Below, in pieces: positions 1 to 64,000 of a stretch of DNA of 64,000 bases (the stretch's first letter is position 1; each line of letters begins with the position of its first letter). The position numbers and the translations under genes were made by a program. The stretch spans positions 2,542,001-2,606,000 of the forward strand of contig NZ_JAFV01000001.1 of NCBI RefSeq assembly GCF_000526315.1, in the 5' to 3' direction. The notes under the pieces are model-generated. The model was not told where the DNA came from. It worked only from the letters and a program-made list of their open reading frames with translations, and searched no databases. This stretch comes from Methylopila sp. 73B. GTDB lineage: Bacteria; Pseudomonadota; Alphaproteobacteria; Rhizobiales; Methylopilaceae.

Positions 1-39
1 TCCCCGCATCTGCCGGATCGCGCCGCGTCGAACACAGGC

Positions 40-951
40 TTAGGAGGCTGAGGGACGCGCGCGCGTCAGGGCGATGATCCCCGCCATGACCACGATCGTC
101 GATCCGACGAGGGTGAGAAGGTCGGGTCGCTCGTCGAAGACGACCACTCCGGTGAGCATGGCGAACACCAGCCGCGTGTAGCGGAAGGGCGTCACGGCGC
201 TGATCTCTCCCGTCCGCATCGCGGTCGTCAGCGATCCGTAGGCGACGATGCCGGCGCAGGACGCGACCACCAAGCTCAGGGCCGCCCCCGCGTCCGGAAG
301 CTCCGCCGCCGCCCCGAAGGGAAGCGCCACCAGCCCTGCGAACACCAGCGACGCGAAGCCGAGCACGCCGAGTTGGTTGTGGGACAGGCTGGACGGCGCG
401 GCGCGCGTCGCGAGGTCCCGCCCCGCGAAGCCGAGCGTCGCGACCACGGCGAAGACGGACAGCAGGCTGAAACCATCGGCGCCCGGCCGCAAGATCAACA
501 ACACGCCGCCAAGGCCGACGACGACCGCGAGCCAGCGGCGAACGCCGACGGTCTCTTTGAAGAACAGCGCGGCGCCTGCGATCACGACGAGGGGCGTCGA
601 TTGGAGGATCGCGGAGGCTGTCGAGAGCGGCGTCAGCGCAATGGCCAGCATGAAGAACAGCCGCCCTGTCACCTCGAACAGAGACCGGACCAGCACGACG
701 CGGGACAACGCCGCCCGGGAGACGGGCCGCTCGCCAGCGGCGATCGCCATCGCGGAGAACGCCGCGAGCCCGAAGGCGCCGAACGACACGAGCACCTGGC
801 CGATCGGCAGCGACTGGGCCGCAAGCTTGAGAAAAGTGTCCTCGACTGCGAACCCCAGCATGGCGAGGACCATGAATGCGGCCCCGCGCGCGTTCCAGGC
901 CCCATGGCGACGATCAGGACCGAGGTGACTGACGAAACTTTTGACGCTCAT
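40..951 (-). CDS. EamA/DMT-family transporter
   Basis: This 303-residue protein is almost entirely hydrophobic, with about ten predicted membrane segments arranged as two EamA repeats (roughly residues 25-155 and 165-295). The second repeat ends with the typical pattern around PFRYTRLVFAMLTG and a VVVFDERPD loop. Members of the drug/metabolite transporter superfamily sit in the inner membrane and usually export small metabolites or drugs. The substrate cannot be read from the sequence. The ATG at 951 gives a full-length family member with a short basic cytoplasmic N-terminus. It has no operon partner inside the window; the next upstream feature is a long gap and a transposase remnant. Confidence 0.88.
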   Translation of the reverse strand: MSVKSFVSHLGPDRRHGAWNARGAAFMVLAMLGFAVEDTFLKLAAQSLPIGQVLVSFGAFGLAAFSAMAIAAGERPVSRAALSRVVLVRSLFEVTGRLFFMLAIALTPLSTASAILQSTPLVVIAGAALFFKETVGVRRWLAVVVGLGGVLLILRPGADGFSLLSVFAVVATLGFAGRDLATRAAPSSLSHNQLGVLGFASLVFAGLVALPFGAAAELPDAGAALSLVVASCAGIVAYGSLTTAMRTGEISAVTPFRYTRLVFAMLTGVVVFDERPDLLTLVGSTIVVMAGIIALTRARPSAS

Positions 952-1533
952 GGCCTCGGCTTATGAGATAGCGCCGTCAAGAGGCTGAAGACGGAGGATG
1001 TCGCGCGTCATCGCGCACGGCGAGAGCTTCCGCGAACGCGCCACACGGGCATACGCCATGACGCCTCACCAAGCGAACCTGATCGGCGTCCGAGAGCGGC
1101 TGGTACCCTCACCAGCGCATCTGCGCCAGTTTCGGCGCGCTCGACCGCAGCCTGATTTCATCCCAGAGCCGGTTGATAAGCACCTGCTGACGCGAGCGAC
1201 CGGACCGTCCCGCGATCAATCTCTTGGCTCCGAGACAACATGAACGGCCGGATCTCGCGCTAGAGGGATTTCAGCCGACGGGGCGACGTGGTCGCGGAAT
1301 GGAACGCTCCGTATCGGAGACGGGCCGTTCCGCCACGCGGCTATGGTGCCTGCGGCCCCGACAGGAATACGGGCTATCTACATCGCATTGAGGGCGCCGA
1401 GCGGTTGGCGTGCTGGCGCTGCGCGCAGGCCATACGTCCGGCGGGCGCTTTGGCCAGCACCACCCAGAATAGCGTATGTTGGGTTTGCGCAGAAGCTCGA
1501 CTTGAGCTTCGTCGAACGCAGAAACTTGCTGCG
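952..1533. other. Gap without a supported gene
   Basis: Short open frames exist here on both strands, but none resembles a known family, has a convincing ribosome site or shows a coherent hydrophobicity pattern. The stretch lies between a transporter gene and the truncated end of a transposase, so it may be debris left after the insertion sequence decayed. Confidence 0.5.
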
Positions 1534-1932
1534 CTACACACCGCGGACCACCGTCTCGAACGGCTTGCGCAGCAGGTCGCTGTCGCGGAAGCGGCCATGG
1601 CGGTTCTTCGAGAAGGTCGAGTGGTCCGGCACGTCGCCATCGAGGCCAAGCCGGCAGAACCAGCGATAGGCGAGGTTGAGGTGAACCTCCTCGCACAGCC
1701 GTCGCTCCGAGCGGACGCCGAAGCAGTAGCCGACGAGCAGCATCCGGATCAGGAGTTCCGGGTCGATCGAAGGACGACCGGTCGAGCTATAGAACGGGGC
1801 CAGCTCCCGACGCACCTCCGACAGGTCCACGAACCGATCGATCGCCCTTAGCAGGTGGTCCTGCGGCACATGCCGCTCAAGCGAGAACTCATAGAACAGC
1901 GCCGTCTGGTCGACCTGCCGCTCGCCCATCAT
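1534..1932 (-). pseudogene. Truncated IS1182-like transposase (N-terminal part)
   Basis: The 132-residue frame is the N-terminal DUF772-type domain of an IS1182/IS5-like DDE transposase: FSLERHVPQDHLLRAIDRFV, then GRPSIDPELLIRMLLVGYC, SERRLCEEVHLNLAYRWFC and DHSTFSKNRHGRF. Full transposases of this group are about 450 residues, so roughly 70% including the whole catalytic DDE region is missing. The frame stops just after the first domain and the following bases do not continue the family in another frame. It is therefore a dead remnant. Two adjacent ATG codons (1932 and 1929) could start it. A probable element end lies upstream at 1994-2015. Confidence 0.8.
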
Positions 1933-2234
1933 CGCCGCAGCCCTCCGCTCATGGAGCTGAGTGAATCAGCGGCCGCGCCTCGCTTCAACGACGGAGTTTT
2001 TCAACGGAATCCGCCAAGAGCGGTGATTGCGCTCCGCGGCCTAGATCGACGATTTCACCAATCGCTCTACTGCGCGACAGTCTGGTCGCAAAAAGCGCAA
2101 GGCGGTGGCCTTCGACGCCAGGAACTGCATCTTCTGCACCGTTTCTGCACGAGAAGGCACAGGAACGGCGCCGCGTTCCCATTTGCGCTGCATCGCCGCC
2201 CCGCATCAAGGGAGCTCCACGAAGGAGCCGCGTC
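1933..2234. other. Gap between IS remnant and DUF4173 gene
   Basis: This stretch holds the likely transposase leader, a putative insertion-sequence end at 1994-2015, and the upstream region of the DUF4173 gene. A purine-rich ribosome site (agggag / gaaggag, about 2207-2227) precedes the ATG at 2235. No gene is supported here. Confidence 0.5.
1994..2015. repeat. Putative insertion-sequence terminal end
   Basis: The motif gagtttttcaacggaat lies about 60 bases upstream of the transposase fragment's start. Sequences of the gagtttttcaac type are common at ends of IS1182-like elements. The matching opposite end is not visible because that side of the element is lost, so this call is from resemblance only. 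Confidence 0.4.
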
Positions 2235-3749
2235 ATGATGCAAGCGATGACCTTGAGCGCCCCTGCGCTTTCCTGGAGCCGGTCCAGCTTTTTCCTGAAA
2301 CTTTGCGTTCTGCTTGCGCTCGTCGCTCTCGGCGACGCAACGATCGGATCGGGAAAAATAGGCGCCGCGACCGCGGCGTTCGGAGCCGCCTGGCTGTTCG
2401 GTCTTTGGCTCGTTCGACCGGCGACGGCTGCCCATCTCGGCGCGTTGACCGCCTTCGGCTTCGCTTGGGCGATGGTGTTCGCCCTTCTGGAGGATCCCTC
2501 TCCGCTCGCCGGGCTCATCTTTTGGTGCGCAATCGGCCTCGCCGCGCTTTTGCCACGCGCCGCGCGGTTCGACGACGCCTGGCGCTGGATCGGGCGGTTG
2601 GCGGCTTTTACGCTCAGCATCTTGGTCAAGCCTATCGAAGACGGCGAACGCTGGTTCAAGGTGCGACGGCGCCGACGGGGGCTGCCGTTTGCGAAGGTCG
2701 CCCTATTCCTCGTGGCGCCGCTGGCCGGCGCCGTCGTGTTCACGGGGCTGTTCGCGAGCGCTAACCCGATCATCGCGCGCTGGATCGAGGGGCTGCGCTG
2801 GGGAGGGGACGCGACCGATCTGTCGATGCGGCGCGTCTGGTGGTGGATCGTCATCGCATTCGTCGTCTGGAGCACGCTTAGGGCGAGCCGCTTCATCCGC
2901 CCCCGCACGGTCAGGCTCCCGACCATCGCCCTGCCGGGGGCGCCGGCGATCTCCACGGCGTCGGTGATCGTGTCGCTGGTCGTCTTCAACGCGATCTTCG
3001 CGATCGAGAATGTCCTCGACGTCGTCTTCCTGTGGAGCGGCGCGCCGCTCCCGGACGGGGTCACTCTCGCCGACTACGCCCACAGTGGCGCATACCCGCT
3101 GATCCTCACCGCGCTGCTCGCCGGCGGCTTCGTGCTGTTCGTATTGCGGCCGGGAGCGCCAACGGAAGGCGGCGGACCGCTCCGCGCGCTCGTCTATGTC
3201 TGGATCGCCCAGAACATATTCCTCGTCGCGTCGAGCATGTTGCGGACCGTGGACTATATCGAGGCCTACTCGCTGACGCGTCTGCGGCTTGCGGCGTTGA
3301 TCTGGATGGCGCTGGTCGCAGCGGGCCTCGGACTGATCTGCTGGCGCATCATCGCGAACAAGAGCAGCGCCTGGCTCATTAACGCGAACGCGGCCGTCCT
3401 CGCCACCACACTCGTCTCGTGCGTCTTCGTTAGCCTCGGCTCAGTGACGGCGCAGTGGAACGTCCGCCATAACGCGACGACCTCGGGTAGCGGCGGCGTG
3501 CTCGACGTCGCATACCTCGAATATCTTGGTCCGTCGGCACTGAACGCCATGCTTGAATTCGAACGCGCGCATCCGTCCGATCCACTGACCGAACAGGTCG
3601 CGTCCGCGCGCTTGCGAATTTCGGAGACGCTCGCCGCGGCGCAGTCGGACTGGCGGTCATGGACATGGCGCGGAGCGCGACGTCTTGCGGTCGCACACGC
3701 GGCCGATCCTGGCTGGTCGCCCGCTGCAGACGGCGAGGCGGGAGATTAA
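2235..3749 (+). CDS. DUF4173 multi-pass membrane protein
   Basis: The 504-residue product has about ten or eleven hydrophobic segments up to residue 400, a soluble C-terminal tail, and the DUF4173 pattern (for example LVKPIEDGERWFKVRRRRRG near residue 135 and VDYIEAYSLTRLRLAALIWM near residue 340). The family is uncharacterised. The stop codon is one base before the ATG of the response regulator at 3751, and that regulator overlaps the kinase gene, so the three form one transcription and probably one functional unit. A role as membrane partner or output of the two-component system is inference only. A ribosome site (aaggagccgcg) supports the ATG at 2235; the next in-frame ATG is two codons later. 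Confidence 0.8.
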   Translation: MMQAMTLSAPALSWSRSSFFLKLCVLLALVALGDATIGSGKIGAATAAFGAAWLFGLWLVRPATAAHLGALTAFGFAWAMVFALLEDPSPLAGLIFWCAIGLAALLPRAARFDDAWRWIGRLAAFTLSILVKPIEDGERWFKVRRRRRGLPFAKVALFLVAPLAGAVVFTGLFASANPIIARWIEGLRWGGDATDLSMRRVWWWIVIAFVVWSTLRASRFIRPRTVRLPTIALPGAPAISTASVIVSLVVFNAIFAIENVLDVVFLWSGAPLPDGVTLADYAHSGAYPLILTALLAGGFVLFVLRPGAPTEGGGPLRALVYVWIAQNIFLVASSMLRTVDYIEAYSLTRLRLAALIWMALVAAGLGLICWRIIANKSSAWLINANAAVLATTLVSCVFVSLGSVTAQWNVRHNATTSGSGGVLDVAYLEYLGPSALNAMLEFERAHPSDPLTEQVASARLRISETLAAAQSDWRSWTWRGARRLAVAHAADPGWSPAADGEAGD

Positions 3750-3750
3750 G

Positions 3751-4467
3751 ATGGCGGACCTCGGCGTTCCTAAGATTCTGATCGCAGACGACGATCCGCA
3801 TATTCGGCAGGTCCTCGTCTTCGCGCTGACCAAGGCGGGCATGACGACCGTCGAGTCCGCCGATGGCGAGGAGACGCTCGCTGTGGCGCGAGACCAGTCG
3901 CCCGACCTCGTCGTGCTCGACATCAACATGCCGAAAATACAGGGGCTCGAAGTCTGCAGCCGGCTGCGCGTCACCAGCGACGTGCCGATCCTATTCCTGT
4001 CTTCTCGCGACGAGGAGATCGACCGTGTGCTCGGAATCGAGATCGGGGCCGACGACTATGTCGTCAAGCCATTCTCGCCGCGCGAGGTGGTGGCGCGGGT
4101 CGGCGCGATCCTCAAACGCTCCCGCGGCCGCGCCCGGCAATCCGCACCGGAACCCGCGACGATCGCGCGAGAGCGGCTGCGCCTCGATCGGGACGGCTAT
4201 CGCGCCTTCTGGGATGAGGTCGAGGTGCCGCTCACAGCCACGGAGTTCCATCTGCTGGCGACGCTCGCCGCGGCGCCCAACAAGGCGTTTTCGCGCGACG
4301 AGATGATCGACCGGATGCATGGGCCGGGCTTCGCGGTGACCGACCGGACGATCGACAGGCATGTGCGCAACGTCCGGCACAAGTTCCTGAAGGGCGGCGG
4401 GTCGGACGTCATCGAGACGCGCGCTGGCGTCGGCTACCGGCTCGGACCTTGCCGCGGCGACGCGTGA
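3751..4467 (+). CDS. OmpR-family response regulator
   Basis: The 238-residue protein has a receiver domain (residues 8-120) with the acidic pocket D13-D14, phosphoacceptor D57 in LVVLDINMPK, and the conserved lysine in VVKPFSPRE. A C-terminal winged helix (about 145-235) ends in the family-typical RTIDRHVRNVRHKF and RAGVGYRLG. It should bind DNA when phosphorylated. The ATG at 3751 is chosen because it follows a ggaga ribosome site and abuts the DUF4173 stop; an in-frame start further upstream would lie inside that gene. The stop overlaps the start of the kinase gene (tgATG, 4465-4469). Its cognate kinase is frameshifted, so the protein may lack its normal phosphodonor. Confidence 0.92.
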   Translation: MADLGVPKILIADDDPHIRQVLVFALTKAGMTTVESADGEETLAVARDQSPDLVVLDINMPKIQGLEVCSRLRVTSDVPILFLSSRDEEIDRVLGIEIGADDYVVKPFSPREVVARVGAILKRSRGRARQSAPEPATIARERLRLDRDGYRAFWDEVEVPLTATEFHLLATLAAAPNKAFSRDEMIDRMHGPGFAVTDRTIDRHVRNVRHKFLKGGGSDVIETRAGVGYRLGPCRGDA

Positions 4468-6043
4468 TGGGTCGACTGAAGGCGTTCGTCAAAGCGCGAT
4501 GGCCGGCGCTGCGCCTGCGGGCGATCCTGTTCGGCGTGCTGCTGTTCACCGCCGCGATGCCCGGGCTCGGCGCGGTGTTCCTGCGGGTCTACGAAAACGT
4601 GCTCGTGCGTCAGACCGAGGCCGAACTGATCGCTCAGGGAGCGGCGATCGAAGCGGTGATGCGCCAAAACTGGCCGGGCCCTGCGGCCTCCGCGCCGCCG
4701 CGCGACGACGAGTACGAGCCGGAGGCCCTCAGCGTCGATCTCAACCGCATGAAGACGCTGCCCGAACGTCCGTCGGCCGAGATCACGACGCTTCCGTCCG
4801 ATCCGGACGCCGCCCGCGCAACGTCTGGAGCGTCCGCCGTCATTTGGGACACAGTCCGCGCGACGCTGGCCTCCGTCCGTGTGCTCGACCGAAATGGCAC
4901 CATCGTCCTGGCGCGCACCGATGTGGGGCGCAGCCACGCCGCCTTGCCGGAGGTCGACTCCGCGCTCAAAGGAACGGCCGAGACGGTCCTCAGGCGGAGA
5001 GGGAATTACGCTCCTCGCTACCCGCTCGAGGTGTTCAGCCGCGCCGCGGACATTCGCGTGCATTACGCGCGTCCGATCCGTGTCGGCGCCGACGTGGTCG
5101 GGGCCATCCTGTTGTCGCGGTCGCCACGAAGCCTGTTTCGTGGCGTCTATGATGACCTCGGCAAGATCGCGTTGGGCGTCGGCGTGATCTTCGCGATCAT
5201 TCTCGGCCTATCGGCGCTCCTGTCGCGCACGATAGCGCGGCCGATCGAGCGGCTTTCTGAAGCGACCAAGCAAGTGGCGCTTGGACCCACCTCGGTGCCG
5301 CCGCCCCCGGCCACGGCGGCGGTCGAGATCCGTGAGCTGTTCGAGAATTTTGCGCGCATGGCAAAGGAGATCGAGCGCCGCTCGACCTACCTGCGCGACT
5401 TCGCGGCCGCCATGAGCCACGAATTCAAGACGCCGCTCGCCGGCATACGCGGCGCGCTGGAACTGCTCGATGAGCATGGCGCCGAGATGGACCAAAGCGA
5501 CCGCCGTCGCTTCCTTGCGAACGCCACCCAGGACGCCGACGCCTTTCGCGCCTCGTAAGGCGTTTGCTAGAGCTTGCCCGCGCAGAAATGACGGTTCCCG
5601 CCCGAAGCGGACGCACGTCTATCGAGGGACCCTTACGCAACATCGCGGACGCGATGAGCGGTCGGGCCGTCGCGGTTCAGGCCGCGATGGGAGATCGCGT
5701 CGAGACCTCGCTCGCTCCCGAAGCTCTGGAGGCGGTTCTGACGACTTTGATCGAGAACGCTTCTCAGTCTGGCGCGCGCAACGTCGATATCCGCGTGATC
5801 CGGCGCGATGATCGAACATGGCTTGAAGTGCGTGATGACGGGCAAGGCGTGCCCGCCGCCGACCGTGACCGATTGTTCGAGCCGTTCTTCACAACGCGCC
5901 GAGCGGATGGCGGCACCGGCCTCGGCCTTGCGATCGCCCGCTCGCTGCTGCTCTCGCAGGGTTCGAATGTTATTCTGACGGATGACGCGCCCGGCGCTAC
6001 GTTTTGGATCGCGTTGCCGAACTGTGGCGCCGCCCGCGTCTAA
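4467..6043 (+). pseudogene. Sensor histidine kinase, interrupted by a one-base frameshift
   Basis: The first frame (4467-5558) gives a membrane anchor, a periplasmic domain of roughly 180 residues, a second membrane segment, HAMP and a HisKA domain with the phospho-histidine in AAMSHEFKTPLAGIRGALEL (about H318). It then ends prematurely with FRAS-stop. The second frame (about 5540-6043) continues the same protein: RLSRLVRRLLELARAEM, N-box LTTLIENASQSGA, G1 DDGQGVP, F-box LFEPFFTT and G2 GGTGLGLAIARS. One base is missing next to 5540; restoring it gives a continuous kinase of about 525 residues. No slippery heptamer is present, so recoding is unlikely. Either the gene is inactivated or the base is an assembly error. 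It overlaps the response-regulator gene upstream. Confidence 0.85.
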
Positions 6044-6135
6044 TCGCCAAGGGCAGACCGCGAACAGACGCCACGCTCGTTGTGCGTCGATAGCGGAAGC
6101 TGGCCTATATGCGGAAGGCGGACATCGTCCGTCGA

Positions 6136-6822
6136 TCAACTGACCAGCCGATATCCTACGCCTGCCTCAGTCAACAGATGGCTCGGACGCGAGGGGTCGG
6201 GCTCCAGTTTCACCCTCAGCTGCCGGATGTAGACGCGGAGCGACGTCTGGTCGCCGTCGTCCTGTCCCCAGACGGCGCGAAACAGGTGGCGATGGGTCAG
6301 CACCTTGCCGGCATGGACCACGAGTTCCTGCAGGATCGCGAATTCCTTCGGCGACAGCTTCACCTCCGCGCCGTCTCGGGTGACGACATGACGGGCGAGA
6401 TCGACGACAAGCGGCCCCGCTCGAAAGACTGGCTCGGCGCCGCGGTCGGCGAGGCGGTGGCGCAGAGCGGCGCGCATGCGCGCCATCAGCTCGTCAGTCC
6501 CGAAGGGCTTTGTGACGTAGTCGTCCGCCCCGAGATCGAGCGCCGCGACCTTCGCCGCCTCCTCGCCGCGAGCGGAGAGCACCACGATCGGCACGGGGCC
6601 CTTCGCGCGGATCTCGCGGATGAGATCGAGCCCGTCCATGTCGGGCAGGCCGAGATCGAGCAGGACGAGCTCAGGCGCGACATGGCGCATGAGCCGCAGC
6701 GCCTCGGCCCCGGTCTCCGCCTCCAGCGTCCGGTAGTCGTTCACCCCCAGCGTCGCTTTCAGGAAGCGCCGGATCGGCGCCTCGTCGTCGACGATCAGAA
6801 CGGTGATCGCGCTCGAGACCAT
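6136..6822 (-). CDS. kdpE: KdpE response regulator of the Kdp system
   Basis: This 228-residue OmpR-type regulator has a receiver domain (acidic D12-D13, phosphoacceptor D56 in LVLLDLGLPDMDG, conserved lysine in YVTKPFG) and a winged-helix domain ending in LLTEAGVGYRLVS. It activates kdpFABC transcription when phosphorylated by KdpD under potassium limitation. The ATG overlaps the kdpD stop by one base (tgATG), so the two are translationally coupled. It is the last gene of a minus-strand kdp operon. Identity rests on both domain content and adjacency to kdpD. Confidence 0.95.
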   Translation of the reverse strand: MVSSAITVLIVDDEAPIRRFLKATLGVNDYRTLEAETGAEALRLMRHVAPELVLLDLGLPDMDGLDLIREIRAKGPVPIVVLSARGEEAAKVAALDLGADDYVTKPFGTDELMARMRAALRHRLADRGAEPVFRAGPLVVDLARHVVTRDGAEVKLSPKEFAILQELVVHAGKVLTHRHLFRAVWGQDDGDQTSLRVYIRQLRVKLEPDPSRPSHLLTEAGVGYRLVS

Positions 6823-9512
6823 CAGGCGGCCTCTCCTTCCCGCGCCGGCGTCGCCGCCCGCGGGAGCCGCAGTTCGAAGCGCGCGCCATGGCCGCCGGCG
6901 ACGTTCTCAGCAGTGATCGAGCCGCCCATCGCCTCCACGAAGCCCTTGGCGATGCCGAGGCCGAGACCGGCGCCCGTCGTCTTCCGGTCGCCCTGCCCGG
7001 AGCGGTAGAGCCGATCGAACACTTTTTGAAGATCGTCCGCGGGGATGCCGGGGCCGTCGTCCGTCACGCTCAGCAGCACGTGATCGGCCTCGGCGCGCGC
7101 CTCGATCGTCACCATCGCCCCCGCTGGCGTGTACTTGCCGGCGTTCTCCAGCAGATTGACCAGCGCGTGCTCGAGCAGCACCGGATCGCCGCTGATCAGA
7201 AGCGTCGCCTCGGGAAGCGCGACGGTCACGCGGCGGTCGCCGAGCAAAGGCGACGCGCGCCTCAGCGCTCCTCCGATGACGTCTTCGACGTCGAGCGTTT
7301 CGGCCTTCGCCGCCACGCCGCCGGCGTCGAGCTTCACGACGTCCAGAAGATTGGCGACGAAGCGGTCCAGCCGCTCGGTCTCGCCTTGCGCGCTCGCCAG
7401 CATGTCGTCGCGCGTGAGGTCATCGTAGCGGGCGCCATAGCTCCGCAGGCTGGTGATCACGCCCATGATGGTGGCGAGCGGCGTCTTGAAGTCGTGGCTA
7501 ACGGAGGCGAGCAGGGCGCCCCGCAGGCGTTCGGCCTCAGCCTCCAGGCGCGCGGCGTCGACGTCGGCGCCGAGGCGGATGCGCTCCAGCGCGACCGCGG
7601 TCTGGTCGACGAGCGCGTCGAGCAGGCGACGCTCCCCGGGCGTCAGCACCGGGCCCGCCGAGCGTCGCGCGACGCCGACGACGCCGAGCTTGCCGCGGCT
7701 CGTCTTCAGCGGAAGGAACAGCCGCGTGACGCCCGGCAGGGTCGCGGCGCCGCGGCCCGTCGGCGCGTCGTGCTCGTAGGCCCAGGTCGCGGCGGCGAGT
7801 TCGGCGGCGTCGAGCTGGTCTTCGGGCGGATAGGCGCCGCCGACGTCGAGGCCGTTTGCGGTCTCGGTGAGGAGCACGACGTCGGCCTTCAGCATCAGCG
7901 CCACCTGGTGGGCGGCGGCCCAGAGCAGATCGTCCTCATCGCCGACGGCCGCGAGCTTGCGCGAAAACGCGTAGAGCTCGGCCGTGACCCGCGCCTGATC
8001 GCGCGCCGCGAGCGTCTGCGCCCTCACGCGCGCCGCGACGGAACTTGCGAGCACCGCGGTCAGCGAGAAAAACAGGATGGCGACGACGTTCGAAGGATCG
8101 TCGACGGTCAGCGAGAAGCGCGGATCGGTGAAGAAGAAATTGTAGGCGAGGGCGGCGAAGAACGACGCGGCGAGCGACGGGCCGAGGCCGTAGCGCACCG
8201 CGATAAGCAGCACCGCGGGCACGAACACCAGCGAGATGTTCGGCAGATCGATCGTGAGGTCGACGGCGAGACCGGCGAGGGCGGCGCCGAGCGACGCTGC
8301 GGCCGCGGCGAGGTAGCCGCGCAGGCGCGGCGGCCGCGGGACGGGGCGGGAGGCGACCGATTTCGGCGGAACGGTTTCTCCGTCTCCCGCCATCACCTGC
8401 ACGGCGATCGGCCCGGAGCGTTCGAGCAGGTTCGCGACGACTGATCCGTGACGGAACGCGAACCAGCGCGAGCGCCGCGCCTTGCCGAGAAGGATGGTCG
8501 TGACGTTCCGGCTCCGGGCGAAAGCGAGCAGGTCCTCCGCGACGTCGGCGCCGCCGGGGAGAGAAAGCGATTCCGCGCCAAGCGTCTCCGCGAGCCGAAG
8601 CGTGTCGGCGACGCGATCCCGTTCGGCGTCGGACAGATGGGCGTGGCGCGGGGTCTCGATCGTCACGCAGAGCCAGTCCGCGCGGGCCCGGTCTGCGAGC
8701 CGCCGGCCGGCGCGCACGAGCGCGGCAGCTCCGGGCTGCTCGTCGATCGCGACCAGGACGCGCTCGACCGCCGGCCACGGCCCTTCGATGGCGTTGGCGC
8801 GCATGTGCTCGCGCATGTCGGCGTCGACGCGTTCGGCGGTGCGCCGGAGGGCGAGCTCGCGAAGCGCGGTCAGATTGCCGGGCTGGAAGAAGTGCCGAAC
8901 CGCGCGTTCCGCCTGCTCGCGTACATAGATCTTGCCGGTCGCGAGGCGCTTTCGCAGAACGTCGGGCGTGACGTCGACGACTTCGACCTCGTCGGCGAGG
9001 TCGAAGACGCTGTCCGGCACCGTCTCGCGGACCCTCACGCGCGTGATGCGGGCGACGATGTCGTTGAGGCTTTCGAGATGCTGGACGTTGAGGGTCGTGA
9101 AGACGTCGATCCCGGCGGCCAAAAACTCCTCGACGTCCTGGTGACGCTTCGGGTGTCGCGAGCCGGGCGCATTGGTGTGGGCGAGCTCGTCGACGACGAC
9201 CAGTTTCGGCGCGCGCTTCAGCACGGCGTCGACGTCCATTTCCTGCAGCGTCCGGCCGCGATAGGCGACTTCGACCCTCCGGATCGCTTCGAGACCGCTA
9301 ACGAGCGCCTCCGTCTCCGCTCGGCCGTGAGTCTCGACGACGCCAATCACCACATCGACGCCCTCGGCATGCGCCGCGCGGGCGGCCGACAGCATCTCGT
9401 AGGTCTTGCCGACGCCCGGGGCCGCCCCGAAGAAGATCTTCAGGCGGCCCCGTCCTTCACGCGAAGGGGCGTCGAAAAAGCGTTCGGGCGAAGAGCGTGG
9501 ATCGGCGGCCAT
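6822..9512 (-). CDS. kdpD: KdpD potassium-limitation sensor kinase
   Basis: The 896-residue protein has the full KdpD architecture. An N-terminal KdpD domain carries a Walker A motif GAAPGVGKT (residues 29-37). It is followed by a universal-stress-protein-like domain (about 250-370), four close membrane segments (about 395-500, DUF4118), a GAF domain, a HisKA domain with H673 in SVSHDFKTPLATIMG, and an ATPase domain with GAGLGLGIAKG. It senses low potassium or turgor and controls KdpE phosphorylation in the inner membrane. It starts 36 bases after kdpC. Length and the histidine position match the E. coli protein closely. Confidence 0.96.
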   Translation of the reverse strand: MAADPRSSPERFFDAPSREGRGRLKIFFGAAPGVGKTYEMLSAARAAHAEGVDVVIGVVETHGRAETEALVSGLEAIRRVEVAYRGRTLQEMDVDAVLKRAPKLVVVDELAHTNAPGSRHPKRHQDVEEFLAAGIDVFTTLNVQHLESLNDIVARITRVRVRETVPDSVFDLADEVEVVDVTPDVLRKRLATGKIYVREQAERAVRHFFQPGNLTALRELALRRTAERVDADMREHMRANAIEGPWPAVERVLVAIDEQPGAAALVRAGRRLADRARADWLCVTIETPRHAHLSDAERDRVADTLRLAETLGAESLSLPGGADVAEDLLAFARSRNVTTILLGKARRSRWFAFRHGSVVANLLERSGPIAVQVMAGDGETVPPKSVASRPVPRPPRLRGYLAAAAASLGAALAGLAVDLTIDLPNISLVFVPAVLLIAVRYGLGPSLAASFFAALAYNFFFTDPRFSLTVDDPSNVVAILFFSLTAVLASSVAARVRAQTLAARDQARVTAELYAFSRKLAAVGDEDDLLWAAAHQVALMLKADVVLLTETANGLDVGGAYPPEDQLDAAELAAATWAYEHDAPTGRGAATLPGVTRLFLPLKTSRGKLGVVGVARRSAGPVLTPGERRLLDALVDQTAVALERIRLGADVDAARLEAEAERLRGALLASVSHDFKTPLATIMGVITSLRSYGARYDDLTRDDMLASAQGETERLDRFVANLLDVVKLDAGGVAAKAETLDVEDVIGGALRRASPLLGDRRVTVALPEATLLISGDPVLLEHALVNLLENAGKYTPAGAMVTIEARAEADHVLLSVTDDGPGIPADDLQKVFDRLYRSGQGDRKTTGAGLGLGIAKGFVEAMGGSITAENVAGGHGARFELRLPRAATPAREGEAA

Positions 9513-9548
9513 TTCCGGCGGATTATAGATCGCCGAACAGGCTCGGCG

Positions 9549-10124
9549 TCACGGTCTCTTCAGCGCATCGAGCGCTATGTTCAACGCGAGCACGTTCGTC
9601 CTCGGCTCGCCGATAAGGCCGAACAGCCGCCCCTGGACGCTTGCTTCGATCAGGCGTCGGACGTCGTCTTCGGGCACTCCGCGCTCGCGCGCGACGCGGC
9701 CCACCTGCGCGTAGGCCGCGGCCGGCGAGATGTCTGGATCGAGTCCGGAACCCGACGCAGTGACGAGATCGGCCGGAACCGGTCCGTCGATTGCGTTTTC
9801 GGCCTTCGCCTTGGCGACGTCGCCCTTGATGCGGTCGGCGAGCGCCTTCGAGGTCGGCCCGAGATTGGAGCCGGAGGAGGACGCCGCGTCATAGCTGTTT
9901 TGGCCCGCGGCCGAGGGGCGGCCGTGGAAATAACGCGGGCTGGCGAAGGACTGGCCGATGAGGCTTGAGCCGACGACGCGGCCGTCCTGCTCGATCATCG
10001 AACCGGAGGCCCTGGCAGGCATGGCGAGTTGCGCGACCGATGTGATCCCGAGCGGATAGACGACGCCCGTCACGAGAGTGAGGAGGGCGAGCAGCGTCAG
10101 CGCGGGGCGGAGATGGCGGAGCAT
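9549..10124 (-). CDS. kdpC: KdpC subunit of the K+-transporting ATPase
   Basis: The 191-residue protein has one N-terminal membrane helix (LLALLTLVTGVVYPLGI) and the KdpC soluble domain with LIGQSF, YFHGRPSAA, SGSNLGPTS, DLVTASGSGLDPDISPAAA and a C-terminal VNxLALNIALD-like segment. It assists ATP binding by KdpB in the membrane complex. The ATG at 10124 starts 17 bases after the kdpB stop. A longer upstream frame exists but overlaps kdpB and is rejected. Confidence 0.95.
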   Translation of the reverse strand: MLRHLRPALTLLALLTLVTGVVYPLGITSVAQLAMPARASGSMIEQDGRVVGSSLIGQSFASPRYFHGRPSAAGQNSYDAASSSGSNLGPTSKALADRIKGDVAKAKAENAIDGPVPADLVTASGSGLDPDISPAAAYAQVGRVARERGVPEDDVRRLIEASVQGRLFGLIGEPRTNVLALNIALDALKRP

Positions 10125-10141
10125 GTCGATGGTTTCCTTCT

Positions 10142-12181
10142 TCACGCTAGGCCGACGGAGGTGATCGCGAGATCGACGAGCTTGATCCCGATAAAGGGCG
10201 CGCTGAGGCCGCCGAGGCCGTAGACGAGGAGGTTGCGGCGCAGCAGCGCCGCGGCGCTCGACGGCGTGTAGGAGACGCCCTTCAGCGCGAGCGGCACCAG
10301 CGCGACGATGATCAGCGCGTTGAAGATGATCGCGGAAAGGATCGCGCTCTGGGGGCTCGCGAGCCCCATGACGTTGAGCGCGCCAAGCGGCGGGTAGAGC
10401 GCGACGAACATCGCCGGGATGATTGCGAAATACTTCGCGACGTCGTTCGCGACCGAGAAGGTCGTCAGCGCGCCGCGCGTCATCAGCAGCTGCTTGCCGA
10501 TGCCCACGATCTCGATGAGCTTGGTCGGGTCGCTGTCGAGGTCGACCATGTTGCCGGCCTCGCGCGCCGCGACCGTGCCGGTCTGCATGGCGACGCCGAC
10601 GTCGGCCTGCGCGAGCGCCGGGGCGTCGTTGGTGCCGTCGCCGCACATCGCGACGAGCTTGCCGCCCTCCTGCTCCCTCCGGATGAGCGCGAGCTTCGCC
10701 TCCGGCGTCGCTTCCGCGAGGAAATCGTCGACGCCCGCCTCCGCGGCGATGGCGGCCGCGGTCATGGGGTTGTCGCCGGTGATCATCACCGTGCGGATGC
10801 CCATCGCGCGAAGCTCGCTGAAGCGCTCGCGGATGCCGCCTTTAACGATGTCCTTGAGGTGGACGACGCCGAGAGCCTTCGCGTGGGTCGACACGACGAG
10901 CGGCGTGCCGCCCTCGCGCGCCACGCGTTCGACGATGGCGCCGAGCTCGTCCGGGATCTGACCGCCATGGGCCTTCACATGCTTTATGACGGCGTCGGCG
11001 GCGCCCTTGCGGATCTTCGTCGCGCCGATGTCGACGCCGCTCATGCGGGTCTGCGCCGAAAACGGGATGAAGGTCGCCTCGAGCGGCCCCATCTCGCGGC
11101 CGCGCAGGCCGTGCGCCGCCTTGGCGAGGACGACGATCGAGCGGCCCTCCGGCGTCTCGTCGGAGAGGCTCGCGAGCTGAGCGGCGTCGGCGAGCTCGCT
11201 TGCGCGAACGCCTGGCAGGGGCAGAAACTCCGCCGCCTGCCGGTTGCCGAGCGTGATCGTGCCGGTCTTGTCGAGCAGCAGCACGTCGACGTCGCCCGCG
11301 GCCTCGACCGCACGGCCCGACATGGCTAGCACGTTGAAACGAACGAGCCGGTTCATGCCGGCGATGCCGATCGCCGACAGAAGCCCGCCGATCGTCGTCG
11401 GGATCAGCGTCACGAACAGCGCGACCAGCACGACGATCGGGACCACGCCTCCGGAATAGGCCGCGAAGGATGGGATGGTCGCGACCGCAAGCACGAAGAT
11501 CAGCGAGAGGCCCGCGAGCAGGATGGTGAGCGCGATCTCGTTCGGCGTCTTGGCGCGCTCGGCGCCTTCCACCAGCGCGATCATGCGGTCGAGGAAACTC
11601 GAACCGCTCGCGGCCGTAATCCGGACCGTGATGCTGTCCGACAGCACCTTCGTGCCGCCGGTGACGGCCGAGCGATCGCCGCCGCTCTCGCGGATCACCG
11701 GCGCGCTTTCGCCCGTGATCGCGCTCTCATCGACGGTCGCGACGCCTTCGAGGACCTCGCCGTCGCCCGGGATCAGGTCGCCGGGCTCGACGAGGACGAG
11801 GTCGCCGACCTTCAGCGCGGGCGCCGCGATCTCCTCGTAATCTCCGCCCTGGCCGACAAGGCGTTTCGCCATCGTGTCCGAGCGGGTGCGGCGAAGAGCG
11901 TCGGCCTGGGCCTTGCCGCGCCCCTCCGCGATCGCTTCGGAAAAGGTAGCGAAATAGACCGTCGCCCAGAGCCAGAAGGCGAGCTGGCCGGAGAAACCGG
12001 CGGAGGGCGAGCGGACCGCAAGGTCGCGCGCGAAGAGAACGACGGCGACAAGCGCCACGACCTCAACCGCGAACATCACGGGATTGCGGATGAGCTGGCG
12101 GGGATCGAGCTTTCGCAGGGCGGAGCCCAGCGCCGGAACGATCAGTGCGGGATCGAGCAGGGAGCGAGGTTGTGCTGACAT
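10142..12181 (-). CDS. kdpB: KdpB, P-type ATPase subunit
   Basis: The 679-residue P-type ATPase carries the phosphorylation motif DKTGTITLG with the aspartate near residue 303, the actuator TGES motif (AITGESAPV), the hinge motif [19 protein letters not shown], and membrane segments at both ends. It hydrolyses ATP to drive potassium uptake through KdpA. The ATG at 12181 gives a normal family length; the much longer open frame upstream reads through kdpA in the wrong frame and is not real. A 167-base gap separates it from kdpA, longer than at other junctions in this operon. Confidence 0.96.
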
Positions 12182-12348
12182 GTATCTGGCCGGTTGAGCG
12201 TCGCATCTGTCGGCGGCGCGCTGAGCGCGCGGGCGACGATTGCAAACAGTGTGATCAGGACGAGCAGAAGGACGATCCATGCGGCGCGCCGGCGTCTGAG
12301 CGCGCCGCGTAAAAGACCCGAAAAGAGCGCCGGTCGGAGAGCATGGCC

Positions 12349-14058
12349 TTACCGCGTATCGCCGGCGGCGGTCGCAAAGGCGTCGGCGACCGGGCCGAGA
12401 GTGAGCGCCGGGAAGTAGGTGAGGCCGCCCACGATGAGGACGACGCCGACCAGCAGCCCGACGAACAGCGGTCCATGCGTCGGAAAGGTGCCGGCGGAGG
12501 GCGGGACCTTGCTCTTGGCCGCAAGCGATCCCGCCACCGCCAGCATCGGGACGATCAGCGCGAACCGGCCGATCATCATCCCGATTGCGAGCGTCACGTT
12601 CCAGAACGGGCTGTTCGCGGTCAGGCCGGCGAAGGCCGACCCGTTGTTCGCCGCAGCCGAGGTCGTCGCGTAGAGCGCTTCGGAAAAGCCGTGCGGCCCG
12701 CTTTCCTGCAGGCCGGCGAGGCCGACGGGAACGACGAGGGCGACGGCGAGCGCGAGCAGCGTCGCCGCGGGCGAGCACAGCAGCGCCAGCATGGTGAGCT
12801 TCACCTCGCGGCCTTCGATCTTCTTGCCGACATATTCCGGCGTGCGCCCGACCATCAGCCCGGCCACGAAGACGGCGACGACCGCGAACAGCAGGATGCC
12901 GTAGAGCCCGGCCCCCACGCCGCCGACGATCACCTCGCCGAGCTGCATGTTGACCATCGGGATGAGGCCGCCAATCGCCGAGAAGGAGTCGTGCATCGCG
13001 TTGACGGCGCCGCACGAGGCCGCGGTGGTGAGCACCGCGAACAGCGCCGACAGGGCGATCCCGAAGCGGACCTCTTTGCCTTCCATATTGCCGGCCGAGG
13101 GATCGAGGCCGATTGCGGCGTGGATCGGGTTGGCGCCGGCCTCCGCCCAGTAGACCAGCCCGACGCCCGCGAGGAACAGGGTCCCCATCGCGCCGAGGAT
13201 CGCCCATCCCTGCCGCTCGTCGCCGACCATGCGGCCGAATACATTGGTGAGCGCCGCGCCGATCGCGAAGATCGAGACCATCTGGATGAGGTTGGAAAGC
13301 GCCGACGGGTTCTCGAACGGGTGCGCCGAATTGGCGTTGAAGAAGCCACCGCCATTGGTGCCGAGCATCTTGATCGCGAGCTGGCTCGCGACCGGCCCTA
13401 GCGCGATGGTCTGCTCCGCCCCTTCGAGCGTCTTCGCGGTGAGATAGGGTTGGAGCGTCTGCGGCACTCCGAGGGCGACGTAGATCAGCGCGAATACGAT
13501 GCACGCGGGCAGCAGCACGTAGAGGACCGATCGGGTCAGGTCCACCCAGAAATTGCCGATCCCCTTCGCCGAGCGCCGCGCAAAGCCGCGTATCAGGGCG
13601 ACCGCAAGCGCCATGCCGGTCGCGGCCGATAGGAAGTTCTGGACCGTCAGCGCCCACATTTGCGAGCCGTAGGACAGCGTAGCTTCGCCGCCATAGGACT
13701 GCCAGTCCGTGTTGGTGACGAAGGAGATCGCTGTGTTGAGGGCGAGGTCCGGCGTCACGCCCGCAAAGCCCTGCGGATTGAGCGGCAAAACGCCCTGAAG
13801 GCGCAGAACGCCATAGACCGCAAGGAAGCCTGCGACGTGGAACGCCAGCATGGCGAGCGCATAGCTCGCCCAGCGTTGCTCAGCGTCGGGCCTGACGCCC
13901 GCAAGCCTGTAGAAGCCACGCTCGACCGGCGCGAGAGCGGGGTAAAGGAAGGTGCGCTCGCCGGCGTAGAGGCGGAAGAGAAAGCCGCCAAGCGGGCGGA
14001 CGAGCGCAAGGACGATCGCGCAGAACACTGCGATCTGCATCCAGCCATTGATGGTCAT
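12349..14058 (-). CDS. kdpA: KdpA, potassium-channel-like subunit
   Basis: The 569-residue, roughly ten-helix membrane protein matches KdpA over its full length. Visible filter-region motifs include [14 protein letters not shown] near residue 110 and [20 protein letters not shown] near residue 230. It binds and conducts potassium within the KdpFABC complex. It lies between kdpF (28 bases upstream) and kdpB. A hydrophobic segment without a start codon continues in the same frame after its stop. Confidence 0.96.
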
Positions 14059-14086
14059 CGTGTTGGGGTCCGGAAGGTCGAGCGGC

Positions 14087-14194
14087 TCAGAACCGCTCCG
14101 GCCGCAGCAGCGCTGCGAGGAAGACCGCGGTCGCGGCGAGCGCGGCCGCTCCGCCGAGAACGACGTCGAGAACGGGAAGTCCGAGAAGAATCAT
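14087..14194 (-). CDS. kdpF: KdpF small membrane subunit
   Basis: A 35-residue frame reading [15 protein letters not shown], then an alanine-rich membrane helix, and ending in LLRPERF. The RPERF ending and single helix are characteristic of KdpF, which stabilises the KdpFABC complex. It starts with ATG at 14194 and ends 28 bases before kdpA. It is too short to be found by length-based gene calling, but its position and ending make the call firm. Confidence 0.88.
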
Positions 14195-14199
14195 CGCGC

Positions 14200-14283
14200 T
14201 CAAAGCCTTTCACAGGCGAGCGCATAGGCCGCCAGCGCGGAGAACCCCGCGATCCCGCCGGCGAGCATCAACAAATCCATCAT
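14200..14283 (-). CDS. Micro-ORF upstream of kdpF (27-residue hydrophobic peptide)
   Basis: The frame reads MMDLLMLAGGIAGFSALAAYALACERL. It is a single membrane helix with a polar CERL end, much like KdpF in layout but distinct from it. Its stop lies five bases before the kdpF ATG, on the same strand, so it would be the first gene of the kdp operon. Two adjacent ATGs (14283, 14280) are possible starts. I recall similar unnamed peptides in front of kdpF in other proteobacteria, but this is memory, not a search. Function is unknown. Confidence 0.6.
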   Translation of the reverse strand: MMDLLMLAGGIAGFSALAAYALACERL

Positions 14284-14814
14284 GTGCAAGGCTCCACACG
14301 GCGACGTCGCCATGCGGATGAGATGCAGCCTCGCCCCGTTGGAATTTAAGAGGGATCGATGCGGCGGCGCGTTAAGAACGTGTTGGAACGGCGTCTCGCG
14401 AGTAGCCGCCGCCGGGAGTGCCAACCTAGCCGTCGCCCACACGTCAAGTAGGCACCGACGCTCCCGTAACCAGACGTTCCAAGTTCGGCGAAGGGTCAGA
14501 AGCCGAACCAGCACCTTTCGTCGTGGCTAATAGAAAATCCCGACGACTAGCCTCGCCTCCAGCCTGCGACTTTAGCGACTTTAGGCTTCAAAACGGCTGG
14601 CAAACTGGGCACCCCGGGGGCGGCGACCCCGCGGACGTTCGGATCGTCGTACGGTCCCTAACGCGTCGGCCGGGCCCCTGCCCCGCCGCATCGAGGTCGG
14701 CGCAGCTGCCCTTCATCCGCGCTCGCGGTAGATCACGGCGACCTCCCTGCCGTCATGCTCCGGCGATCACCGGAAGCCTGTCGCAGCCGTCCCGCACCCG
14801 CCGGCTATCCTGCG
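14284..14814. other. kdp upstream region and decayed sequence
   Basis: The 14284-14520 part should contain the kdp promoter and KdpE site, though I cannot assign exact boxes. From about 14520 to 14814 no coherent protein is visible. Frames here are short and out of register with the recombinase tail that begins near 14815, so this is probably what is left of the upstream part of that recombinase or its element. Confidence 0.45.
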
Positions 14815-15189
14815 ACGGTCAAGCTCCGCGTGGACGATCTTACTGCCGAACGCCACCGCTGCCGTCAGGACCTCGGTTCGGCTGACGACGACGCTTCGCC
14901 GATCACACACCACCCCGCCGCACTCGAAACCTACGCCCGCGATCTGGGCGCGCTTGCCAAGGGTTTGGGCGAAGCGTTCGCAGACGGCGACGCCGCTGCG
15001 GTCGACGCGTTCCGATCGCTAGTCGACCACGTCGTTGTGGAGCCGTCGAAGGCGGGAGACAGGGTGTCCGTTACGGTGCAAGGCAGGCTGGCGCTGCTGC
15101 TTGATCACGACCTGTTCCCGAGCGTCGCAGTGCCGGGGGGATCGGTGGTAGCGGAGGAGGGACTCGAACCCCCGACACGCGGATTATGA
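14755..15189 (+). pseudogene. Serine-recombinase C-terminal remnant
   Basis: The recognisable part (from about 14815) reads HHPAALETYARDLGALAKGL, then a segment around FRSLVDHVVVEPSKAGDRVSV and TVQGRLALLLDHDLFP. This is the usual C-terminal end of large serine recombinases of phage and integrative elements. The resolvase catalytic domain and zinc-ribbon region, normally 350 or more residues, are absent. The last residues (VVAEEGLEPPTRGL) are the antisense translation of a tRNA gene's 3' part, so the frame ends inside the tRNA. This is the expected layout for an integrase next to its attachment site in a tRNA. Confidence 0.65.
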
Positions 15190-15222
15190 TTCCGCTGCTC
15201 TAACCAGCTGAGCTACTCCGCC
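15146..15222 (-). tRNA. tRNA-Met (anticodon CAT)
   Basis: On the minus strand a full cloverleaf can be drawn: a seven-base acceptor stem (GGCGGAG with CTCCGCT, first pair G-U), D arm GCTC/GAGC, anticodon stem GCGGA/TCCGC with loop ATCATAA (anticodon CAT), variable loop GTGTC, T arm with the TTCGAGT loop, and an encoded CCA end. It is 77 bases including CCA. The CAT anticodon fits elongator Met; a lysidine-modified Ile-tRNA cannot be excluded by anticodon alone. The end of a recombinase remnant overlaps its 3' half on the other strand. Confidence 0.93.
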
Positions 15223-15336
15223 ACGGCCGGGGTCGCATGAGCGTCCCCGCGGCGCGGGCGGATATAAGGAAGCGGGCGGAACGGTGTCAAGCGGCGGCCG
15301 AGGAGAAACGCGCGGCCCCTGCGCGGCGGCCGCGCC

Positions 15337-15981
15337 TCAGCGGCGGGCGGAGCGGCGGACGGCGCCGGCCGGCGCGCCCTTGGGGTCGTAGCCGACAAGG
15401 ATGCGCCAGCCGCGGAAGCGGTTTTCGGGGATCGGCACCACGATGTCCTGCTCTAGGTGCGGGAATTGCGCCTGGGTCTGGCCCGCCGGCACCACCACGT
15501 CGATCACATGAACCTGCGAGTAGATCGGCTTGTCCGCCTCGTCGACCACCGCCACGCGCAGCGGCAGGCGGAAGGCGCCGGGCGCGCCCTTGGGCCCGAG
15601 GATCACGCGGCCCGTCACGCCGACCCGGATCGCCGCCTCGACGCCCAGGCTGGAGCACTGCCGCGCGGTGTCGACCAGATTGGCCTGGTAGCGCACCGAG
15701 AACGGGTCCGTCGCGGAGGGCGGATCATAGGCGCGGAAGGCCGCCGTGCCGTCGAGGATCTCGATCGGCGGGCAATCGCGCTTGAGGGCGTCGTCCACCG
15801 GCGGCGTGATGGGGGGCGGATTGGCGTTGCCGAGCAGCAGCTTCGTCGCCACGCTTTCCTGGCCTGGGGCGCCCGCCTGCTGGTCGCCGCCGACCGTGCT
15901 GCACGCGGACAGCGCCAGCGCCGCGGCGCCCGCCAATAGATATGTGCCGGCCTTCGTCCGTCGTCCGTCGCCGCTACGCAT
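15337..15981 (-). CDS. Predicted lipoprotein of unknown function
   Basis: The 214-residue product begins with a basic segment, a hydrophobic stretch and a lipobox (ALALSAC, cysteine near residue 27), so it should be lipidated and anchored in the cell envelope. The mature part contains CPPIEIL, a region resembling envelope proteins with a beta-sandwich fold ([41 protein letters not shown]) and an arginine-rich C-terminus. I do not recognise a named family. It stands alone between the tRNA and ispH, transcribed away from ispH. Confidence 0.78.
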
Positions 15982-16169
15982 ACGCCTCGCCCCCGGAACA
16001 GGCGCCGCGGGCGGGAAGGCCCCGGCGCGCGGGCTTTATAGCAAGGCGGTCCCGCCCGCGAAAGCGCGGGGCTCGCCTTGACACCCCCCGCCCGCGCGGC
16101 CCATCTCGGGGGCGAACGCCGTCCCCGCCCGACGGCCCGCGCTTCGGCGCCTGTCTTATTGAGCGGATC

Positions 16170-17135
16170 ATGAGCGACAAGCCGCCCCTCCGCATTCTGC
16201 TGTGCGCCCCGCGGGGCTTCTGCGCCGGCGTGGTGCGCGCGATCGACGTGGTCGAGGCCGCCCTCGTGCGCTTCGGGCCGCCGGTCTACGTCCGCCACGA
16301 GATCGTGCACAACCGCTACGTGGTCGACGCGCTGAAGCGCAAAGGCGCGGTCTTCATCGAGGAGCTGGACGAGGCGCCCGACGGCGACCGGCCGGTGGTG
16401 TTTTCGGCCCATGGCGTCGCGAAGTCGGTGCCCGCCGCGGCGAAGGCCCGCAACCTGATCGCGATCGACGCCACCTGTCCGCTGGTCACCAAGGTGCACC
16501 GCGAGGCGGAGATCCACCACAAGCGCGGGCGGCTGGTGCTGCTCATCGGCCACGCCGGCCATCCGGAGGTGATCGGCACCATGGGCCAGCTGCCCGAGGG
16601 CGCGGTGCTGCTGGTCGAGACCGTCGCCGACGTCGCGGCCCTCGTGCTGCCCGCGGATGCAGCGGAGCTCGCCTACGTCACCCAGACGACGCTGTCGATC
16701 GACGACACCGCCGACGTGGTGGCGGCGCTGAAGGCCCGCTTCCCGCTGATCCACGGCCCCCACAAGGAAGACATCTGCTACGCGACGACCAACCGCCAGG
16801 AGGCGGTCAAGCGCGTCGCGCCGGAGTGCGACGGCCTCGTCGTGGTCGGCGCGCCGAACTCGTCGAACTCGCAGCGCCTGCGGGAGGTGGCCGAGCGCGC
16901 CGGCTGCCGCGTGGCTCGGCTGGTTCAGCGCGCGACCGATATCGACTGGGACGAGTTCTCGGGTCTCAGCACGCTCGGGGTCACCGCCGGCGCCTCGGCG
17001 CCGGAGATCCTGGTCGAGGAGATCATCGACGCCTTCGCGGAGCGCTACGCCGTGACGGTTGAGACCGTGTCGACGGCGGACGAGAGCGTGTTCTTCCCGC
17101 TGCCGCGGGAGTTGCGCGCGCCGGCGGCGGAGTAA
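16170..17135 (+). CDS. ispH: 4-hydroxy-3-methylbut-2-enyl diphosphate reductase
   Basis: The 321-residue enzyme catalyses the last step of the methylerythritol phosphate pathway, making IPP and DMAPP. The three iron-sulfur cysteines are visible: C12 in [12 protein letters not shown], one in [12 protein letters not shown], and one in [12 protein letters not shown]. The [11 protein letters not shown] and [10 protein letters not shown] segments are also conserved. The ATG at 16170 gives the normal N-terminus ahead of the first cysteine; a longer upstream frame adds only low-complexity sequence. It is followed by a long repeat-filled gap and then thrB. Confidence 0.97.
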
Positions 17136-17469
17136 AGCGATCGGCCTTCAAGAGCCGAGGTCTGGCGAGCTTGCACGCGGGCGATCCCTCCCCTGGGACA
17201 GGGGAGGGTGGACGGGCGAAGCCCGGCCGGGTGGGGTGCGCTCCAGACTCACGCTCATGACGCCCCCGCGCTCGACGCCGAAGGCCCCCACCCGACCCCG
17301 GCCGGCGGCCGGGGCCACCCTCCCCACGCCTGCGGCGCGAGGAGGGATCCCTGCGCTCGCTACGGCCAAGGATCGCCCCTCTTCGGCGGCTCCGCCCCTG
17401 CAGAGCATTGCGGCCCGCGCGCCGACCTCTTAAGCAGCCCGTGCGCCCTCCCCTCACCCGAGACCCCGC
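17136..17469. other. Intergenic gap filled by repeat A1
   Basis: Apart from the inverted repeat at 17183-17351 and a short leader for thrB, no gene is visible. Open frames across it are low-complexity proline/arginine translations of the repeat. Confidence 0.6.
17183..17351. repeat. Intergenic inverted repeat family A, copy 1
   Basis: The left arm (17183-17236) has the internal hairpin cctcccctgggacaggggag followed by gacgggcgaagcccggccgg. The right arm (17285-17351) reads the related module in opposite orientation, ending in gaggagggatcc. The same two modules recur at 21350-21511, 47126-47287 and 47696-47757. All copies lie between genes. Confidence 0.8.
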
Positions 17470-18438
17470 ATGGCCGTCTACACCGAAGTCCCCGACGAGG
17501 ACCTCGCCGCCTTACTCAAGGCCTACGACATCGGCGAGGCCGTCTCGTTTAAGGGCATCGCGGAGGGGGTCGAAAACACCAACTACCTGCTGGTGACCAC
17601 CAAGGCGCGGTTCATCCTCACGCTCTACGAGAAGCGGGTGAGCCGGGACGACCTGCCGTTCTTCCTCGGCCTGCTGGAGCATCTCGCCGCCCGCGGCGTC
17701 ACCTGCCCGCAGCCGGTGGCGGCCCGCGACGGCGCGCTGCTGTCGGAGCTGTGCGGCCGCCCCGCGGCCCTCGTCACCTTCCTCGACGGCGTCTCGGTGC
17801 GGCGGCCGACGCCGCGACAGTGCGCTGAGCTGGGCCGCGCGCTCGCCGATCTGCATGAGGCTGCCAAGGACTTCCAACTCAAGCGCCCCAACGCGTTGTC
17901 GGTCGAGGGCTGGCGGCGCCTCGCGGAGAGCGCCCGCGGGCGCAGCGACGCGGTCGCGCCGGGGCTCGACGCGCTGATCGAGGCGGAGCTTGCGGCGCTC
18001 GGCCCCACCTTCGAGGACCTCGCTCTCCCCTCCGGCGTCATCCACGCCGACCTGTTCCCGAACAACGTGTTCTTCCTGGGCGACCGGCTGTCGGGGCTGA
18101 TCGACTTCTACTTCGCCTGCGACGACGCCTTCGCCTACGACGTCGCGATCTGCCTCAACGCCTGGTGCTTCGAGCCGACCGGCGAGTTCAACGTCACCAA
18201 GGGCCGCGCGCTGCTCGACGCCTATAATGCGGCGCGGCCGCTGTCGGAGGCGGAGATCGCGGCGCTGCCGGCGCTCGCGCGCGGCGCCGCGCTGCGCTTC
18301 ATGCTGACGCGCCTCGTGGACTGGCTCGACACGCCGCCGGGGGCGCTGGTCAAGAAGCTCGACCCGCTCGAATACCTGAAGAAGCTGCGGTTCCACCAGC
18401 AGGCGGCGGGCCTCGGCGACTACGGGTGGCGGGCATGA
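17470..18438 (+). CDS. thrB: Homoserine kinase
   Basis: The 322-residue protein is the APH-fold (aminoglycoside-phosphotransferase-like) homoserine kinase of alphaproteobacteria and pseudomonads. The catalytic loop is [14 protein letters not shown] near residue 200, followed by [10 protein letters not shown]. The N-terminus ([13 protein letters not shown]) and C-terminus ([12 protein letters not shown]) are typical of ThrB. It phosphorylates homoserine for threonine synthesis; thrC lies about 8 kb away on the other strand. Its stop overlaps the ATG of rnhA, so the two are translationally coupled. Confidence 0.95.
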
Positions 18439-18962
18439 GCCCGGTGTCGCACAGGCCGCGGACGAAGAGCCCTACGCCGCTCGCGAGGCCCGCGGAGCCG
18501 GAGAAGCCGGTCGCGCCCGGCGCCGTCGAGATCTTCACGGACGGCGCCTGTTCCGGAAACCCCGGCCCCGGCGGCTGGGGCGCGATCCTGCGCAAAGGCG
18601 GCGTCGAGAAGGAGCTGAAGGGCGGCGAGGCTCCCACCACCAACAACCGCATGGAGCTGATGGCCGCCATCTCGGCGCTGGAGGCGCTGACCCGCCCCTG
18701 CGAGGTGGTCCTGCACACCGACAGCCAGTACCTGCGCGACGGCGTCACCAAGTGGGTGTTCGGCTGGAAGAAGAACGGCTGGAAGACCGCGGACAAGAAG
18801 CCGGTGAAGAACCAGGACCTGTGGGAGCGCCTCGACGCCGCGATCCGGATCCACCAGATCGACTGGCGCTGGGTGAAGGGCCACGCCGGCCATCCGGAGA
18901 ACGAGCGCGCCGACGAGCTGGCGCGTGAGGGCATGAAGCCGTTCCAGACGAAGCGCGGCTAG
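18435..18962 (+). CDS. rnhA: Ribonuclease HI
   Basis: The 175-residue enzyme degrades RNA in RNA-DNA hybrids. The catalytic carboxylates are in [39 protein letters not shown] and [10 protein letters not shown] roughly 30-residue basic, proline-rich N-terminal extension precedes the fold and makes it longer than E. coli RNase HI. The ATG at 18435 overlaps the thrB stop (ATGA); a GTG at 18426 is also in frame but lacks a better ribosome site. Confidence 0.95.
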
Positions 18963-18996
18963 AGCCGGATCGCTTCAAGCAGACGCCCGGCCTTGT

Positions 18997-19146
18997 TCCC
19001 CTCCCCCTTGCGGGGAGGGGTTAGGGGTGGGGGTGGCGCAGAACGAAGCGTAGCGGCCAAGGCGCAGAGCGGCTGACGCGATTTCGCCTCGGGGGCCTCA
19101 TCCGGGACCACCCCCGCCCCGCCCCCTCCCCGCAAGGGGGAGGGGA
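18997..19146. repeat. Intergenic inverted repeat family B, copy 1
   Basis: The arms are cccctcccccttgcggggag at the left and cccctccccgcaagggggag at the right, enclosing a middle part with ggtggcgcagaacgaagcg. The same layout recurs at 26481-26626. It lies between rnhA and the peroxiredoxin gene, whose genes converge, so it may also act as a bidirectional terminator. Confidence 0.75.
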
Positions 19147-19216
19147 GAGAGCGCGGCTGGGCGACGGCGAGTCTCCGGCACGGCAGGCGTTCCCTCTCTG
19201 GGGCGCTCAGCGCCGT

Positions 19217-19702
19217 TCAGAGCGCGGCGAGCACCTTGTCGGCGGCGGAGAGGTCGGCCTTGCCGGGGCTGTCCTCGACCGCCAGGAAGCTGACGGTCAT
19301 GTCGTCGAGGATCATGGCGTAGCGCTTGGAGCGCACGCCGAGGCCGCCGGCCGAGGCGTCGAGCTCGAGGCCGAGCGCCTTCGCGAAATCGGCGCTGCCG
19401 TCCGACAGGAACTCGATCTTGCCCTTGCCGCCGGTGGCCTCGGCCCAGGCGTTCATGACGAAGACGTCGTTGACCGACGTCACCGCGATCACGTCGACGC
19501 CCTTGTCCTTCAGCGCATCGAGGTTGTTGAGATAGCCCGGCAGGTGGTTCTTGTGGCAGGTGGGCGTGAAGGCCCCCGGCACGGCGAACAGCACCGCCTT
19601 CTTGCCCGCGAACAGTTCGTCCGCCATCACCGTCGCCGGACCCTCGGGGCCCATGGTGCGGAAGGTGGTGTTGGGCAGGCGCGCGCCGACCTCGATGGCC
19701 AT
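19217..19702 (-). CDS. Peroxiredoxin, Prx5 type, single cysteine
   Basis: The 161-residue protein has the Prx5 signature VPGAFTPTCHKNHLPGY with the peroxidatic cysteine near residue 49, the VNDVFVMNAW segment and the conserved arginine in VRSKRYAMI. No other cysteine is present, so it works as a 1-Cys enzyme that needs an external thiol for recycling. It reduces peroxides in the cytoplasm. The ATG at 19702 gives the normal N-terminus; a longer frame upstream runs through the neighbouring gene out of frame. The upstream gene is a DsbD-like periplasmic domain. Confidence 0.93.
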   Translation of the reverse strand: MAIEVGARLPNTTFRTMGPEGPATVMADELFAGKKAVLFAVPGAFTPTCHKNHLPGYLNNLDALKDKGVDVIAVTSVNDVFVMNAWAEATGGKGKIEFLSDGSADFAKALGLELDASAGGLGVRSKRYAMILDDMTVSFLAVEDSPGKADLSAADKVLAAL

Positions 19703-19773
19703 TGGGTCTCTCCTGATCGATCCAGTGAGGCGGCCGAACGAGGCACGGCCGTTGGGGACGTCGAGGCCGAGAT

Positions 19774-20601
19774 TTAGGGCTTCGCCGCGACGGCGTCGAT
19801 AGGCGCCAGCGTCTCGATCGCCTGTCCCCCGACCGAGAGCGTCAGGCGCAGCGCCGCGGGCGGCGCGCCGTCCGGGAGCGCCACGTGGAAGCGCGCGACG
19901 CCGTCCGCCCGCGGCGGCAGCGCCTTCGGCGAGGGCACGAAGGCGCCCTCCCCCGTCTCGGCGAACAGCAGCGCGCCCGGCGCCCCCGCGCGGACGCCGA
20001 TCTCGAAGCCGTTCCCCTCGCGGATGATCGACGCGATCGCCAGCGGCCCGTCCGGCGCGCCGAGCGCTTTGAGCTTCGGCGCATGGGCGAGCGCCCGGCG
20101 CGCCGCCGCCGCGGCGGGACCGGGGAAACCGCCGTCGGCGGCGAGGCTGAGCGAGACTTCCGAGCGCACCGGCACGCAGACCTGGTCGCAGACGCCGTAG
20201 TCCGCCACCAGCGCGAGCTCCACCGGCTCGGCCGGATCCTTCGGGGTGACGGCGACCGGCAGCGTCACCTCGTGGTGGTAGACGTTGGTGATCCCGCTCT
20301 CGTCGCTGGCGCGCTCCGGAACGGGGAAGACGACGGTCGCGGACGCGAGGTTGCGCGAGCCGGAAAAGTCGAAGCGCGGCGGCACGCCGCTGTCGCCGGG
20401 CTGGCGCCAGTAGGTCTTCCAGCCGCCCTCGAGCGTGATCGCGACGGCGGCGAGGCGCTCGCCCGCTGGCCCGCGGCCGGCGTCGACCAGCCGCAGCGCC
20501 GACGCGCCGTCCCGCGCCCATGGCGACGTGGGCTCCGCCGACGCGGGCGAGCCGAGCGCGGCGACGGACAGGGCGGCGAGCAGCGAGCGTGCGATCATCA
20601 T
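19774..20601 (-). CDS. Secreted DsbD-alpha-like (protein-disulfide reductase N-terminal) domain protein
   Basis: The 275-residue protein has a signal peptide (LLAALSVAALGSPASA) and the fold-typical segments GWKTYWRQPGDSGVPP, NVYHHEVTLPV and DYGVCDQVCVPV with a CxxxC cysteine pair. These match the N-terminal periplasmic domain of DsbD/ScsB. The membrane and thioredoxin domains of full DsbD are absent here. In DsbD this domain passes electrons to periplasmic disulfide proteins; here a separate membrane partner would be needed. It is 71 bases from the peroxiredoxin gene on the same strand. Confidence 0.85.
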   Translation of the reverse strand: MMIARSLLAALSVAALGSPASAEPTSPWARDGASALRLVDAGRGPAGERLAAVAITLEGGWKTYWRQPGDSGVPPRFDFSGSRNLASATVVFPVPERASDESGITNVYHHEVTLPVAVTPKDPAEPVELALVADYGVCDQVCVPVRSEVSLSLAADGGFPGPAAAAARRALAHAPKLKALGAPDGPLAIASIIREGNGFEIGVRAGAPGALLFAETGEGAFVPSPKALPPRADGVARFHVALPDGAPPAALRLTLSVGGQAIETLAPIDAVAAKP

Positions 20602-20713
20602 CGAAGCCTTACCTGACGCCGGCCCCTGAGAAAGGCAACTCGACGTGAGGGCGACGTGAAAGCGCAGCGACGCCTCCTTTTAAAAAACCATCAGCAGCCC
20701 TACTCTTTCATGC

Positions 20714-21337
20714 ATGCCGGAGCTTCTGCGCAAACGCCTCGCCGACCGCACCTCCCGATCGGGTTATCTCGACGGTCAGGTGCTGGTCGCCATGCCGACC
20801 ATGACGGACGACCGCTTCGCCCGCACGGTGATCTACGTCTGCGCCCATTCTTCCGAGGGCGCGATGGGCATCGTCGTCAACAAGCTCGCCCCGCACATCA
20901 GCTTTCCCGACCTGCTGGTGCAGCTCGACGTGATCTCGGAGGGCGAGGAGATCCGCCTGCCGGAACGCGCCGGCGCGATCCAGGTGCTGCGCGGCGGCCC
21001 GGTCGAATCCGGCCGCGGCTTCGTGCTGCACTCCGCCGACTTCATGATCGAAGACTCGACGCTCTCGATCGACGACGGCATCTGCCTGACGGCGACGCTC
21101 GACATCCTCAAGGCGATCGCCAAGGGCGCCGGACCCAAGAGCGCCCTGCTCGCGCTGGGCTACGCCGGCTGGGCGCCGGGGCAGCTCGAGACCGAGATCC
21201 AGGCCAACGGCTGGCTCAACGTGCCCGCCGACCGCGGCCTGGTGTTCGACGGCGCGGTCGAGACGAAATACGAGCGCGCGCTGGCGAAGATCGGCATCGA
21301 CCTCGGCAAGCTCTCCCCCGAAGCTGGCCACGCCTGA
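20714..21337 (+). CDS. YqgE/AlgH family protein
   Basis: The 207-residue protein matches the UPF0301 family: [54 protein letters not shown] and [19 protein letters not shown]. The family is conserved in proteobacteria without a firm biochemical role; AlgH has been linked to alginate regulation. It is cytoplasmic with no membrane segment. It is divergent from the DsbD-like gene with about 110 bases between. Confidence 0.94.
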
Positions 21338-21349
21338 CGCGGCCTTCTG

Positions 21350-21511
21350 TCCCTCCTCGCGCCATAGGCGTGGGGAGGGTGGACCTTTGCGAAGCAAAGG
21401 GCCGGGTGGGGCCTTGGACGTAGAGCACGTGAGCTTAGCCGAGCGTCCAACTGAAACCACCCCACCCGGCCGGGCTTCGCCCGTCCACCCTCCCCTTCCG
21501 GGGGAGGGATG
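21350..21511. repeat. Intergenic inverted repeat family A, copy 2
   Basis: One arm begins tccctcctcgcgcc and continues gtggggagggtgg. The other arm (from about 21458) carries cacccggccgggcttcgccc and gtccaccctcccc ending in ggggaggga. The modules are those of copies at 17183, 47126 and 47696, with module order mirrored relative to copy 1. It separates two converging genes. Confidence 0.8.
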
Positions 21512-21544
21512 CCCGCGCCTCGTTATGACGGTTTCAGAAACGGC

Positions 21545-24466
21545 TCACCGCCGCCCGAGCGCGCCCTGCATCACGCGGCGGGCGACGCCTTGGGGTGCGA
21601 GGCCGAGCATGCGGTCGCAGTCGTCGGCCGACATGGCCTCGCCGAAGGCGTAGCCCTGCGCGAAGGTGGCCCCAAGGTGGTAGAGCTCGACCGCGTCGCT
21701 GTCGGTCTCCACGCCCTCCGCCACGACCTCCATGCCGAGATCGTGCGCGAGCCGCACGATCGAGCCGAGGATCACCGGCCGCTCCCCCCGTCCCGTAGGA
21801 CGAACGAAGGACTTGTCGATTTTCAGCACGTCGAAGGGGAAGCGCTGGAGGTAGGCGAGGCTGGAATGGCCGGTGCCGAAGTCGTCCAGCGAGAGCCCGG
21901 CGCCGAGCTCGCGGAGGCGCAGCAGCATCTGGGCCGCGTGCTCCGGGTTCTCCATGACCAGACTCTCGGTCAGCTCGATCTTGAGCGAGCCCGGCGGCAG
22001 CAGCGCGCGCGCCAGCACGTTCTTGATGTCCTGCACCAGATCCTGCCGCAGGAACTGCCGGCTCGACACGTTGACCGACATGAACAGCGGCGGTTCGCCC
22101 GGCACCCGCGCCTGCCACTGCGCGAGCTGGCGCGCGGCCTCGTCCAGCGCGAACAGCCCGAGGTCCACGATCAGGCCGCTCTCCTCGGCGATCGAGATGA
22201 ACTCCGCGGTCGAGCGGCGGCCGTAGCGCGGATGCTCCCAGCGCAGCAGCGCCTCGAAGCCCGCGATGGTGCGGTCCTCCAGCCGGACGATCGGCTGGTA
22301 ATGCACCTTGATCTCGTTGCGCTCCAGCGCCCGGTTCAGCTCGCCCGCGATCAGCAGGCGGTCGGTGGTCGCCGCCCGCATGGTCGGCTTGAACACCTCG
22401 ATGTGGTCCCCGCCGAAGCGCTTTGCGTGGTACATCGCCACCTCGGCGTTTTTGACCATCTCGTCGCCGGCGCCGCCCGAGCGGCCGTCGGCGAGCGCGA
22501 GCCCGATCGAGGCGGTGAGAAAGATCTCGCGGCCGCCGAAGGTGATGGGCGCGCGCAGCGTCCGCTTCAGGGTGTCGGCGAAGCCCGTGATGTTCTCGCC
22601 GTCGCGCTCGGACAGCAGCAGCACGCCGAACTGGTCGCCGCCGAGCCGCGCCAGCGTGTCCTGGGGCTTCAGGAGCCGCGAGAGCCGCCGGACCACGGTG
22701 ATGAGGATGGTGTCGCCGGTGGTGACGCCGACGCTCTCGTTGACCTTCTTGTAGCGGTCGATGTCGAGCACCATCACCGTCGGCCGCAGGCCTGGGTCGG
22801 TCTGGGCGTAGGCGAGCGCGGCGTCGAGCCGGTCCACGAACAGCTCGCGGTTCGGCAGGCCGGTGAGGTTGTCATGCACCGCGTTCTGGAGCAGGCGCTC
22901 CTCGGTGGTCTTGGCGTCGGTCACGTCGAGCAGCGTGCCGACGCAGCGCACCACTTCGCCGTCGGCGCCGACCACGGGGCGGGCGCGCAGCGTGTACCAG
23001 AGGAAATGCCCGTCCGCGCCGCGCAGGCGGAAGGTCTCGGCGAGGCGCCCCCGGCGTTCCTCCACCAGCGCGTCGAGCGCCGCGCGGAACCGGTCGCGGT
23101 CGCTCGGATGCACGACGTCGAGCCAGCGCGCGGCCGGCGCGTCGAGCGCGCCGCGCTTGAGACCGAGCGCATGCTCGAGCTCGTGCCCGGCGTGGACGCG
23201 GTCGCCCTCCACGTCCCAGTCCCACACCACGTCGCCGGAGCCGGTGATCGCCAGCGCCCGGCGTTCGACGTCGGAGGCCGGGCCTGTCGCCACGGAGCCG
23301 CCGGAGAAGGCGTGCTGCATGACCGTGAAGCCGATCAGCAGGACGATCAGCACTAGCCCGCCCACCAGCGCGGCGGCGGCCAGATCGCTGGCGAGGCCGC
23401 CCGCGACGGTGATCGCGGCGGCGCCGACCCAGGCGACCAGCAGGACCCATGTCGGCGCGAGCATCACCGCGCGGTCGTAGCCCTTGGCCGCGAACCAGAC
23501 GACGATGCCGAGGCCGATGACCGCGACGCCGATCAGCGAGAGCCGGGCGATGCCGGCCGCGATCGGCGCCTGGTAGGCCGCAAGCCAGACGAGCCCAACC
23601 AGGAAGGCCAGCCACACGCCCATGATGTGGCTGTAGCGCACGTGCCAGCGGTTCAGATTGAGGTAGGCGAACAGGAAGACCAGCAGGGTGGCCGCCAGCG
23701 ACGCTTCGCTCGCGGCCCTCAGGATGCGGTCGACGTCCGGCTGGAGGTCGAAGATCTTGCGCCAGAAGCCGAAGTCGACGCCGAGATAGAACATCACGCC
23801 CCAGGCCAGCGCGGCCGCGGCGGGGAACATCACGCTGCCCTTCACCACGAACAGGATGGTCAGGATCAGGGCCAGAAGGCCGCCGACGCCGAGCATGATG
23901 CCGCGGTAGAGCGTGAAGGAGTTGATCTTGTCCTTGTAGGCGTCGGTGTCCCAGAGCGTCAGTTGCAGCAGCTTCGGCGACGCGAGCTCGACGACGTAGG
24001 TGACCGTCGCCCCGGGATCAATCGTCAGCTGGAACACGTCCGCGTCGTCGGAAGCCTGCCGTTCGGGGCGCAGTCCCTGGCTCGCCGTGACGTTCGCCAG
24101 CCGCTCTTCGCCGAGGTCCGGCCACACGGCCCCCGAACCCACCAGCCGGAAGTGCGGCGAGACCAGCAGGCGGTCGATCTGCTCGTCGCCGTCGTTGCGG
24201 AGCGCGAAGACGAGCCACTGCCGGCCGTCCCCGCCCTCCCGCTGGGCGCGCACCTCGATCCGCCGGACGATTCCGTCGGGGCCGGGAAAGGTCGCGACCT
24301 GGAGGCGGTCCGCCTGGCCGACCGGCCGCTCGACCGCGCCGAGCAGATCGATCGCCTCGTCGTCGCCGTCGACCGACAACGGCTGCAGCGCCGCCGCGGG
24401 GGCGACGGCGAAAAAGAGCGACATGAAGAGAAGCAGCGCCGGAAGGAGGGCGCGGACCGAACGCAA
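21545..24466 (-). CDS. Membrane-bound PAS-GGDEF-EAL c-di-GMP protein
   Basis: With the TTG start at 24466 (ggggaga ribosome site nine bases upstream) the 973-residue protein has a signal peptide (RALLPALLLFMSLFFAVAPA), a periplasmic domain to about residue 180, seven membrane segments in the style of 7TMR-DISM (about 185-390), a PAS domain, a GGDEF domain and an EAL domain. The GGDEF motif is altered to LGGDQF (about residue 610), so cyclase activity is doubtful. The EAL domain keeps FEALLRW (about 736), NVSSRQF, LKIELTES, DDFGTG, KIDKSFV, VAEGVE and QGYAFG, so it is probably an active c-di-GMP phosphodiesterase. An ATG at 24424 is the alternative start but would remove half of the signal peptide. 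Confidence 0.9.
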   Translation of the reverse strand: MRSVRALLPALLLFMSLFFAVAPAAALQPLSVDGDDEAIDLLGAVERPVGQADRLQVATFPGPDGIVRRIEVRAQREGGDGRQWLVFALRNDGDEQIDRLLVSPHFRLVGSGAVWPDLGEERLANVTASQGLRPERQASDDADVFQLTIDPGATVTYVVELASPKLLQLTLWDTDAYKDKINSFTLYRGIMLGVGGLLALILTILFVVKGSVMFPAAAALAWGVMFYLGVDFGFWRKIFDLQPDVDRILRAASEASLAATLLVFLFAYLNLNRWHVRYSHIMGVWLAFLVGLVWLAAYQAPIAAGIARLSLIGVAVIGLGIVVWFAAKGYDRAVMLAPTWVLLVAWVGAAAITVAGGLASDLAAAALVGGLVLIVLLIGFTVMQHAFSGGSVATGPASDVERRALAITGSGDVVWDWDVEGDRVHAGHELEHALGLKRGALDAPAARWLDVVHPSDRDRFRAALDALVEERRGRLAETFRLRGADGHFLWYTLRARPVVGADGEVVRCVGTLLDVTDAKTTEERLLQNAVHDNLTGLPNRELFVDRLDAALAYAQTDPGLRPTVMVLDIDRYKKVNESVGVTTGDTILITVVRRLSRLLKPQDTLARLGGDQFGVLLLSERDGENITGFADTLKRTLRAPITFGGREIFLTASIGLALADGRSGGAGDEMVKNAEVAMYHAKRFGGDHIEVFKPTMRAATTDRLLIAGELNRALERNEIKVHYQPIVRLEDRTIAGFEALLRWEHPRYGRRSTAEFISIAEESGLIVDLGLFALDEAARQLAQWQARVPGEPPLFMSVNVSSRQFLRQDLVQDIKNVLARALLPPGSLKIELTESLVMENPEHAAQMLLRLRELGAGLSLDDFGTGHSSLAYLQRFPFDVLKIDKSFVRPTGRGERPVILGSIVRLAHDLGMEVVAEGVETDSDAVELYHLGATFAQGYAFGEAMSADDCDRMLGLAPQGVARRVMQGALGRR

Positions 24467-24576
24467 CGCTTGGCGTCTCCCCGAAAGCCGCCGGAGCGAC
24501 GGCGACGTGATGGCCCGGCTTTTACCGCGGGTCCCGATCGCGTCGGCCGCTCCGCGGAGCGCCGACCCGCATCTAC

Positions 24577-25161
24577 TTAGCCCACGGCGTCGCTTCGCAG
24601 AAGCGCGTAAAGCAGGTGGTCCTGCCAGACGCCGTCGATGCACAGATATTCCCGCGCATAGCCCTCCTTCTGGAACCCCGTCTTTTCCAGCAGGCGGATC
24701 GACGCGGCGTTGAAGGGCAGGCAGGCGGCCTCGATCCGCCGCAGCTTCAGCTGGGTGAAGACGAAGGGCGCGAGCGCGCGCACCGCCTTGGTCATCAGGC
24801 CCCGGCCCGCGTGACGTTCGCCCATCCAGTAGCCGACCGAGCAGGTCTGGGCGACGCCGCGGCGGACCTGGCTCAGCGTCACGCCGCCGACGAGCCTCCC
24901 TTCGGCGTCGAACACGAAGAACGGGTAGGCCTGGTCCTGCTCGATCTCGCGCACATAGCGCTTCAGCCGGCGGCGGTAGGCGAGCCGCGTCAGGTCGTCG
25001 GCGGGCCAGATCGGCTCCCACGGCCGCAGGAAGGATCGGCTGGCGGCCCGAAGGTCCGCCCAGGCCTGATAGTCCGCCATCTGGGGCGTGCGGAGGGTGA
25101 CGCCCTCGCCCGTCACCGTGGGCACCAGCTCCGCCGCCGCCAGCGTCCGGAAGAACGCCAT
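24577..25161 (-). CDS. RimJ/RimL-like GNAT N-acetyltransferase
   Basis: The 194-residue protein has the GNAT fold: TLRTPQMADYQAW at the start, FVFDAEGRLVGGVTLSQVRRG, the acetyl-CoA loop region YWMGERHAGRGLMTKAVRAL, and AACLPFNAASIRLLEKTGFQKEGYAREYL near the end. RimJ acetylates ribosomal protein S5 in E. coli, and the length fits. The exact target here is not proven. It lies 11 bases after the M16 protease gene on the same strand, so both are probably cotranscribed. Confidence 0.9.
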   Translation of the reverse strand: MAFFRTLAAAELVPTVTGEGVTLRTPQMADYQAWADLRAASRSFLRPWEPIWPADDLTRLAYRRRLKRYVREIEQDQAYPFFVFDAEGRLVGGVTLSQVRRGVAQTCSVGYWMGERHAGRGLMTKAVRALAPFVFTQLKLRRIEAACLPFNAASIRLLEKTGFQKEGYAREYLCIDGVWQDHLLYALLRSDAVG

Positions 25162-25172
25162 CGCCCGCGGTC

Positions 25173-26447
25173 TCAGGCCGCAGACCGCCGCGCGCCCAGC
25201 CGTTCGGCCAGGCGATCTTCGCGCATCAGCCCCCGCGTCGGGCCGATGGCGGCGAGCGTCGACGCGGAGCCGAGCATGAGCTTGCCCGCGGCCCGCGCGT
25301 CCTCCACCGTCACCGCCTCGATCTTGGCGAGCGTCTCCCCGAGATCGAGCGGGCGCCCGTGGGCGAGCTGGTGGCGGGCGTGATGGTCGGCGCGCGACGC
25401 CGCCTGCTCCAGCGACATCAGCAGCCCCGCCTTCATCTGCGCCTTGGCGCGCAGCACCTCGCGCTCGGTCGCCGCGTCCGCGGCGTCGTGCAGCACGTCG
25501 AGCATGACAGGCAGAATCTCAGCCGCGTCCTCCGGCCCGAGGCCGGCGTAGGCGCCGAACAGGCCGGCGTCGGCGTAGCCCCAATGGAACGCGTGCACGG
25601 AGTAGGCGAGGCCGCGGTTCTCGCGCACCTCCTGGAACAGGCGGGAGGACATGCCGCCGCCGACGAGGTTCGTGAACACCTGGGCCGCGTAGGCGTCAGG
25701 CGCCTCGTAGGGGCGGCCCTCGAAGGCGATCGCCACATGGAGCTGCTCGAGGTCGCGCTTCGCCCGCTTGTCGCCGCCGCGGTAGGCCGCGGCCTTCGGC
25801 GTGTCGGCCTTGCCGGCGGGCAGCCGGTCGAACAGGCGCGCCGCGGCGTCCACGAAGGCGTCGTGCTCGACCGCCCCGGCCGCGACGACGACCGCGCCGC
25901 CGGAGGTGTAGTTGCGGCCGAGGAAGCCCGCGAGCGCGCGCCGGTCCAGCCCGCGCACGGTCTGCTCCGTGCCGAGGATCGAACGGCCGAGCGGCTGGCC
26001 GGGGAACGCCGCCTCCTGCAGCATGTCGAACACGAGGTCGTCGGGCGTGTCCTCGACCGAGCCGATCTCCTGCACGATCACGTTCTGCTCGCGCTTCAGC
26101 TCGTCCGGATCGAAGGCCGGCTCGGTGACGATGTCGGCCAGCATGTCGAGCGCGAGCTCCACGTCGGCGGCCAACACGCGGGCGGAATAGGCGGTCTGTT
26201 CGACGCCGGTCGCGGCGTTGAGATCGCCGCCGACCTGCTCGATCTCCTCGGCGATGGCGAGCGCGGAGCGCCGCGCGGTGCCTTTGAACGCCATGTGCTC
26301 CAGCAGATGGGCGAGCCCGTGCTCCTCCTCGCGCTCCGACCGGGCCCCGGCCCCGAAGGAGACGCCGACGGCCGCCGTGCCGAGCTCCGGCATGGCGTCG
26401 GTCACGACCGCGAGGCCGGAGGGGAGCGTGGTGACGCGCGCGCTCAT
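25173..26447 (-). CDS. M16B family zinc metallopeptidase
   Basis: The 424-residue protein carries the inverted zinc motif HLLEHMAFKGT (HxxEH, about residues 48-52) and the substrate-side motif NRGLAYSVHAF in the second half. Alphaproteobacterial members resemble the mitochondrial processing peptidase beta subunit. It probably degrades or processes peptides. The ATG at 26447 starts MSARVTTLPSGL; eight extra upstream codons are possible but lack a good ribosome site. It sits between thrC and a GNAT gene, an arrangement common in this group. Confidence 0.93.
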   Translation of the reverse strand: MSARVTTLPSGLAVVTDAMPELGTAAVGVSFGAGARSEREEEHGLAHLLEHMAFKGTARRSALAIAEEIEQVGGDLNAATGVEQTAYSARVLAADVELALDMLADIVTEPAFDPDELKREQNVIVQEIGSVEDTPDDLVFDMLQEAAFPGQPLGRSILGTEQTVRGLDRRALAGFLGRNYTSGGAVVVAAGAVEHDAFVDAAARLFDRLPAGKADTPKAAAYRGGDKRAKRDLEQLHVAIAFEGRPYEAPDAYAAQVFTNLVGGGMSSRLFQEVRENRGLAYSVHAFHWGYADAGLFGAYAGLGPEDAAEILPVMLDVLHDAADAATEREVLRAKAQMKAGLLMSLEQAASRADHHARHQLAHGRPLDLGETLAKIEAVTVEDARAAGKLMLGSASTLAAIGPTRGLMREDRLAERLGARRSAA

Positions 26448-26480
26448 TGGGCGGATTCTTCGTTGGAACAAGTGGGAGGC

Positions 26481-26626
26481 GCCCCCCTCCCCCCAGCGGG
26501 GAGGGGCTGGGGGGGGGGGTGGTTCAGAACGAAGCGCCCCCCCTTCGCCGCCTCAGGCCAGGAGCCATAACCTGCGCGACCCCCACCCCCGGCCCCTCCC
26601 CGCAAGGGGGAGGGGAGAAGGGCTGT
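26481..26626. repeat. Intergenic inverted repeat family B, copy 2
   Basis: The left part cccctccccccagcggggag and a run of G precede ggttcagaacgaagcgcc. The right arm is cccctccccgcaagggggag. The organisation matches the copy at 18997-19146, including the shared cagaacgaagcg centre. It lies between thrC and the M16 protease gene. Confidence 0.75.
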
Positions 26627-26649
26627 CGCGGTCGTCTCCATGCGCGCGC

Positions 26650-28068
26650 TCACGCGGCGGCGTCCCGCAGCACCCGGGCATGGTCCGACACGTAGGCCTC
26701 GATCGCCGCGACGTCGTTCGGCAGGCGCTTGAGGCGCTCGGGCCGCGTCAGCAGGTCGGCGAGATGCGGCGGCAGCGCGGGCCGCACGCCGGACGCCGCC
26801 TGCACCGCGTCCGGGAACTTGGCGGGATGGGCGGTCGAGAGCACCACTGTCGGCGTCGCGGGATCGAGCGCGGCGTGGTCGGCGACGGCGTAGGCGACCG
26901 CGGTGTGGGTGTCGAGCAGGTAGCCCGCGTCCTTCAGCACGCGGCCGATGGTGCGCCCGACCGTCGCCTCGTCGGCGCGGGCGGCGTCGAACTCGGCGCG
27001 GATGGCTGCGAGCGCGTCCGGCTCCAGCGTGAAGGCGCCGGACTGGCCGAGAGACGCCATCGCGGCGCGCACCTTGGAGGGGTCGCGGCCAAGGGCGTCG
27101 AACAGAAGCCGCTCGAAGTTCGACGACACCTGGATGTCCATGGAGGGCGAGGTGGTCGCGGTGACGCCGGTGACCTCGTAGCGCCCGGTCTCGAGCGTGC
27201 GGGCGAGGATGTCGTTGACGTTGGTGGCGATGACGAGCCGGCCGATAGGCAGCCCCATGCGCTTCGCAACATAGCCCGCGAAGACGTCGCCGAAGTTGCC
27301 GGTCGGCACCACGAAATCGACCTTGCGGTGCGGCGCGCCGAGCGCGAGCGCGGCCGCGAAATAATAGACCGCCTGCGCCAGCACCCGCGCCCAGTTGATC
27401 GAGTTGACGCCGGCGAGCGCCAGCCGGTCGCGGAAGGCGTGATGATTGAACATGGCCTTCACGTGCGCCTGCGCGTCGTCGAACGATCCGTCGATCGCGA
27501 TGGCGTGGACGTTGACGTCCGGCACGGTCGTCATCTGCCGGCGCTGGACTTCGCTCACCTTGCCGTCCGGCATCAGGATGAAGACGTCGAGCCGCGAGCG
27601 GCCGCGGAAGGCCTCGATCGCGGCGCCGCCGGTGTCGCCGGAGGTGGCGCCGACAATGGTCGCGCGCTGGCCGCGTTCGGCCAAGGCGTAGTCCATCAGC
27701 CGCGCGAGCAGCTGCATGGCGACGTCCTTGAAGGCGAGTGTCGGCCCATGGAACAGCTCCAGCACGAAGCGGTTCGGCCCGGTCTGCACCAGCGGCGTGG
27801 TCGCCGGGTGGCGGAACGAGCCGTAGGCCTCCTGGATCATCGCCCGGAGCGTGGGCGCCGGGATCGCGTCGCCGACGAAGGGGGCGATCACGGCCTCGGC
27901 GATCTCGGCGTAGGGGCGGCCCGCAAGCGCGGCGATCTCGACGCGGGAGAGGGTGGGCCAGGTCTCCGGCACATAGAGGCCGCCGTCGCGCGCGAGGCCC
28001 GCCAGCATCGCGTCGGTGAAACCGAGCCTGGGCGCGTCGCCGCGGGTCGAGACATAGGCGACAGCCAT
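26650..28068 (-). CDS. thrC: Threonine synthase
   Basis: The 472-residue PLP enzyme converts O-phosphohomoserine to threonine. The N-terminus (AYVSTRGDAPRLGFTDAML, DGGLYVPETWP) is typical. The PLP lysine is in HGPTLAFKDVAMQLLARLM, the phosphate-binding loop is GATSGDTGGAA, and NSINWARVLAQAVYYF and VPTGNFGDVFAGYVAKRMG are conserved. It follows the surf1 gene on the same strand after an 80-base gap and is followed by repeat B2. Confidence 0.97.
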   Translation of the reverse strand: MAVAYVSTRGDAPRLGFTDAMLAGLARDGGLYVPETWPTLSRVEIAALAGRPYAEIAEAVIAPFVGDAIPAPTLRAMIQEAYGSFRHPATTPLVQTGPNRFVLELFHGPTLAFKDVAMQLLARLMDYALAERGQRATIVGATSGDTGGAAIEAFRGRSRLDVFILMPDGKVSEVQRRQMTTVPDVNVHAIAIDGSFDDAQAHVKAMFNHHAFRDRLALAGVNSINWARVLAQAVYYFAAALALGAPHRKVDFVVPTGNFGDVFAGYVAKRMGLPIGRLVIATNVNDILARTLETGRYEVTGVTATTSPSMDIQVSSNFERLLFDALGRDPSKVRAAMASLGQSGAFTLEPDALAAIRAEFDAARADEATVGRTIGRVLKDAGYLLDTHTAVAYAVADHAALDPATPTVVLSTAHPAKFPDAVQAASGVRPALPPHLADLLTRPERLKRLPNDVAAIEAYVSDHARVLRDAAA

Positions 28069-28148
28069 GCCGAAGATGCTCCGTCGAAACAGGGAAATGA
28101 GGCCGCCAAACTAGGCGTCCGGACCCGGACCCGCAAGCGCGGTGGAGC

Positions 28149-28892
28149 TCAGGAGCCCCGATCCTCGCGCACGACCCGGACGGCGTAGACCGCGAACACC
28201 CCGGCGAGCGCGGCCGCGAGGCCGAACCAGGTGAGCGCGTATTCGAGATGACGGTTGGGGAAGGTCAGCCGCGTCTCGCCGCCCTGCGGCAGGCCGCCGG
28301 GATTGGACGCGGCGTCGGCGTCGACCGTGAACGGCGCCACGCGCGTCAGCCCGAGGCCCGCCGCGATCGCTTTCGGATCGCGCGCGAAGAACAGGCGCTT
28401 CGCGGGGTTGTCGGCAGGGGTGAAGAGGTTGCGGTCCTCCGGTCCCCGCAGGAGGCCCGTCACTGTGACCGGTCCTGCGACCTGCGTCTCCGGCCGCCGC
28501 GCCGGATCGCCCAGCGGCTCGGGCACGAAGCCGCGGTTGACGATCACGGCGGAGCCATCCGGCCGAACAAGCGGGGTCAGGACGAAATAGCCGGGACCGG
28601 ACAGAGGCCCGCGGGCGTCGCTGAGCGTGACGTAGACCCGGACCTCGTTTTGGTGCGCGAACGTTCCGGTCAGGTTAACCCGACGGTAACCCCAGGCGTC
28701 AAAGTCGAGCCTCGGCCAGTCCGCTTCCGGGGGCGCCGCGACGGGCGACGCCTCGGTCCGCGCGGAGATGCGGGCGACAAGGTCGTTCTTCCAGGCGAGC
28801 CGTTCGAGCTGCCAGACGCCGAGGGCGACCAGAAGCCCGAGCGCGACCAGCGTCGCGAGCCCCGCGCCGAGAAGCCTGCGCGCCCCGGTCAT
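28149..28892 (-). CDS. SURF1 family cytochrome oxidase assembly protein
   Basis: The 247-residue protein has the two-helix SURF1 layout: an N-terminal helix ending in GVWQLERLAWKNDLV and a C-terminal helix starting NRHLEYALTWFGLA. Between them is a periplasmic domain with GYRRVNLTGTF, VIVNRGFVPE and LLRGPEDRNLFTPADNP. SURF1 proteins help insert heme a into subunit I of aa3 oxidases. The ATG at 28892 overlaps the stop of the DUF983 gene by four bases. It is the last gene of the oxidase operon. Confidence 0.93.
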   Translation of the reverse strand: MTGARRLLGAGLATLVALGLLVALGVWQLERLAWKNDLVARISARTEASPVAAPPEADWPRLDFDAWGYRRVNLTGTFAHQNEVRVYVTLSDARGPLSGPGYFVLTPLVRPDGSAVIVNRGFVPEPLGDPARRPETQVAGPVTVTGLLRGPEDRNLFTPADNPAKRLFFARDPKAIAAGLGLTRVAPFTVDADAASNPGGLPQGGETRLTFPNRHLEYALTWFGLAAALAGVFAVYAVRVVREDRGS

Positions 28893-29269
28893 CGGTCGAG
28901 CTTCGCCTCGGAGGCGGCGTTGCGGTGCTGGAGGGCGATCAGCAACCCCTTGAACAGACGCAACATTCCCAGGCAGACGATCAGCGTCAGCGGCAGCGAC
29001 ACCAGGAGATGAACCCAGAACGGCGGATCGAAGGTGAACTCGAACCACAGCACGAAGCCGAGTACGAGGAAGCCCGCGATCAGCGTGACGAACACCGCCG
29101 GCCCGTCGCCCGCGTCCGCGAAGCCGTAGTCGAGGCCGCACGCCGCGCAGGCCGGCGGCAGATCGATGAAGCCCTTGAACAGCTTGCCTCTTCCGCAGGC
29201 GGGGCAACGCCCCAGCAGTCCCGCGGCGGCGGCGTTGACGGGGGGCTGGGACACGGTCGGCGGGGTCAT
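28889..29269 (-). CDS. DUF983 membrane protein
   Basis: The 126-residue protein has two CxxC pairs (GRCPACGRGKLF and PPACAACGLDYG), then two membrane helices (VFVTLIAGFLVLGFVLWFEF and FWVHLLVSLPLTLIVCLGM). This is the DUF983 layout, and the family is regularly found between coxC and surf1 in alphaproteobacteria, suggesting an oxidase assembly role that is not proven. The ATG at 29269 is preceded by an aaggac ribosome site; the longer frame would overlap the hairpin at 29290-29320 and the coxC end. Confidence 0.9.
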   Translation of the reverse strand: MTPPTVSQPPVNAAAAGLLGRCPACGRGKLFKGFIDLPPACAACGLDYGFADAGDGPAVFVTLIAGFLVLGFVLWFEFTFDPPFWVHLLVSLPLTLIVCLGMLRLFKGLLIALQHRNAASEAKLDR

Positions 29270-29289
29270 CGCGGGTCCTTGGAACGGCG

Positions 29290-29320
29290 AAGGGCCGCCG
29301 GCGCGACGCCGGCGGCCCTT
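29290..29320 (-). terminator. Strong hairpin between coxC and the DUF983 gene
   Basis: A perfect 14-base stem (aagggccgccggcg with cgccggcggccctt) closes a three-base loop, 32 bases after the coxC stop. There is no clear run of T after it on the minus strand, so it may be a weak terminator or an mRNA-stabilising 3' structure that lowers expression of the downstream assembly genes relative to the oxidase subunits. Confidence 0.6.
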
Positions 29321-29351
29321 CGGAAGCTCTGGCGCCGCGAGGGCGCCGTCG

Positions 29352-30188
29352 TCAATGGGCGGCGCCGTGAGCGCCGGCGCCCCAGACATAGATGGCCATG
29401 AACAGGAACAGCCACACCACGTCGACGAAGTGCCAGTACCAGGCCGCCGCCTCGAAGCCGAAGTGCTGCTTCGGGGTGAAGTGGCCGGCGTAGACGCGGG
29501 CGAGGCAGACCGCGAGGAAGATGGTGCCGACGATCACGTGGAAGCCGTGGAAGCCGGTCGCCATGAAGAAGGTCGCGCCATAGATGTTCTCGGAGAACTT
29601 GAACGCGGCCTCGGAATATTCGATCGCCTGGAACACCGAGAACAGCGCGCCGAGGCCGATCGTCAGCCACAGGGCGATCTTGAGGCTGCGGCGGTCGCCG
29701 TGCAGCAGCGCGTGATGCGCCCAGGTCACCGTGGTGCCCGACGTCAGCAGGATCAGCGTGTTGACCAGCGGCAGGTGCCAGGGGTCGAAGGTCTGGATGC
29801 CCGTGGGGGGCCACACGCCGCCGGTCGCCTCGAGCCGCTGGAACTGGTGCGCCTCGTTCGGGAACAGGGCCACGTCGAAGTAGGCCCAGAACCACGCGAC
29901 GAAGAACATCACCTCGGAGGCGATGAACAGGATCATGCCGTAGCGCATGTGGATCTGCACGACGCGGGTGTGAAAGCCGGCGTGGGCCTCCTTGATCACG
30001 TCGCGCCACCAGGCGATCGCGGTGTAGAGCACGCCCGCGAAGCCGGCGACGGCGATCCACGGCGTGTGGCCGTGCATCCAGAGCACCGCGCCGACAGCCA
30101 TGACGAAAGCCGCCATCGAGGCGAGGAACGGCCACGGGCTCGGGTCCACAAGGTGGTAGTCGTGATGCTTGGCGTGGGCGTCGGCCAT
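29352..30188 (-). CDS. coxC: Cytochrome c oxidase subunit III
   Basis: The 278-residue, seven-helix protein matches subunit III of aa3 oxidases: [14 protein letters not shown] at the start, [65 protein letters not shown] and the C-terminal [22 protein letters not shown]. It stabilises the catalytic core in the inner membrane. It follows ctaG by 63 bases in the oxidase operon. Confidence 0.97.
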
Positions 30189-30251
30189 GGTCGTCTCCCC
30201 GTTATTGTCCTTCGGACCGCGGCGTTCGAAGCGTCGCGTCCCGGTGAGCGT

Positions 30252-30851
30252 CTAGAGTTTCGGTCGGTCGTCCTTCACGGCGGCGAGCGGCTTCGGGCCT
30301 TTCGCCGGGAAGAACGTGTAGGACAGCGTGATCTGCTTCACGCGGTCGAGCTCGCGCTCGTCCGCGATCGTCGGATCGACGAAGAATGCCACCGGCATGT
30401 CGATCTCGTCGCCCGGCTTCAGCGTCTGCTCGGTGAAGCAGAAGCACTGCAGCTTGGCGAAGTAGGCCCCGGTCGTCTCGGGCGTAACGTTGTAGGTCGC
30501 GGTTCCCGACAGTTCGCGGTCCGAGCGGTTCCGGACCTTGAAGTTCACCAGCTTCGTCTCGCCGACCTTCACCGTGGTCGTCGTGATCTCCGGCCGGAAG
30601 TCCCAGTCGAGCCCCGGGGCGACGTTGCCGTCGAACCGGACGATCATCGTGCGGTCCAGCGCCGCCTCGGGCGCGCTCTTCGCGACCTGCGTGGTGCCGT
30701 CGAAGCCGGTCGCGCGGCAGAACATGTCGTAGAGCGGCACCGCGGCGAAGGCCGCGCCGACCATTACCGCGACGAACACGCCGCAGGCCGCGGCCACGTT
30801 GCGGTGGCGGCGGTCGAGATCGGTCTGGGTCTTCGGCGCCTGTTCGGTCAC
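30252..30851 (-). CDS. ctaG: Cytochrome c oxidase assembly protein CtaG/Cox11
   Basis: The 199-residue protein has one N-terminal membrane helix (VAAACGVFVAVMVGAAFAAVPLYDMFC) and a periplasmic copper domain with the CFCF motif (KLQCFCFTEQTLKPGDEIDMPV). It delivers copper to the CuB site of subunit I. The start codon is GTG at 30851, directly after the coxF-like gene. It lies in the expected operon position between ctaB and coxC. Confidence 0.95.
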   Translation of the reverse strand: MTEQAPKTQTDLDRRHRNVAAACGVFVAVMVGAAFAAVPLYDMFCRATGFDGTTQVAKSAPEAALDRTMIVRFDGNVAPGLDWDFRPEITTTTVKVGETKLVNFKVRNRSDRELSGTATYNVTPETTGAYFAKLQCFCFTEQTLKPGDEIDMPVAFFVDPTIADERELDRVKQITLSYTFFPAKGPKPLAAVKDDRPKL

Positions 30852-30867
30852 CGCTCGGTCTCCACGC

Positions 30868-31026
30868 TCACAGGGGCCGGTTGAGGACGTTTCCGCCCAG
30901 TTTGAAGATTGTCACCAGCCAGAACAGCACCACCAGCGCGCCCAGCGCCCAGGCGATGGCGACGTTCCGCCGCCGCCGCTGACGCTGCTGCTCCGCGGTC
31001 AGGCGGACGCCATCCTCCTCGGCCAT
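30868..31026 (-). CDS. CoxF-like small membrane protein
   Basis: The 52-residue product has a charged N-terminus ([20 protein letters not shown]), one membrane helix (NVAIAWALGALVVLFWLVTIF) and a short KLGGNVLNRPL tail. Its ATG overlaps the ctaB stop (ATGA, 31026) and it ends 16 bases before ctaG. This is the position and shape of coxF in rhizobial oxidase operons. It probably assists oxidase assembly; the direct function is not established. Confidence 0.82.
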   Translation of the reverse strand: MAEEDGVRLTAEQQRQRRRRNVAIAWALGALVVLFWLVTIFKLGGNVLNRPL

Positions 31027-31991
31027 CACATCCAGCCATCGAACGGCGCGGTCAGCGCCGCGACCCCGAGGCTCTTTTCGATCAGGATCGTGGCGAACAG
31101 CGCCGTCAGGTAGAACAGCGAATAGGCGAACAGCTTGCCCGCGGCGCGGCGCGCCGGGACGCCCTCACGCAGCCGGTAGACCCGCCAGGCGAAGCCGACG
31201 AAGGCGAAGCCGGCGGCGCTCGACAGCGCCAGATAGGCCCAGCCGCCGAGCCCGATCGCGGCCGGCAGCACGCCGAGCGGCGCCAGCGCGATCGAGTAGA
31301 GCAGGATCTGCTTGCGGGTCTCGTCCTCGCCGGCGACCACGGGAAGCATCGGCACGCCGGCCCGCGCGTAGTCCTCGGACTTGATCAGGGCGAGCGCCCA
31401 GAAGTGCGGCGGCGTCCACATGAAGATGATGGCGACGAGCGTCGCGCTCTCGAGCCCGACGGTCCCCGTCGCCGCCGCCCAGCCGATCATGGGCGGCAGC
31501 GCGCCGGCGAGTCCGCCGATGACGATGTTCTGAGGCGTCCAGCGCTTCAGCCACATCGTGTAGACGACGACGTAGAAGAAGATGGTGAAGGCGAGCAGCC
31601 CGCCCGCCAGCCAGTTGGTGGCGAGGCCGAGCAGCATCACCGAAACGCCGGAGAGCAGCAGGCCGAAGCCGAGCGCCTCGCCCGGCGCGACCCGGCCCGC
31701 CGGGATCGGGCGGTTCTGGGTGCGGGTCATGACCGCGTCGATGTCGGCGTCCCACCACATGTTCAGCGCGCCCGAAGCCCCCGCGCCGACGGCGACGCAG
31801 AGCAGCGCGATCGCGCCGAGCACAGGGTGGAGGCCGCCGGGAGCGGCGACGAGACCAACGAGCGCCGTGAAGATCACGAGCGACATCACCCGCGGCTTCA
31901 GGAGCGCGACGAAGTCCTCCACGCCCGCGAGGCTCGGGCCGGGGCCCGTCAGCGTCGGGGCGTCGAGATGATCGTCGTGAGCGAGGGACAT
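31026..31991 (-). CDS. ctaB: Protoheme IX farnesyltransferase (heme O synthase)
   Basis: The 321-residue, multi-helix UbiA-type prenyltransferase has the aspartate motifs [20 protein letters not shown] and [29 protein letters not shown]. It attaches farnesyl to heme b to make heme o, the precursor of heme a for the adjacent oxidase. It follows ctaD by 85 bases and overlaps the coxF-like gene. The E. coli equivalent is CyoE. Confidence 0.96.
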
Positions 31992-32076
31992 GACGGGGTA
32001 CGCGCCTGACTTGAGGTTGAGCCCGGTCGGGGCGAGAGCGGCCGGAGGGGCGAAGCCCGCCCGGCCGCTCGGAAGG

Positions 32077-33687
32077 TCACTTCACGCGGGGCAGCGTCTC
32101 GAACTGGTGGAACGGCGGGGGCGAAGGCAGCGTCCACTCAAGCGTCGTGGCGCCCGGACCCCAGGGGTTATCGCCCGCCACGCGCTTCTTCGAGAAGGCC
32201 TCGAACACGCCGTAGAGGAAGATGAACACGCCGACCGCCGAGATGTACGAGCCGACCGAGGACACGAAGTTCCAGCCCGCGAACGCGTCGGGATAGTCGA
32301 CGTAGCGGCGCGGCATGCCCGACAGGCCAAGGAAGTGCTGCGGGAAGAACACGAGGTTCACGCCGATGAACGTGACCCAGAAGTGCGTCTTCGCGATCGT
32401 CTCGTTGTACATATAGCCGAACATCTTCGGGAACCAGTAGTACCAGCCCGCGAAGATGGCGAACACGGCGCCGAGCGACAGCACGTAGTGGAAGTGCGCC
32501 ACCACGTAGTAGGTGTCGTGCAGCGAGCGGTCGATGCCGGCGTTGGACAGCACCACGCCGGTGACGCCGCCGAGCGTGAACAGGAAGATGAAGCCGATCG
32601 CCCAGTACATCGGGGCGCGGAGGCTGATCGAACCGCCCCACATCGTCGCGATCCACGAGAATATCTTCACGCCCGTGGGGACCGCGATGACCATCGTGGC
32701 GAACACGAAGTAGGCCTGCGTGTTCACGGAAATGCCGGTGGTGTACATGTGGTGCGCCCACACGACGAAGCCGACCACGCCGATCGCGACCATGGCGTAG
32801 GCCATGCCGAGGTAGCCGAACACGGGCTTGCGCGAGAAGGTCGAGATGATGTGGCTGATGATGCCGAAGCCCGGCAGAATCAGGATGTACACTTCCGGGT
32901 GCCCGAAGAACCAGAACAGGTGCTGGTAGAGGATCGGGTCGCCGCCGCCGGCCGGCGAGAAGAAGGTCGTGCCGAAGTTGCGGTCGGTGAGCAGCATGGT
33001 GATCGCGCCGGCGAGAACCGGGAGCGAGAGCAGCAGCAGGAATGCGGTCACGAGCACCGCCCAGGCGAACAGCGGCATCTTGTGCAGCGTCATGCCCGGG
33101 GCGCGCATGTTGAAGATCGTCGTGATGAAGTTGATCGCGCCCAGGATCGACGACGCGCCGGCGATGTGAAGGCCGAGGATAGCGAAGTCCATGGCCGGGC
33201 CGGGCTGGCCGCTCGTGGAATAGGGCGGGTAGATCGTCCAGCCGCCCGAGACGCCGTGCGAGCCGGGCGCGCCCTCGACGAAGAGCGAGGTGATGAGCAG
33301 GCCGACCGCGGGGATCAGCAGCCAGAAGGAGATGTTGTTCATGCGCGGGAACGCCATGTCGGGCGCGCCGATCATGAGGGGCACGAACCAGTTGCCGAAG
33401 CCGCCGATCATCGCGGGCATCACCATGAAGAAGATCATGATGAGGCCGTGCGCCGTGGTGAAGGCGTTGAACGTGTTCGGGTTCGTGAAGAACTGCATGC
33501 CCGGCTGCTGCAGCTCGAGGCGGATGCCGATCGAGAGCGCGCCGCCCAAGATCCCCGCGCAGATCGCGAAGATCAGGTACATCGTGCCGATGTCTTTGTG
33601 GTTCGTCGAATACACGTAGCGCCGCCATCCCGTCGGATGGTCGTGCCCCGGGTGCGTCGTCCCGTGGGCGTGAGCCGCAGTGGCCAT
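32077..33687 (-). CDS. ctaD: Cytochrome c oxidase subunit I (aa3 type)
   Basis: The 536-residue catalytic subunit shows the [16 protein letters not shown] start, heme ligand region [23 protein letters not shown], the CuB/tyrosine motif [21 protein letters not shown], the K-channel segment [20 protein letters not shown] and the heme a/a3 ligands in [15 protein letters not shown]. It reduces oxygen to water and pumps protons. The ATG at 33687 (ggagacgag ribosome site) is preferred to a TTG at 33708. The histidine-rich N-terminus may be a local metal-binding tail. Confidence 0.97.
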
Positions 33688-33727
33688 AGCCTCGTCTCCC
33701 TGACTCAAGTCTTTTTCGGGCGGTCGA

Positions 33728-34588
33728 TCAGCGCTGCGCGACGGTCGCGCCGCCCTGCCCGATCGACGCCTCGAGCAGCTTCTTGGCTTCTTCGGTGTCC
33801 GACTTCGCGGCTTCGAGCCAGCGGCCGTACAGCTCCTCGTTCACCACCCGGATCACGATCGGCATGAAGGCGTGGTCCTGGCCGCAAAGCTCGGAGCACT
33901 GGCCGTGGTAGACGCCTTCCTTGTCGGCCCGGAACCAGGTCTCATTGTTGCGGCCTGGAACGGCGTCGACCTTCACGCCGAAGGACGGCATGGCGAAAGA
34001 GTGGATCACGTCCTCGGAGGTCACCTGCACGCGGACCACCTTGCCGACCGGAACCACGGCCTCGTTGTCGACGGTGAGCAGCCGGGGCTGGCCGGGCTTG
34101 AGGTCGCTGTCCTGCGCCATCACGGCGGTCAGCGTCAACTCGTCGGCGTCGGGATAGACGATGTCCCAGTTCCACTGGCGGCCGACGATCTTGATGTTCA
34201 GATCGCCCGGGGGCGGGGTGTACTGGGCGTAGAGGAGGCGGAAGGACGGCACGGCGATCGCGACCAGGATCAGCACCGGCGCGATCGTCCAGACCACCTC
34301 GAGCATCGTGTGATGCGTGGTCTTGGATGGAACCGGGTTCTTATCCTCGCGAAAGCGCACGACCACGTAGATCAGCAGCGCCAGAACGAACAGCGTGATG
34401 ACCGTGATGATCGCCAGGATAAAGTTATGGAAATCGTGGATCTGCTCGAAGATCGGCGTGACGGCGTCCTGGAAGCCGACCTCCCACGGGCTGGGCTGGC
34501 CGGCGGCGGCCAGCGCCGGGGCGGCGCCAAGGATCGAGGCCGCGGCGGCGGCGATCGTGAGCGTCGTCAGACGTCCGGTTGGAAACAT
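33728..34588 (-). CDS. ctaC: Cytochrome c oxidase subunit II
   Basis: The 286-residue protein has a signal peptide ([20 protein letters not shown]), two membrane helices, and a cupredoxin domain with the CuA motif [16 protein letters not shown] plus the earlier histidine in [13 protein letters not shown]. It accepts electrons from cytochrome c. The ATG at 34588 gives a clean signal peptide; an upstream in-frame start adds unrelated residues. It is the first gene of the oxidase operon. No heme c motif is attached, so this is a plain aa3 subunit II. Confidence 0.96.
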
Positions 34589-34929
34589 GCCAGCCTCTCG
34601 TCGCTTCCCAAGGGCCGGTTTCGCCCTTTTTGTTGTCTTGTCATGCCCCTGCCAGACGGAGCGAGCCCGCCAATGGTCGGAGCCGGTCAGGCCCAAGCGG
34701 CCGGCCCGCGCGGACGAATCCGTGCGTGCGGCAGGCTGTAGGGGGTCTAACCTGCTTTCTTGAAATCATAAAGGTTGCGCAAGCTCAATGTGGCGCCTCA
34801 GTGACTTCCATGCGGCATAAGGGCGCGAAAAACCACAGTCCCGAGACGGCCTTGGGCGGGCGGGCGTCAGCTTGACACGCCGCCCCGCTCTGCTACGCCC
34901 GAGCGGTCCGTATCCGGAGACCGCCCCAC
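34589..34929. other. Divergent promoter region between ctaC and ialB-like gene
   Basis: No gene is supported here. The stretch is less GC-rich around 34750-34800 (cttgaaatcataaagg), which is the most likely place for promoters of the leftward oxidase operon and the rightward ialB-like gene. I cannot place -35 and -10 boxes with confidence. Confidence 0.45.
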
Positions 34930-35433
34930 GTGCCTCGCATCCGTTCGCTGGCGCTCGCCGCCGCAGCCGCTCTGATCGGACTCGCGCCAATCGCCGCCGT
35001 CGCCCAGGGCGCGGTGAAGGCCACCCACGGCGATTGGCAAATGCGCTGCGACACGCCGGCGGGCGCGCAGGGCGAGCAGTGCGCGCTGATCCAGAGCGTC
35101 ACCGCCGACGACATGCCGAACGTCGGCCTCACGGTCATCGTCCTGAAGACCGCCGACAAGAAGAGCCGCCTCCTGCGCGTGCTGGCGCCGCTCGGCGTGC
35201 TGCTGCCGTCGGGACTGGGGCTGCGGATCGACCAGAACGAGGTGGGACGCGCCGGCTTCGTCCGCTGCCTGCAGAACGGCTGCGTGGCCGAGGTCGTGCT
35301 CGAGGACACGCTCGTCGGCCAGTTTCGCAACGGTCAGAGCGCGACCTTCATCATTTTCCAGACCCCCGAAAAGGGCATCGGCATTCCGGTGTCGCTGAAG
35401 GGCTTCGGGCCGGGCTACGACGCCCTGCCCTGA
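34930..35433 (+). CDS. Invasion-associated locus B (IalB) family protein
   Basis: The 167-residue secreted protein has a signal peptide (LALAAAAALIGLAPIAAVAQG) followed by the IalB-family pattern HGDWQMRCDTPAGAQGEQCAL, RVLAPLGVLLPSGLGLRID and GFVRCLQNGCVAEVVLED, with four cysteines that likely form two disulfides. In Bartonella the family is linked to erythrocyte invasion, but it is widespread in free-living Hyphomicrobiales and here more probably has an envelope role. The start codon is GTG. It converges on a small membrane-protein gene. Confidence 0.9.
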   Translation: MPRIRSLALAAAAALIGLAPIAAVAQGAVKATHGDWQMRCDTPAGAQGEQCALIQSVTADDMPNVGLTVIVLKTADKKSRLLRVLAPLGVLLPSGLGLRIDQNEVGRAGFVRCLQNGCVAEVVLEDTLVGQFRNGQSATFIIFQTPEKGIGIPVSLKGFGPGYDALP

Positions 35434-35446
35434 GGGACTGCGCGAT

Positions 35447-35647
35447 CTAAAGTCGCTCCAGGACGATCATCACAATCCCGTAGACGATCATGACCGCGCA
35501 GAACGCCTGCGCGGCGCGCGACGTGCGTCGTGGCGCAGGCGTCGGCTCGGGGACCGAGACGCGGCGGCCGAAGGCCGGCCGGCTTGGGTGCGCCGGCGGC
35601 GACGGCGGCGGGCGAAGGCGCTTGAAGGTGCGAGCGGGGTCAGCCAT
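35447..35647 (-). CDS. Small C-terminally anchored membrane protein
   Basis: The 66-residue product has a basic, proline-rich N-terminal two thirds and ends in one membrane helix (AQAFCAVMIVYGIVMIVLERL). Start ATG 35647 is chosen; 18 upstream codons from a GTG at 35701 are possible. The family is not recognised. Base use resembles neighbouring genes. It could be a small envelope or assembly factor, but nothing around it points to a role. Confidence 0.55.
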   Translation of the reverse strand: MADPARTFKRLRPPPSPPAHPSRPAFGRRVSVPEPTPAPRRTSRAAQAFCAVMIVYGIVMIVLERL

Positions 35648-35736
35648 GGCGACCGCGGAGATACCGTCGCCGACGCCGGCCGCAAGCTCGAGCGGCCACA
35701 CGTAGTGAACGATCGATAATTTCTGGACGCCGGCCG

Positions 35737-36564
35737 TTAACCGTTTCGTGAGGCGCCGCAGGCCTCTCGCACGGCGTCGGCGACGGCCGTCACGAAACGC
35801 GTCTGGCCTGCGAGCGCGGCGCCGTCCAGCGCGGTCACCGGCATTACGAGCCGGACGCTGTTGGTGGCGAAGACGGCGTGGGCCTCGCTCAAGTCATCGC
35901 GCGTCAGCGGCCGCTCCAGCGGCGTGAGGCCCAACGCGGGGGCAAGCTTCAGCACGAGCCGCCGCATGATCCCCGGCAGCACGCCTTCGGAGACCGGCGG
36001 GGTTGCAAGCGTCCGTCCGAACAGCGCGAAGAGGTTCGCCATCGACGTCGATGCGGCGCGGCCGTGGACGTTGAGCATCAGCGCGTCGTCCGCGCCCGCG
36101 CTCCGCGCCTCGTCATAGGCCAGCACGCTGTCGAGATAGGACAGCGTCTTGGCGCGCGACGCGAAGGACGTCGGGTTGCGCTGGACCGAAACCGTGGCGA
36201 GCCGGATCGGCGCGCCGAGGGTCGCCCAAGGGAACGGCGTCCGCGCGGCGATCACGGTCGGCGCGCAGGCATCGGGGATCGCGAGCCCGCGCGCGCCCGC
36301 GCCGCGGGTGACCGTGAGGCGAACGACTGCGTCGCCGCCCTCCCCCGCCAGAGCCGCCACTTCCGCTTCGAGCATGGCGCGGTCGACCGGCAACCGGATT
36401 TCGGCCGCGGATTGGACCATGCGGTCGAGATGGGCCTCGAGCGCGGCGGGACGGCCGCCGAACACCGCGATGGTTTCGAACAGCCCGTCGCCGAGCGTCA
36501 GGCCGCGGTCGGCTAGGTCGAACGGCGCGACCCCAGCCACCGCGGCGCCGTTCAGGCGAGGCAC
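35737..36564 (-). CDS. pabC: Aminodeoxychorismate lyase, class IV PLP aminotransferase family
   Basis: The 275-residue fold-type IV PLP protein has FDLADRGLTLGDGLFETIAVFGG, the PLP lysine in RAKTLSYLDSVLAYDEA, and LNVHGRAASTSMANLFAL. Following pabB and pabA in one operon, it should convert 4-amino-4-deoxychorismate to p-aminobenzoate for folate. The position that is glutamate in E. coli PabC and in branched-chain aminotransferases (HGxxxE) is serine here. The GTG start at 36564 overlaps the pabA end by 13 bases. Confidence 0.85.
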   Translation of the reverse strand: MPRLNGAAVAGVAPFDLADRGLTLGDGLFETIAVFGGRPAALEAHLDRMVQSAAEIRLPVDRAMLEAEVAALAGEGGDAVVRLTVTRGAGARGLAIPDACAPTVIAARTPFPWATLGAPIRLATVSVQRNPTSFASRAKTLSYLDSVLAYDEARSAGADDALMLNVHGRAASTSMANLFALFGRTLATPPVSEGVLPGIMRRLVLKLAPALGLTPLERPLTRDDLSEAHAVFATNSVRLVMPVTALDGAALAGQTRFVTAVADAVREACGASRNG

Positions 36565-37145
36565 GGCGCGCGCGCCTCCGCCATGGCCAGGAAGTTTCGG
36601 AGCAACGCGTGCCCGCGGTCGGTGAGGATCGACTCCGGATGGAACTGCACGCCGACCGTCGGATGCTCCGCGTGCGCCACCGCCATGACCTCGCCCTCCT
36701 CGGAGGTCGCCGTCACGCGCAACGGCCCGGCGTAGCCCTCGTCGAACTCGACGATCAGGGAGTGATAGCGGCCGACGGTCAGCGGGTCGGGAAGCCCGGC
36801 GAACAGCCCGTCGCCGTCATGCGCGACGCGGGAGGCGCGGCCGTGCAGCGGACGCTGGGCGCGCACGACGCGGCCGCCGAAGACCTCGCCGATCGCCTGG
36901 TGGCCGAGGCAGATGCCGAGGATCGGCACCGCGCCCGACAGCGCCCGGATCAGCGGAAGCGACACGCCGGCTTCGGTCGGGGTGCAGGGACCGGGAGAGA
37001 CGATCACCGCCTCCGGCGTCATCGCCGCGATTTCCTCGACGCCGATCGCGTCGTTGCGCACGACCTTCACGTCGCGACCGAGCTCCTCGACGTAGCGGGC
37101 GACGTTGAAGACGAAGGAGTCGTAGTTGTCCACGACGAGGATCAT
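36552..37145 (-). CDS. pabA: Aminodeoxychorismate synthase glutaminase component
   Basis: The 197-residue class I glutamine amidotransferase has the catalytic cysteine in LGICLGHQAIGE and the His-Glu pair in VQFHPESILT, plus VVDNYDSFVFNVARY at the start. It supplies ammonia to the chorismate-binding subunit. The ATG at 37145 overlaps the pabB stop (ATGA). Such subunits often serve TrpE as well; the operon places it with PabB. Confidence 0.93.
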   Translation of the reverse strand: MILVVDNYDSFVFNVARYVEELGRDVKVVRNDAIGVEEIAAMTPEAVIVSPGPCTPTEAGVSLPLIRALSGAVPILGICLGHQAIGEVFGGRVVRAQRPLHGRASRVAHDGDGLFAGLPDPLTVGRYHSLIVEFDEGYAGPLRVTATSEEGEVMAVAHAEHPTVGVQFHPESILTDRGHALLRNFLAMAEARAPCLA

Positions 37146-38578
37146 CGGAGCCCTCCGGCGGCCGCGCGCGGCGGCTCGCCGCCGTCCTTCGTCGCGGCGA
37201 GCCCCCCGCCGAAGGCGTCGAACACCGCGCGGGCCTTGGTCAGCGTCTCGTCGTATTCGGCGCGCGGGTCCGACAGCGCGGTGATGCCGCCGCCGGCCTG
37301 GAACAGGGCCTTTCCGCGGGCGAGGGTCGCCGTGCGGATCGCGATGTTGAAGTCGGCGTCGCCGGCGAATGAGATCCAGCCGATCGAGCCGCAATAGACG
37401 CCGCGGGCGTGGCGCTCCAGTTCGGCGATGATCTCCATGGCGCGCAGCTTGGGCGCGCCGGTGATTGAGCCACCGGGAAAGCTCGCCCTGAGCAGGTCGG
37501 TCACGCCCAGCCCTTCACGCAGCCGCCCGGTCACGACGGAGACCAGGTGATGGACGGAGGCGTAGGTCTCGAGCCCGCACAGCGTCGGGACCTCGACCGT
37601 GCCCGGCCGGCAGACCCGCGACAGGTCGTTGCGCAGCAGGTCGACGATCATGACGTTCTCGGCCCGGTCCTTCTCTGAGGCGAGCAGAGCGCGGGAGGAC
37701 GAGCCGTCGGCGTGCGGGTCCGCCCAGCGCTTGGCTGTGCCCTTGATGGGCCGCGCCTCCACACGGTCGCCCTCGACCGAGACGAAGCGCTCCGGCGAGC
37801 TTGAGGCGAGCACCACGTCGCCGAAGGCGAGATAGGCGGCGAAGGGCGCGGCGTTGCGGGTGCGCAGGCGGCGGTAGAACGCCCAGGGATCGAAGCCCGC
37901 CGGGAGATCGGCCAGGAAGCGTTGGGCGACGTTCGCCTGAAAGATGTCGCCCGAGAGCACGTAGTCGACCGTGCGCGCGATCGCGCGCTCGTAGTCCTCG
38001 CGGGTGAAGTTCGAGGCGAAAGCGATCGGTTGGGCGGAGACGGCGGCGCGCGCGACGACGGGGGCCGCGAGCCGCTCCAGCACCAAGTCCGCGCGGGCGT
38101 CCGCGCGGACCGCGCGGGCCTGTGCGTCGCGCTCCGGCGCACCGGTCGAGACCAGCCACGCCTTCCCCTTCGCGTGATCGCAGGCGATCACCCAGTCGTA
38201 GAGCGGCAGCACCGCGTCCGGAACGCCGAGATCGTCCACTTCAGGCGCCGGCAGCCGCTCCAGACGGCGCCCATAGTCGTAGGAGATGAAGCCCGCCGCG
38301 CCGCCCTGGAACGGCGGAAGGTCGGGATGAGCCGGCGCGCGTTCGGCCGCGAGCGCCCGCTCCAGCGCCGCGAGCGGATCGCCCTCGATGACCTGGCCGC
38401 CGATCCGCGCTCCGGCGGCGTCGACCTCCAGAACGGCGTAGGGGTCGGCCGCGAGGTAGGAGAAGCGGCCGAGCTTCGCGTGCGGCATCGCGCTGTCGAG
38501 GAAGACGAGATGCGGCAGTCCAGCAAGGCGTTCCGCCAGCGCAGGCATGTCCGTCGTCTGAAGCTCCGCGATGCGCAT
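37142..38578 (-). CDS. pabB: Aminodeoxychorismate synthase component I
   Basis: The 478-residue chorismate-binding enzyme has an N-terminal domain and the catalytic half with SGDIFQANVAQRF, FPGGSITGAPKLRAMEIIAELE and GGGITALSDPRAEYDETLTKA. The key discriminating motif is ARPIKGTAKRW: PabB enzymes have the lysine in PIKGT, while anthranilate synthases have alanine there. It therefore makes aminodeoxychorismate for folate rather than anthranilate. The ATG at 38578 is chosen for a normal N-terminus; the gene is divergent from the Kef antiporter. Confidence 0.93.
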   Translation of the reverse strand: MRIAELQTTDMPALAERLAGLPHLVFLDSAMPHAKLGRFSYLAADPYAVLEVDAAGARIGGQVIEGDPLAALERALAAERAPAHPDLPPFQGGAAGFISYDYGRRLERLPAPEVDDLGVPDAVLPLYDWVIACDHAKGKAWLVSTGAPERDAQARAVRADARADLVLERLAAPVVARAAVSAQPIAFASNFTREDYERAIARTVDYVLSGDIFQANVAQRFLADLPAGFDPWAFYRRLRTRNAAPFAAYLAFGDVVLASSSPERFVSVEGDRVEARPIKGTAKRWADPHADGSSSRALLASEKDRAENVMIVDLLRNDLSRVCRPGTVEVPTLCGLETYASVHHLVSVVTGRLREGLGVTDLLRASFPGGSITGAPKLRAMEIIAELERHARGVYCGSIGWISFAGDADFNIAIRTATLARGKALFQAGGGITALSDPRAEYDETLTKARAVFDAFGGGLAATKDGGEPPRAAAGGLR

Positions 38579-38750
38579 CGTCCGTCCGCACTCCGGCGCC
38601 GCCGGTCGCCGGCCGCGCGTGTCGTCTCTTATGATAAGCGCGCTCAAGCCCTGCGTCATGTGCGGCGCGGCGATGCATAGCCGGGGACCGCTTGCGAAGG
38701 CGAGCCGCAGAGCGCCACATGCGCGGCGAACCTCCCGCCGGAGCCGCCTC

Positions 38751-40580
38751 ATGGAACATCCCGCAGCACCCGGACCGTTGATCGGCATCCTCGTCTTCCT
38801 CGTGGCGGCGGTCGTCGCCGCGCCGATCGCCCGCCGGCTGGGGCTGGGCGCCGTCGTCGGCTACCTTGCGGCCGGCGTGGTCGTCGGCCCCGCGGCGCTT
38901 GGCTTCTTCCGGGACCCGGAGCAGGTGCTGCAGCTCGCCGAGCTCGGCGTCGTCATGCTGCTGTTCCTGATCGGGCTCGACCTCAGGCTCGAGCGGCTGA
39001 TCGCGCTCCGCCGCTACGTCGTCGGCATGGGCGGCGGCCAGATCGTGGGAGCGGCCCTCGCCGTAGCGCTGCTCGCCTACCTCGGTGGCTGGGCGGCCCC
39101 CTCGGCGCTTGCGATCGGCGTCGCGCTCTACTCTTCCGCCACCGCCATGGCGCTGCAGATCCTCGACGAACGCGGCCATCTCAATCGGCCTTACGGCGAG
39201 AAGACCTTCGCGGTGCTGCTGGCGCAGGACATCGCCGTCGTCCCGGCGCTGGCGCTCATTCCGTTTCTCGGCGCGCCGGCGGGGGCCCCGAGCGAGAGCT
39301 GGGGCCACACCCTGGCCTCCGCGGCGATCGCCGTCGCCGCTCTCGCCGGCATCGTGGTCGCGGGGCGCTATCTGCTCGATCCCATGTTCCGCCTGCTGGC
39401 GCGCACCGGCGCGCGCGAGGTGATGACCGCCGCCGCGCTGCTCGTCGTGCTCGGCGCGGCGGAAGTCGCGCACGCCGCGGGCTTGTCGATGGCGCTCGGT
39501 TCGTTTCTCGCCGGAGTGCTGCTCGCGACCTCATCCTACCGGCATGAGCTCGAAGCCGACGTCGAGCCATTTCGCGGGCTGCTGATCGCCCTGTTCTTCA
39601 TGGGCATCGGCATGACCATCGACGTCGGCGTGGTCTGGAACCGACTGCCGCTGCTGCTGGCCGCCACGGTCGGCTATCTCGCGCTCAAGGTCGTTATCGC
39701 AGGCGTCCTCGCCCGCCTGTTCGGCGCCTCCTTGCCGGACGCGATCCGGATCGGCTCGCTGCTCGCGGCGGCCGGCGAGTTCGTGTTCGTGCTCGTTCCG
39801 CTGTCGCTGAGCAACGGGCTCATCGACGCCGAGACGGCAAGCCTGTTGTCCGCGATGGCGGCGCTCAGCCTAGTCGCGGCCCCGCCGCTTGCGGCGCTCG
39901 CCGAGCAGTTCGCCGCAAAGGCCGAGCCGACAATGCCCGAGCCGGACGAGGACTTCGAGGGAGCCAAGGGGCAGGTGCTGGTGATCGGCTTCGGCCGCGT
40001 TGGCCAGATCGCGTCGCAGCTGCTCCTGGCGGAGGGCGTCGAGACGACGCTGATCGACGGCAACCCGGAGCGGGTCTTCCAGGCCGCCCAGTTCGGCTTC
40101 AAGGTCTATTATGGCGACGGCTCGCGCCTCGACGTGCTGCGGGCGGCGGGCGCGGACAAGGCGCGCGCCATCGTGGTCTGCGTCGATGATCGCGAGACCG
40201 CGAAGCGCATCGTCGAGTTGATCCAGTCGAGCTTCCCGCTCACCGAGTTGGTGGTGAAGGCCTACGATCGCGGGCACGCCCTCGATCTCTACGGCATGGG
40301 CGTCGCCAACGTCGTGCGCGAGACCTTCGAGAGCGCGCTCGTCATCGGGCGCATGGCGTTGGAGGCGGTCGGGGTCGACGCCGAGCGCGCGCTCGAGATC
40401 GAGGAGGACGTCCGGCGCCGCGACGCGGAGAAGCTCGACGTTCAGCGCGTCGAGGGCATCTACGCCGGGCGCGACCTCACCTACACCAACAAGCCGACGC
40501 CCCAGCCGCTGGCGCAGCCAAAGCGGAAGGGGGCCGTTGTCGACGACGCGGCGACGCCCGCCCCGGCCCCGGCGGAGTGA
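38751..40580 (+). CDS. CPA2 family K+/H+ antiporter with TrkA-N domain (Kef type)
   Basis: The 609-residue protein has about twelve membrane segments (residues 8-385) with family motifs LAAGVVVGPAALGFF, LAELGVVMLLFLIGLDL, VLLAQDIAVVPALALIP and ALGSFLAGVLLATSSYRHELEADVEPF. An NAD-binding RCK domain follows from about residue 405 (VLVIGFGRVGQIASQ, then YYGDGSRLDVLRAAG). It should exchange potassium for protons across the inner membrane under nucleotide control. The ATG at 38751 is preferred to upstream in-frame starts that precede the first membrane helix with low-complexity sequence. No KefF/KefG partner is next to it. Confidence 0.92.
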   Translation: MEHPAAPGPLIGILVFLVAAVVAAPIARRLGLGAVVGYLAAGVVVGPAALGFFRDPEQVLQLAELGVVMLLFLIGLDLRLERLIALRRYVVGMGGGQIVGAALAVALLAYLGGWAAPSALAIGVALYSSATAMALQILDERGHLNRPYGEKTFAVLLAQDIAVVPALALIPFLGAPAGAPSESWGHTLASAAIAVAALAGIVVAGRYLLDPMFRLLARTGAREVMTAAALLVVLGAAEVAHAAGLSMALGSFLAGVLLATSSYRHELEADVEPFRGLLIALFFMGIGMTIDVGVVWNRLPLLLAATVGYLALKVVIAGVLARLFGASLPDAIRIGSLLAAAGEFVFVLVPLSLSNGLIDAETASLLSAMAALSLVAAPPLAALAEQFAAKAEPTMPEPDEDFEGAKGQVLVIGFGRVGQIASQLLLAEGVETTLIDGNPERVFQAAQFGFKVYYGDGSRLDVLRAAGADKARAIVVCVDDRETAKRIVELIQSSFPLTELVVKAYDRGHALDLYGMGVANVVRETFESALVIGRMALEAVGVDAERALEIEEDVRRRDAEKLDVQRVEGIYAGRDLTYTNKPTPQPLAQPKRKGAVVDDAATPAPAPAE

Positions 40581-40638
40581 GTGGCGGCCCCGACCGCCGC
40601 GGGTTAGGGTGGTTAAGGCTCGGCTCAGGAGAGACGCG

Positions 40639-41565
40639 ATGTTCGACATGTTCGAGCTGATCCGGCGAACGCAGGGCGGCGGCGCCTTCGACCACATCGC
40701 CCGCGCCTACGGCATGACGCCGGAGCAGATGCGGGCCGCGACCGCCGCGTTGACGCCGGCCTTCGCCCAGGGCTTTCAACGCCAGTCTCAGAGCGACGCC
40801 GCCGCGCGACGGCTGCACGAGTTGATGGGCGCGGAAACCTACGCGCGCGCCTTCGAGGCCCAGGCGGCGGCGCTCGACCCCCGCGCCAAGAGCGCCGGCG
40901 AGGACGCGCTCGGCGCCCTGTTCGGCTCGAAGGACGTGTCGCGCGCCGTGGCCGCGCAGGCCGCCGCGGCCTCCGGCGTGCAGGCCGACATCATTCGCAA
41001 GGTGATGCCGGTGCTGACCAGCGTTTTGATCGGCGGGGTGATCAAAGCGGCTCAGGCCTCGCAGGCGGGAGCGCCCGAGGCGGCGAGCGGCGGCCCGTTT
41101 CCCGGGCCCTTCGGCGCGTTCTGGAACGAGCTGCTGCGCGACTCGACCCGCCGCCCGGAAGCCGACGCCGCCGACGACGCGCCGCGCAATCCGTTCACCG
41201 ACTGGGCGAGCGCCTTCCAGCCCGAGTCCGCCAAGGCGGAGGACGACAAGACCGAGGGCCGCAGGACCGAAAACGCCGGGAGCGACGGCGGAGCCGTTTC
41301 GAATCCGATGGGCGAGATGATGGCGGAGATGTTCGGGGGGATGTTCGGCGCGCGGGCGGCGGCCCAGCCCGAGCCGCGGGAGCCAACGCCCGACCCGGTC
41401 GAAGCTCCGGCTCCGAAGCAGGGCGAGCCCGCCGGGACGACGCCGTTCGACCAGATGCTCGAGACGAGCCGTGAGCTCTCGGCGCAGAACGCCCGCGCCA
41501 TGGAGCAGATCTTCGAGACCTTCTTCAGCGAGCCGAAAGGCGGGCCGCGCAAGCCGCCCGCCTGA
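40639..41565 (+). CDS. DUF937-like protein
   Basis: The 308-residue protein begins MFDMFELIRRTQGGGAFDHIA and continues with ARAYGMTPEQMRAATAALTPAF, LFGSKDVSRAVAAQAAAASG and VLTSVLIGGVIKAA, which fit the DUF937 helical pattern. The second half is disordered, with charged and proline-rich sequence and methionine/glycine runs (MGEMMAEMFGGMFGAR). The family has no firm function. The ATG has a caggagag ribosome site 59 bases after the antiporter stop. Cotranscription with the antiporter is likely. Confidence 0.78.
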   Translation: MFDMFELIRRTQGGGAFDHIARAYGMTPEQMRAATAALTPAFAQGFQRQSQSDAAARRLHELMGAETYARAFEAQAAALDPRAKSAGEDALGALFGSKDVSRAVAAQAAAASGVQADIIRKVMPVLTSVLIGGVIKAAQASQAGAPEAASGGPFPGPFGAFWNELLRDSTRRPEADAADDAPRNPFTDWASAFQPESAKAEDDKTEGRRTENAGSDGGAVSNPMGEMMAEMFGGMFGARAAAQPEPREPTPDPVEAPAPKQGEPAGTTPFDQMLETSRELSAQNARAMEQIFETFFSEPKGGPRKPPA

Positions 41566-41577
41566 TCCGCCGTCGCG

Positions 41578-41940
41578 TCAGTCCGCGCAGGTCTCGCGCG
41601 GCAAACTCCGCCGCGCCTGGACCGCCTCGCGCCGACGCGAGATCCGCCACCGCAGGTGCGCCTTCTCCGACGCGCGCCGTTCGACCGCCAGCACGGTGAG
41701 CCGAACGGTCGGGTCGCGCCACAGCGGCTCGGACGCGGCCATTCCGACGTCCGCGCGGGTAAGGCCGATATCGGCCAGCATCTTGTCGTCGAGGCCCGCG
41801 AGTTCGCCGAGCTTGCGGTGGTTGTTCCACGCCACGGCCGCGGCGAAGGCGGTTCGCATGAGCGCCTGGACCTTCACGAGGGCGACCTTCGCCGGAGTGA
41901 TCCGGGCGGGCGTCAGGCTCTCGATGGACGGCAGGGACAT
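41578..41940 (-). CDS. DUF1127 domain protein
   Basis: The 120-residue protein contains the DUF1127 signature (NHRKLGELAGLDDKMLADIGLTRADV, about residues 40-65), followed by a basic C-terminal tail of about 55 residues. DUF1127 proteins of this group are small arginine-rich proteins linked to RNA-related or phosphate/carbon homeostasis in a few species. The extended tail is longer than in the short family members. It is transcribed away from a LysR-type regulator 206 bases off, a common pairing that suggests control by that regulator. Confidence 0.85.
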   Translation of the reverse strand: MSLPSIESLTPARITPAKVALVKVQALMRTAFAAAVAWNNHRKLGELAGLDDKMLADIGLTRADVGMAASEPLWRDPTVRLTVLAVERRASEKAHLRWRISRRREAVQARRSLPRETCAD

Positions 41941-42146
41941 AGCAACCTCCTCGCGCCGGGACGACGTCTCTCACCTTTTGAGGGGCGGTCCGCCGCTCGG
42001 ATCGTCCGAGCCGCTTGAAAACCGCCGCCGGCCACCCGGGGACGAGCGAACCTTGCCTGACCCGCATTGATCAGTGAAACGAATGTTCCTAATATAGGTC
42101 ATCAGATCCCGTGATGGGCGTTAGAGGCCCGGACTGTGGAGCCGCC

Positions 42147-43040
42147 ATGACCGCTCTTCTCGACGTCGACCAGCTGAAGACCTTCCTCGCCATCGTCGAC
42201 ACAGGCTCGTTCACCCGCGCGGCCGACGTGGTGCACAAGACCCAGTCCGCGGTCTCGATGCAGATGAAACGGCTGGAGGAGAGGATCGGGCGGGCGATCT
42301 TCGCGCGCGACGGTCGCGGAAACCGGCTGACGGAAGACGGCGAGCGACTGCTGGATTACGCCCGGCGCATCGTCCACATCTCCCGCGAGGCGGTCTCCGC
42401 CTTCGCCGACGACGCGCTGACCGGCCGGGTGCGGCTGGGCGTGCCGGACGACTACGCCGAGCGCTACCTGCCCGAGATCCTCGCCCGCTTCTCGCGTTCC
42501 AATCCGCGCGTGGAGGTGTCGGTCGTCTGCGAGCCGACGAGCCATCTCATCGGCTTCATCGCGCGCGACGATCTCGACCTCGCCATCATCACCCACGCCT
42601 CCCGCAAGCCCGTCGGCGAGATCATCCGGCAGGAGCCGCTGCTGTGGGTGACCTCGCAGCGCGCGCTGGTGCATGAGGAGCAGGTGCTGCCGCTCGCGCT
42701 CGGCACCGCCGCCTGCGAGTGGCGCGAGACCGCCATCGCCAAGCTGGAGGCGATGGGGCGGCAGCACCGGGTGCTCTATTCCAGCTGCAACTTCACCGCG
42801 GTCGGCTCCGCGGTGCTGGCGGGGCTCGCGATCTCGGTGCTGCCGGAATCGGCGCTTCGGCCGGGCATGCGGGTGCTCGGATCGGCCGAGGGCTTCCCTT
42901 CGCTGCCCACCTGCAAGATCGCGTTGCTGCGCAACACCGGATCGCTGACCGAGACGGCGCAGGCGCTCGCCGACCACATCGTGGCGAGCCTCGACAACAT
43001 GTCGGCGAACTATGAGGACCGCGCGATCGCCGCGGAGTGA
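42147..43040 (+). CDS. LysR-family transcriptional regulator
   Basis: The 297-residue protein has an N-terminal winged helix-turn-helix (LKTFLAIVDTGSFTRAADVVHKTQSAVSMQMKRLEERIG, residues 10-48) and a C-terminal ligand-binding domain with VRLGVPDDYAERYLPEILARF and VLAGLAISVLPESAL. The ATG at 42147 gives the usual N-terminus. Its effector is unknown. It is divergent from the DUF1127 gene, and LysR regulators usually control the divergent neighbour; the shared gap 41941-42146 is where its site should be. Confidence 0.93.
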   Translation: MTALLDVDQLKTFLAIVDTGSFTRAADVVHKTQSAVSMQMKRLEERIGRAIFARDGRGNRLTEDGERLLDYARRIVHISREAVSAFADDALTGRVRLGVPDDYAERYLPEILARFSRSNPRVEVSVVCEPTSHLIGFIARDDLDLAIITHASRKPVGEIIRQEPLLWVTSQRALVHEEQVLPLALGTAACEWRETAIAKLEAMGRQHRVLYSSCNFTAVGSAVLAGLAISVLPESALRPGMRVLGSAEGFPSLPTCKIALLRNTGSLTETAQALADHIVASLDNMSANYEDRAIAAE

Positions 43041-43058
43041 GCGCCCGCTGCGGGCAGT

Positions 43059-43739
43059 TTACGCCGAAACGTTCGTCGCCCGCGTGACGATGCGCTCGCC
43101 TTCGATCTCGGCTTCGATCGTCACCGCCATGTTCGCCGCCTTGGCGACGAGGCCCGCATAGAACGGCTGGATGACGTGGGCGTCGACCCGGTCGTCCGGC
43201 GCGCGGCCCGCCAGCAGGTCGACCACGTTGCCGGGCACGCGGGCGGTCGGGCCCGTCGCGACGATGCGGAACGCGGTGGCGTCGCCCTCGCCTTCCGACG
43301 TCACGGCGATGACGCCGCCGCGCGGAATGGTGGTGGTCGCGACCAGCACCAGGTTGAGCAGCAGCTTGACCTTGTTCTTGAGAAGCAGCTGGCGCGGCGC
43401 TTCCCAGGTGAGCTTGGTTTTCTGGTCCTCGATGAAGCCGCGCGCGACCTGCTCGGCGTCGCCGAGGTCGAGCATGGCCGCCGCCGAACCCGCCGCGCCG
43501 AAGGCGATGCGGCAGAACTGCAGGCGGGCGGAGGCCTGCGCCGCGCTCTTCTTGATCAGGTCGAAGGCGAAGCCGCGCATGCCTTCGTCTTTTTCGTCCT
43601 CGAGAATCTCGAGGCCGTTGACGATGGCGCCCACCGGGCTGATCACGTCGTGGCAGACCCGGCTCGCGATCAGCGCCGCGAGGTCGAGGGCGTCGAGCGT
43701 GATCACGCCCGAAGGCGGCGTCGCATCGGAGGTTGACAT
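43059..43739 (-). CDS. chpT: ChpT-type histidine phosphotransferase
   Basis: The 226-residue protein has a dimerisation helix with the phospho-histidine in SRVCHDVISPVGAIVNGLEIL (about residue 31) and a degenerate kinase-like ATPase domain that lacks the nucleotide-binding boxes. In alphaproteobacteria ChpT relays phosphate from CckA to CtrA and CpdR and so controls the cell cycle. The start at 43739 gives a normal N-terminus. It is convergent with the LysR gene and divergent from cysQ. Confidence 0.88.
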   Translation of the reverse strand: MSTSDATPPSGVITLDALDLAALIASRVCHDVISPVGAIVNGLEILEDEKDEGMRGFAFDLIKKSAAQASARLQFCRIAFGAAGSAAAMLDLGDAEQVARGFIEDQKTKLTWEAPRQLLLKNKVKLLLNLVLVATTTIPRGGVIAVTSEGEGDATAFRIVATGPTARVPGNVVDLLAGRAPDDRVDAHVIQPFYAGLVAKAANMAVTIEAEIEGERIVTRATNVSA

Positions 43740-43874
43740 GGGGGCTCCTGCCGGCGCTTTGGGAGCGGTTTCCGGGCCGGCGACTCGTCGGCGCCGCCCG
43801 GCCGCGACGTCAGGCCTGATACACGCTGCGGTCTCCGCCCTCAAGCCGAAGCCTTCGGGAAGGACACAGTGCCC

Positions 43875-44672
43875 ATGACCGACCTCGCGCTGCTCCAGGC
43901 GCTCGGCGCCCTCTGCGTCGAGGCCGGCCGGGCGATCCTGGACGTCTACGACGCCGAAGCCATCGTGGTGCGTTCGAAGGACGACCGCAGCCCGGTGACC
44001 GACGCCGACGAGCGCGCGGAGGAGATCCTCCACGCCGGCCTCGCCAAGCTGTTCCCCGGCGTGACGGTCATCGCCGAGGAGGCGACCTCCCGCGACGGGG
44101 CGCCGGCGGAGGCGCCGGAGAGCTTCCTGCTGGTCGACCCGCTCGACGGCACGCGCGAGTTCATCAACCGCAATGGCGAATTCACGGTTAACGTGGGGTT
44201 AATCTCACGCGGCGCGCCCGTGCTCGGCTGCGTGCACGCGCCGGCGCTCGGCGCGACCTGGATCGGCGCGGTCGGCCTCGGCGCCTGGAAGGCCGAAGCG
44301 GCGGTCCGCGAAGTCGCCGCCCCGGCCGCCTATCGACCGATCGCCGTCCGGCCGCGCCCGGCCGCCGGCCTTTGCGCGGTCGCGAGCCGCAGCCATTCCG
44401 ACGCCGAGACGGAGGCGTTCCTCGAAAAGCTCGGCGTCGTCGATCGCCGCTCGGCGGGGTCGTCGCTGAAGTTCTGTCTGGTCGCGGAGGCCGCGGCCGA
44501 CGTCTACCCGCGCTTCGGCCCGACCATGGAGTGGGACACGGCGGCGGGCCACGCCGTGCTCGCCGCCGCCGGCGGCGCGGTGACCCGGCCGGACCTGACG
44601 CCGTTCGACTACGGCAAGGCGGACGTCGGCTTCAGGAACGGCGGCTTCGTCGCCTGGGGCGCGCGGGGCTGA
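43875..44672 (+). CDS. cysQ: 3'(2'),5'-bisphosphate nucleotidase CysQ
   Basis: The 265-residue inositol-monophosphatase-fold enzyme has metal-binding motifs KDDRSPVTDADERAEEIL, VIAEE, LVDPLDGTREFINRNGEFTVNVGL and TMEWDTAAGHAVLAAAGG. It hydrolyses phosphoadenosine phosphate (PAP) from sulfur assimilation. The ATG at 43875 is chosen over a GTG two codons upstream. It converges with the YHS-domain gene 20 bases downstream. Confidence 0.93.
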   Translation: MTDLALLQALGALCVEAGRAILDVYDAEAIVVRSKDDRSPVTDADERAEEILHAGLAKLFPGVTVIAEEATSRDGAPAEAPESFLLVDPLDGTREFINRNGEFTVNVGLISRGAPVLGCVHAPALGATWIGAVGLGAWKAEAAVREVAAPAAYRPIAVRPRPAAGLCAVASRSHSDAETEAFLEKLGVVDRRSAGSSLKFCLVAEAAADVYPRFGPTMEWDTAAGHAVLAAAGGAVTRPDLTPFDYGKADVGFRNGGFVAWGARG

Positions 44673-44691
44673 CCGCGCGCGGACGCGCCTC

Positions 44692-45165
44692 TCAGGGCGT
44701 GAGGTCGCGCTCGACGGCGGGCCATTCGGCGACGGCCGGCGCAGGATCGACGAAGGTGTCGCGGGCGTCGGGCGAGCGGAACAGGTAGAGCCGGTCGCGG
44801 AGCACCGCGAAGACCTGCGGATGCCCCGCCGCCGCGCGGCCACGCGCGACCGCCAGAGGATCGTAGCCGCCGAACTGGGGGGCGTAGACCTGCGGGGCGC
44901 TGAGGAAGGCGGCGCGGTTCGCGGCGCTGGCGAACCGCCAGGCGGCCCCTCCCCATTCCGCCTCGAACAGCCCCTTGCCCAGCACCGGTCGGCCTTCGGT
45001 GAAATAGGCGACGGGGTCGTAGCCGAACAGCGCGATGCCGCTGGCGGGATCCGCCACCACGCGCTCGTTGAGCCCCGGCGTCGCGGCCGCCGGCGCGGCG
45101 CAGGCCAGCCCGGCGCAGAGCGCGCCGAAGGCCAGAACGCCGGGCAGGGTCGTCTTGAGCGCCAC
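44692..45165 (-). CDS. Secreted YHS-domain protein
   Basis: The 157-residue protein has a signal peptide (VLAFGALCAGLACAAPAAAT) and a YHS-like domain with IALFGYDPVAYFTEGRPVLG, EAEWGGAAWRFASAANRAAFLSAPQVYAPQFGGYDPLAVARG. YHS domains are often metal-related, and periplasmic members are usually of unknown function. The start codon is GTG. It stands alone, upstream of the divergent eipA-like gene. Confidence 0.85.
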   Translation of the reverse strand: MALKTTLPGVLAFGALCAGLACAAPAAATPGLNERVVADPASGIALFGYDPVAYFTEGRPVLGKGLFEAEWGGAAWRFASAANRAAFLSAPQVYAPQFGGYDPLAVARGRAAAGHPQVFAVLRDRLYLFRSPDARDTFVDPAPAVAEWPAVERDLTP

Positions 45166-45331
45166 GGGCTGAGCGTCTCCTCGCGAGGTTCGCCGGAATG
45201 GGAACCGTCCTCAGGATCGGTGATAAACCCGCGGCGTTCACCTTTGAGTAAAGCCGATCGCTCAAATTCTACGAATCGGCGCGAATCCGTTTCCGCGGAC
45301 ATCGCGCGCTCACGTGAAAAGGACGTACGCG

Positions 45332-45952
45332 ATGACGTGGAAGACCCTCGTCGCGGCCGCGACCCTCCTCGCAGGCTTCGCCGCCGCGACCACCGACGCC
45401 TCCGCCCAATACGCCGGCCCGCGGGCCGAGAACGCCGCCTACTCCGACCGCCAGTACGGCGGCGCGAGCGACACCTTCTCCGCCTCCGAGATCGTCGAGA
45501 AGGGCCACGGCTTCTTCGGCTCGATGTCGCGCGGCCTCGCCGGCATCGTCGAAAAGGCCACCAGCCAATGGGGCGAGCCCAACGGCTACATCCTCGGCGA
45601 GGAGGCGGCCGGCGCCTTCGTGGGCGGCCTCCGCTACGGCGAAGGCAAGCTCTTCACCCGCGGCGAAGGCGAGCAGCGCGTTTACTGGCAAGGCCCCTCG
45701 CTCGGCTTCGACTTCGGCGGCGACGGCGCCCGGACGATGATCCTCGTCTACAACCTGCGCGCGCCCAACGCGATCTTCAGCCGCTTCGCCGGCATCAACG
45801 GCTCGGCCTATCTCGTCGGCGGCCTCGGCATGACGGCCCTGAAGGACTACGACACGGTCCTGGTGCCGATCCGCACCGGCCTCGGCGCGCGCCTCGGCGT
45901 CAACGTCGGCTACCTGAAGTTCACGCCGACCTCGACCTGGAACCCGTTCTGA
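45332..45952 (+). CDS. EipA/DUF1134 envelope integrity protein
   Basis: The 206-residue protein has a signal peptide (LVAAATLLAGFAAATTDASAQ) and the DUF1134 domain: FSASEIVEKGHGFFGSMSRGLAG, GEPNGYILGEEAAGAFVGGLRYGEG, YWQGPSLGFDFGGDGARTMILVYNL and GINGSAYLVGGLGMTAL. The Brucella homologue EipA is a periplasmic protein needed for envelope integrity. The ATG at 45332 has an aaagga ribosome site eight bases away; a GTG at 45314 is the alternative. Confidence 0.88.
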   Translation: MTWKTLVAAATLLAGFAAATTDASAQYAGPRAENAAYSDRQYGGASDTFSASEIVEKGHGFFGSMSRGLAGIVEKATSQWGEPNGYILGEEAAGAFVGGLRYGEGKLFTRGEGEQRVYWQGPSLGFDFGGDGARTMILVYNLRAPNAIFSRFAGINGSAYLVGGLGMTALKDYDTVLVPIRTGLGARLGVNVGYLKFTPTSTWNPF

Positions 45953-46134
45953 CGCCGGTTGCGGCGCATCGCATGGACGGACGTCGGCCGGTCTCCGGCC
46001 GTCGCCCGGCTTTATGTCGCGCCGCCCCTGTGCCATCGTGAGACCCGCGAGGATCGCGGGCGCGCCCGCCGTCCGCACCCGCAAAGCGCGACGGCCGAAG
46101 GGCTGAGCGCTTTGGCCCGCCGAGTACGCCGCCG

Positions 46135-47076
46135 ATGGTCGAGCCCCTTCTCTATGCTTCGCTCGGAGCCTGCGTCGCGGGCCTCATCGGGCTGTTGCTG
46201 CTCCCCGCCATCTGGGCGCGCGCGGTCCGTCTGACGACACGCCGGCTCGTGGGCCGGCTTCCCGTTTCGCTCGACGAGATCGTCGCCGCGCAGGACCGCC
46301 TGCGGGCGGAACATGCGGTGGGCGTCCGCGCTGTCGAGCGCCGCGCCGAAGCCGCCGCCGAGGAGGCCGCCCGCGAGCGCATCGCCGCCGGCCGGGCCCG
46401 CTCGCACGAGATGGGCCTGAAACTCGAGATCGCGAAGCTGAAGGAGAGCGTGGCGGCGCTCGAAGCCCACGGCGCGGCGGTGCGCGGCGACCTCGACCGC
46501 ACCGGCGCGGAGGCCGCGGAGATCGCGAAGACGCTTGACGCCGAACGCGCGGCTTCGGTCACGGCGCGGCGCGAGGCCGACGAGGCGCGCAAGGCGCTGT
46601 CCGAGCTGGAGATGGCGCGCGACGCGATGCGCGTGGAGCTGGCGGCGACCGAGGCCGAGCTCGCCTCCACCCTGGCGCAGCAGGCGGCCTCCGAACGCGA
46701 GATCGCCCGGCTGCGGGGCGCCGTGCAGGCCGGCGAAGCGGCGGCCTCCGGCGTGGCGGCCACGATCGAGGTCGAGCGGTCGCGCGCCGGCGAGGCCGAG
46801 GCCGCGCGGCTCGCCGCCGAACGTCGGCTCGCCACGGAAATCGAAAGTTTCGTCGCGTTTCGCGCCGACGCCGCGCGCCCCGCCGCCGCGGGCGCTCCGG
46901 CGGACGCCGGCCTCGCCGCGCTCCGCGCGCGTCTGGACGAGCTGGCCGACGAGATCGTCCGCGCGAGCGGCGCTCCTCGCCCGCCGGAGCCCCCGCGCTC
47001 CCGGACGCCGCTGCAGCAAGCGGCCGAGCGCGTCCGCCTCGGCTCGCTCGTCGGCGGCGAGATCGGCGCGCAGTAG
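46135..47076 (+). CDS. Membrane-anchored coiled-coil protein of unknown function
   Basis: The 313-residue product has one N-terminal membrane helix (LLYASLGACVAGLIGLLLLPAIW), a conserved-looking juxtamembrane segment (VRLTTRRLVGRLPVSLDEIVAAQDRLRAEH), then a coiled coil from about residue 55 to 235 rich in Ala/Glu/Arg, and a proline-rich tail. The layout suggests an inner-membrane protein with a long cytoplasmic rod. I do not recognise the family. It is not obviously in an operon. Confidence 0.72.
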   Translation: MVEPLLYASLGACVAGLIGLLLLPAIWARAVRLTTRRLVGRLPVSLDEIVAAQDRLRAEHAVGVRAVERRAEAAAEEAARERIAAGRARSHEMGLKLEIAKLKESVAALEAHGAAVRGDLDRTGAEAAEIAKTLDAERAASVTARREADEARKALSELEMARDAMRVELAATEAELASTLAQQAASEREIARLRGAVQAGEAAASGVAATIEVERSRAGEAEAARLAAERRLATEIESFVAFRADAARPAAAGAPADAGLAALRARLDELADEIVRASGAPRPPEPPRSRTPLQQAAERVRLGSLVGGEIGAQ

Positions 47077-47125
47077 GACGGCTCGTTTCGGCCGCTGCGC
47101 GCCGTGGCTGGCGTTTCATCCTGAA

Positions 47126-47287
47126 GCCCACCCCACCCGGCCGGCCTCCGGCCGTCCACCCTCCCCTGTCCCAGGGGAGGGATCCCCGCGGCTGGATCTG
47201 CAACGGTTCAGGATGGAACGCGGGGATCCCTCCTCGCGCCGAAGGCGTGGGGAGGGTGGCCCCGCGACAGCGGGGTCGGGTGGGGCC
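47126..47287. repeat. Intergenic inverted repeat family A, copy 3
   Basis: The left arm has cacccggccggcctccggcc and gtccaccctcccctgtcccaggggagggatcc. The right arm has ggatccctcctcgcgccgaa and gcgtggggagggtggc. The modules match copies at 17183, 21350 and 47696. Confidence 0.8.
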
Positions 47288-47307
47288 TTGGGACGTCGAA
47301 CGCGACC

Positions 47308-47646
47308 TTACCCACGCCGCTCGTCGAGCGCCCGCACGATCGTCTCCAGCACGCCGTCGATGTTCTCGTCCACGTCGACGTTCCAAAACCTGAGCGTCCG
47401 AAATCCCAGCGCAGACAAGGCCGCATCCCGTTGATCGTCGCGTTCCGCTTCGAACGCGTGCTGGCCGCCGTCGATCTCGACGATCAGCTTCTGCCGCAGG
47501 AAGGCGAAATCGGCGACGACCCCGCCCAGCGGGGGCTAACGGCGGGGGTGGAGGCCGAGAGCGCGCAGCTCCCTGAGCCGCACCCAGAGCCTGACCTCCT
47601 GGGGCGTCATCCGTTTGCGCAGGGCGCGGGCGCGCTCGACCGACAT
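47308..47646 (-). pseudogene. DUF559 (Vsr/restriction-fold) protein with an internal amber stop
   Basis: The ATG at 47646 opens MSVERARALRKRMTPQEVRLWVRLREL. At codon 37 (47536-47538) a TAG replaces the residue expected in the family's HPRRQ-type motif; the frame then continues without interruption with PPLGGVVADFAFLRQKLIVEIDGGQHAF, ERDDQRDAALSALGFRTLRFWNVDV and ENIDGVLETIVRALDE to a TAA at 47308. DUF559 proteins have an endonuclease-like fold and are about 115 residues, matching the combined length. CAG to TAG is the simplest explanation, so the gene is probably inactivated; an assembly error is possible. Confidence 0.8.
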
Positions 47647-47695
47647 CACGGGAGAGTAGCAGGCGCGAAAAGGCGGCGGACAGCTTTCTTCGGAA

Positions 47696-47757
47696 GCCCA
47701 CCCCACCCGGCCGGGCTTCGCCCGTCCACCCTCCCCTGTTCCAGGAGAGGGATTCCC
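47696..47757. repeat. Intergenic repeat family A, copy 4 (single arm)
   Basis: This copy has only the arm with cacccggccgggcttcgccc and gtccaccctcccctgttccaggagaggga. It lies between the DUF559 pseudogene and serA, about 410 bases from copy 3. Confidence 0.75.
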
Positions 47758-47778
47758 GAGCCCGTTTTGGGAGAACGC

Positions 47779-49365
47779 TCAGAACCGCAGCGCGCGGGCC
47801 TGCTTGACGTGCTCGAGGGCCTGGACCTGGGCCACGACGGCGTCGGAGATGTCGCCGTCGATCTGGACGATGGCGATGGCGTCGCCGCCCGCCGCCGCGC
47901 GGCCGAGGTTGAAGGTCGCGATGTTGACGCCCGCGGCGCCCAGCGTCGCGCCGAGCGCGCCGACGTAGCCCGGCTTGTCCTCGTTGGTGACGTAGAGCAT
48001 CGACGGGCCGAACGACGCCTCGATCTCGATGCCCTTGATGTCGATGATGCGCGGCTTGCCGTCCGCGAACACCGTCCCGGCCACATGGCGGGTGACGTCG
48101 CCGGTGGTGACGGTCAGCCGGATCACGCTGTCGTAGGTCTCGGCGGCCTCGCGCAGAACCTCTTCGATCGCCACGCCGCGCTCGCGGGCGATGACAGGGG
48201 CCGAAACCATGTTGATGTCGGCGAGCTGCGGCTTCAGCAGGCCCGTGACCGCGGCGGAAGTGAGCGCGCGGGTGTTCATGCCCGCGACCAGGCCTTCGTA
48301 CTCGATGCGGATCGCGGTGACGCCGGCCTCGGTGAGCTGGCCCGCGAAGGAGCCGAGCTTCTCGGCGAGCGCCACGAAGGGCTTCAGCCGCGGCGCCTCC
48401 TCGGCCGTGATCGACGGAGAGTTGACGGCGTTCGAGACCGCGCCGCGCAGCAGGTAGTCCGACATCTGCTCGGCGACCTGGAGGGCGACGTTCTCCTGCG
48501 CCTCCGTGGTGGCCGCGCCGAGATGCGGCGTGCAGACGACCGCGGGGTGGCCGAACAGCGGGTTCTCGGTCGCGGGCTCGGTCGTGAACACGTCGAAGCC
48601 CGCGCCCGCCACATGGCCGGCGTCGAGCGCCTCGCGCAGCGCCGCCTCGTCGACGAGGCCGCCGCGGGCGCAGTTGACGATGCGCACGCCCTTCTTCATC
48701 CGGAACAGCGCCTGCCGGTCGATGACGTTGCGCGTCTTCTCGGTCAGCGGCGTGTGCAGGGTGATGAAGTCGGCGCGGGCGAACAGCTCGTCGAGCTCGA
48801 CCTTCTCGACGCCGAGGTCCTGGGCGCGCTCCGGCGACAGGAACGGGTCGAAGGCGATGACGCGCATCTTCAGGCCGATGGCGCGCTCGGCGACGATCGA
48901 GCCGATGTTGCCGCAGCCAATGATGCCGAGCGTCTTGGAGGTGATCTCCACGCCCATGAAGCGGTTCTTCTCCCACTTGCCGGCCTGGGTGGAGGCGTCG
49001 GCTGCGGGGATCTCGCGGGCGACCGCGAACATCATCGCGATGGCGTGCTCGGCGGTGGTGATCGAGTTGCCGAAGGGCGTGTTCATCACGATCACGCCCT
49101 TCGCGGTGGCCGCCGGCAGGTCGACGTTGTCGACGCCGATGCCGGCGCGGCCGATCACCTTCAGGCGGCTCGCGTTGGCGAGGATCTTCGGCGTGACCTT
49201 GGTGGCCGAGCGGATCGCGAGCCCGTCGTAGTCGCCGATGACGGCGGCGAGCCTGTCCTTGTCCTTGCCGAGGTCGGGCTGGAAATCGACCTCGACGCCG
49301 CGATCCTTGAAGATCTGGATCGCGGCGGGGGAGAGCTTGTCGGAGATGAGGACGCGGGGCGCCAT
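47779..49365 (-). CDS. serA: D-3-phosphoglycerate dehydrogenase
   Basis: The 528-residue enzyme opens serine biosynthesis. It has the catalytic/NAD domain with KTLGIIGCGNIGSIVAERAIGLKM, RADFITLHTPLTEKTRNVI, VNCARGGLVDEAAL and HLGAATTEAQENVA, followed by an intervening substrate-binding domain and a C-terminal ACT domain (PGYVGALGATLGAAGVNIATFNLGR) that can bind serine for feedback control. It is downstream of the sseB-like gene and serC on the same strand. Confidence 0.97.
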   Translation of the reverse strand: MAPRVLISDKLSPAAIQIFKDRGVEVDFQPDLGKDKDRLAAVIGDYDGLAIRSATKVTPKILANASRLKVIGRAGIGVDNVDLPAATAKGVIVMNTPFGNSITTAEHAIAMMFAVAREIPAADASTQAGKWEKNRFMGVEITSKTLGIIGCGNIGSIVAERAIGLKMRVIAFDPFLSPERAQDLGVEKVELDELFARADFITLHTPLTEKTRNVIDRQALFRMKKGVRIVNCARGGLVDEAALREALDAGHVAGAGFDVFTTEPATENPLFGHPAVVCTPHLGAATTEAQENVALQVAEQMSDYLLRGAVSNAVNSPSITAEEAPRLKPFVALAEKLGSFAGQLTEAGVTAIRIEYEGLVAGMNTRALTSAAVTGLLKPQLADINMVSAPVIARERGVAIEEVLREAAETYDSVIRLTVTTGDVTRHVAGTVFADGKPRIIDIKGIEIEASFGPSMLYVTNEDKPGYVGALGATLGAAGVNIATFNLGRAAAGGDAIAIVQIDGDISDAVVAQVQALEHVKQARALRF

Positions 49366-49413
49366 GGGAGGTTTTCTCTCGTGTTCACCGGCGCCTTGAT
49401 CTGGTCAGCCGGC

Positions 49414-50157
49414 TCAGGTTTTCCGATAGAACGGCTGGACGTCGCGCGTGAAGTAGTCGTCCAGGGGCGATCCGGGGATGGAGACGAAGTCGATCTCGTC
49501 GGTCGGCTTGGCGGCCTCGGACAGCACGTCCTCGACCTGGTCGAGGACTTCGTCGAGGTCGCCGTCGACTACGAGGCCGACGACGAGGCGCCGCACGCCG
49601 CGCGCGTCGGGCGTGATCGCCTGCGCCACATGGGCGGCGCGGACGGTCGGCATGGTGGCGAACAGCGCCGCGAGCGGCGTCGTCAGATGGGTCGGCGTCG
49701 GGGACGGCTTGCCGACGAGGGTCGGGAGGTCGTCCTCTTCGTCCTCGTCGCCGAGCTCGCGCTCGAAGCCGTCGGCCGCCCGCACGAAATCGCCGTCGAG
49801 CATGGAGGCGACGTCCTCGGCCATGAACTCGTGGCCGGCCTCCGAACCCGGATTGAGGACGAAGTTGGCGTCCTCGATCTGCGAGACGATCTGCTTGAAG
49901 CTCTGCCGGACGATCATCAGCTGCTCGTCCGGGAACATCGCCTTCACCCGCGTGTCCGACGTGAACACCGGCACGAAGCTGATGTCCTCGTGGGTCACCT
50001 CGGGCACGGCGTAGCCGGCGCCCTTGCCCTCGTTCGGATCGATCAGCGCGAACGACAGCTCCGCGTCGAGGAACGACTTCAGGAAGGCGACGCGCTGCTC
50101 GGGCTCCTCGAGCGCGCGGAGGAGCGACTTTTCGAGGGCGTTTTCGGGCGTGAACAT
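49414..50157 (-). CDS. SseB-family protein
   Basis: The 247-residue protein has an N-terminal SseB-like domain (ENALEKSLLRALEEPEQRVAFLKSFLDAELSFALI, ISFVPVFTSDTRVKAMFP, FVLNPGSEAGHEFMAEDVA), an acidic linker (GDEDEEDDLPTL) and a C-terminal domain with ALFATMPTVRAAHVAQAI, VVGLVVDGDLDEVLDQVEDVL and FVSIPGSPLDDYF. E. coli SseB is named for enhanced serine sensitivity. Here it lies between serC and serA, with 48 bases to serA. The mechanism is not known. Confidence 0.85.
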   Translation of the reverse strand: MFTPENALEKSLLRALEEPEQRVAFLKSFLDAELSFALIDPNEGKGAGYAVPEVTHEDISFVPVFTSDTRVKAMFPDEQLMIVRQSFKQIVSQIEDANFVLNPGSEAGHEFMAEDVASMLDGDFVRAADGFERELGDEDEEDDLPTLVGKPSPTPTHLTTPLAALFATMPTVRAAHVAQAITPDARGVRRLVVGLVVDGDLDEVLDQVEDVLSEAAKPTDEIDFVSIPGSPLDDYFTRDVQPFYRKT

Positions 50158-50376
50158 GGGCTGGGCTCCGGGTCTTCTGGCGGCGGGCGGTCAGAGAAAG
50201 CGACGTCGTCCCCGCCTTAACGGGCGTCCTTGACTGGAATGCGAAGGTAGGACTGATCGGCCCGAAGTCATGATCAGCCCGGAGTCATGGTCCGCGCGAA
50301 GTCATGGACGCCCGGCTCGAAGGCCGGCGGCCCGTCGCGGCGCGTGGCCGCGACGACGCCTGTCAGGTCCCGAAGC

Positions 50377-51549
50377 TCAGGCCGCCTTGGCGAGCGCCGG
50401 GGACAGCTGCGCGTAGGCCCAGTCGAGCCAGGGCAGCAGGGCCTCGACGTCGGACGGCTCGACCGTCGCGCCGCACCAGATGCGCAGGCCGGGAGGCGCG
50501 TCGCGGTAGGCGCCGAAGTCGAAGGCCACGCCCTGCTTCTCCAGCAGCGCGACGAAATCCTTCGCGAAGACGGCCTGCTTCTCGAGCGGCGCCGCGGCGA
50601 GCGCGGGATCGGCGAACACCAGGCAGACGCCGGTGTTGGTGCGGGTCGCGTCGTCCGCGGCCAGGACCTTGAGCCAGGGCGTCCGGTCGACGAAGTCGTA
50701 GACGGCCTTGGCGCTGGCGTTGGAGCGGGCGATCAGGCCCTTGAGGCCGCCGACCGACTTCGCCCAGGTCAGCGCGTCGATGTAGTCCTCGACGCATAGC
50801 AGCGACGGCGTGTTGATGGTCTCGCCCTCGAACAGGCCCTCGTCGAGCTTGCCGTTCTTGGTCATGCGGAACAGCTTCGGCAGCGGCCAGGCCGGCGTGA
50901 AGCTCTCCAGGCGCTCGACCGCGCGCGGCCCGAGGATGAGGATGCCGTGGGCCGCCTCGCCGCCCATGACCTTCTGCCAGGAGAAGGTCACGACATCGAG
51001 CTTGTCGTAGTCGAGCTCCATCGCGAAGGCGGCCGAAGTCGCGTCGCAGATGGTGAGGCCGGCGCGGTCGGCCGGGATCCAGTCGTGGTTTGGCACGCGG
51101 ACGCCGGCGGTGGTGCCGTTGAAGGTGAAGACGACGTCGTTGTCGAAGTCGACGGCGGCGAGGTCCGGCAGCTTGCCGAACTCGGCGACGACCGCCTTGG
51201 TGTTCGGCAGACGGAGCTGCTTCACCGCGTCGGTGACCCAGATCGCGCCGAAGCTCTCCCAGGCGAGCACCTCGACGCCGCGGGCGCCGAGCATCGACCA
51301 CATGGCCATCTCGACGGCGCCCGTGTCGGAGCCCGGAACGATCGCGATGCGGTGGGTCGCGGGAACCTCGAGGACCTCGCGGGTGAGGTCGATCGCTTCC
51401 TTGAGCTTGGCCTTGCCGGCCTTGGAGCGGTGCGAGCGCCCGAGCGCCGCCCCCTTGAGGGCGTCGAGCGACCAGCCGGGGCGCTTGGTGCAGGGTCCGG
51501 ACGAGAAATTGGGATTCGCGGGGCGAACCGCGGGAACGGCAGTCGTCAT
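50377..51549 (-). CDS. serC: Phosphoserine aminotransferase
   Basis: The 390-residue PLP enzyme makes phosphoserine from 3-phosphohydroxypyruvate. It has [72 protein letters not shown] with the PLP lysine, and [28 protein letters not shown]. The start at 51549 has an aaggatgg ribosome site; a longer frame upstream is less likely. It opens the serC-sseB-serA cluster. Confidence 0.95.
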
Positions 51550-51671
51550 GGTCCATCCTTCCAGATGGTCAGCCCCTCGTTGGGGAGGGGTGGCCCGGCG
51601 CGGGAGATACGTCCCGGGGACCGACGTCGTCAAGCGAATTGAGCGGAATAAGGAGCCGTCCGGACGAACGA

Positions 51672-51702
51672 AAGCGGCGGGGCCCCAGGGATCCCGCCGC
51701 TT
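51672..51702 (-). terminator. Hairpin terminator after the outer-membrane protein gene
   Basis: A perfect ten-base stem (aagcggcggg with cccgccgctt) surrounds an 11-base loop, 34 bases after the stop of the outer-membrane barrel gene. On the minus strand it is followed by tcgtt, a weak T tract. It separates that gene from serC. Confidence 0.65.
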
Positions 51703-51735
51703 GAAGATTTGGCGCTGAAGGCCTGAGCCGAAAGC

Positions 51736-52512
51736 TCAGTCGAGCATGTAACGCACGCCGAGACGAACCTCGTTGGCCTGAAGGTTCTTGACCTTGACCT
51801 TGCCGCTGTCGCCGGCCGCCGTGTAGCTCTTCGACTTCACGTCGCCGAGGTTGACGTAGCGGTAGTTGGCGTCGATCACGATGTTGTCGGAGACCTGGTA
51901 GCCGACGCCCGCCATGAGCGCCCAGGCCAGGTTCCAGTCCGAGCCCGAGCCAGGGCCGTCGGCATAGCCCGTCTCGCCGGGGTTCTTCGAGCGGAAGCCG
52001 CTCATGTGGATGCGCGACGCGCCGATGCCGGCGCCGACGTAGGGCGTGAAGCCTTCCCAGGTGCCGAGGTCGAAATAGGCGTTGGCGAGGAAGGTCAGAG
52101 CCGAGATCTTGCTCTTCTCGATCGACGAGGACGACGACCCGCCGCAGCTCGGGCAGCCAAGGCGGCCCTTGAAGTCGGCCTTGGTCTCGTAGTCCACGGT
52201 GACGTCGGTGCGGACCCAGTTGTTCCACTTGTAACCGGCGCCGCCGCCGATGATGAAGGCGTCGTCGAGATCCTCGTCCTTGTACTTGGAGAGGCCCTGG
52301 TCCTTGAAGAACGCGTTGTCGTAGGACGCAGAAGGCTTGCGATAGAACTTGTAGCCGACGTCGCCGCGGAGATACCAGCTGGAGCCGAACTCGACCGGCT
52401 CCGGAACCGGCTCCAGCAGCGGCGGTTCGGGGAGATCGGCCGCGAGACCCGCAACCGGGGCGAACGCGACTGCGAGCGCGCCCGCGAGCGCGTAGGTCAT
52501 CAATTTGGCCAT
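51736..52512 (-). CDS. Outer-membrane beta-barrel protein
   Basis: The 258-residue protein has a signal peptide (ALAGALAVAFAPVAGLAADL), a proline-rich linker and an eight-stranded-barrel pattern of alternating strands, for example SSWYLRGDVGYKFYRK, DAFIIGGGAGYKWNNWVRTDVTVDY, ALTFLANAYFDLGTWEGFTPYVGAGIG and the C-terminal EVRLGVRYMLD. It resembles Omp25/Omp31-type surface proteins of Hyphomicrobiales. A CPSCGG plus serine loop is an unusual insertion, likely surface exposed. A strong hairpin lies after its stop. Confidence 0.86.
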   Translation of the reverse strand: MAKLMTYALAGALAVAFAPVAGLAADLPEPPLLEPVPEPVEFGSSWYLRGDVGYKFYRKPSASYDNAFFKDQGLSKYKDEDLDDAFIIGGGAGYKWNNWVRTDVTVDYETKADFKGRLGCPSCGGSSSSSIEKSKISALTFLANAYFDLGTWEGFTPYVGAGIGASRIHMSGFRSKNPGETGYADGPGSGSDWNLAWALMAGVGYQVSDNIVIDANYRYVNLGDVKSKSYTAAGDSGKVKVKNLQANEVRLGVRYMLD

Positions 52513-52791
52513 ACCGCCAGTTCCTCAGAAGTGCAGCGCATCGCCGCTTGCGAGAGGCGCGTTCATGTCACGACTGCAAATCTGGCGTGTATTCGTTAAA
52601 AACCATTTAACCTTAACTTTTAACCCTTGCGTCCTGACCTGCCAAAGACGTCACTGACGTGTTTCGGCAACACCCCGCTCGCGGGGATTGCAGCGGGCGC
52701 AAGCTGCTGCTGGGCCTCGCAATTTCCGCGAGACGCGCAGGCGCGCCGACGCGGCCGGCGGGCCTTCATCAGGAAGATTACGGAGAAGCGC

Positions 52792-54138
<1,347 letters not shown>

Positions 54139-54328
54139 CGGGCGCTCCTCGAATCGCGCGCGGCCGATCGCCGGCTCACTGCGTCTCCGTCAGTCTTAGC
54201 GCAGCATCATGCCGCAGCGACGTTCAAAAAAGGTGAGCGATCATTGCGGGCGCCTACGCCCTGCAGCCGCACGACGCTCGACACGCGAAGGTTTGAATGG
54301 CGCAGACGCGCGCGCCGGCGGCATACTC

Positions 54329-54529
54329 ATGAGCGATCCCCGCTTGAGGATGAGCGAGATGGAGCTTGATCCGGACGACCTTCGCGACCCCGTAGGACGA
54401 GCCTTCGAGCAGTTCGCTTCGCTCATCGCGATCTTCCTCATCGCCGTGGGCATCGACCTCGCCGTGCAGGTCGCCGCCCATGCGGTGGAATGGGCGACCT
54501 ACGAAAACCGGGACGGCCTGGCCCGCTGA
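54329..54529 (+). CDS. Small membrane protein, 66 residues
   Basis: The frame has an acidic N-terminus (MSEMELDPDDLRDPVGRAFEQF) and one membrane helix (ASLIAIFLIAVGIDLAVQVAAHAVEW). The ATG at 54329 begins MSDPRLRM; the ribosome site is weak. It is convergent with another small membrane-protein gene at 54549. The family is not recognised. Amphipathic and hydrophobic order suggests it is real, but no partner is known. Confidence 0.5.
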   Translation: MSDPRLRMSEMELDPDDLRDPVGRAFEQFASLIAIFLIAVGIDLAVQVAAHAVEWATYENRDGLAR

Positions 54530-54548
54530 CGCCGAGCGACGCGAGCGC

Positions 54549-54725
54549 TCAGCTCAGCAGGAACCAGAGCGCCAGCACCGGCGCGGCGAGGGTGACCGCG
54601 ATGCCGCTCAAAAGCGCAGCGAAAGCCGCGACCGACCGGATTTCGCCAAGCACCGTGCGTTCGCGCCGTTCGGCCGCCGCGTCGTCGTAAGCGACGCGGG
54701 CGTAGAGTTCCACGATGTTGTCCAT
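54549..54725 (-). CDS. Small membrane protein, 58 residues
   Basis: The frame reads MDNIVELYARVAYDDAAAERRER, then a helix pair SVAAFAALLSGIAVTLAAPVLALWFLLS. It starts with ATG 54725; an in-frame codon at 54758 adds 11 residues. It lies downstream of hrcA on the same strand with 92 bases between. The family is not recognised. Confidence 0.5.
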   Translation of the reverse strand: MDNIVELYARVAYDDAAAERRERTVLGEIRSVAAFAALLSGIAVTLAAPVLALWFLLS

Positions 54726-54817
54726 GCGCCTGCCATTCCCCTGAGCAGGCGCGATCATGCGCCAGAGCGCCGCCCGGCGATACCTCTAGGTGAAGACTTC
54801 GTTAAAATCGGGCCATC

Positions 54818-55909
54818 TCAGCTCTGCCGGAGCAGGCTGCCGACCACCTTCGCCGTGTAGTCCACCATCGGCACGATCCGGGCGTAGTTCAGCCGCGTCG
54901 GGCCGATGACGCCGAGCACGCCGACGATCTTCTGGTCGCCGTCGCGGAACGGCGCCGCGATCATCGAGGAGCCCGAGAGCGAGAACAGCTTGTTCTCCGA
55001 GCCGATGAAGATCCGCACCCCGTCCGCGGTCTCCGCCCGTCCCAGCAGGTCGATGACGTCCTTCTTGGATTCGAGGTCGTCGAGCAGGAGGCGGACGCGG
55101 TCGAGGTCCTCCAACGCCTTGAGGTCTTCCAGCAGGTTGGCCTGACCGCGCACGATAAGCTGGCGCGGCTCCCCGGCGGAGACGCCCGCCCAGTCCGCGA
55201 GCCCGGCGGCGACCACGTCCGCGGTGATGGCGTCGAGTTCGCCCTTGGCGGCGCCGACCGCCTCCTCGACCGCCGCCCGCGCCTCTCCCAGCGTGCGCCC
55301 GCGCATCCTTGCATTGAGGAAGTTGGACGCCTCCACCAGCGCCGAGGGCGGCAGGCCCTTGGGCAGTTGCACGATGCGGTTCTCGACCCCGCCGTCCTCG
55401 CCGACGAGGACCACGAGCGCGCGGGTCGGCTCCAGCGGCACGAACTCGATGTGCTTGATCGCCGGGTCTTGTTTGGTGGCCACGACGACGCCCGCGCCGC
55501 GCGACAGTCCCGACAGCAGGGCGGACGCGTCGGTCAGCACGTCCTCGACCGAGCGCGAGGCGCTGAGCGCCCGCACCTGCCGCTCGATGGCGCGGCGGTC
55601 CTCGGCGTTGAGGTCGCCGATCTCCAGCATCGCGTCGACGAAGAAGCGCAGGCCGAGTTCCGTCGGCAGGCGCCCTGCGCTGGTGTGCGGCGCATAGATC
55701 AGCCCGAGCGTCTCCAGGTCCGCCATGACGTTGCGGACGGAGGCCGGCGACAGCGAGACCGAGAGCAACCGGGAGATGTTGCGGGAGCCGAGCGGCTCTC
55801 CCGTCGACAGATAGCTGTCGACGATCCGGCGGAATATTTCGCGCGATCGGGCGTCGAGCTGCGCGAGCCCGGCGGCGGCTTCGGGGAGAATGGGACGATC
55901 GATCGACAT
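54818..55909 (-). CDS. hrcA: Heat-inducible transcription repressor HrcA
   Basis: The 363-residue repressor has an N-terminal winged helix ([64 protein letters not shown]) and the HrcA dimer domain ending in [28 protein letters not shown]. It represses groESL-type genes through CIRCE elements. No CIRCE inverted repeat (TTAGCACTC type) is visible in its own upstream region, and grpE, the usual partner, is not downstream. It is divergent from rph. Confidence 0.95.
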
Positions 55910-56039
55910 GGCCTTAGAACCTCGCGTCCCCAACATTCGCCTTCGCGAGCCGCCGATCAAGCGCGCCGGCTTGCGGGCGGCCGCGCGCAGGGGCAGAAAG
56001 ACGCCGATTTCTCAATCTTCCTGCGAAAGCGAAGCCTCC

Positions 56040-56759
56040 ATGTCCGTCCGTCCCTCCAAGCGCGCCCCCGACGCGCTGCGCGCCGTCTCGATCGAGCGGG
56101 GCGTCGCGCGCTACGCGGAAGGCTCCTGCCTGGTGAAGTTCGGCGAAACCCACGTGCTGTGCTGCGCCTCGCTCGAGGAGAAGGCGCCAGGCTGGCTGCG
56201 CGGCCAGGGCAAGGGCTGGGTGACGGCCGAATACGCCATGCTGCCGCGGGCGACCCACGAGCGCACCCGCCGCGAGGTGACGAGCGGCAAGCCCTCCGGC
56301 CGCACGCAGGAGATCCAGCGCCTGATCGGCCGCTCGCTTCGCGCCGTCGTCGACCTCAAGATGATCGGCGAGCGCCAGATCACCGTGGACTGCGACGTGT
56401 TGCAGGCGGACGGCGGCACCCGCACCGCCTCCATCACCGGCGCCTGGGTCGCGCTGCACGACTGCCTCGCCTGGATGAAGGCGCGCGACATGCTGAAGGG
56501 TCCGGCGCTGAAGGACCACGTCGCCGCCGTCTCCTGCGGGATCTACAAGGGCGCGCCGGTGCTCGACCTCGACTACGCCGAGGACAGCTCCGCCGAGACC
56601 GACGCCAACTTCGTGCTGACGGGCTCGGGCGGCATCGTCGAAATCCAGGGCACCGCCGAGGGGACGCCGTTTTCGGAAGACGAGCTGATGGAGCTGCTCC
56701 GCCTCGCCAAGGCCGGCTGCGCCACCCTCGTCGACCTGCAGAAGCTGGCGGTGGCGTGA
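56040..56759 (+). CDS. rph: Ribonuclease PH
   Basis: The 239-residue phosphorolytic exoribonuclease trims tRNA 3' ends. It has [70 protein letters not shown] and the C-terminal [20 protein letters not shown]. The ATG at 56040 fits the family N-terminus; a longer frame overlapping the hrcA start is rejected. It opens a rightward rph-rdgB-hemW series. Confidence 0.97.
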
Positions 56760-56783
56760 GGCCTCAACTGTCCTTGACCCGCG

Positions 56784-56887
56784 CGTCATCCCGGCCGAAG
56801 CCGAAGGCGGAGAGCCGGGATCGTGCGCCGCAGGACGCTCAGCCTGGAGGACGATCCCGGCTCTCGCTGCGCTCGGCCGGGATGACG
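56784..56887. repeat. Intergenic inverted repeat family D
   Basis: The outer arms are cgtcatcccggccgaagccg and gctcggccgggatgacg, with inner arms agagccgggatcgt and acgatcccggctct. The whole forms a long hairpin between rph and rdgB. Sequences of this kind, with catcccggc and gagccgggat arms, are common in alphaproteobacterial genomes. Only one copy is in the window. Confidence 0.75.
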
Positions 56888-56901
56888 TGTAAGGACTGAC
56901 G

Positions 56902-57555
56902 ATGACCCCCCTCCCCCCGCTCGGCCCCCGACTGGTGATCGCCACCCACAACGCCGGCAAGCTCGCCGAATTCCGCGAGCTGCTGGCGCCGTTCCCGCTG
57001 GAGCTGACCTCCGCGGGCGAGCTCGGCCTGCCCGAGCCCGACGAGACCGGCACGACCTACGCCGAGAACGCCGCGATCAAGGCGGACGCGGCGGCTGAGG
57101 CCTCCGGGCTGCCCGCGCTCGCCGACGACAGCGGGCTGTCGGTCGCGGCGCTCTGGGGCGCGCCGGGGCTGTTCTCCGCGCGCTGGGCCGGCCCCTCGAA
57201 GGACTTTTCCGCCGCCATGGCGCGGGTCGAGGCGGATCTCCAGGCCCGCGACGCCCGGGACCGCTCCGCCGCCTTCGTGGCGGCGCTCTGCCTGAGCTGG
57301 CCCACCGGCGAGCGACTCGAGGTCGAGGGATCGGTTCCCGGCGAGATCGTGTGGCCGCCGCGGGGAAATCTCGGCTTCGGCTACGATCCGATCTTCTTGC
57401 CGGGAGGGCATGCCCGCACCTTCGGAGAGATGTCCTCGGACGACAAGCACGGCGTCGTCTGGTGCGCGGACGGCCGCGCCACGGGCCTGTCCCACCGCGC
57501 CCGCGCCTTCGGCGCGCTGATGGCCGCGCTCTATCCCGCAGGTCCGCCGAAATGA
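56902..57555 (+). CDS. rdgB: XTP/dITP pyrophosphatase
   Basis: The 217-residue HAM1-family enzyme removes non-canonical purine triphosphates. It has [43 protein letters not shown] and [21 protein letters not shown]. The stop overlaps the hemW start (aATGA, 57552-57555), so the two are coupled. Repeat D separates it from rph. Confidence 0.95.
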
Positions 57556-58700
57556 AAGAGCCCGGCTTCGGCGTCTACGTGCACTGGCCGTTCTGCGCGG
57601 CGAAGTGCCCCTATTGCGACTTCAACAGCCACGTGCGCCACAAGGGCGTCGACCAGGGGCGCTACCTCGCCGCCTTCCGCCGCGAGATCGCGCACATGGC
57701 GTCGCTCGCGCCGGGACGGAAGGTGGCGTCCGTGTTCTTCGGCGGGGGCACGCCCTCGCTGATGACGCCGGAGACCGTCGGCGGCATTCTGGAGGCTATC
57801 GGCGCGGCCTGGGAGGTCGAGCCCGACGCCGAGATCACGCTGGAGGCGAACCCGACCAGCGTCGAGGCCGAACGCTTCCGCGGCTACCGCGCCGCCGGGG
57901 TCAACCGGGTCTCGCTCGGCGTGCAGGCGCTGAACGCCCAGGACCTCGCGAACCTCGGCCGGATGCACACGGTGGAGGAGGCGCTCGCCGCGGTCGAACT
58001 CGCGATGTCGATCTTCCCGCGCGCGTCGTTCGACCTGATCTACGCCCGCCCCGGCCAGTCGCCGGCGGCCTGGCGCAAGGAGCTGGCGAGCGCGATCGAG
58101 CGCGCGCCGGAGCACCTCTCGCTCTACCAGCTGACCATCGAGGAGGGCACGCCCTTCCACGCGCTCTACCGCGCCGGAAAGCTGCAGACGCCGGACGAGG
58201 AGACCTCCCGCGCGCTCTGGGACGTGACGCAGGAGACCACCGAGCGCGCCGGCATGCCGGCCTACGAGATCTCGAACCACGCCCGCCCCGGCGCCGAAAG
58301 CCGCCACAATCTGGTCTACTGGCGCTACGGCGAATACGCCGGCGTCGGCCCCGGCGCCCATGGCCGGCTGCTGGTGAATGACCTGCGCCGCGAGCTCTCC
58401 ACGGAGCGCAACCCCGAGCTTTGGGCCGCCGCCGTCGAGGCCGACGGCCATGGCCTGGTGGTCGACGAGCCGCTGAGCGTCGAGGCCCAGGCCGACGAGT
58501 TCCTGCTGATGGGCCTCCGGCTCGCCGAGGGCATCGACCTCGCCCGCTTCCACCGCCTCTCCGGCCGCAGGCTCGACCCGCGCCGGATCGACGACCTGAC
58601 CATGGACGGCATGGTCGAACGCGTCGGCCGCGACCGCCTCCGCGTCACCCGCGAGGGCTTTCCGGTGCTCGACGCGGTGGTGGCGGACCTCGCGGGGTAG
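57552..58700 (+). CDS. hemW: Radical SAM heme chaperone HemW
   Basis: The 382-residue radical SAM protein has the cluster motif [13 protein letters not shown] (CxxxCxxC, about residues 18-25), the glycine-rich [12 protein letters not shown] motif, and a C-terminal HemN-like domain with [19 protein letters not shown]. HemW inserts heme into proteins and is not the coproporphyrinogen oxidase HemN; it lacks the extra N-terminal residues of HemN. It overlaps rdgB by four bases. Confidence 0.95.
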
Positions 58701-58708
58701 AGTTCTTC

Positions 58709-58839
58709 CCTTCTCCCCTTGCGGGAGAAGGTGGGGCGCAGCGCCGGATGAGGGGCCGTCCGGGACATCCTGAACGGCGCCGAGGTCGTCCCAGGCGACC
58801 CCTCACCCTTACCCTCTCCCGCAAGGGGAGAGGGGGACC
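58709..58839. repeat. Intergenic inverted repeat family C, copy 1
   Basis: The left arm has cttctccccttgcgggagaa and ggcgcagcgccggatgaggg. The right arm (58798-58839) has acccctcacccttaccctct and cccgcaaggggagaggg. The same left arm recurs at 58902-58960. Confidence 0.75.
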
Positions 58840-58901
58840 ACGACGGCCCGCATCCTCTCAACTCGAAGAACCAAGCTCCGCCGTCGAAGCCGCGCGCGCT
58901 T

Positions 58902-58960
58902 CTCTTCTCCCCTTGCGGGAGAAGGTGGCGCGAAGCGCCGGATGAGGGGTCGTCCGGGGC
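58902..58960. repeat. Intergenic repeat family C, copy 2
   Basis: The sequence carries cttctccccttgcgggagaa and ggcgcgaagcgccggatgag and ends in ggggtcgtccggggc. It matches the left arm of the copy at 58709 over about 50 bases. It lies directly after vapC. Confidence 0.75.
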
Positions 58961-58996
58961 ATCCTCGACGCCGACGGGGGCGTCCCTGACGCCACC

Positions 58997-59401
58997 TCAG
59001 CGCAGCCAGTTCTCCACGCGCAGATCCGGCACGCGCTCGAACTCGCCAGTGTTGTCGGTCACCAGAACGCAGTCGAGCGCGAGCGCGTGAGCTGCGATGA
59101 AGAGGTCGTTGCCGCCGATCTGCCGACCGCGCCGCTCGAGGTCCGCCCGAATGGACGCGTAGACGCGGTCGGCGGGCTCCTCGAACGGCTCTATGGCGAT
59201 CCTGTCGAGCAGACCTTCGACGAGCGCGACAAGCCTCACGCTTTGCGCCTTCGCGATCCCAAACCGGAGTTCCGCGGCCACAATGATGCTCGTGCAAACG
59301 AACTCCGCGCCACCCCCTGCGTATATCCTCTCTCTGACGCTTCCCTTAGGACGCCTCAGCAGATCCGAAAGAATGTTCGTGTCGAGCAGATAGCGGGTCA
59401 C
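58997..59401 (-). CDS. vapC: VapC-type PIN-domain toxin
   Basis: The 134-residue PIN-domain ribonuclease has the acidic active site: D7 in RYLLDTNILSDLL, a glutamate in VAAELRFG, an aspartate in GGNDLFIAAHAL and one in LVTDNTGEFERV. It should cleave RNA, often initiator tRNA, unless held by its antitoxin. It starts with GTG at 59401, overlapping the vapB stop by four bases (GTGA). All catalytic residues are present, so it looks intact. Confidence 0.93.
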   Translation of the reverse strand: MTRYLLDTNILSDLLRRPKGSVRERIYAGGGAEFVCTSIIVAAELRFGIAKAQSVRLVALVEGLLDRIAIEPFEEPADRVYASIRADLERRGRQIGGNDLFIAAHALALDCVLVTDNTGEFERVPDLRVENWLR

Positions 59402-59631
59402 AGATCGACCGGCTCTGGCGGTGGGTCATCGATCTCGGGAAAGTCTTCGTCCAGCGGCTCAATGCTGTCGAGGAACTCGGACAGCCGGTTTCGGTGCTTG
59501 GGCTCGATGACGACTGTGTTCCCGACCGACCGCAGAGTCACGACGTCGCCGAACCGGTCCCAGTCCGCGGGGATGCGGACGGCGCGGCTGCGACCGTTCT
59601 TGAAAACCTTGGCGTCTCGGATGTCCGACAT
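59398..59631 (-). CDS. vapB: VapB-type antitoxin (AbrB/SpoVT fold)
   Basis: The 77-residue protein has an N-terminal swapped-hairpin DNA-binding domain (DAKVFKNGRSRAVRIPADWD, VVTLRSVGNTVVIEP) and an acidic, proline-rich tail (DEDFPEIDDPPPEPVDL) typical of the toxin-binding part. The ATG at 59631 is preferred because the alternative ATG at 59646 lies inside the operator palindrome. It binds VapC and represses its own operon. Confidence 0.92.
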   Translation of the reverse strand: MSDIRDAKVFKNGRSRAVRIPADWDRFGDVVTLRSVGNTVVIEPKHRNRLSEFLDSIEPLDEDFPEIDDPPPEPVDL

Positions 59632-59640
59632 CGGCGCGCC

Positions 59641-59665
59641 TGTCATAGGCCAATGGCCTATGACA
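59641..59665 (-). promoter_or_regulatory. Perfect palindromic operator upstream of vapBC
   Basis: The sequence tgtcataggcc-aat-ggcctatgaca is a perfect 11-base inverted repeat around three bases, 10 bases upstream of the vapB start. AbrB-type antitoxins repress by binding such palindromes at their promoter. It probably overlaps the promoter's -10 region or the transcription start. Confidence 0.82.
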
Positions 59666-59686
59666 TAAGATCGGGCGCGTCAGCCG

Positions 59687-60916
59687 TCAATTCGCCTGGG
59701 CGGTCTGGCCGTCGAAACTGCGGGGGGCGGGGCTGATGACCTTCGCGCCACCGGGCTGCACCTGGTAGACGGCGAGCGCGCGGTCGTTGCCGCCGTCGGC
59801 GCGGAAGCGGAACGTGCCGTCGACGCCGGCGAAGCCCGAGGGGTTCGCGAAGGTCTGGTCGGTCAGCCCGGCCGCGCCTTGCGTCTTCACCAGCGCCGCC
59901 ACCAGCGAGGTGGCGTCGTAGGCGAGCGAGGCGGTGCGGGTCGGCTCCGCGCCGAACTTCGCCTTGTAGCGCTGGGCGAAAGCGCGGAACCCGGAGCTGT
60001 CCGGCGCCGCGTACCAGGCGCCCGCAAGGCTCGCGTCGCGCGCCATCTGCGGGTCGTCCCACAGCCCGGTGCCGAGCAGTTGCACGCGCTTCAGGTTGAC
60101 GCCGTTGGCCGCCAGCAGGCCCACCACCGTCGGCACGCTGTCGGCCGTGTCCGGAATGAACAGCGCGTCGGCCTGGCCAAGCGCGTTCGCGACGCGGGCG
60201 ATCGGCTCCGCCATCCTGGCCTTGTCGGTGGGGTAGCGCTCAAGCGCGACGACCCGGCCGCCGGCCTTCGCCACCGCCTGCTGGAAGGCGCCCTCCACCA
60301 CCGTGCCGTAGCCGTTCTCCGGCAGCAGCGCGGCGAAGGAGCGTTTGCCCTGGCTGACGGCGTAACGCACGATCCGGTCGACATCGGACTCAGGAAGGAA
60401 GCTCAGGAGATAGACGCCCCGCGAGGCGACGTTGGCGTCGGTCGAGAAGGCGACGACCGGCACGCCCTTCTGGCGCGCGGCCTGGCCGGCGCCCTGCACG
60501 GAGTGGGCGAACAGCGGCCCGATCACCATGCGCGCGCCCTCGTCGGTCGCGCTGTTGACGGCCGCCTGCGCGCCCTGCGCCGTGCCGCCGTCGTCCTTCA
60601 CGACGAGCTGGATGTCGGGGCTGTTGAACTCCGAGAGCGCGAGCTCCGCTGCGTTCTTCATGGACTGGGCGGCCGCGCCGGCGTTGCCGCTGGCCGACAG
60701 CGGGAGAACCAGCGCCACCTTGGTGGAGCCCTGCCCGATCGCCTGGCCGAGCGGCTGGGCCTCGACCTGCGGCGTCGGATTGCCGGGAAGCGGATTGAGC
60801 CGCTCGTCGGTGCCGCCGAGGTCGCTCCCGCCGCCGCAGGCGGCGAGCGCAAGCGCCGCGCCGCCGACGAACAGCGCGCGCCACCCCTTCGCCAGGGACC
60901 TTCGATCGACCGTCAT
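59687..60916 (-). CDS. LppC-like penicillin-binding-protein activator / periplasmic-binding-fold lipoprotein
   Basis: The 409-residue protein has a lipobox (ALALAACGGG, cysteine near residue 27) and a type 1 periplasmic-binding fold (TKVALVLPLSASGNAGAAAQSM, VVKDDGGTAQGAQAAVN, VIGPLFAHSVQGAGQAARQKGVPVVAFSTD, LAYDATSLVAAL). This is the family of LpoA-like penicillin-binding-protein activators, found next to rsmI and yraN in many proteobacteria. It is divergent from rsmI. The ATG at 60916 gives the clean lipoprotein signal. The peptidoglycan role is inferred from family and position. Confidence 0.88.
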   Translation of the reverse strand: MTVDRRSLAKGWRALFVGGAALALAACGGGSDLGGTDERLNPLPGNPTPQVEAQPLGQAIGQGSTKVALVLPLSASGNAGAAAQSMKNAAELALSEFNSPDIQLVVKDDGGTAQGAQAAVNSATDEGARMVIGPLFAHSVQGAGQAARQKGVPVVAFSTDANVASRGVYLLSFLPESDVDRIVRYAVSQGKRSFAALLPENGYGTVVEGAFQQAVAKAGGRVVALERYPTDKARMAEPIARVANALGQADALFIPDTADSVPTVVGLLAANGVNLKRVQLLGTGLWDDPQMARDASLAGAWYAAPDSSGFRAFAQRYKAKFGAEPTRTASLAYDATSLVAALVKTQGAAGLTDQTFANPSGFAGVDGTFRFRADGGNDRALAVYQVQPGGAKVISPAPRSFDGQTAQAN

Positions 60917-61069
60917 GTGCGCCACCGTTTCTCGGCCGGACCCCACGAACTCGTCCGACGCGCCGAATGCCCCGATGGTCCACGGCTCGGGGAGCGTCGC
61001 GCACCACCGCTTCCCGCGGCCGCGCCCCACCGATAGACTTACCCTCTGAAGTAACCGACGAGCGTTCCC

Positions 61070-62005
61070 ATGCCAAGGCCCGAGCCGACCGACCCCGACC
61101 TCACGGCCGGCCCCGACCACCCCTCCCGCAGCTACCTCGTGGCCGGCGTGCGGCTGACGGCGCCGTCGCTGCCGCCAGGCCTTCACGTGGTCGCGACCCC
61201 CATCGGCACGCTCGCCGACATCACCCTGCGAGCGCTGGAGACGCTGGCCGGCGCCGACTCGGTGCTGTGCGAGGACACCCGCGTCACCGCCAAGCTGATG
61301 AACCACTACGGCATCTCGACCCGGCTGACGCCCTACCACGACCACAACGCCGCCGAGATGCGCCCCAAGGTGCTAGCGCGCCTCGCCGAGGGCCAGAAGC
61401 TCGCGCTCGTCAGCGACGCGGGCACGCCGCTGGTCTCCGACCCCGGCTTCAAGCTGGTGCGCGACGCGGTCGCGGCCGGCGCGCACGTCACGCATCTGCC
61501 CGGCGCCTCCGCCGTGCTAACCGCGCTGGTGCTGGCGGGCCTGCCGACCGACCGCTTCTTCTTCGAGGGCTTCCTGCCGGCGAAGCAGCAGGGGCGGCGC
61601 GAGCGCATCGCCGAGATCGCCCGCGTGCCCGGCACGCTGGTGCTGTTCGAGACCGGCCCGAGGGTCGCGGAAGCGCTCGCGGACTTGGCCGACGGCCTTG
61701 GGGACCGGCCGGCGGCGCTCGCCCGCGAGCTCACAAAGCGCTTCGAGCAGGTGCGGCGCGGCACGCTCGGGGAGCTTGCGGCCGCGCTCGGGCAGGAGGC
61801 GCCGCCAAAGGGCGAGATCGTGCTGGTGATCGGCCCGCCGGCCGAGGAGGCGCCGCCGAGCGCAGGCGACGTCGACGCGCTGCTCGAAGCGGCGCTCGCC
61901 CGCGCCACGGTGAAGGACGCCGTCGCCGAAGTCGCGAGCGCCACCGGGCTGAAGCGCCGCGAGGTCTACGCCCGCGCGCTCGAGCTGACCAAGGCCGGCG
62001 GCTGA
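61070..62005 (+). CDS. rsmI: 16S rRNA 2'-O-methyltransferase (C1402)
   Basis: The 311-residue tetrapyrrole-methylase-fold enzyme methylates the ribose of C1402 in 16S rRNA. It has GLHVVATPIGTLADITLRALETL, LCEDTRVTAKLMNHYGI, ALVSDAGTPLVSDPGFKLVR, LPGASAVLTALVLAGLPTDRF and a C-terminal segment with a DNA-binding-like helix (TGLKRREVYARALEL). It is followed by yraN after six bases. Confidence 0.96.
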   Translation: MPRPEPTDPDLTAGPDHPSRSYLVAGVRLTAPSLPPGLHVVATPIGTLADITLRALETLAGADSVLCEDTRVTAKLMNHYGISTRLTPYHDHNAAEMRPKVLARLAEGQKLALVSDAGTPLVSDPGFKLVRDAVAAGAHVTHLPGASAVLTALVLAGLPTDRFFFEGFLPAKQQGRRERIAEIARVPGTLVLFETGPRVAEALADLADGLGDRPAALARELTKRFEQVRRGTLGELAAALGQEAPPKGEIVLVIGPPAEEAPPSAGDVDALLEAALARATVKDAVAEVASATGLKRREVYARALELTKAGG

Positions 62006-62011
62006 GCCCCC

Positions 62012-62377
62012 ATGGCGCCGGCGCCGAAGCGGCTCGCGGCGTTCCGGCTGGGGCTCGACGCCGAGACGCGCGCGGCCTGGCTGCTGCGGCTGACCGGCTG
62101 GCGCATCCTGAAGCGACGCTACGCCCAGAGCGGCGGCGAGATCGACCTGATCGCGGTCCGCGGGCAGACGCTCGCCTTCGTCGAGGTGAAGGCCCGCGCG
62201 ACTCTGGAGGCGGCGGCCGAGGCCGTGACGCCGCGCCAGCAGGCCCGCATCCGCCGCGGGGCGGAGGCCTTTCTTGCGCGCGAGCCGGCTTATGCGGGAT
62301 ATGTCATGACCTTCGACGTCGTCCTCGTCGCGCCCCGCCGCCTGCCGCGCCGTCTCCCAAACGCCTTCGGCCAGTAA
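62012..62377 (+). CDS. yraN: YraN family (UPF0102) protein
   Basis: The 121-residue protein has the nuclease-like pattern [34 protein letters not shown], with E-x-D-L and V-E-V-K catalytic-type residues, then [18 protein letters not shown]. The family resembles Holliday-junction resolvases, and its cellular role is not settled. It lies between rsmI and gshB with 6 and 22 bases on either side, a common order. Confidence 0.93.
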
Positions 62378-62399
62378 AAACCCCAAGCGGATCAGCCCC

Positions 62400-63356
62400 A
62401 TGTCGCTTCGCGTCGCCGTGCAGATGGACCCGATCGAGCGCATCAACATCGCGGGCGATTCGACCTTCGCCCTGATGCTGGAAGCGCAGGCGCGCGGCCA
62501 CTCGCTGCTCGTCTACACGCCCGACCGCCTGACCCAGACGACGCAAGGCGTGTTCGCGGCCATGCGGCCCGCGGAGGTGCGCGACGTCGCCGGCGACCAC
62601 GTCACGCTCGGCGAGGAGCGCCGCGTCTCGCTCGGCGACGAGACCGACGTGGTGCTGCTGCGGCAGGACCCGCCGTTCGACATGGCCTACGTCACCACCA
62701 CCCACATGCTGGAGCGGGTGCACCCGCGCACGCTGATCGTGAACGACCCCGCCGAGGTGCGCAACGCGCCGGAAAAGATCTTCGTGCTCGATTTTCCCGA
62801 GCTGATGCCGCCCACCATCGTGACCCGCGACAAGGCCGAGATCGCGGCCTTCCGCGCCGAGCACGGCGACATCGTGGTGAAGCCGCTCTACGGCAACGGC
62901 GGCGCGGCGGTGTTTCGCGTGACCGCCGACGACCTGAATTACGGCTCGCTGATCGACCTGTTCTCGACCACCTTCCGCGAGCCGTGGATGGTGCAGAAGT
63001 TCCTGCCGAAGGTCTCGCAAGGCGACAAGCGCATCCTGCTGGTGGACGGCGTGTTCGCGGGCGCGGTGAACCGCGTGCCGGCGGCGGGCGACCTGCGCGC
63101 CAACATGGTGCGCGGCGGCGCCGCGCAGACCACCGAGATCACCCCGCGCGAGCAGGAGATCTGCGCGCGCATCGGGCCGGAGCTGGCGCGGCGCGGCCTG
63201 CTGTTCGTCGGCATCGACGTGATCGACGGAAACCTCACCGAAATCAACGTGACCTCCCCCACCGGCATTCGCGCCATCAAGCGGCTCGGCGGCCCGGACG
63301 TCGCGGCGATCACCTGGGACGCCATCGAAGCCAAGCGGAGCCGCGCGGCCGCATGA
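62400..63356 (+). CDS. gshB: Glutathione synthetase
   Basis: The 318-residue ATP-grasp enzyme joins gamma-glutamylcysteine and glycine. It has [41 protein letters not shown], the ATP loop [35 protein letters not shown] and [23 protein letters not shown]. Its stop overlaps the mepA start (gcATGA, 63353-63356). Confidence 0.97.
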
Positions 63357-64000
63357 CGCTGAAGATCACTCTCGCCGCAGCCGCGCTCTTCGCCTGCGCC
63401 GCCGGCGCGGCCTTTGCGCAGGACGTGACGCCGCCCGGCTTCCGCCTGCCGCCGATGCCGCCGATCACCGCGACGACGCCCGCGAAGGAGCTGTTCGGCC
63501 GGGTGACGCGCCCGAGCACGGGGCGCGAGCGGTCGATCGGCTTCTACTCCAAGGGCTGTCTCGCGAGCGCCTCCATGCTGCCGCTGAGCGGCCCGACCTG
63601 GCAGGTGATGCGGCCCTCGCGCGACCGGTTCTACGGCCGGCTGACGCTGGTGAGCTTCATCCAGCGGTTTTCGAAGCGGGTCGCCTCGAACACCTCCTGG
63701 CCGGGGGTGCTGGTCGGCGACATGTCGCAGCCGCGCGGCGGGCCCATGATCAAGGGCCACGCCTCGCACCAGATCGGCCTCGACGTGGACATCTGGCTGC
63801 GGCCGATGCCGAACCAGGAACTGACGACGGCGCAGCGCGAGACGCTGATGTCCACCAACGTCGTCGCCGAGAACCGGATCGACATGAACCGCTTCTGGAC
63901 CGCGAACCACATGCAGGTGCTGAAAGACGCGGCGCTCGACCCGCAGGTGGAGCGCATCCTGGTCAACCCGGCGATCAAGCGCGCGGTGTGCCGCGACGCG
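63353..64000 (+). CDS. mepA: Penicillin-insensitive murein endopeptidase MepA (partial at window end)
   Basis: The first 216 codons are in the window. A signal peptide ([17 protein letters not shown]) is followed by [69 protein letters not shown] and [33 protein letters not shown]. The HxxHxxGLDVD segment carries the zinc ligands of LAS-type endopeptidases. It cleaves peptide cross-links in peptidoglycan. It overlaps gshB by four bases. The gene continues beyond 64000. Confidence 0.93.

Follow-up and report, generated by a model that had tools for sequence, protein, structure and literature searches.

The 64,000-nucleotide stretch of the Methylopila sp. 73B genome analysed here (the window) most probably holds the decayed attL of an alphaproteobacterial element family whose large serine recombinase (LSR) inserts into tRNA-Met and carries attP in its own 3′ end; judging by sequence comparison, we put the probability of this reading at roughly 0.83. 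In the proposed mechanism attP would sit within the 3′ end of the LSR gene, and exchange would take place at the centre of TGGTAGCGG-RRGA, the antisense of the acceptor/T-stem junction. On the element side ∼11 bp from the end of the tRNA would remain, by which the tRNA would be restored, and the LSR frame would continue into the host tRNA and stop at the anticodon loop. Integration would drop the element-encoded tail (17–28 residues), which would move to the far end of the element, attR, and would add ∼10 residues translated from the antisense strand of the host tRNA gene. The window genome would have lost the front of the gene, the remaining element and attR. The features of the junction in the window are as follows.

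14755–15189, plus strand: open frame, its end a recombinase remnant, with the 3′ end inside the tRNA-Met gene
14809–15157, plus strand: putative element-derived C-terminal remnant of the LSR (tblastn; from about residue 423 of a 534-residue stop-to-stop frame)
15146–15222, minus strand: tRNA-Met(CAT) gene with encoded CCA, the proposed attachment target (ARAGORN; Rfam tRNA at 15149–15222)
15146–15158, plus strand: putative shared attL core TGGTAGCGGAGGA, of which 12–14 bp are common to integrated and non-tRNA copies in relatives
15156–15157: predicted crossover dinucleotide, placed at the midpoint of the GGTAGCGG-nnnn-CCGCTACC repeat found in relatives
15158–15189, plus strand: proposed host-tRNA-encoded end of the recombinase frame, including the stop

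The tRNA-Met(CAT) gene is the only tRNA gene that ARAGORN finds in the window, and the frame overlaps it by 44 nt. Thirteen sense codons lie wholly within the tRNA (15148–15186; VAEEGLEPPTRGL), antisense to the 3′ strand of the acceptor stem, the T arm, the variable loop, the 3′ strand of the anticodon stem and part of the anticodon loop; they are followed by the stop TGA at 15187–15189, antisense to T33-C34-A35. This bears out the sequence-only reading, according to which the end of a recombinase frame runs antisense to the 3′ half of the tRNA, including the T arm. The homology to LSRs starts only at ∼14809–14827 (tblastn), and the ATG at 14755 is therefore probably not the real start of the frame. 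What remains is approximately the last 112 residues of the LSR, matching residues 423–534 in an intact relative whose stop-to-stop frame has 534 residues (tblastn); the catalytic part had been described as gone, and no catalytic domain is indeed left. Up to E = 1, neither Pfam nor PHROGs gives a match for the 144-residue frame at 14755–15189; with 0 Pfam families it shows none of the Resolvase, Recombinase and zinc-ribbon domains, and it is by homology an LSR remnant, not a member of the LSR class. Searching the whole genome with the frame gave no second copy of the fragment, the three further matches having E values of 0.06 or worse. An open frame arising by chance in GC-rich DNA and running across a tRNA would also lack Pfam and PHROGs matches, and there are numerous spurious frames nearby. 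The LSR homology outside the tRNA part and the identical junction in relatives (both by tblastn) refute this explanation, to which we assign a negligible probability.

Among 61 genomes (that of the window and 60 relatives), ten contain a match to the window frame (tblastn). Intact LSRs are found within the same genus in Hansschlegelia beijingensis (G002) and Chenggangzhangella methanolivorans (G007), where they end in VAEEGLEPPTRGL within their own tRNA-Met. These two, together with the LSRs of pWSM1497, Rhizobium phage RR1-A and locus L132, carry PF00239, PF07508 and PF13408 in a single protein; the LSR of G046 is broken. Scanning genome contigs with an alignment of five proteins gave 267 relatives, of which the best 80 were used. 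At 60 of these best 80 of 267 the stop TGA lies at the identical base, which, counting from the first base of the tRNA-Met 3′ end, is exactly 43 bases further on, in agreement with the earlier suggestion that the recombinase ends at its attachment site in the tRNA. Two of the same 80 loci read tRNA-Met in another frame, one has its stop just ahead of tRNA-Met and 15, which count against the attL reading, have an LSR end without an overlapping tRNA; of the 15, L138 and L159 still have this same tail, read from a displaced tRNA half, and contig ends truncate two more. On this comparison, the LSR–tRNA overlap is a standing feature of the family. At two of the best 80 loci (L125 and L141) the tRNA at the LSR end is tRNA-Thr, not tRNA-Met, and targets have therefore changed within the family.

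The sequence-only reading also took the junction for the scar of an old integration or a deletion. As far as the window genome is concerned an old remnant still fits, there being neither a second copy nor an att partner that we could find; the overlap in itself is no mark of a scar, as the intact relatives terminate at the same base. Recurrence of the junction in distant relatives, which had been named as grounds for rejecting integration, was observed, and is compatible with integration because repeated insertion at one site explains it. A repeat of the tRNA end, whose absence had likewise been named as grounds for rejection, was sought across the window genome and not found. Since the sites of these serine recombinases share only ∼12 bp, a long repeat is not expected, and its absence from the window genome therefore does not refute integration.

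The position of the crossover was approached through loci at which the LSR is not followed by a tRNA. Their DNA follows that of integrated copies through TGGTAGCGG and about three further bases and then departs from the tRNA sequence, often entering CGCTACC to give GGTAGCGG-nnnn-CCGCTACC. In six pairs of integrated and non-tRNA copies, with upstream identities of 93, 92, 90, 89, 82 and 71%, the members have 13, 12, 14, 13, 13 and 12 bp in common, respectively, counted from TGG, and beyond this they agree at 8–13 of 40 bases. The 71–93% range leaves out the L223/L224 pair (97.9%), in which the tRNA resemblance of L223 breaks off, three pairs that involve internal sites and three pairs of greater divergence (67–69% upstream; 12, 9 and 12 bp shared). 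Alignment of the copies shows that there are two kinds of junction, with 12–14 bp in common, and two kinds of tail. Because the non-tRNA copies follow the integrated ones for 12–14 bp and then diverge, we place the crossover near 15156–15157, inside the LSR gene and inside TGGTAGCGGRRG. The centre of the repeat, bases 11–12, corresponds to window positions 15156–15157, the antisense of C66/C65, and it is from this that we infer the exact dinucleotide; the LSR itself is the presumed agent.

Other copies of the family show the same two forms. A loose sorting rule divides 130 LSR-linked TGGTAGC junctions into 103 on tRNA and 27 others; it counts RR1-A, and also L223, among the former, and with RR1-A moved across 102 and 28 come closer. 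The 28 include the internal sites L122, L131 and L134, the contig cuts L128 and L263 and the duplicate places L166/L199 and L180/L189. G006 holds the closest relative of the window remnant, which sits at a displaced tRNA half on contig C4; a second copy in that genome, on C2, lies away from the tRNA, and its similarity to the window ends at 15157. RR1-A, an isolated phage, has the non-tRNA form, its LSR gene ending in AEMLGGRVVAGERFEQSPQIILGRFVA, and the prophage contigs L230 and L232 end in AEMLGGRVVAEEGFEPPTQGL on tRNA-Met sequence. More than 4.8 kb past the non-tRNA junction in L240, L275 and L277 contain no tRNA according to ARAGORN. In the relatives the C-termini differ between integrated and non-integrated copies, as is asked of a gene that spans its own attP. 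A point against the attL reading is that some non-tRNA junctions sit in tandem arrays and not in free DNA: in G092 and G094 the left flank of the far-end site is another LSR end, from which we conclude that the elements are in tandem. At L122, L131 and L134, near 7579–7636, the LSR frame contains an element-type tail (VAGDRYS.KPTF), with another core and then the tRNA tail behind it, an arrangement reminiscent of an older attachment site that became part of the protein.

An alternative is that the crossover lies at the anticodon loop and that the element brought the whole 3′ half of the tRNA, in which case the tail would be the element's own. It was first suggested by direct repeats of the tRNA 3′ half of 45–51 bp in G006, G007 and G017, and the displaced tRNA half at the LSR end in L138 and L159 also speaks for it, but a second 25-bp copy of the tRNA end is absent in 42 of 50 LSR genomes (50 of 65 chosen loci), and the repeat in G006 encloses a tyrosine-integrase element (PF00589). 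As the paired copies part after 12–14 bp, this placement was dropped, and we regard it as very improbable. The G006 element (L048 1903–14462) is 12.5 kb long, is bounded by the tRNA repeat and has the whole tRNA on one side and, on the other, the displaced tRNA half that bears the LSR remnant; two types of integrase have taken turns on one tRNA in this genome.

With the crossover at the acceptor/T-stem junction, the far end of an element would carry the core followed by element sequence, and the pattern TGGTAGCGG-N(2–8)-CTACC occurs in 18 of the 50 LSR genomes at 27 places (two of which are one place on both strands). The total length is 21 bp in 24 of the 27 candidates, and at many of them the sequence to the right is similar while that to the left is unlike. 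A control with the reversed pattern gave more matches than the pattern itself in most LSR genomes, so the counts alone are no evidence; the argument rests on the fixed length and on the right-side similarity with left-side difference. The pattern is missing in 32 of the 50 genomes, and it is also missing in H. beijingensis despite its intact LSR; both findings count against the attL reading. In six genomes a far end shares contig and strand with the LSR–tRNA junction, at distances of 17.7 kb (G007), 18.3 kb (G046), 39 kb (G092), 58 and 81 kb (G094), 62 kb (G096) and 126 kb (G104). The G007 element of 17.7 kb has a 1040-residue frame (L354 4954–8076), which we take to resemble a phage tail tape-measure protein, and it may be a prophage remnant. 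Palindrome scanning of viral contigs returned 73 stretches, none of them among the 27 non-tRNA LSR junctions; we take these to be mostly chance or ends without an LSR.

A far end with the tRNA-end core, by which a tRNA-targeting island is recognized, was found in relatives and not in the window genome. There, attR was sought with a 25-mer (up to three mismatches) and with an exact palindrome across the whole genome, with an ungapped 51-mer against 50 kb and with a mismatched palindrome against 100 kb and the window, the last two with shuffles, and nothing above chance was obtained; for this reason the window alone cannot prove an element. Empty sites were looked for in 14 genomes of the genus Stappia, where the 400-bp flank matched two others over 250 bp with no tRNA end fitting the pattern, and in the family of G046, which comprises only two genomes; neither search brought one to light. 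In G005 2.5 kb separate the shared backbone from the tRNA and hold a duplicated segment, so that the locus is not a clean empty site. The segment (L047 10000–11000) lies beside the tRNA, is at least 60 bases long, contains 12 bp from the start of the tRNA end and occurs twice, ∼880 bp apart; it is possibly the leftover of tandem elements.

The distance between shared backbone and tRNA is ∼38 kb in the window, 31 kb in G009 and 36 kb in G011; these differing lengths, with that of G005, and differing contents mark this tRNA-Met as a hot spot for insertion within the genus. The kdp block of the window (6084–14498) is 97% identical to G006:C7:356–8781, whereas the DNA adjoining the tRNA is only 77–78% identical between the window genome and G006, and the kdp block of G009 is syntenic at 80%; sequence identity suggests a recent transfer or replacement of the block. 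Window positions 1544–2023 match one place each in several genomes of this genus at 89–94% identity and are probably part of an insertion sequence.

The element-encoded tails extend for 17–28 residues after the core, counted from the shared V-A in the LSR frame, and fall into three groups. An IRY motif is present in 12 sequences (pN/pS 0.33), 11 of which reach the stop after 28 residues; six have a 23-residue tail (pN/pS 0.55) and four, two of which come from one genome, a 17-residue tail (pN/pS 0.11). The groups for pN/pS were picked by motif and length, leaving out L181 (26 residues, with the motif of the 23-residue group). Variable third positions are in excess, with P values of 0.004 for the IRY group, 0.076 for the 23-residue group and 0.024 for the 17-residue group, which are indications only, the sequences being related. 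We give even odds to the tail exchange being real but neutral, attP merely overlapping the gene end and any short tail sufficing. The use of other tRNA frames (two of the best 80 of 267 loci, G015 and several viral contigs) and the great differences in element tails from group to group fit neutrality; the keeping of frame and stop within groups, with mostly silent variation as measured by the above pN/pS and third-position values, argues against it. Conservation of the tail could also stem from DNA recognition by the enzyme.

Endings like that of the ssrA tag (-LAA, -VIAA and -RFAA) are present in part of the family. An -AA ending is found in six of 18 attR tails selected from the 27 far-end places, all six within one related group, and in four of 21 non-tRNA LSR tails; the groups of tails with FVC and with CRG/CCG-like endings are without it. 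A tentative and rather doubtful proposal is that the host tRNA acts as a switch, in which an ssrA-like degron tail on the free LSR would be swapped for a signal-free end read from the tRNA, and the lifetime or direction of the enzyme would report integration.

Among known integrases, that of Rhizobium phage RR1-A (NC_021560, YP_008130182.1) and those of H. beijingensis and C. methanolivorans are homologous LSRs with the same TGGTAGCGG core at the gene end. They are intact, whereas the window has the C-terminal end only, and the tail of RR1-A is non-tRNA whereas that in the window is tRNA-encoded. Serine recombinases that insert into tRNA genes are described for Paracoccus phage Pami6 (PMC6536676), for Ralstonia phage RSM, in tRNA-Ser (PMC3816273), and for the AICEs of Mycobacterium, in tRNA-Leu (PMC3218068). 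RSM differs from the window family in having a small serine recombinase and attP between genes (PMC3816273); for Pami6 and the AICEs the accessible text gives no account of attP lying within the integrase gene, and the likeness drawn here is one of description. Such insertion into tRNA genes has been called rare (PMC3218068) and, in 2014, not known (PMC4383910), and the main text of a large LSR survey, in the part available, does not mention tRNA. Genes that extend across attP are described for Mx8, SSV and the archaeal 'suicidal' integrases (PMC4383910, PMC8371274). These are tyrosine recombinases and the window family consists of LSRs; moreover, the archaeal integrases are split through the protein, whereas only the end changes here. 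In integration-dependent immunity of mycobacteriophages, a C-terminus encoded across attP is altered by integration, and the viral form of the repressor bears an ssrA-like tag that integration removes (PMC8092301, PMC4557955); there it is the repressor that is altered, alongside tyrosine integrases, and here the LSR itself. LSRs in tRNA genes and attP within an integrase gene are each known; in the open-licence literature, as far as its texts were accessible, we found neither the combination nor any LSR gene whose 3′ end contains attP.

The stump in the window is ordinary debris, a dead example that points to an unusual design. One LSR family ends in tRNA-Met at dozens of alphaproteobacterial loci, and with a shared site of only ∼12 bp, it would tend to escape methods that look for displaced pieces of tRNA. 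An LSR annotated from a prophage would have a C-terminus unlike that of the free element. In this family it can be tested directly whether exchanging the C-terminus controls a serine integrase; if the proposed switch is true, the lifetime or direction of the enzyme would report the integration state of the element across widespread integrases of phages and other elements.
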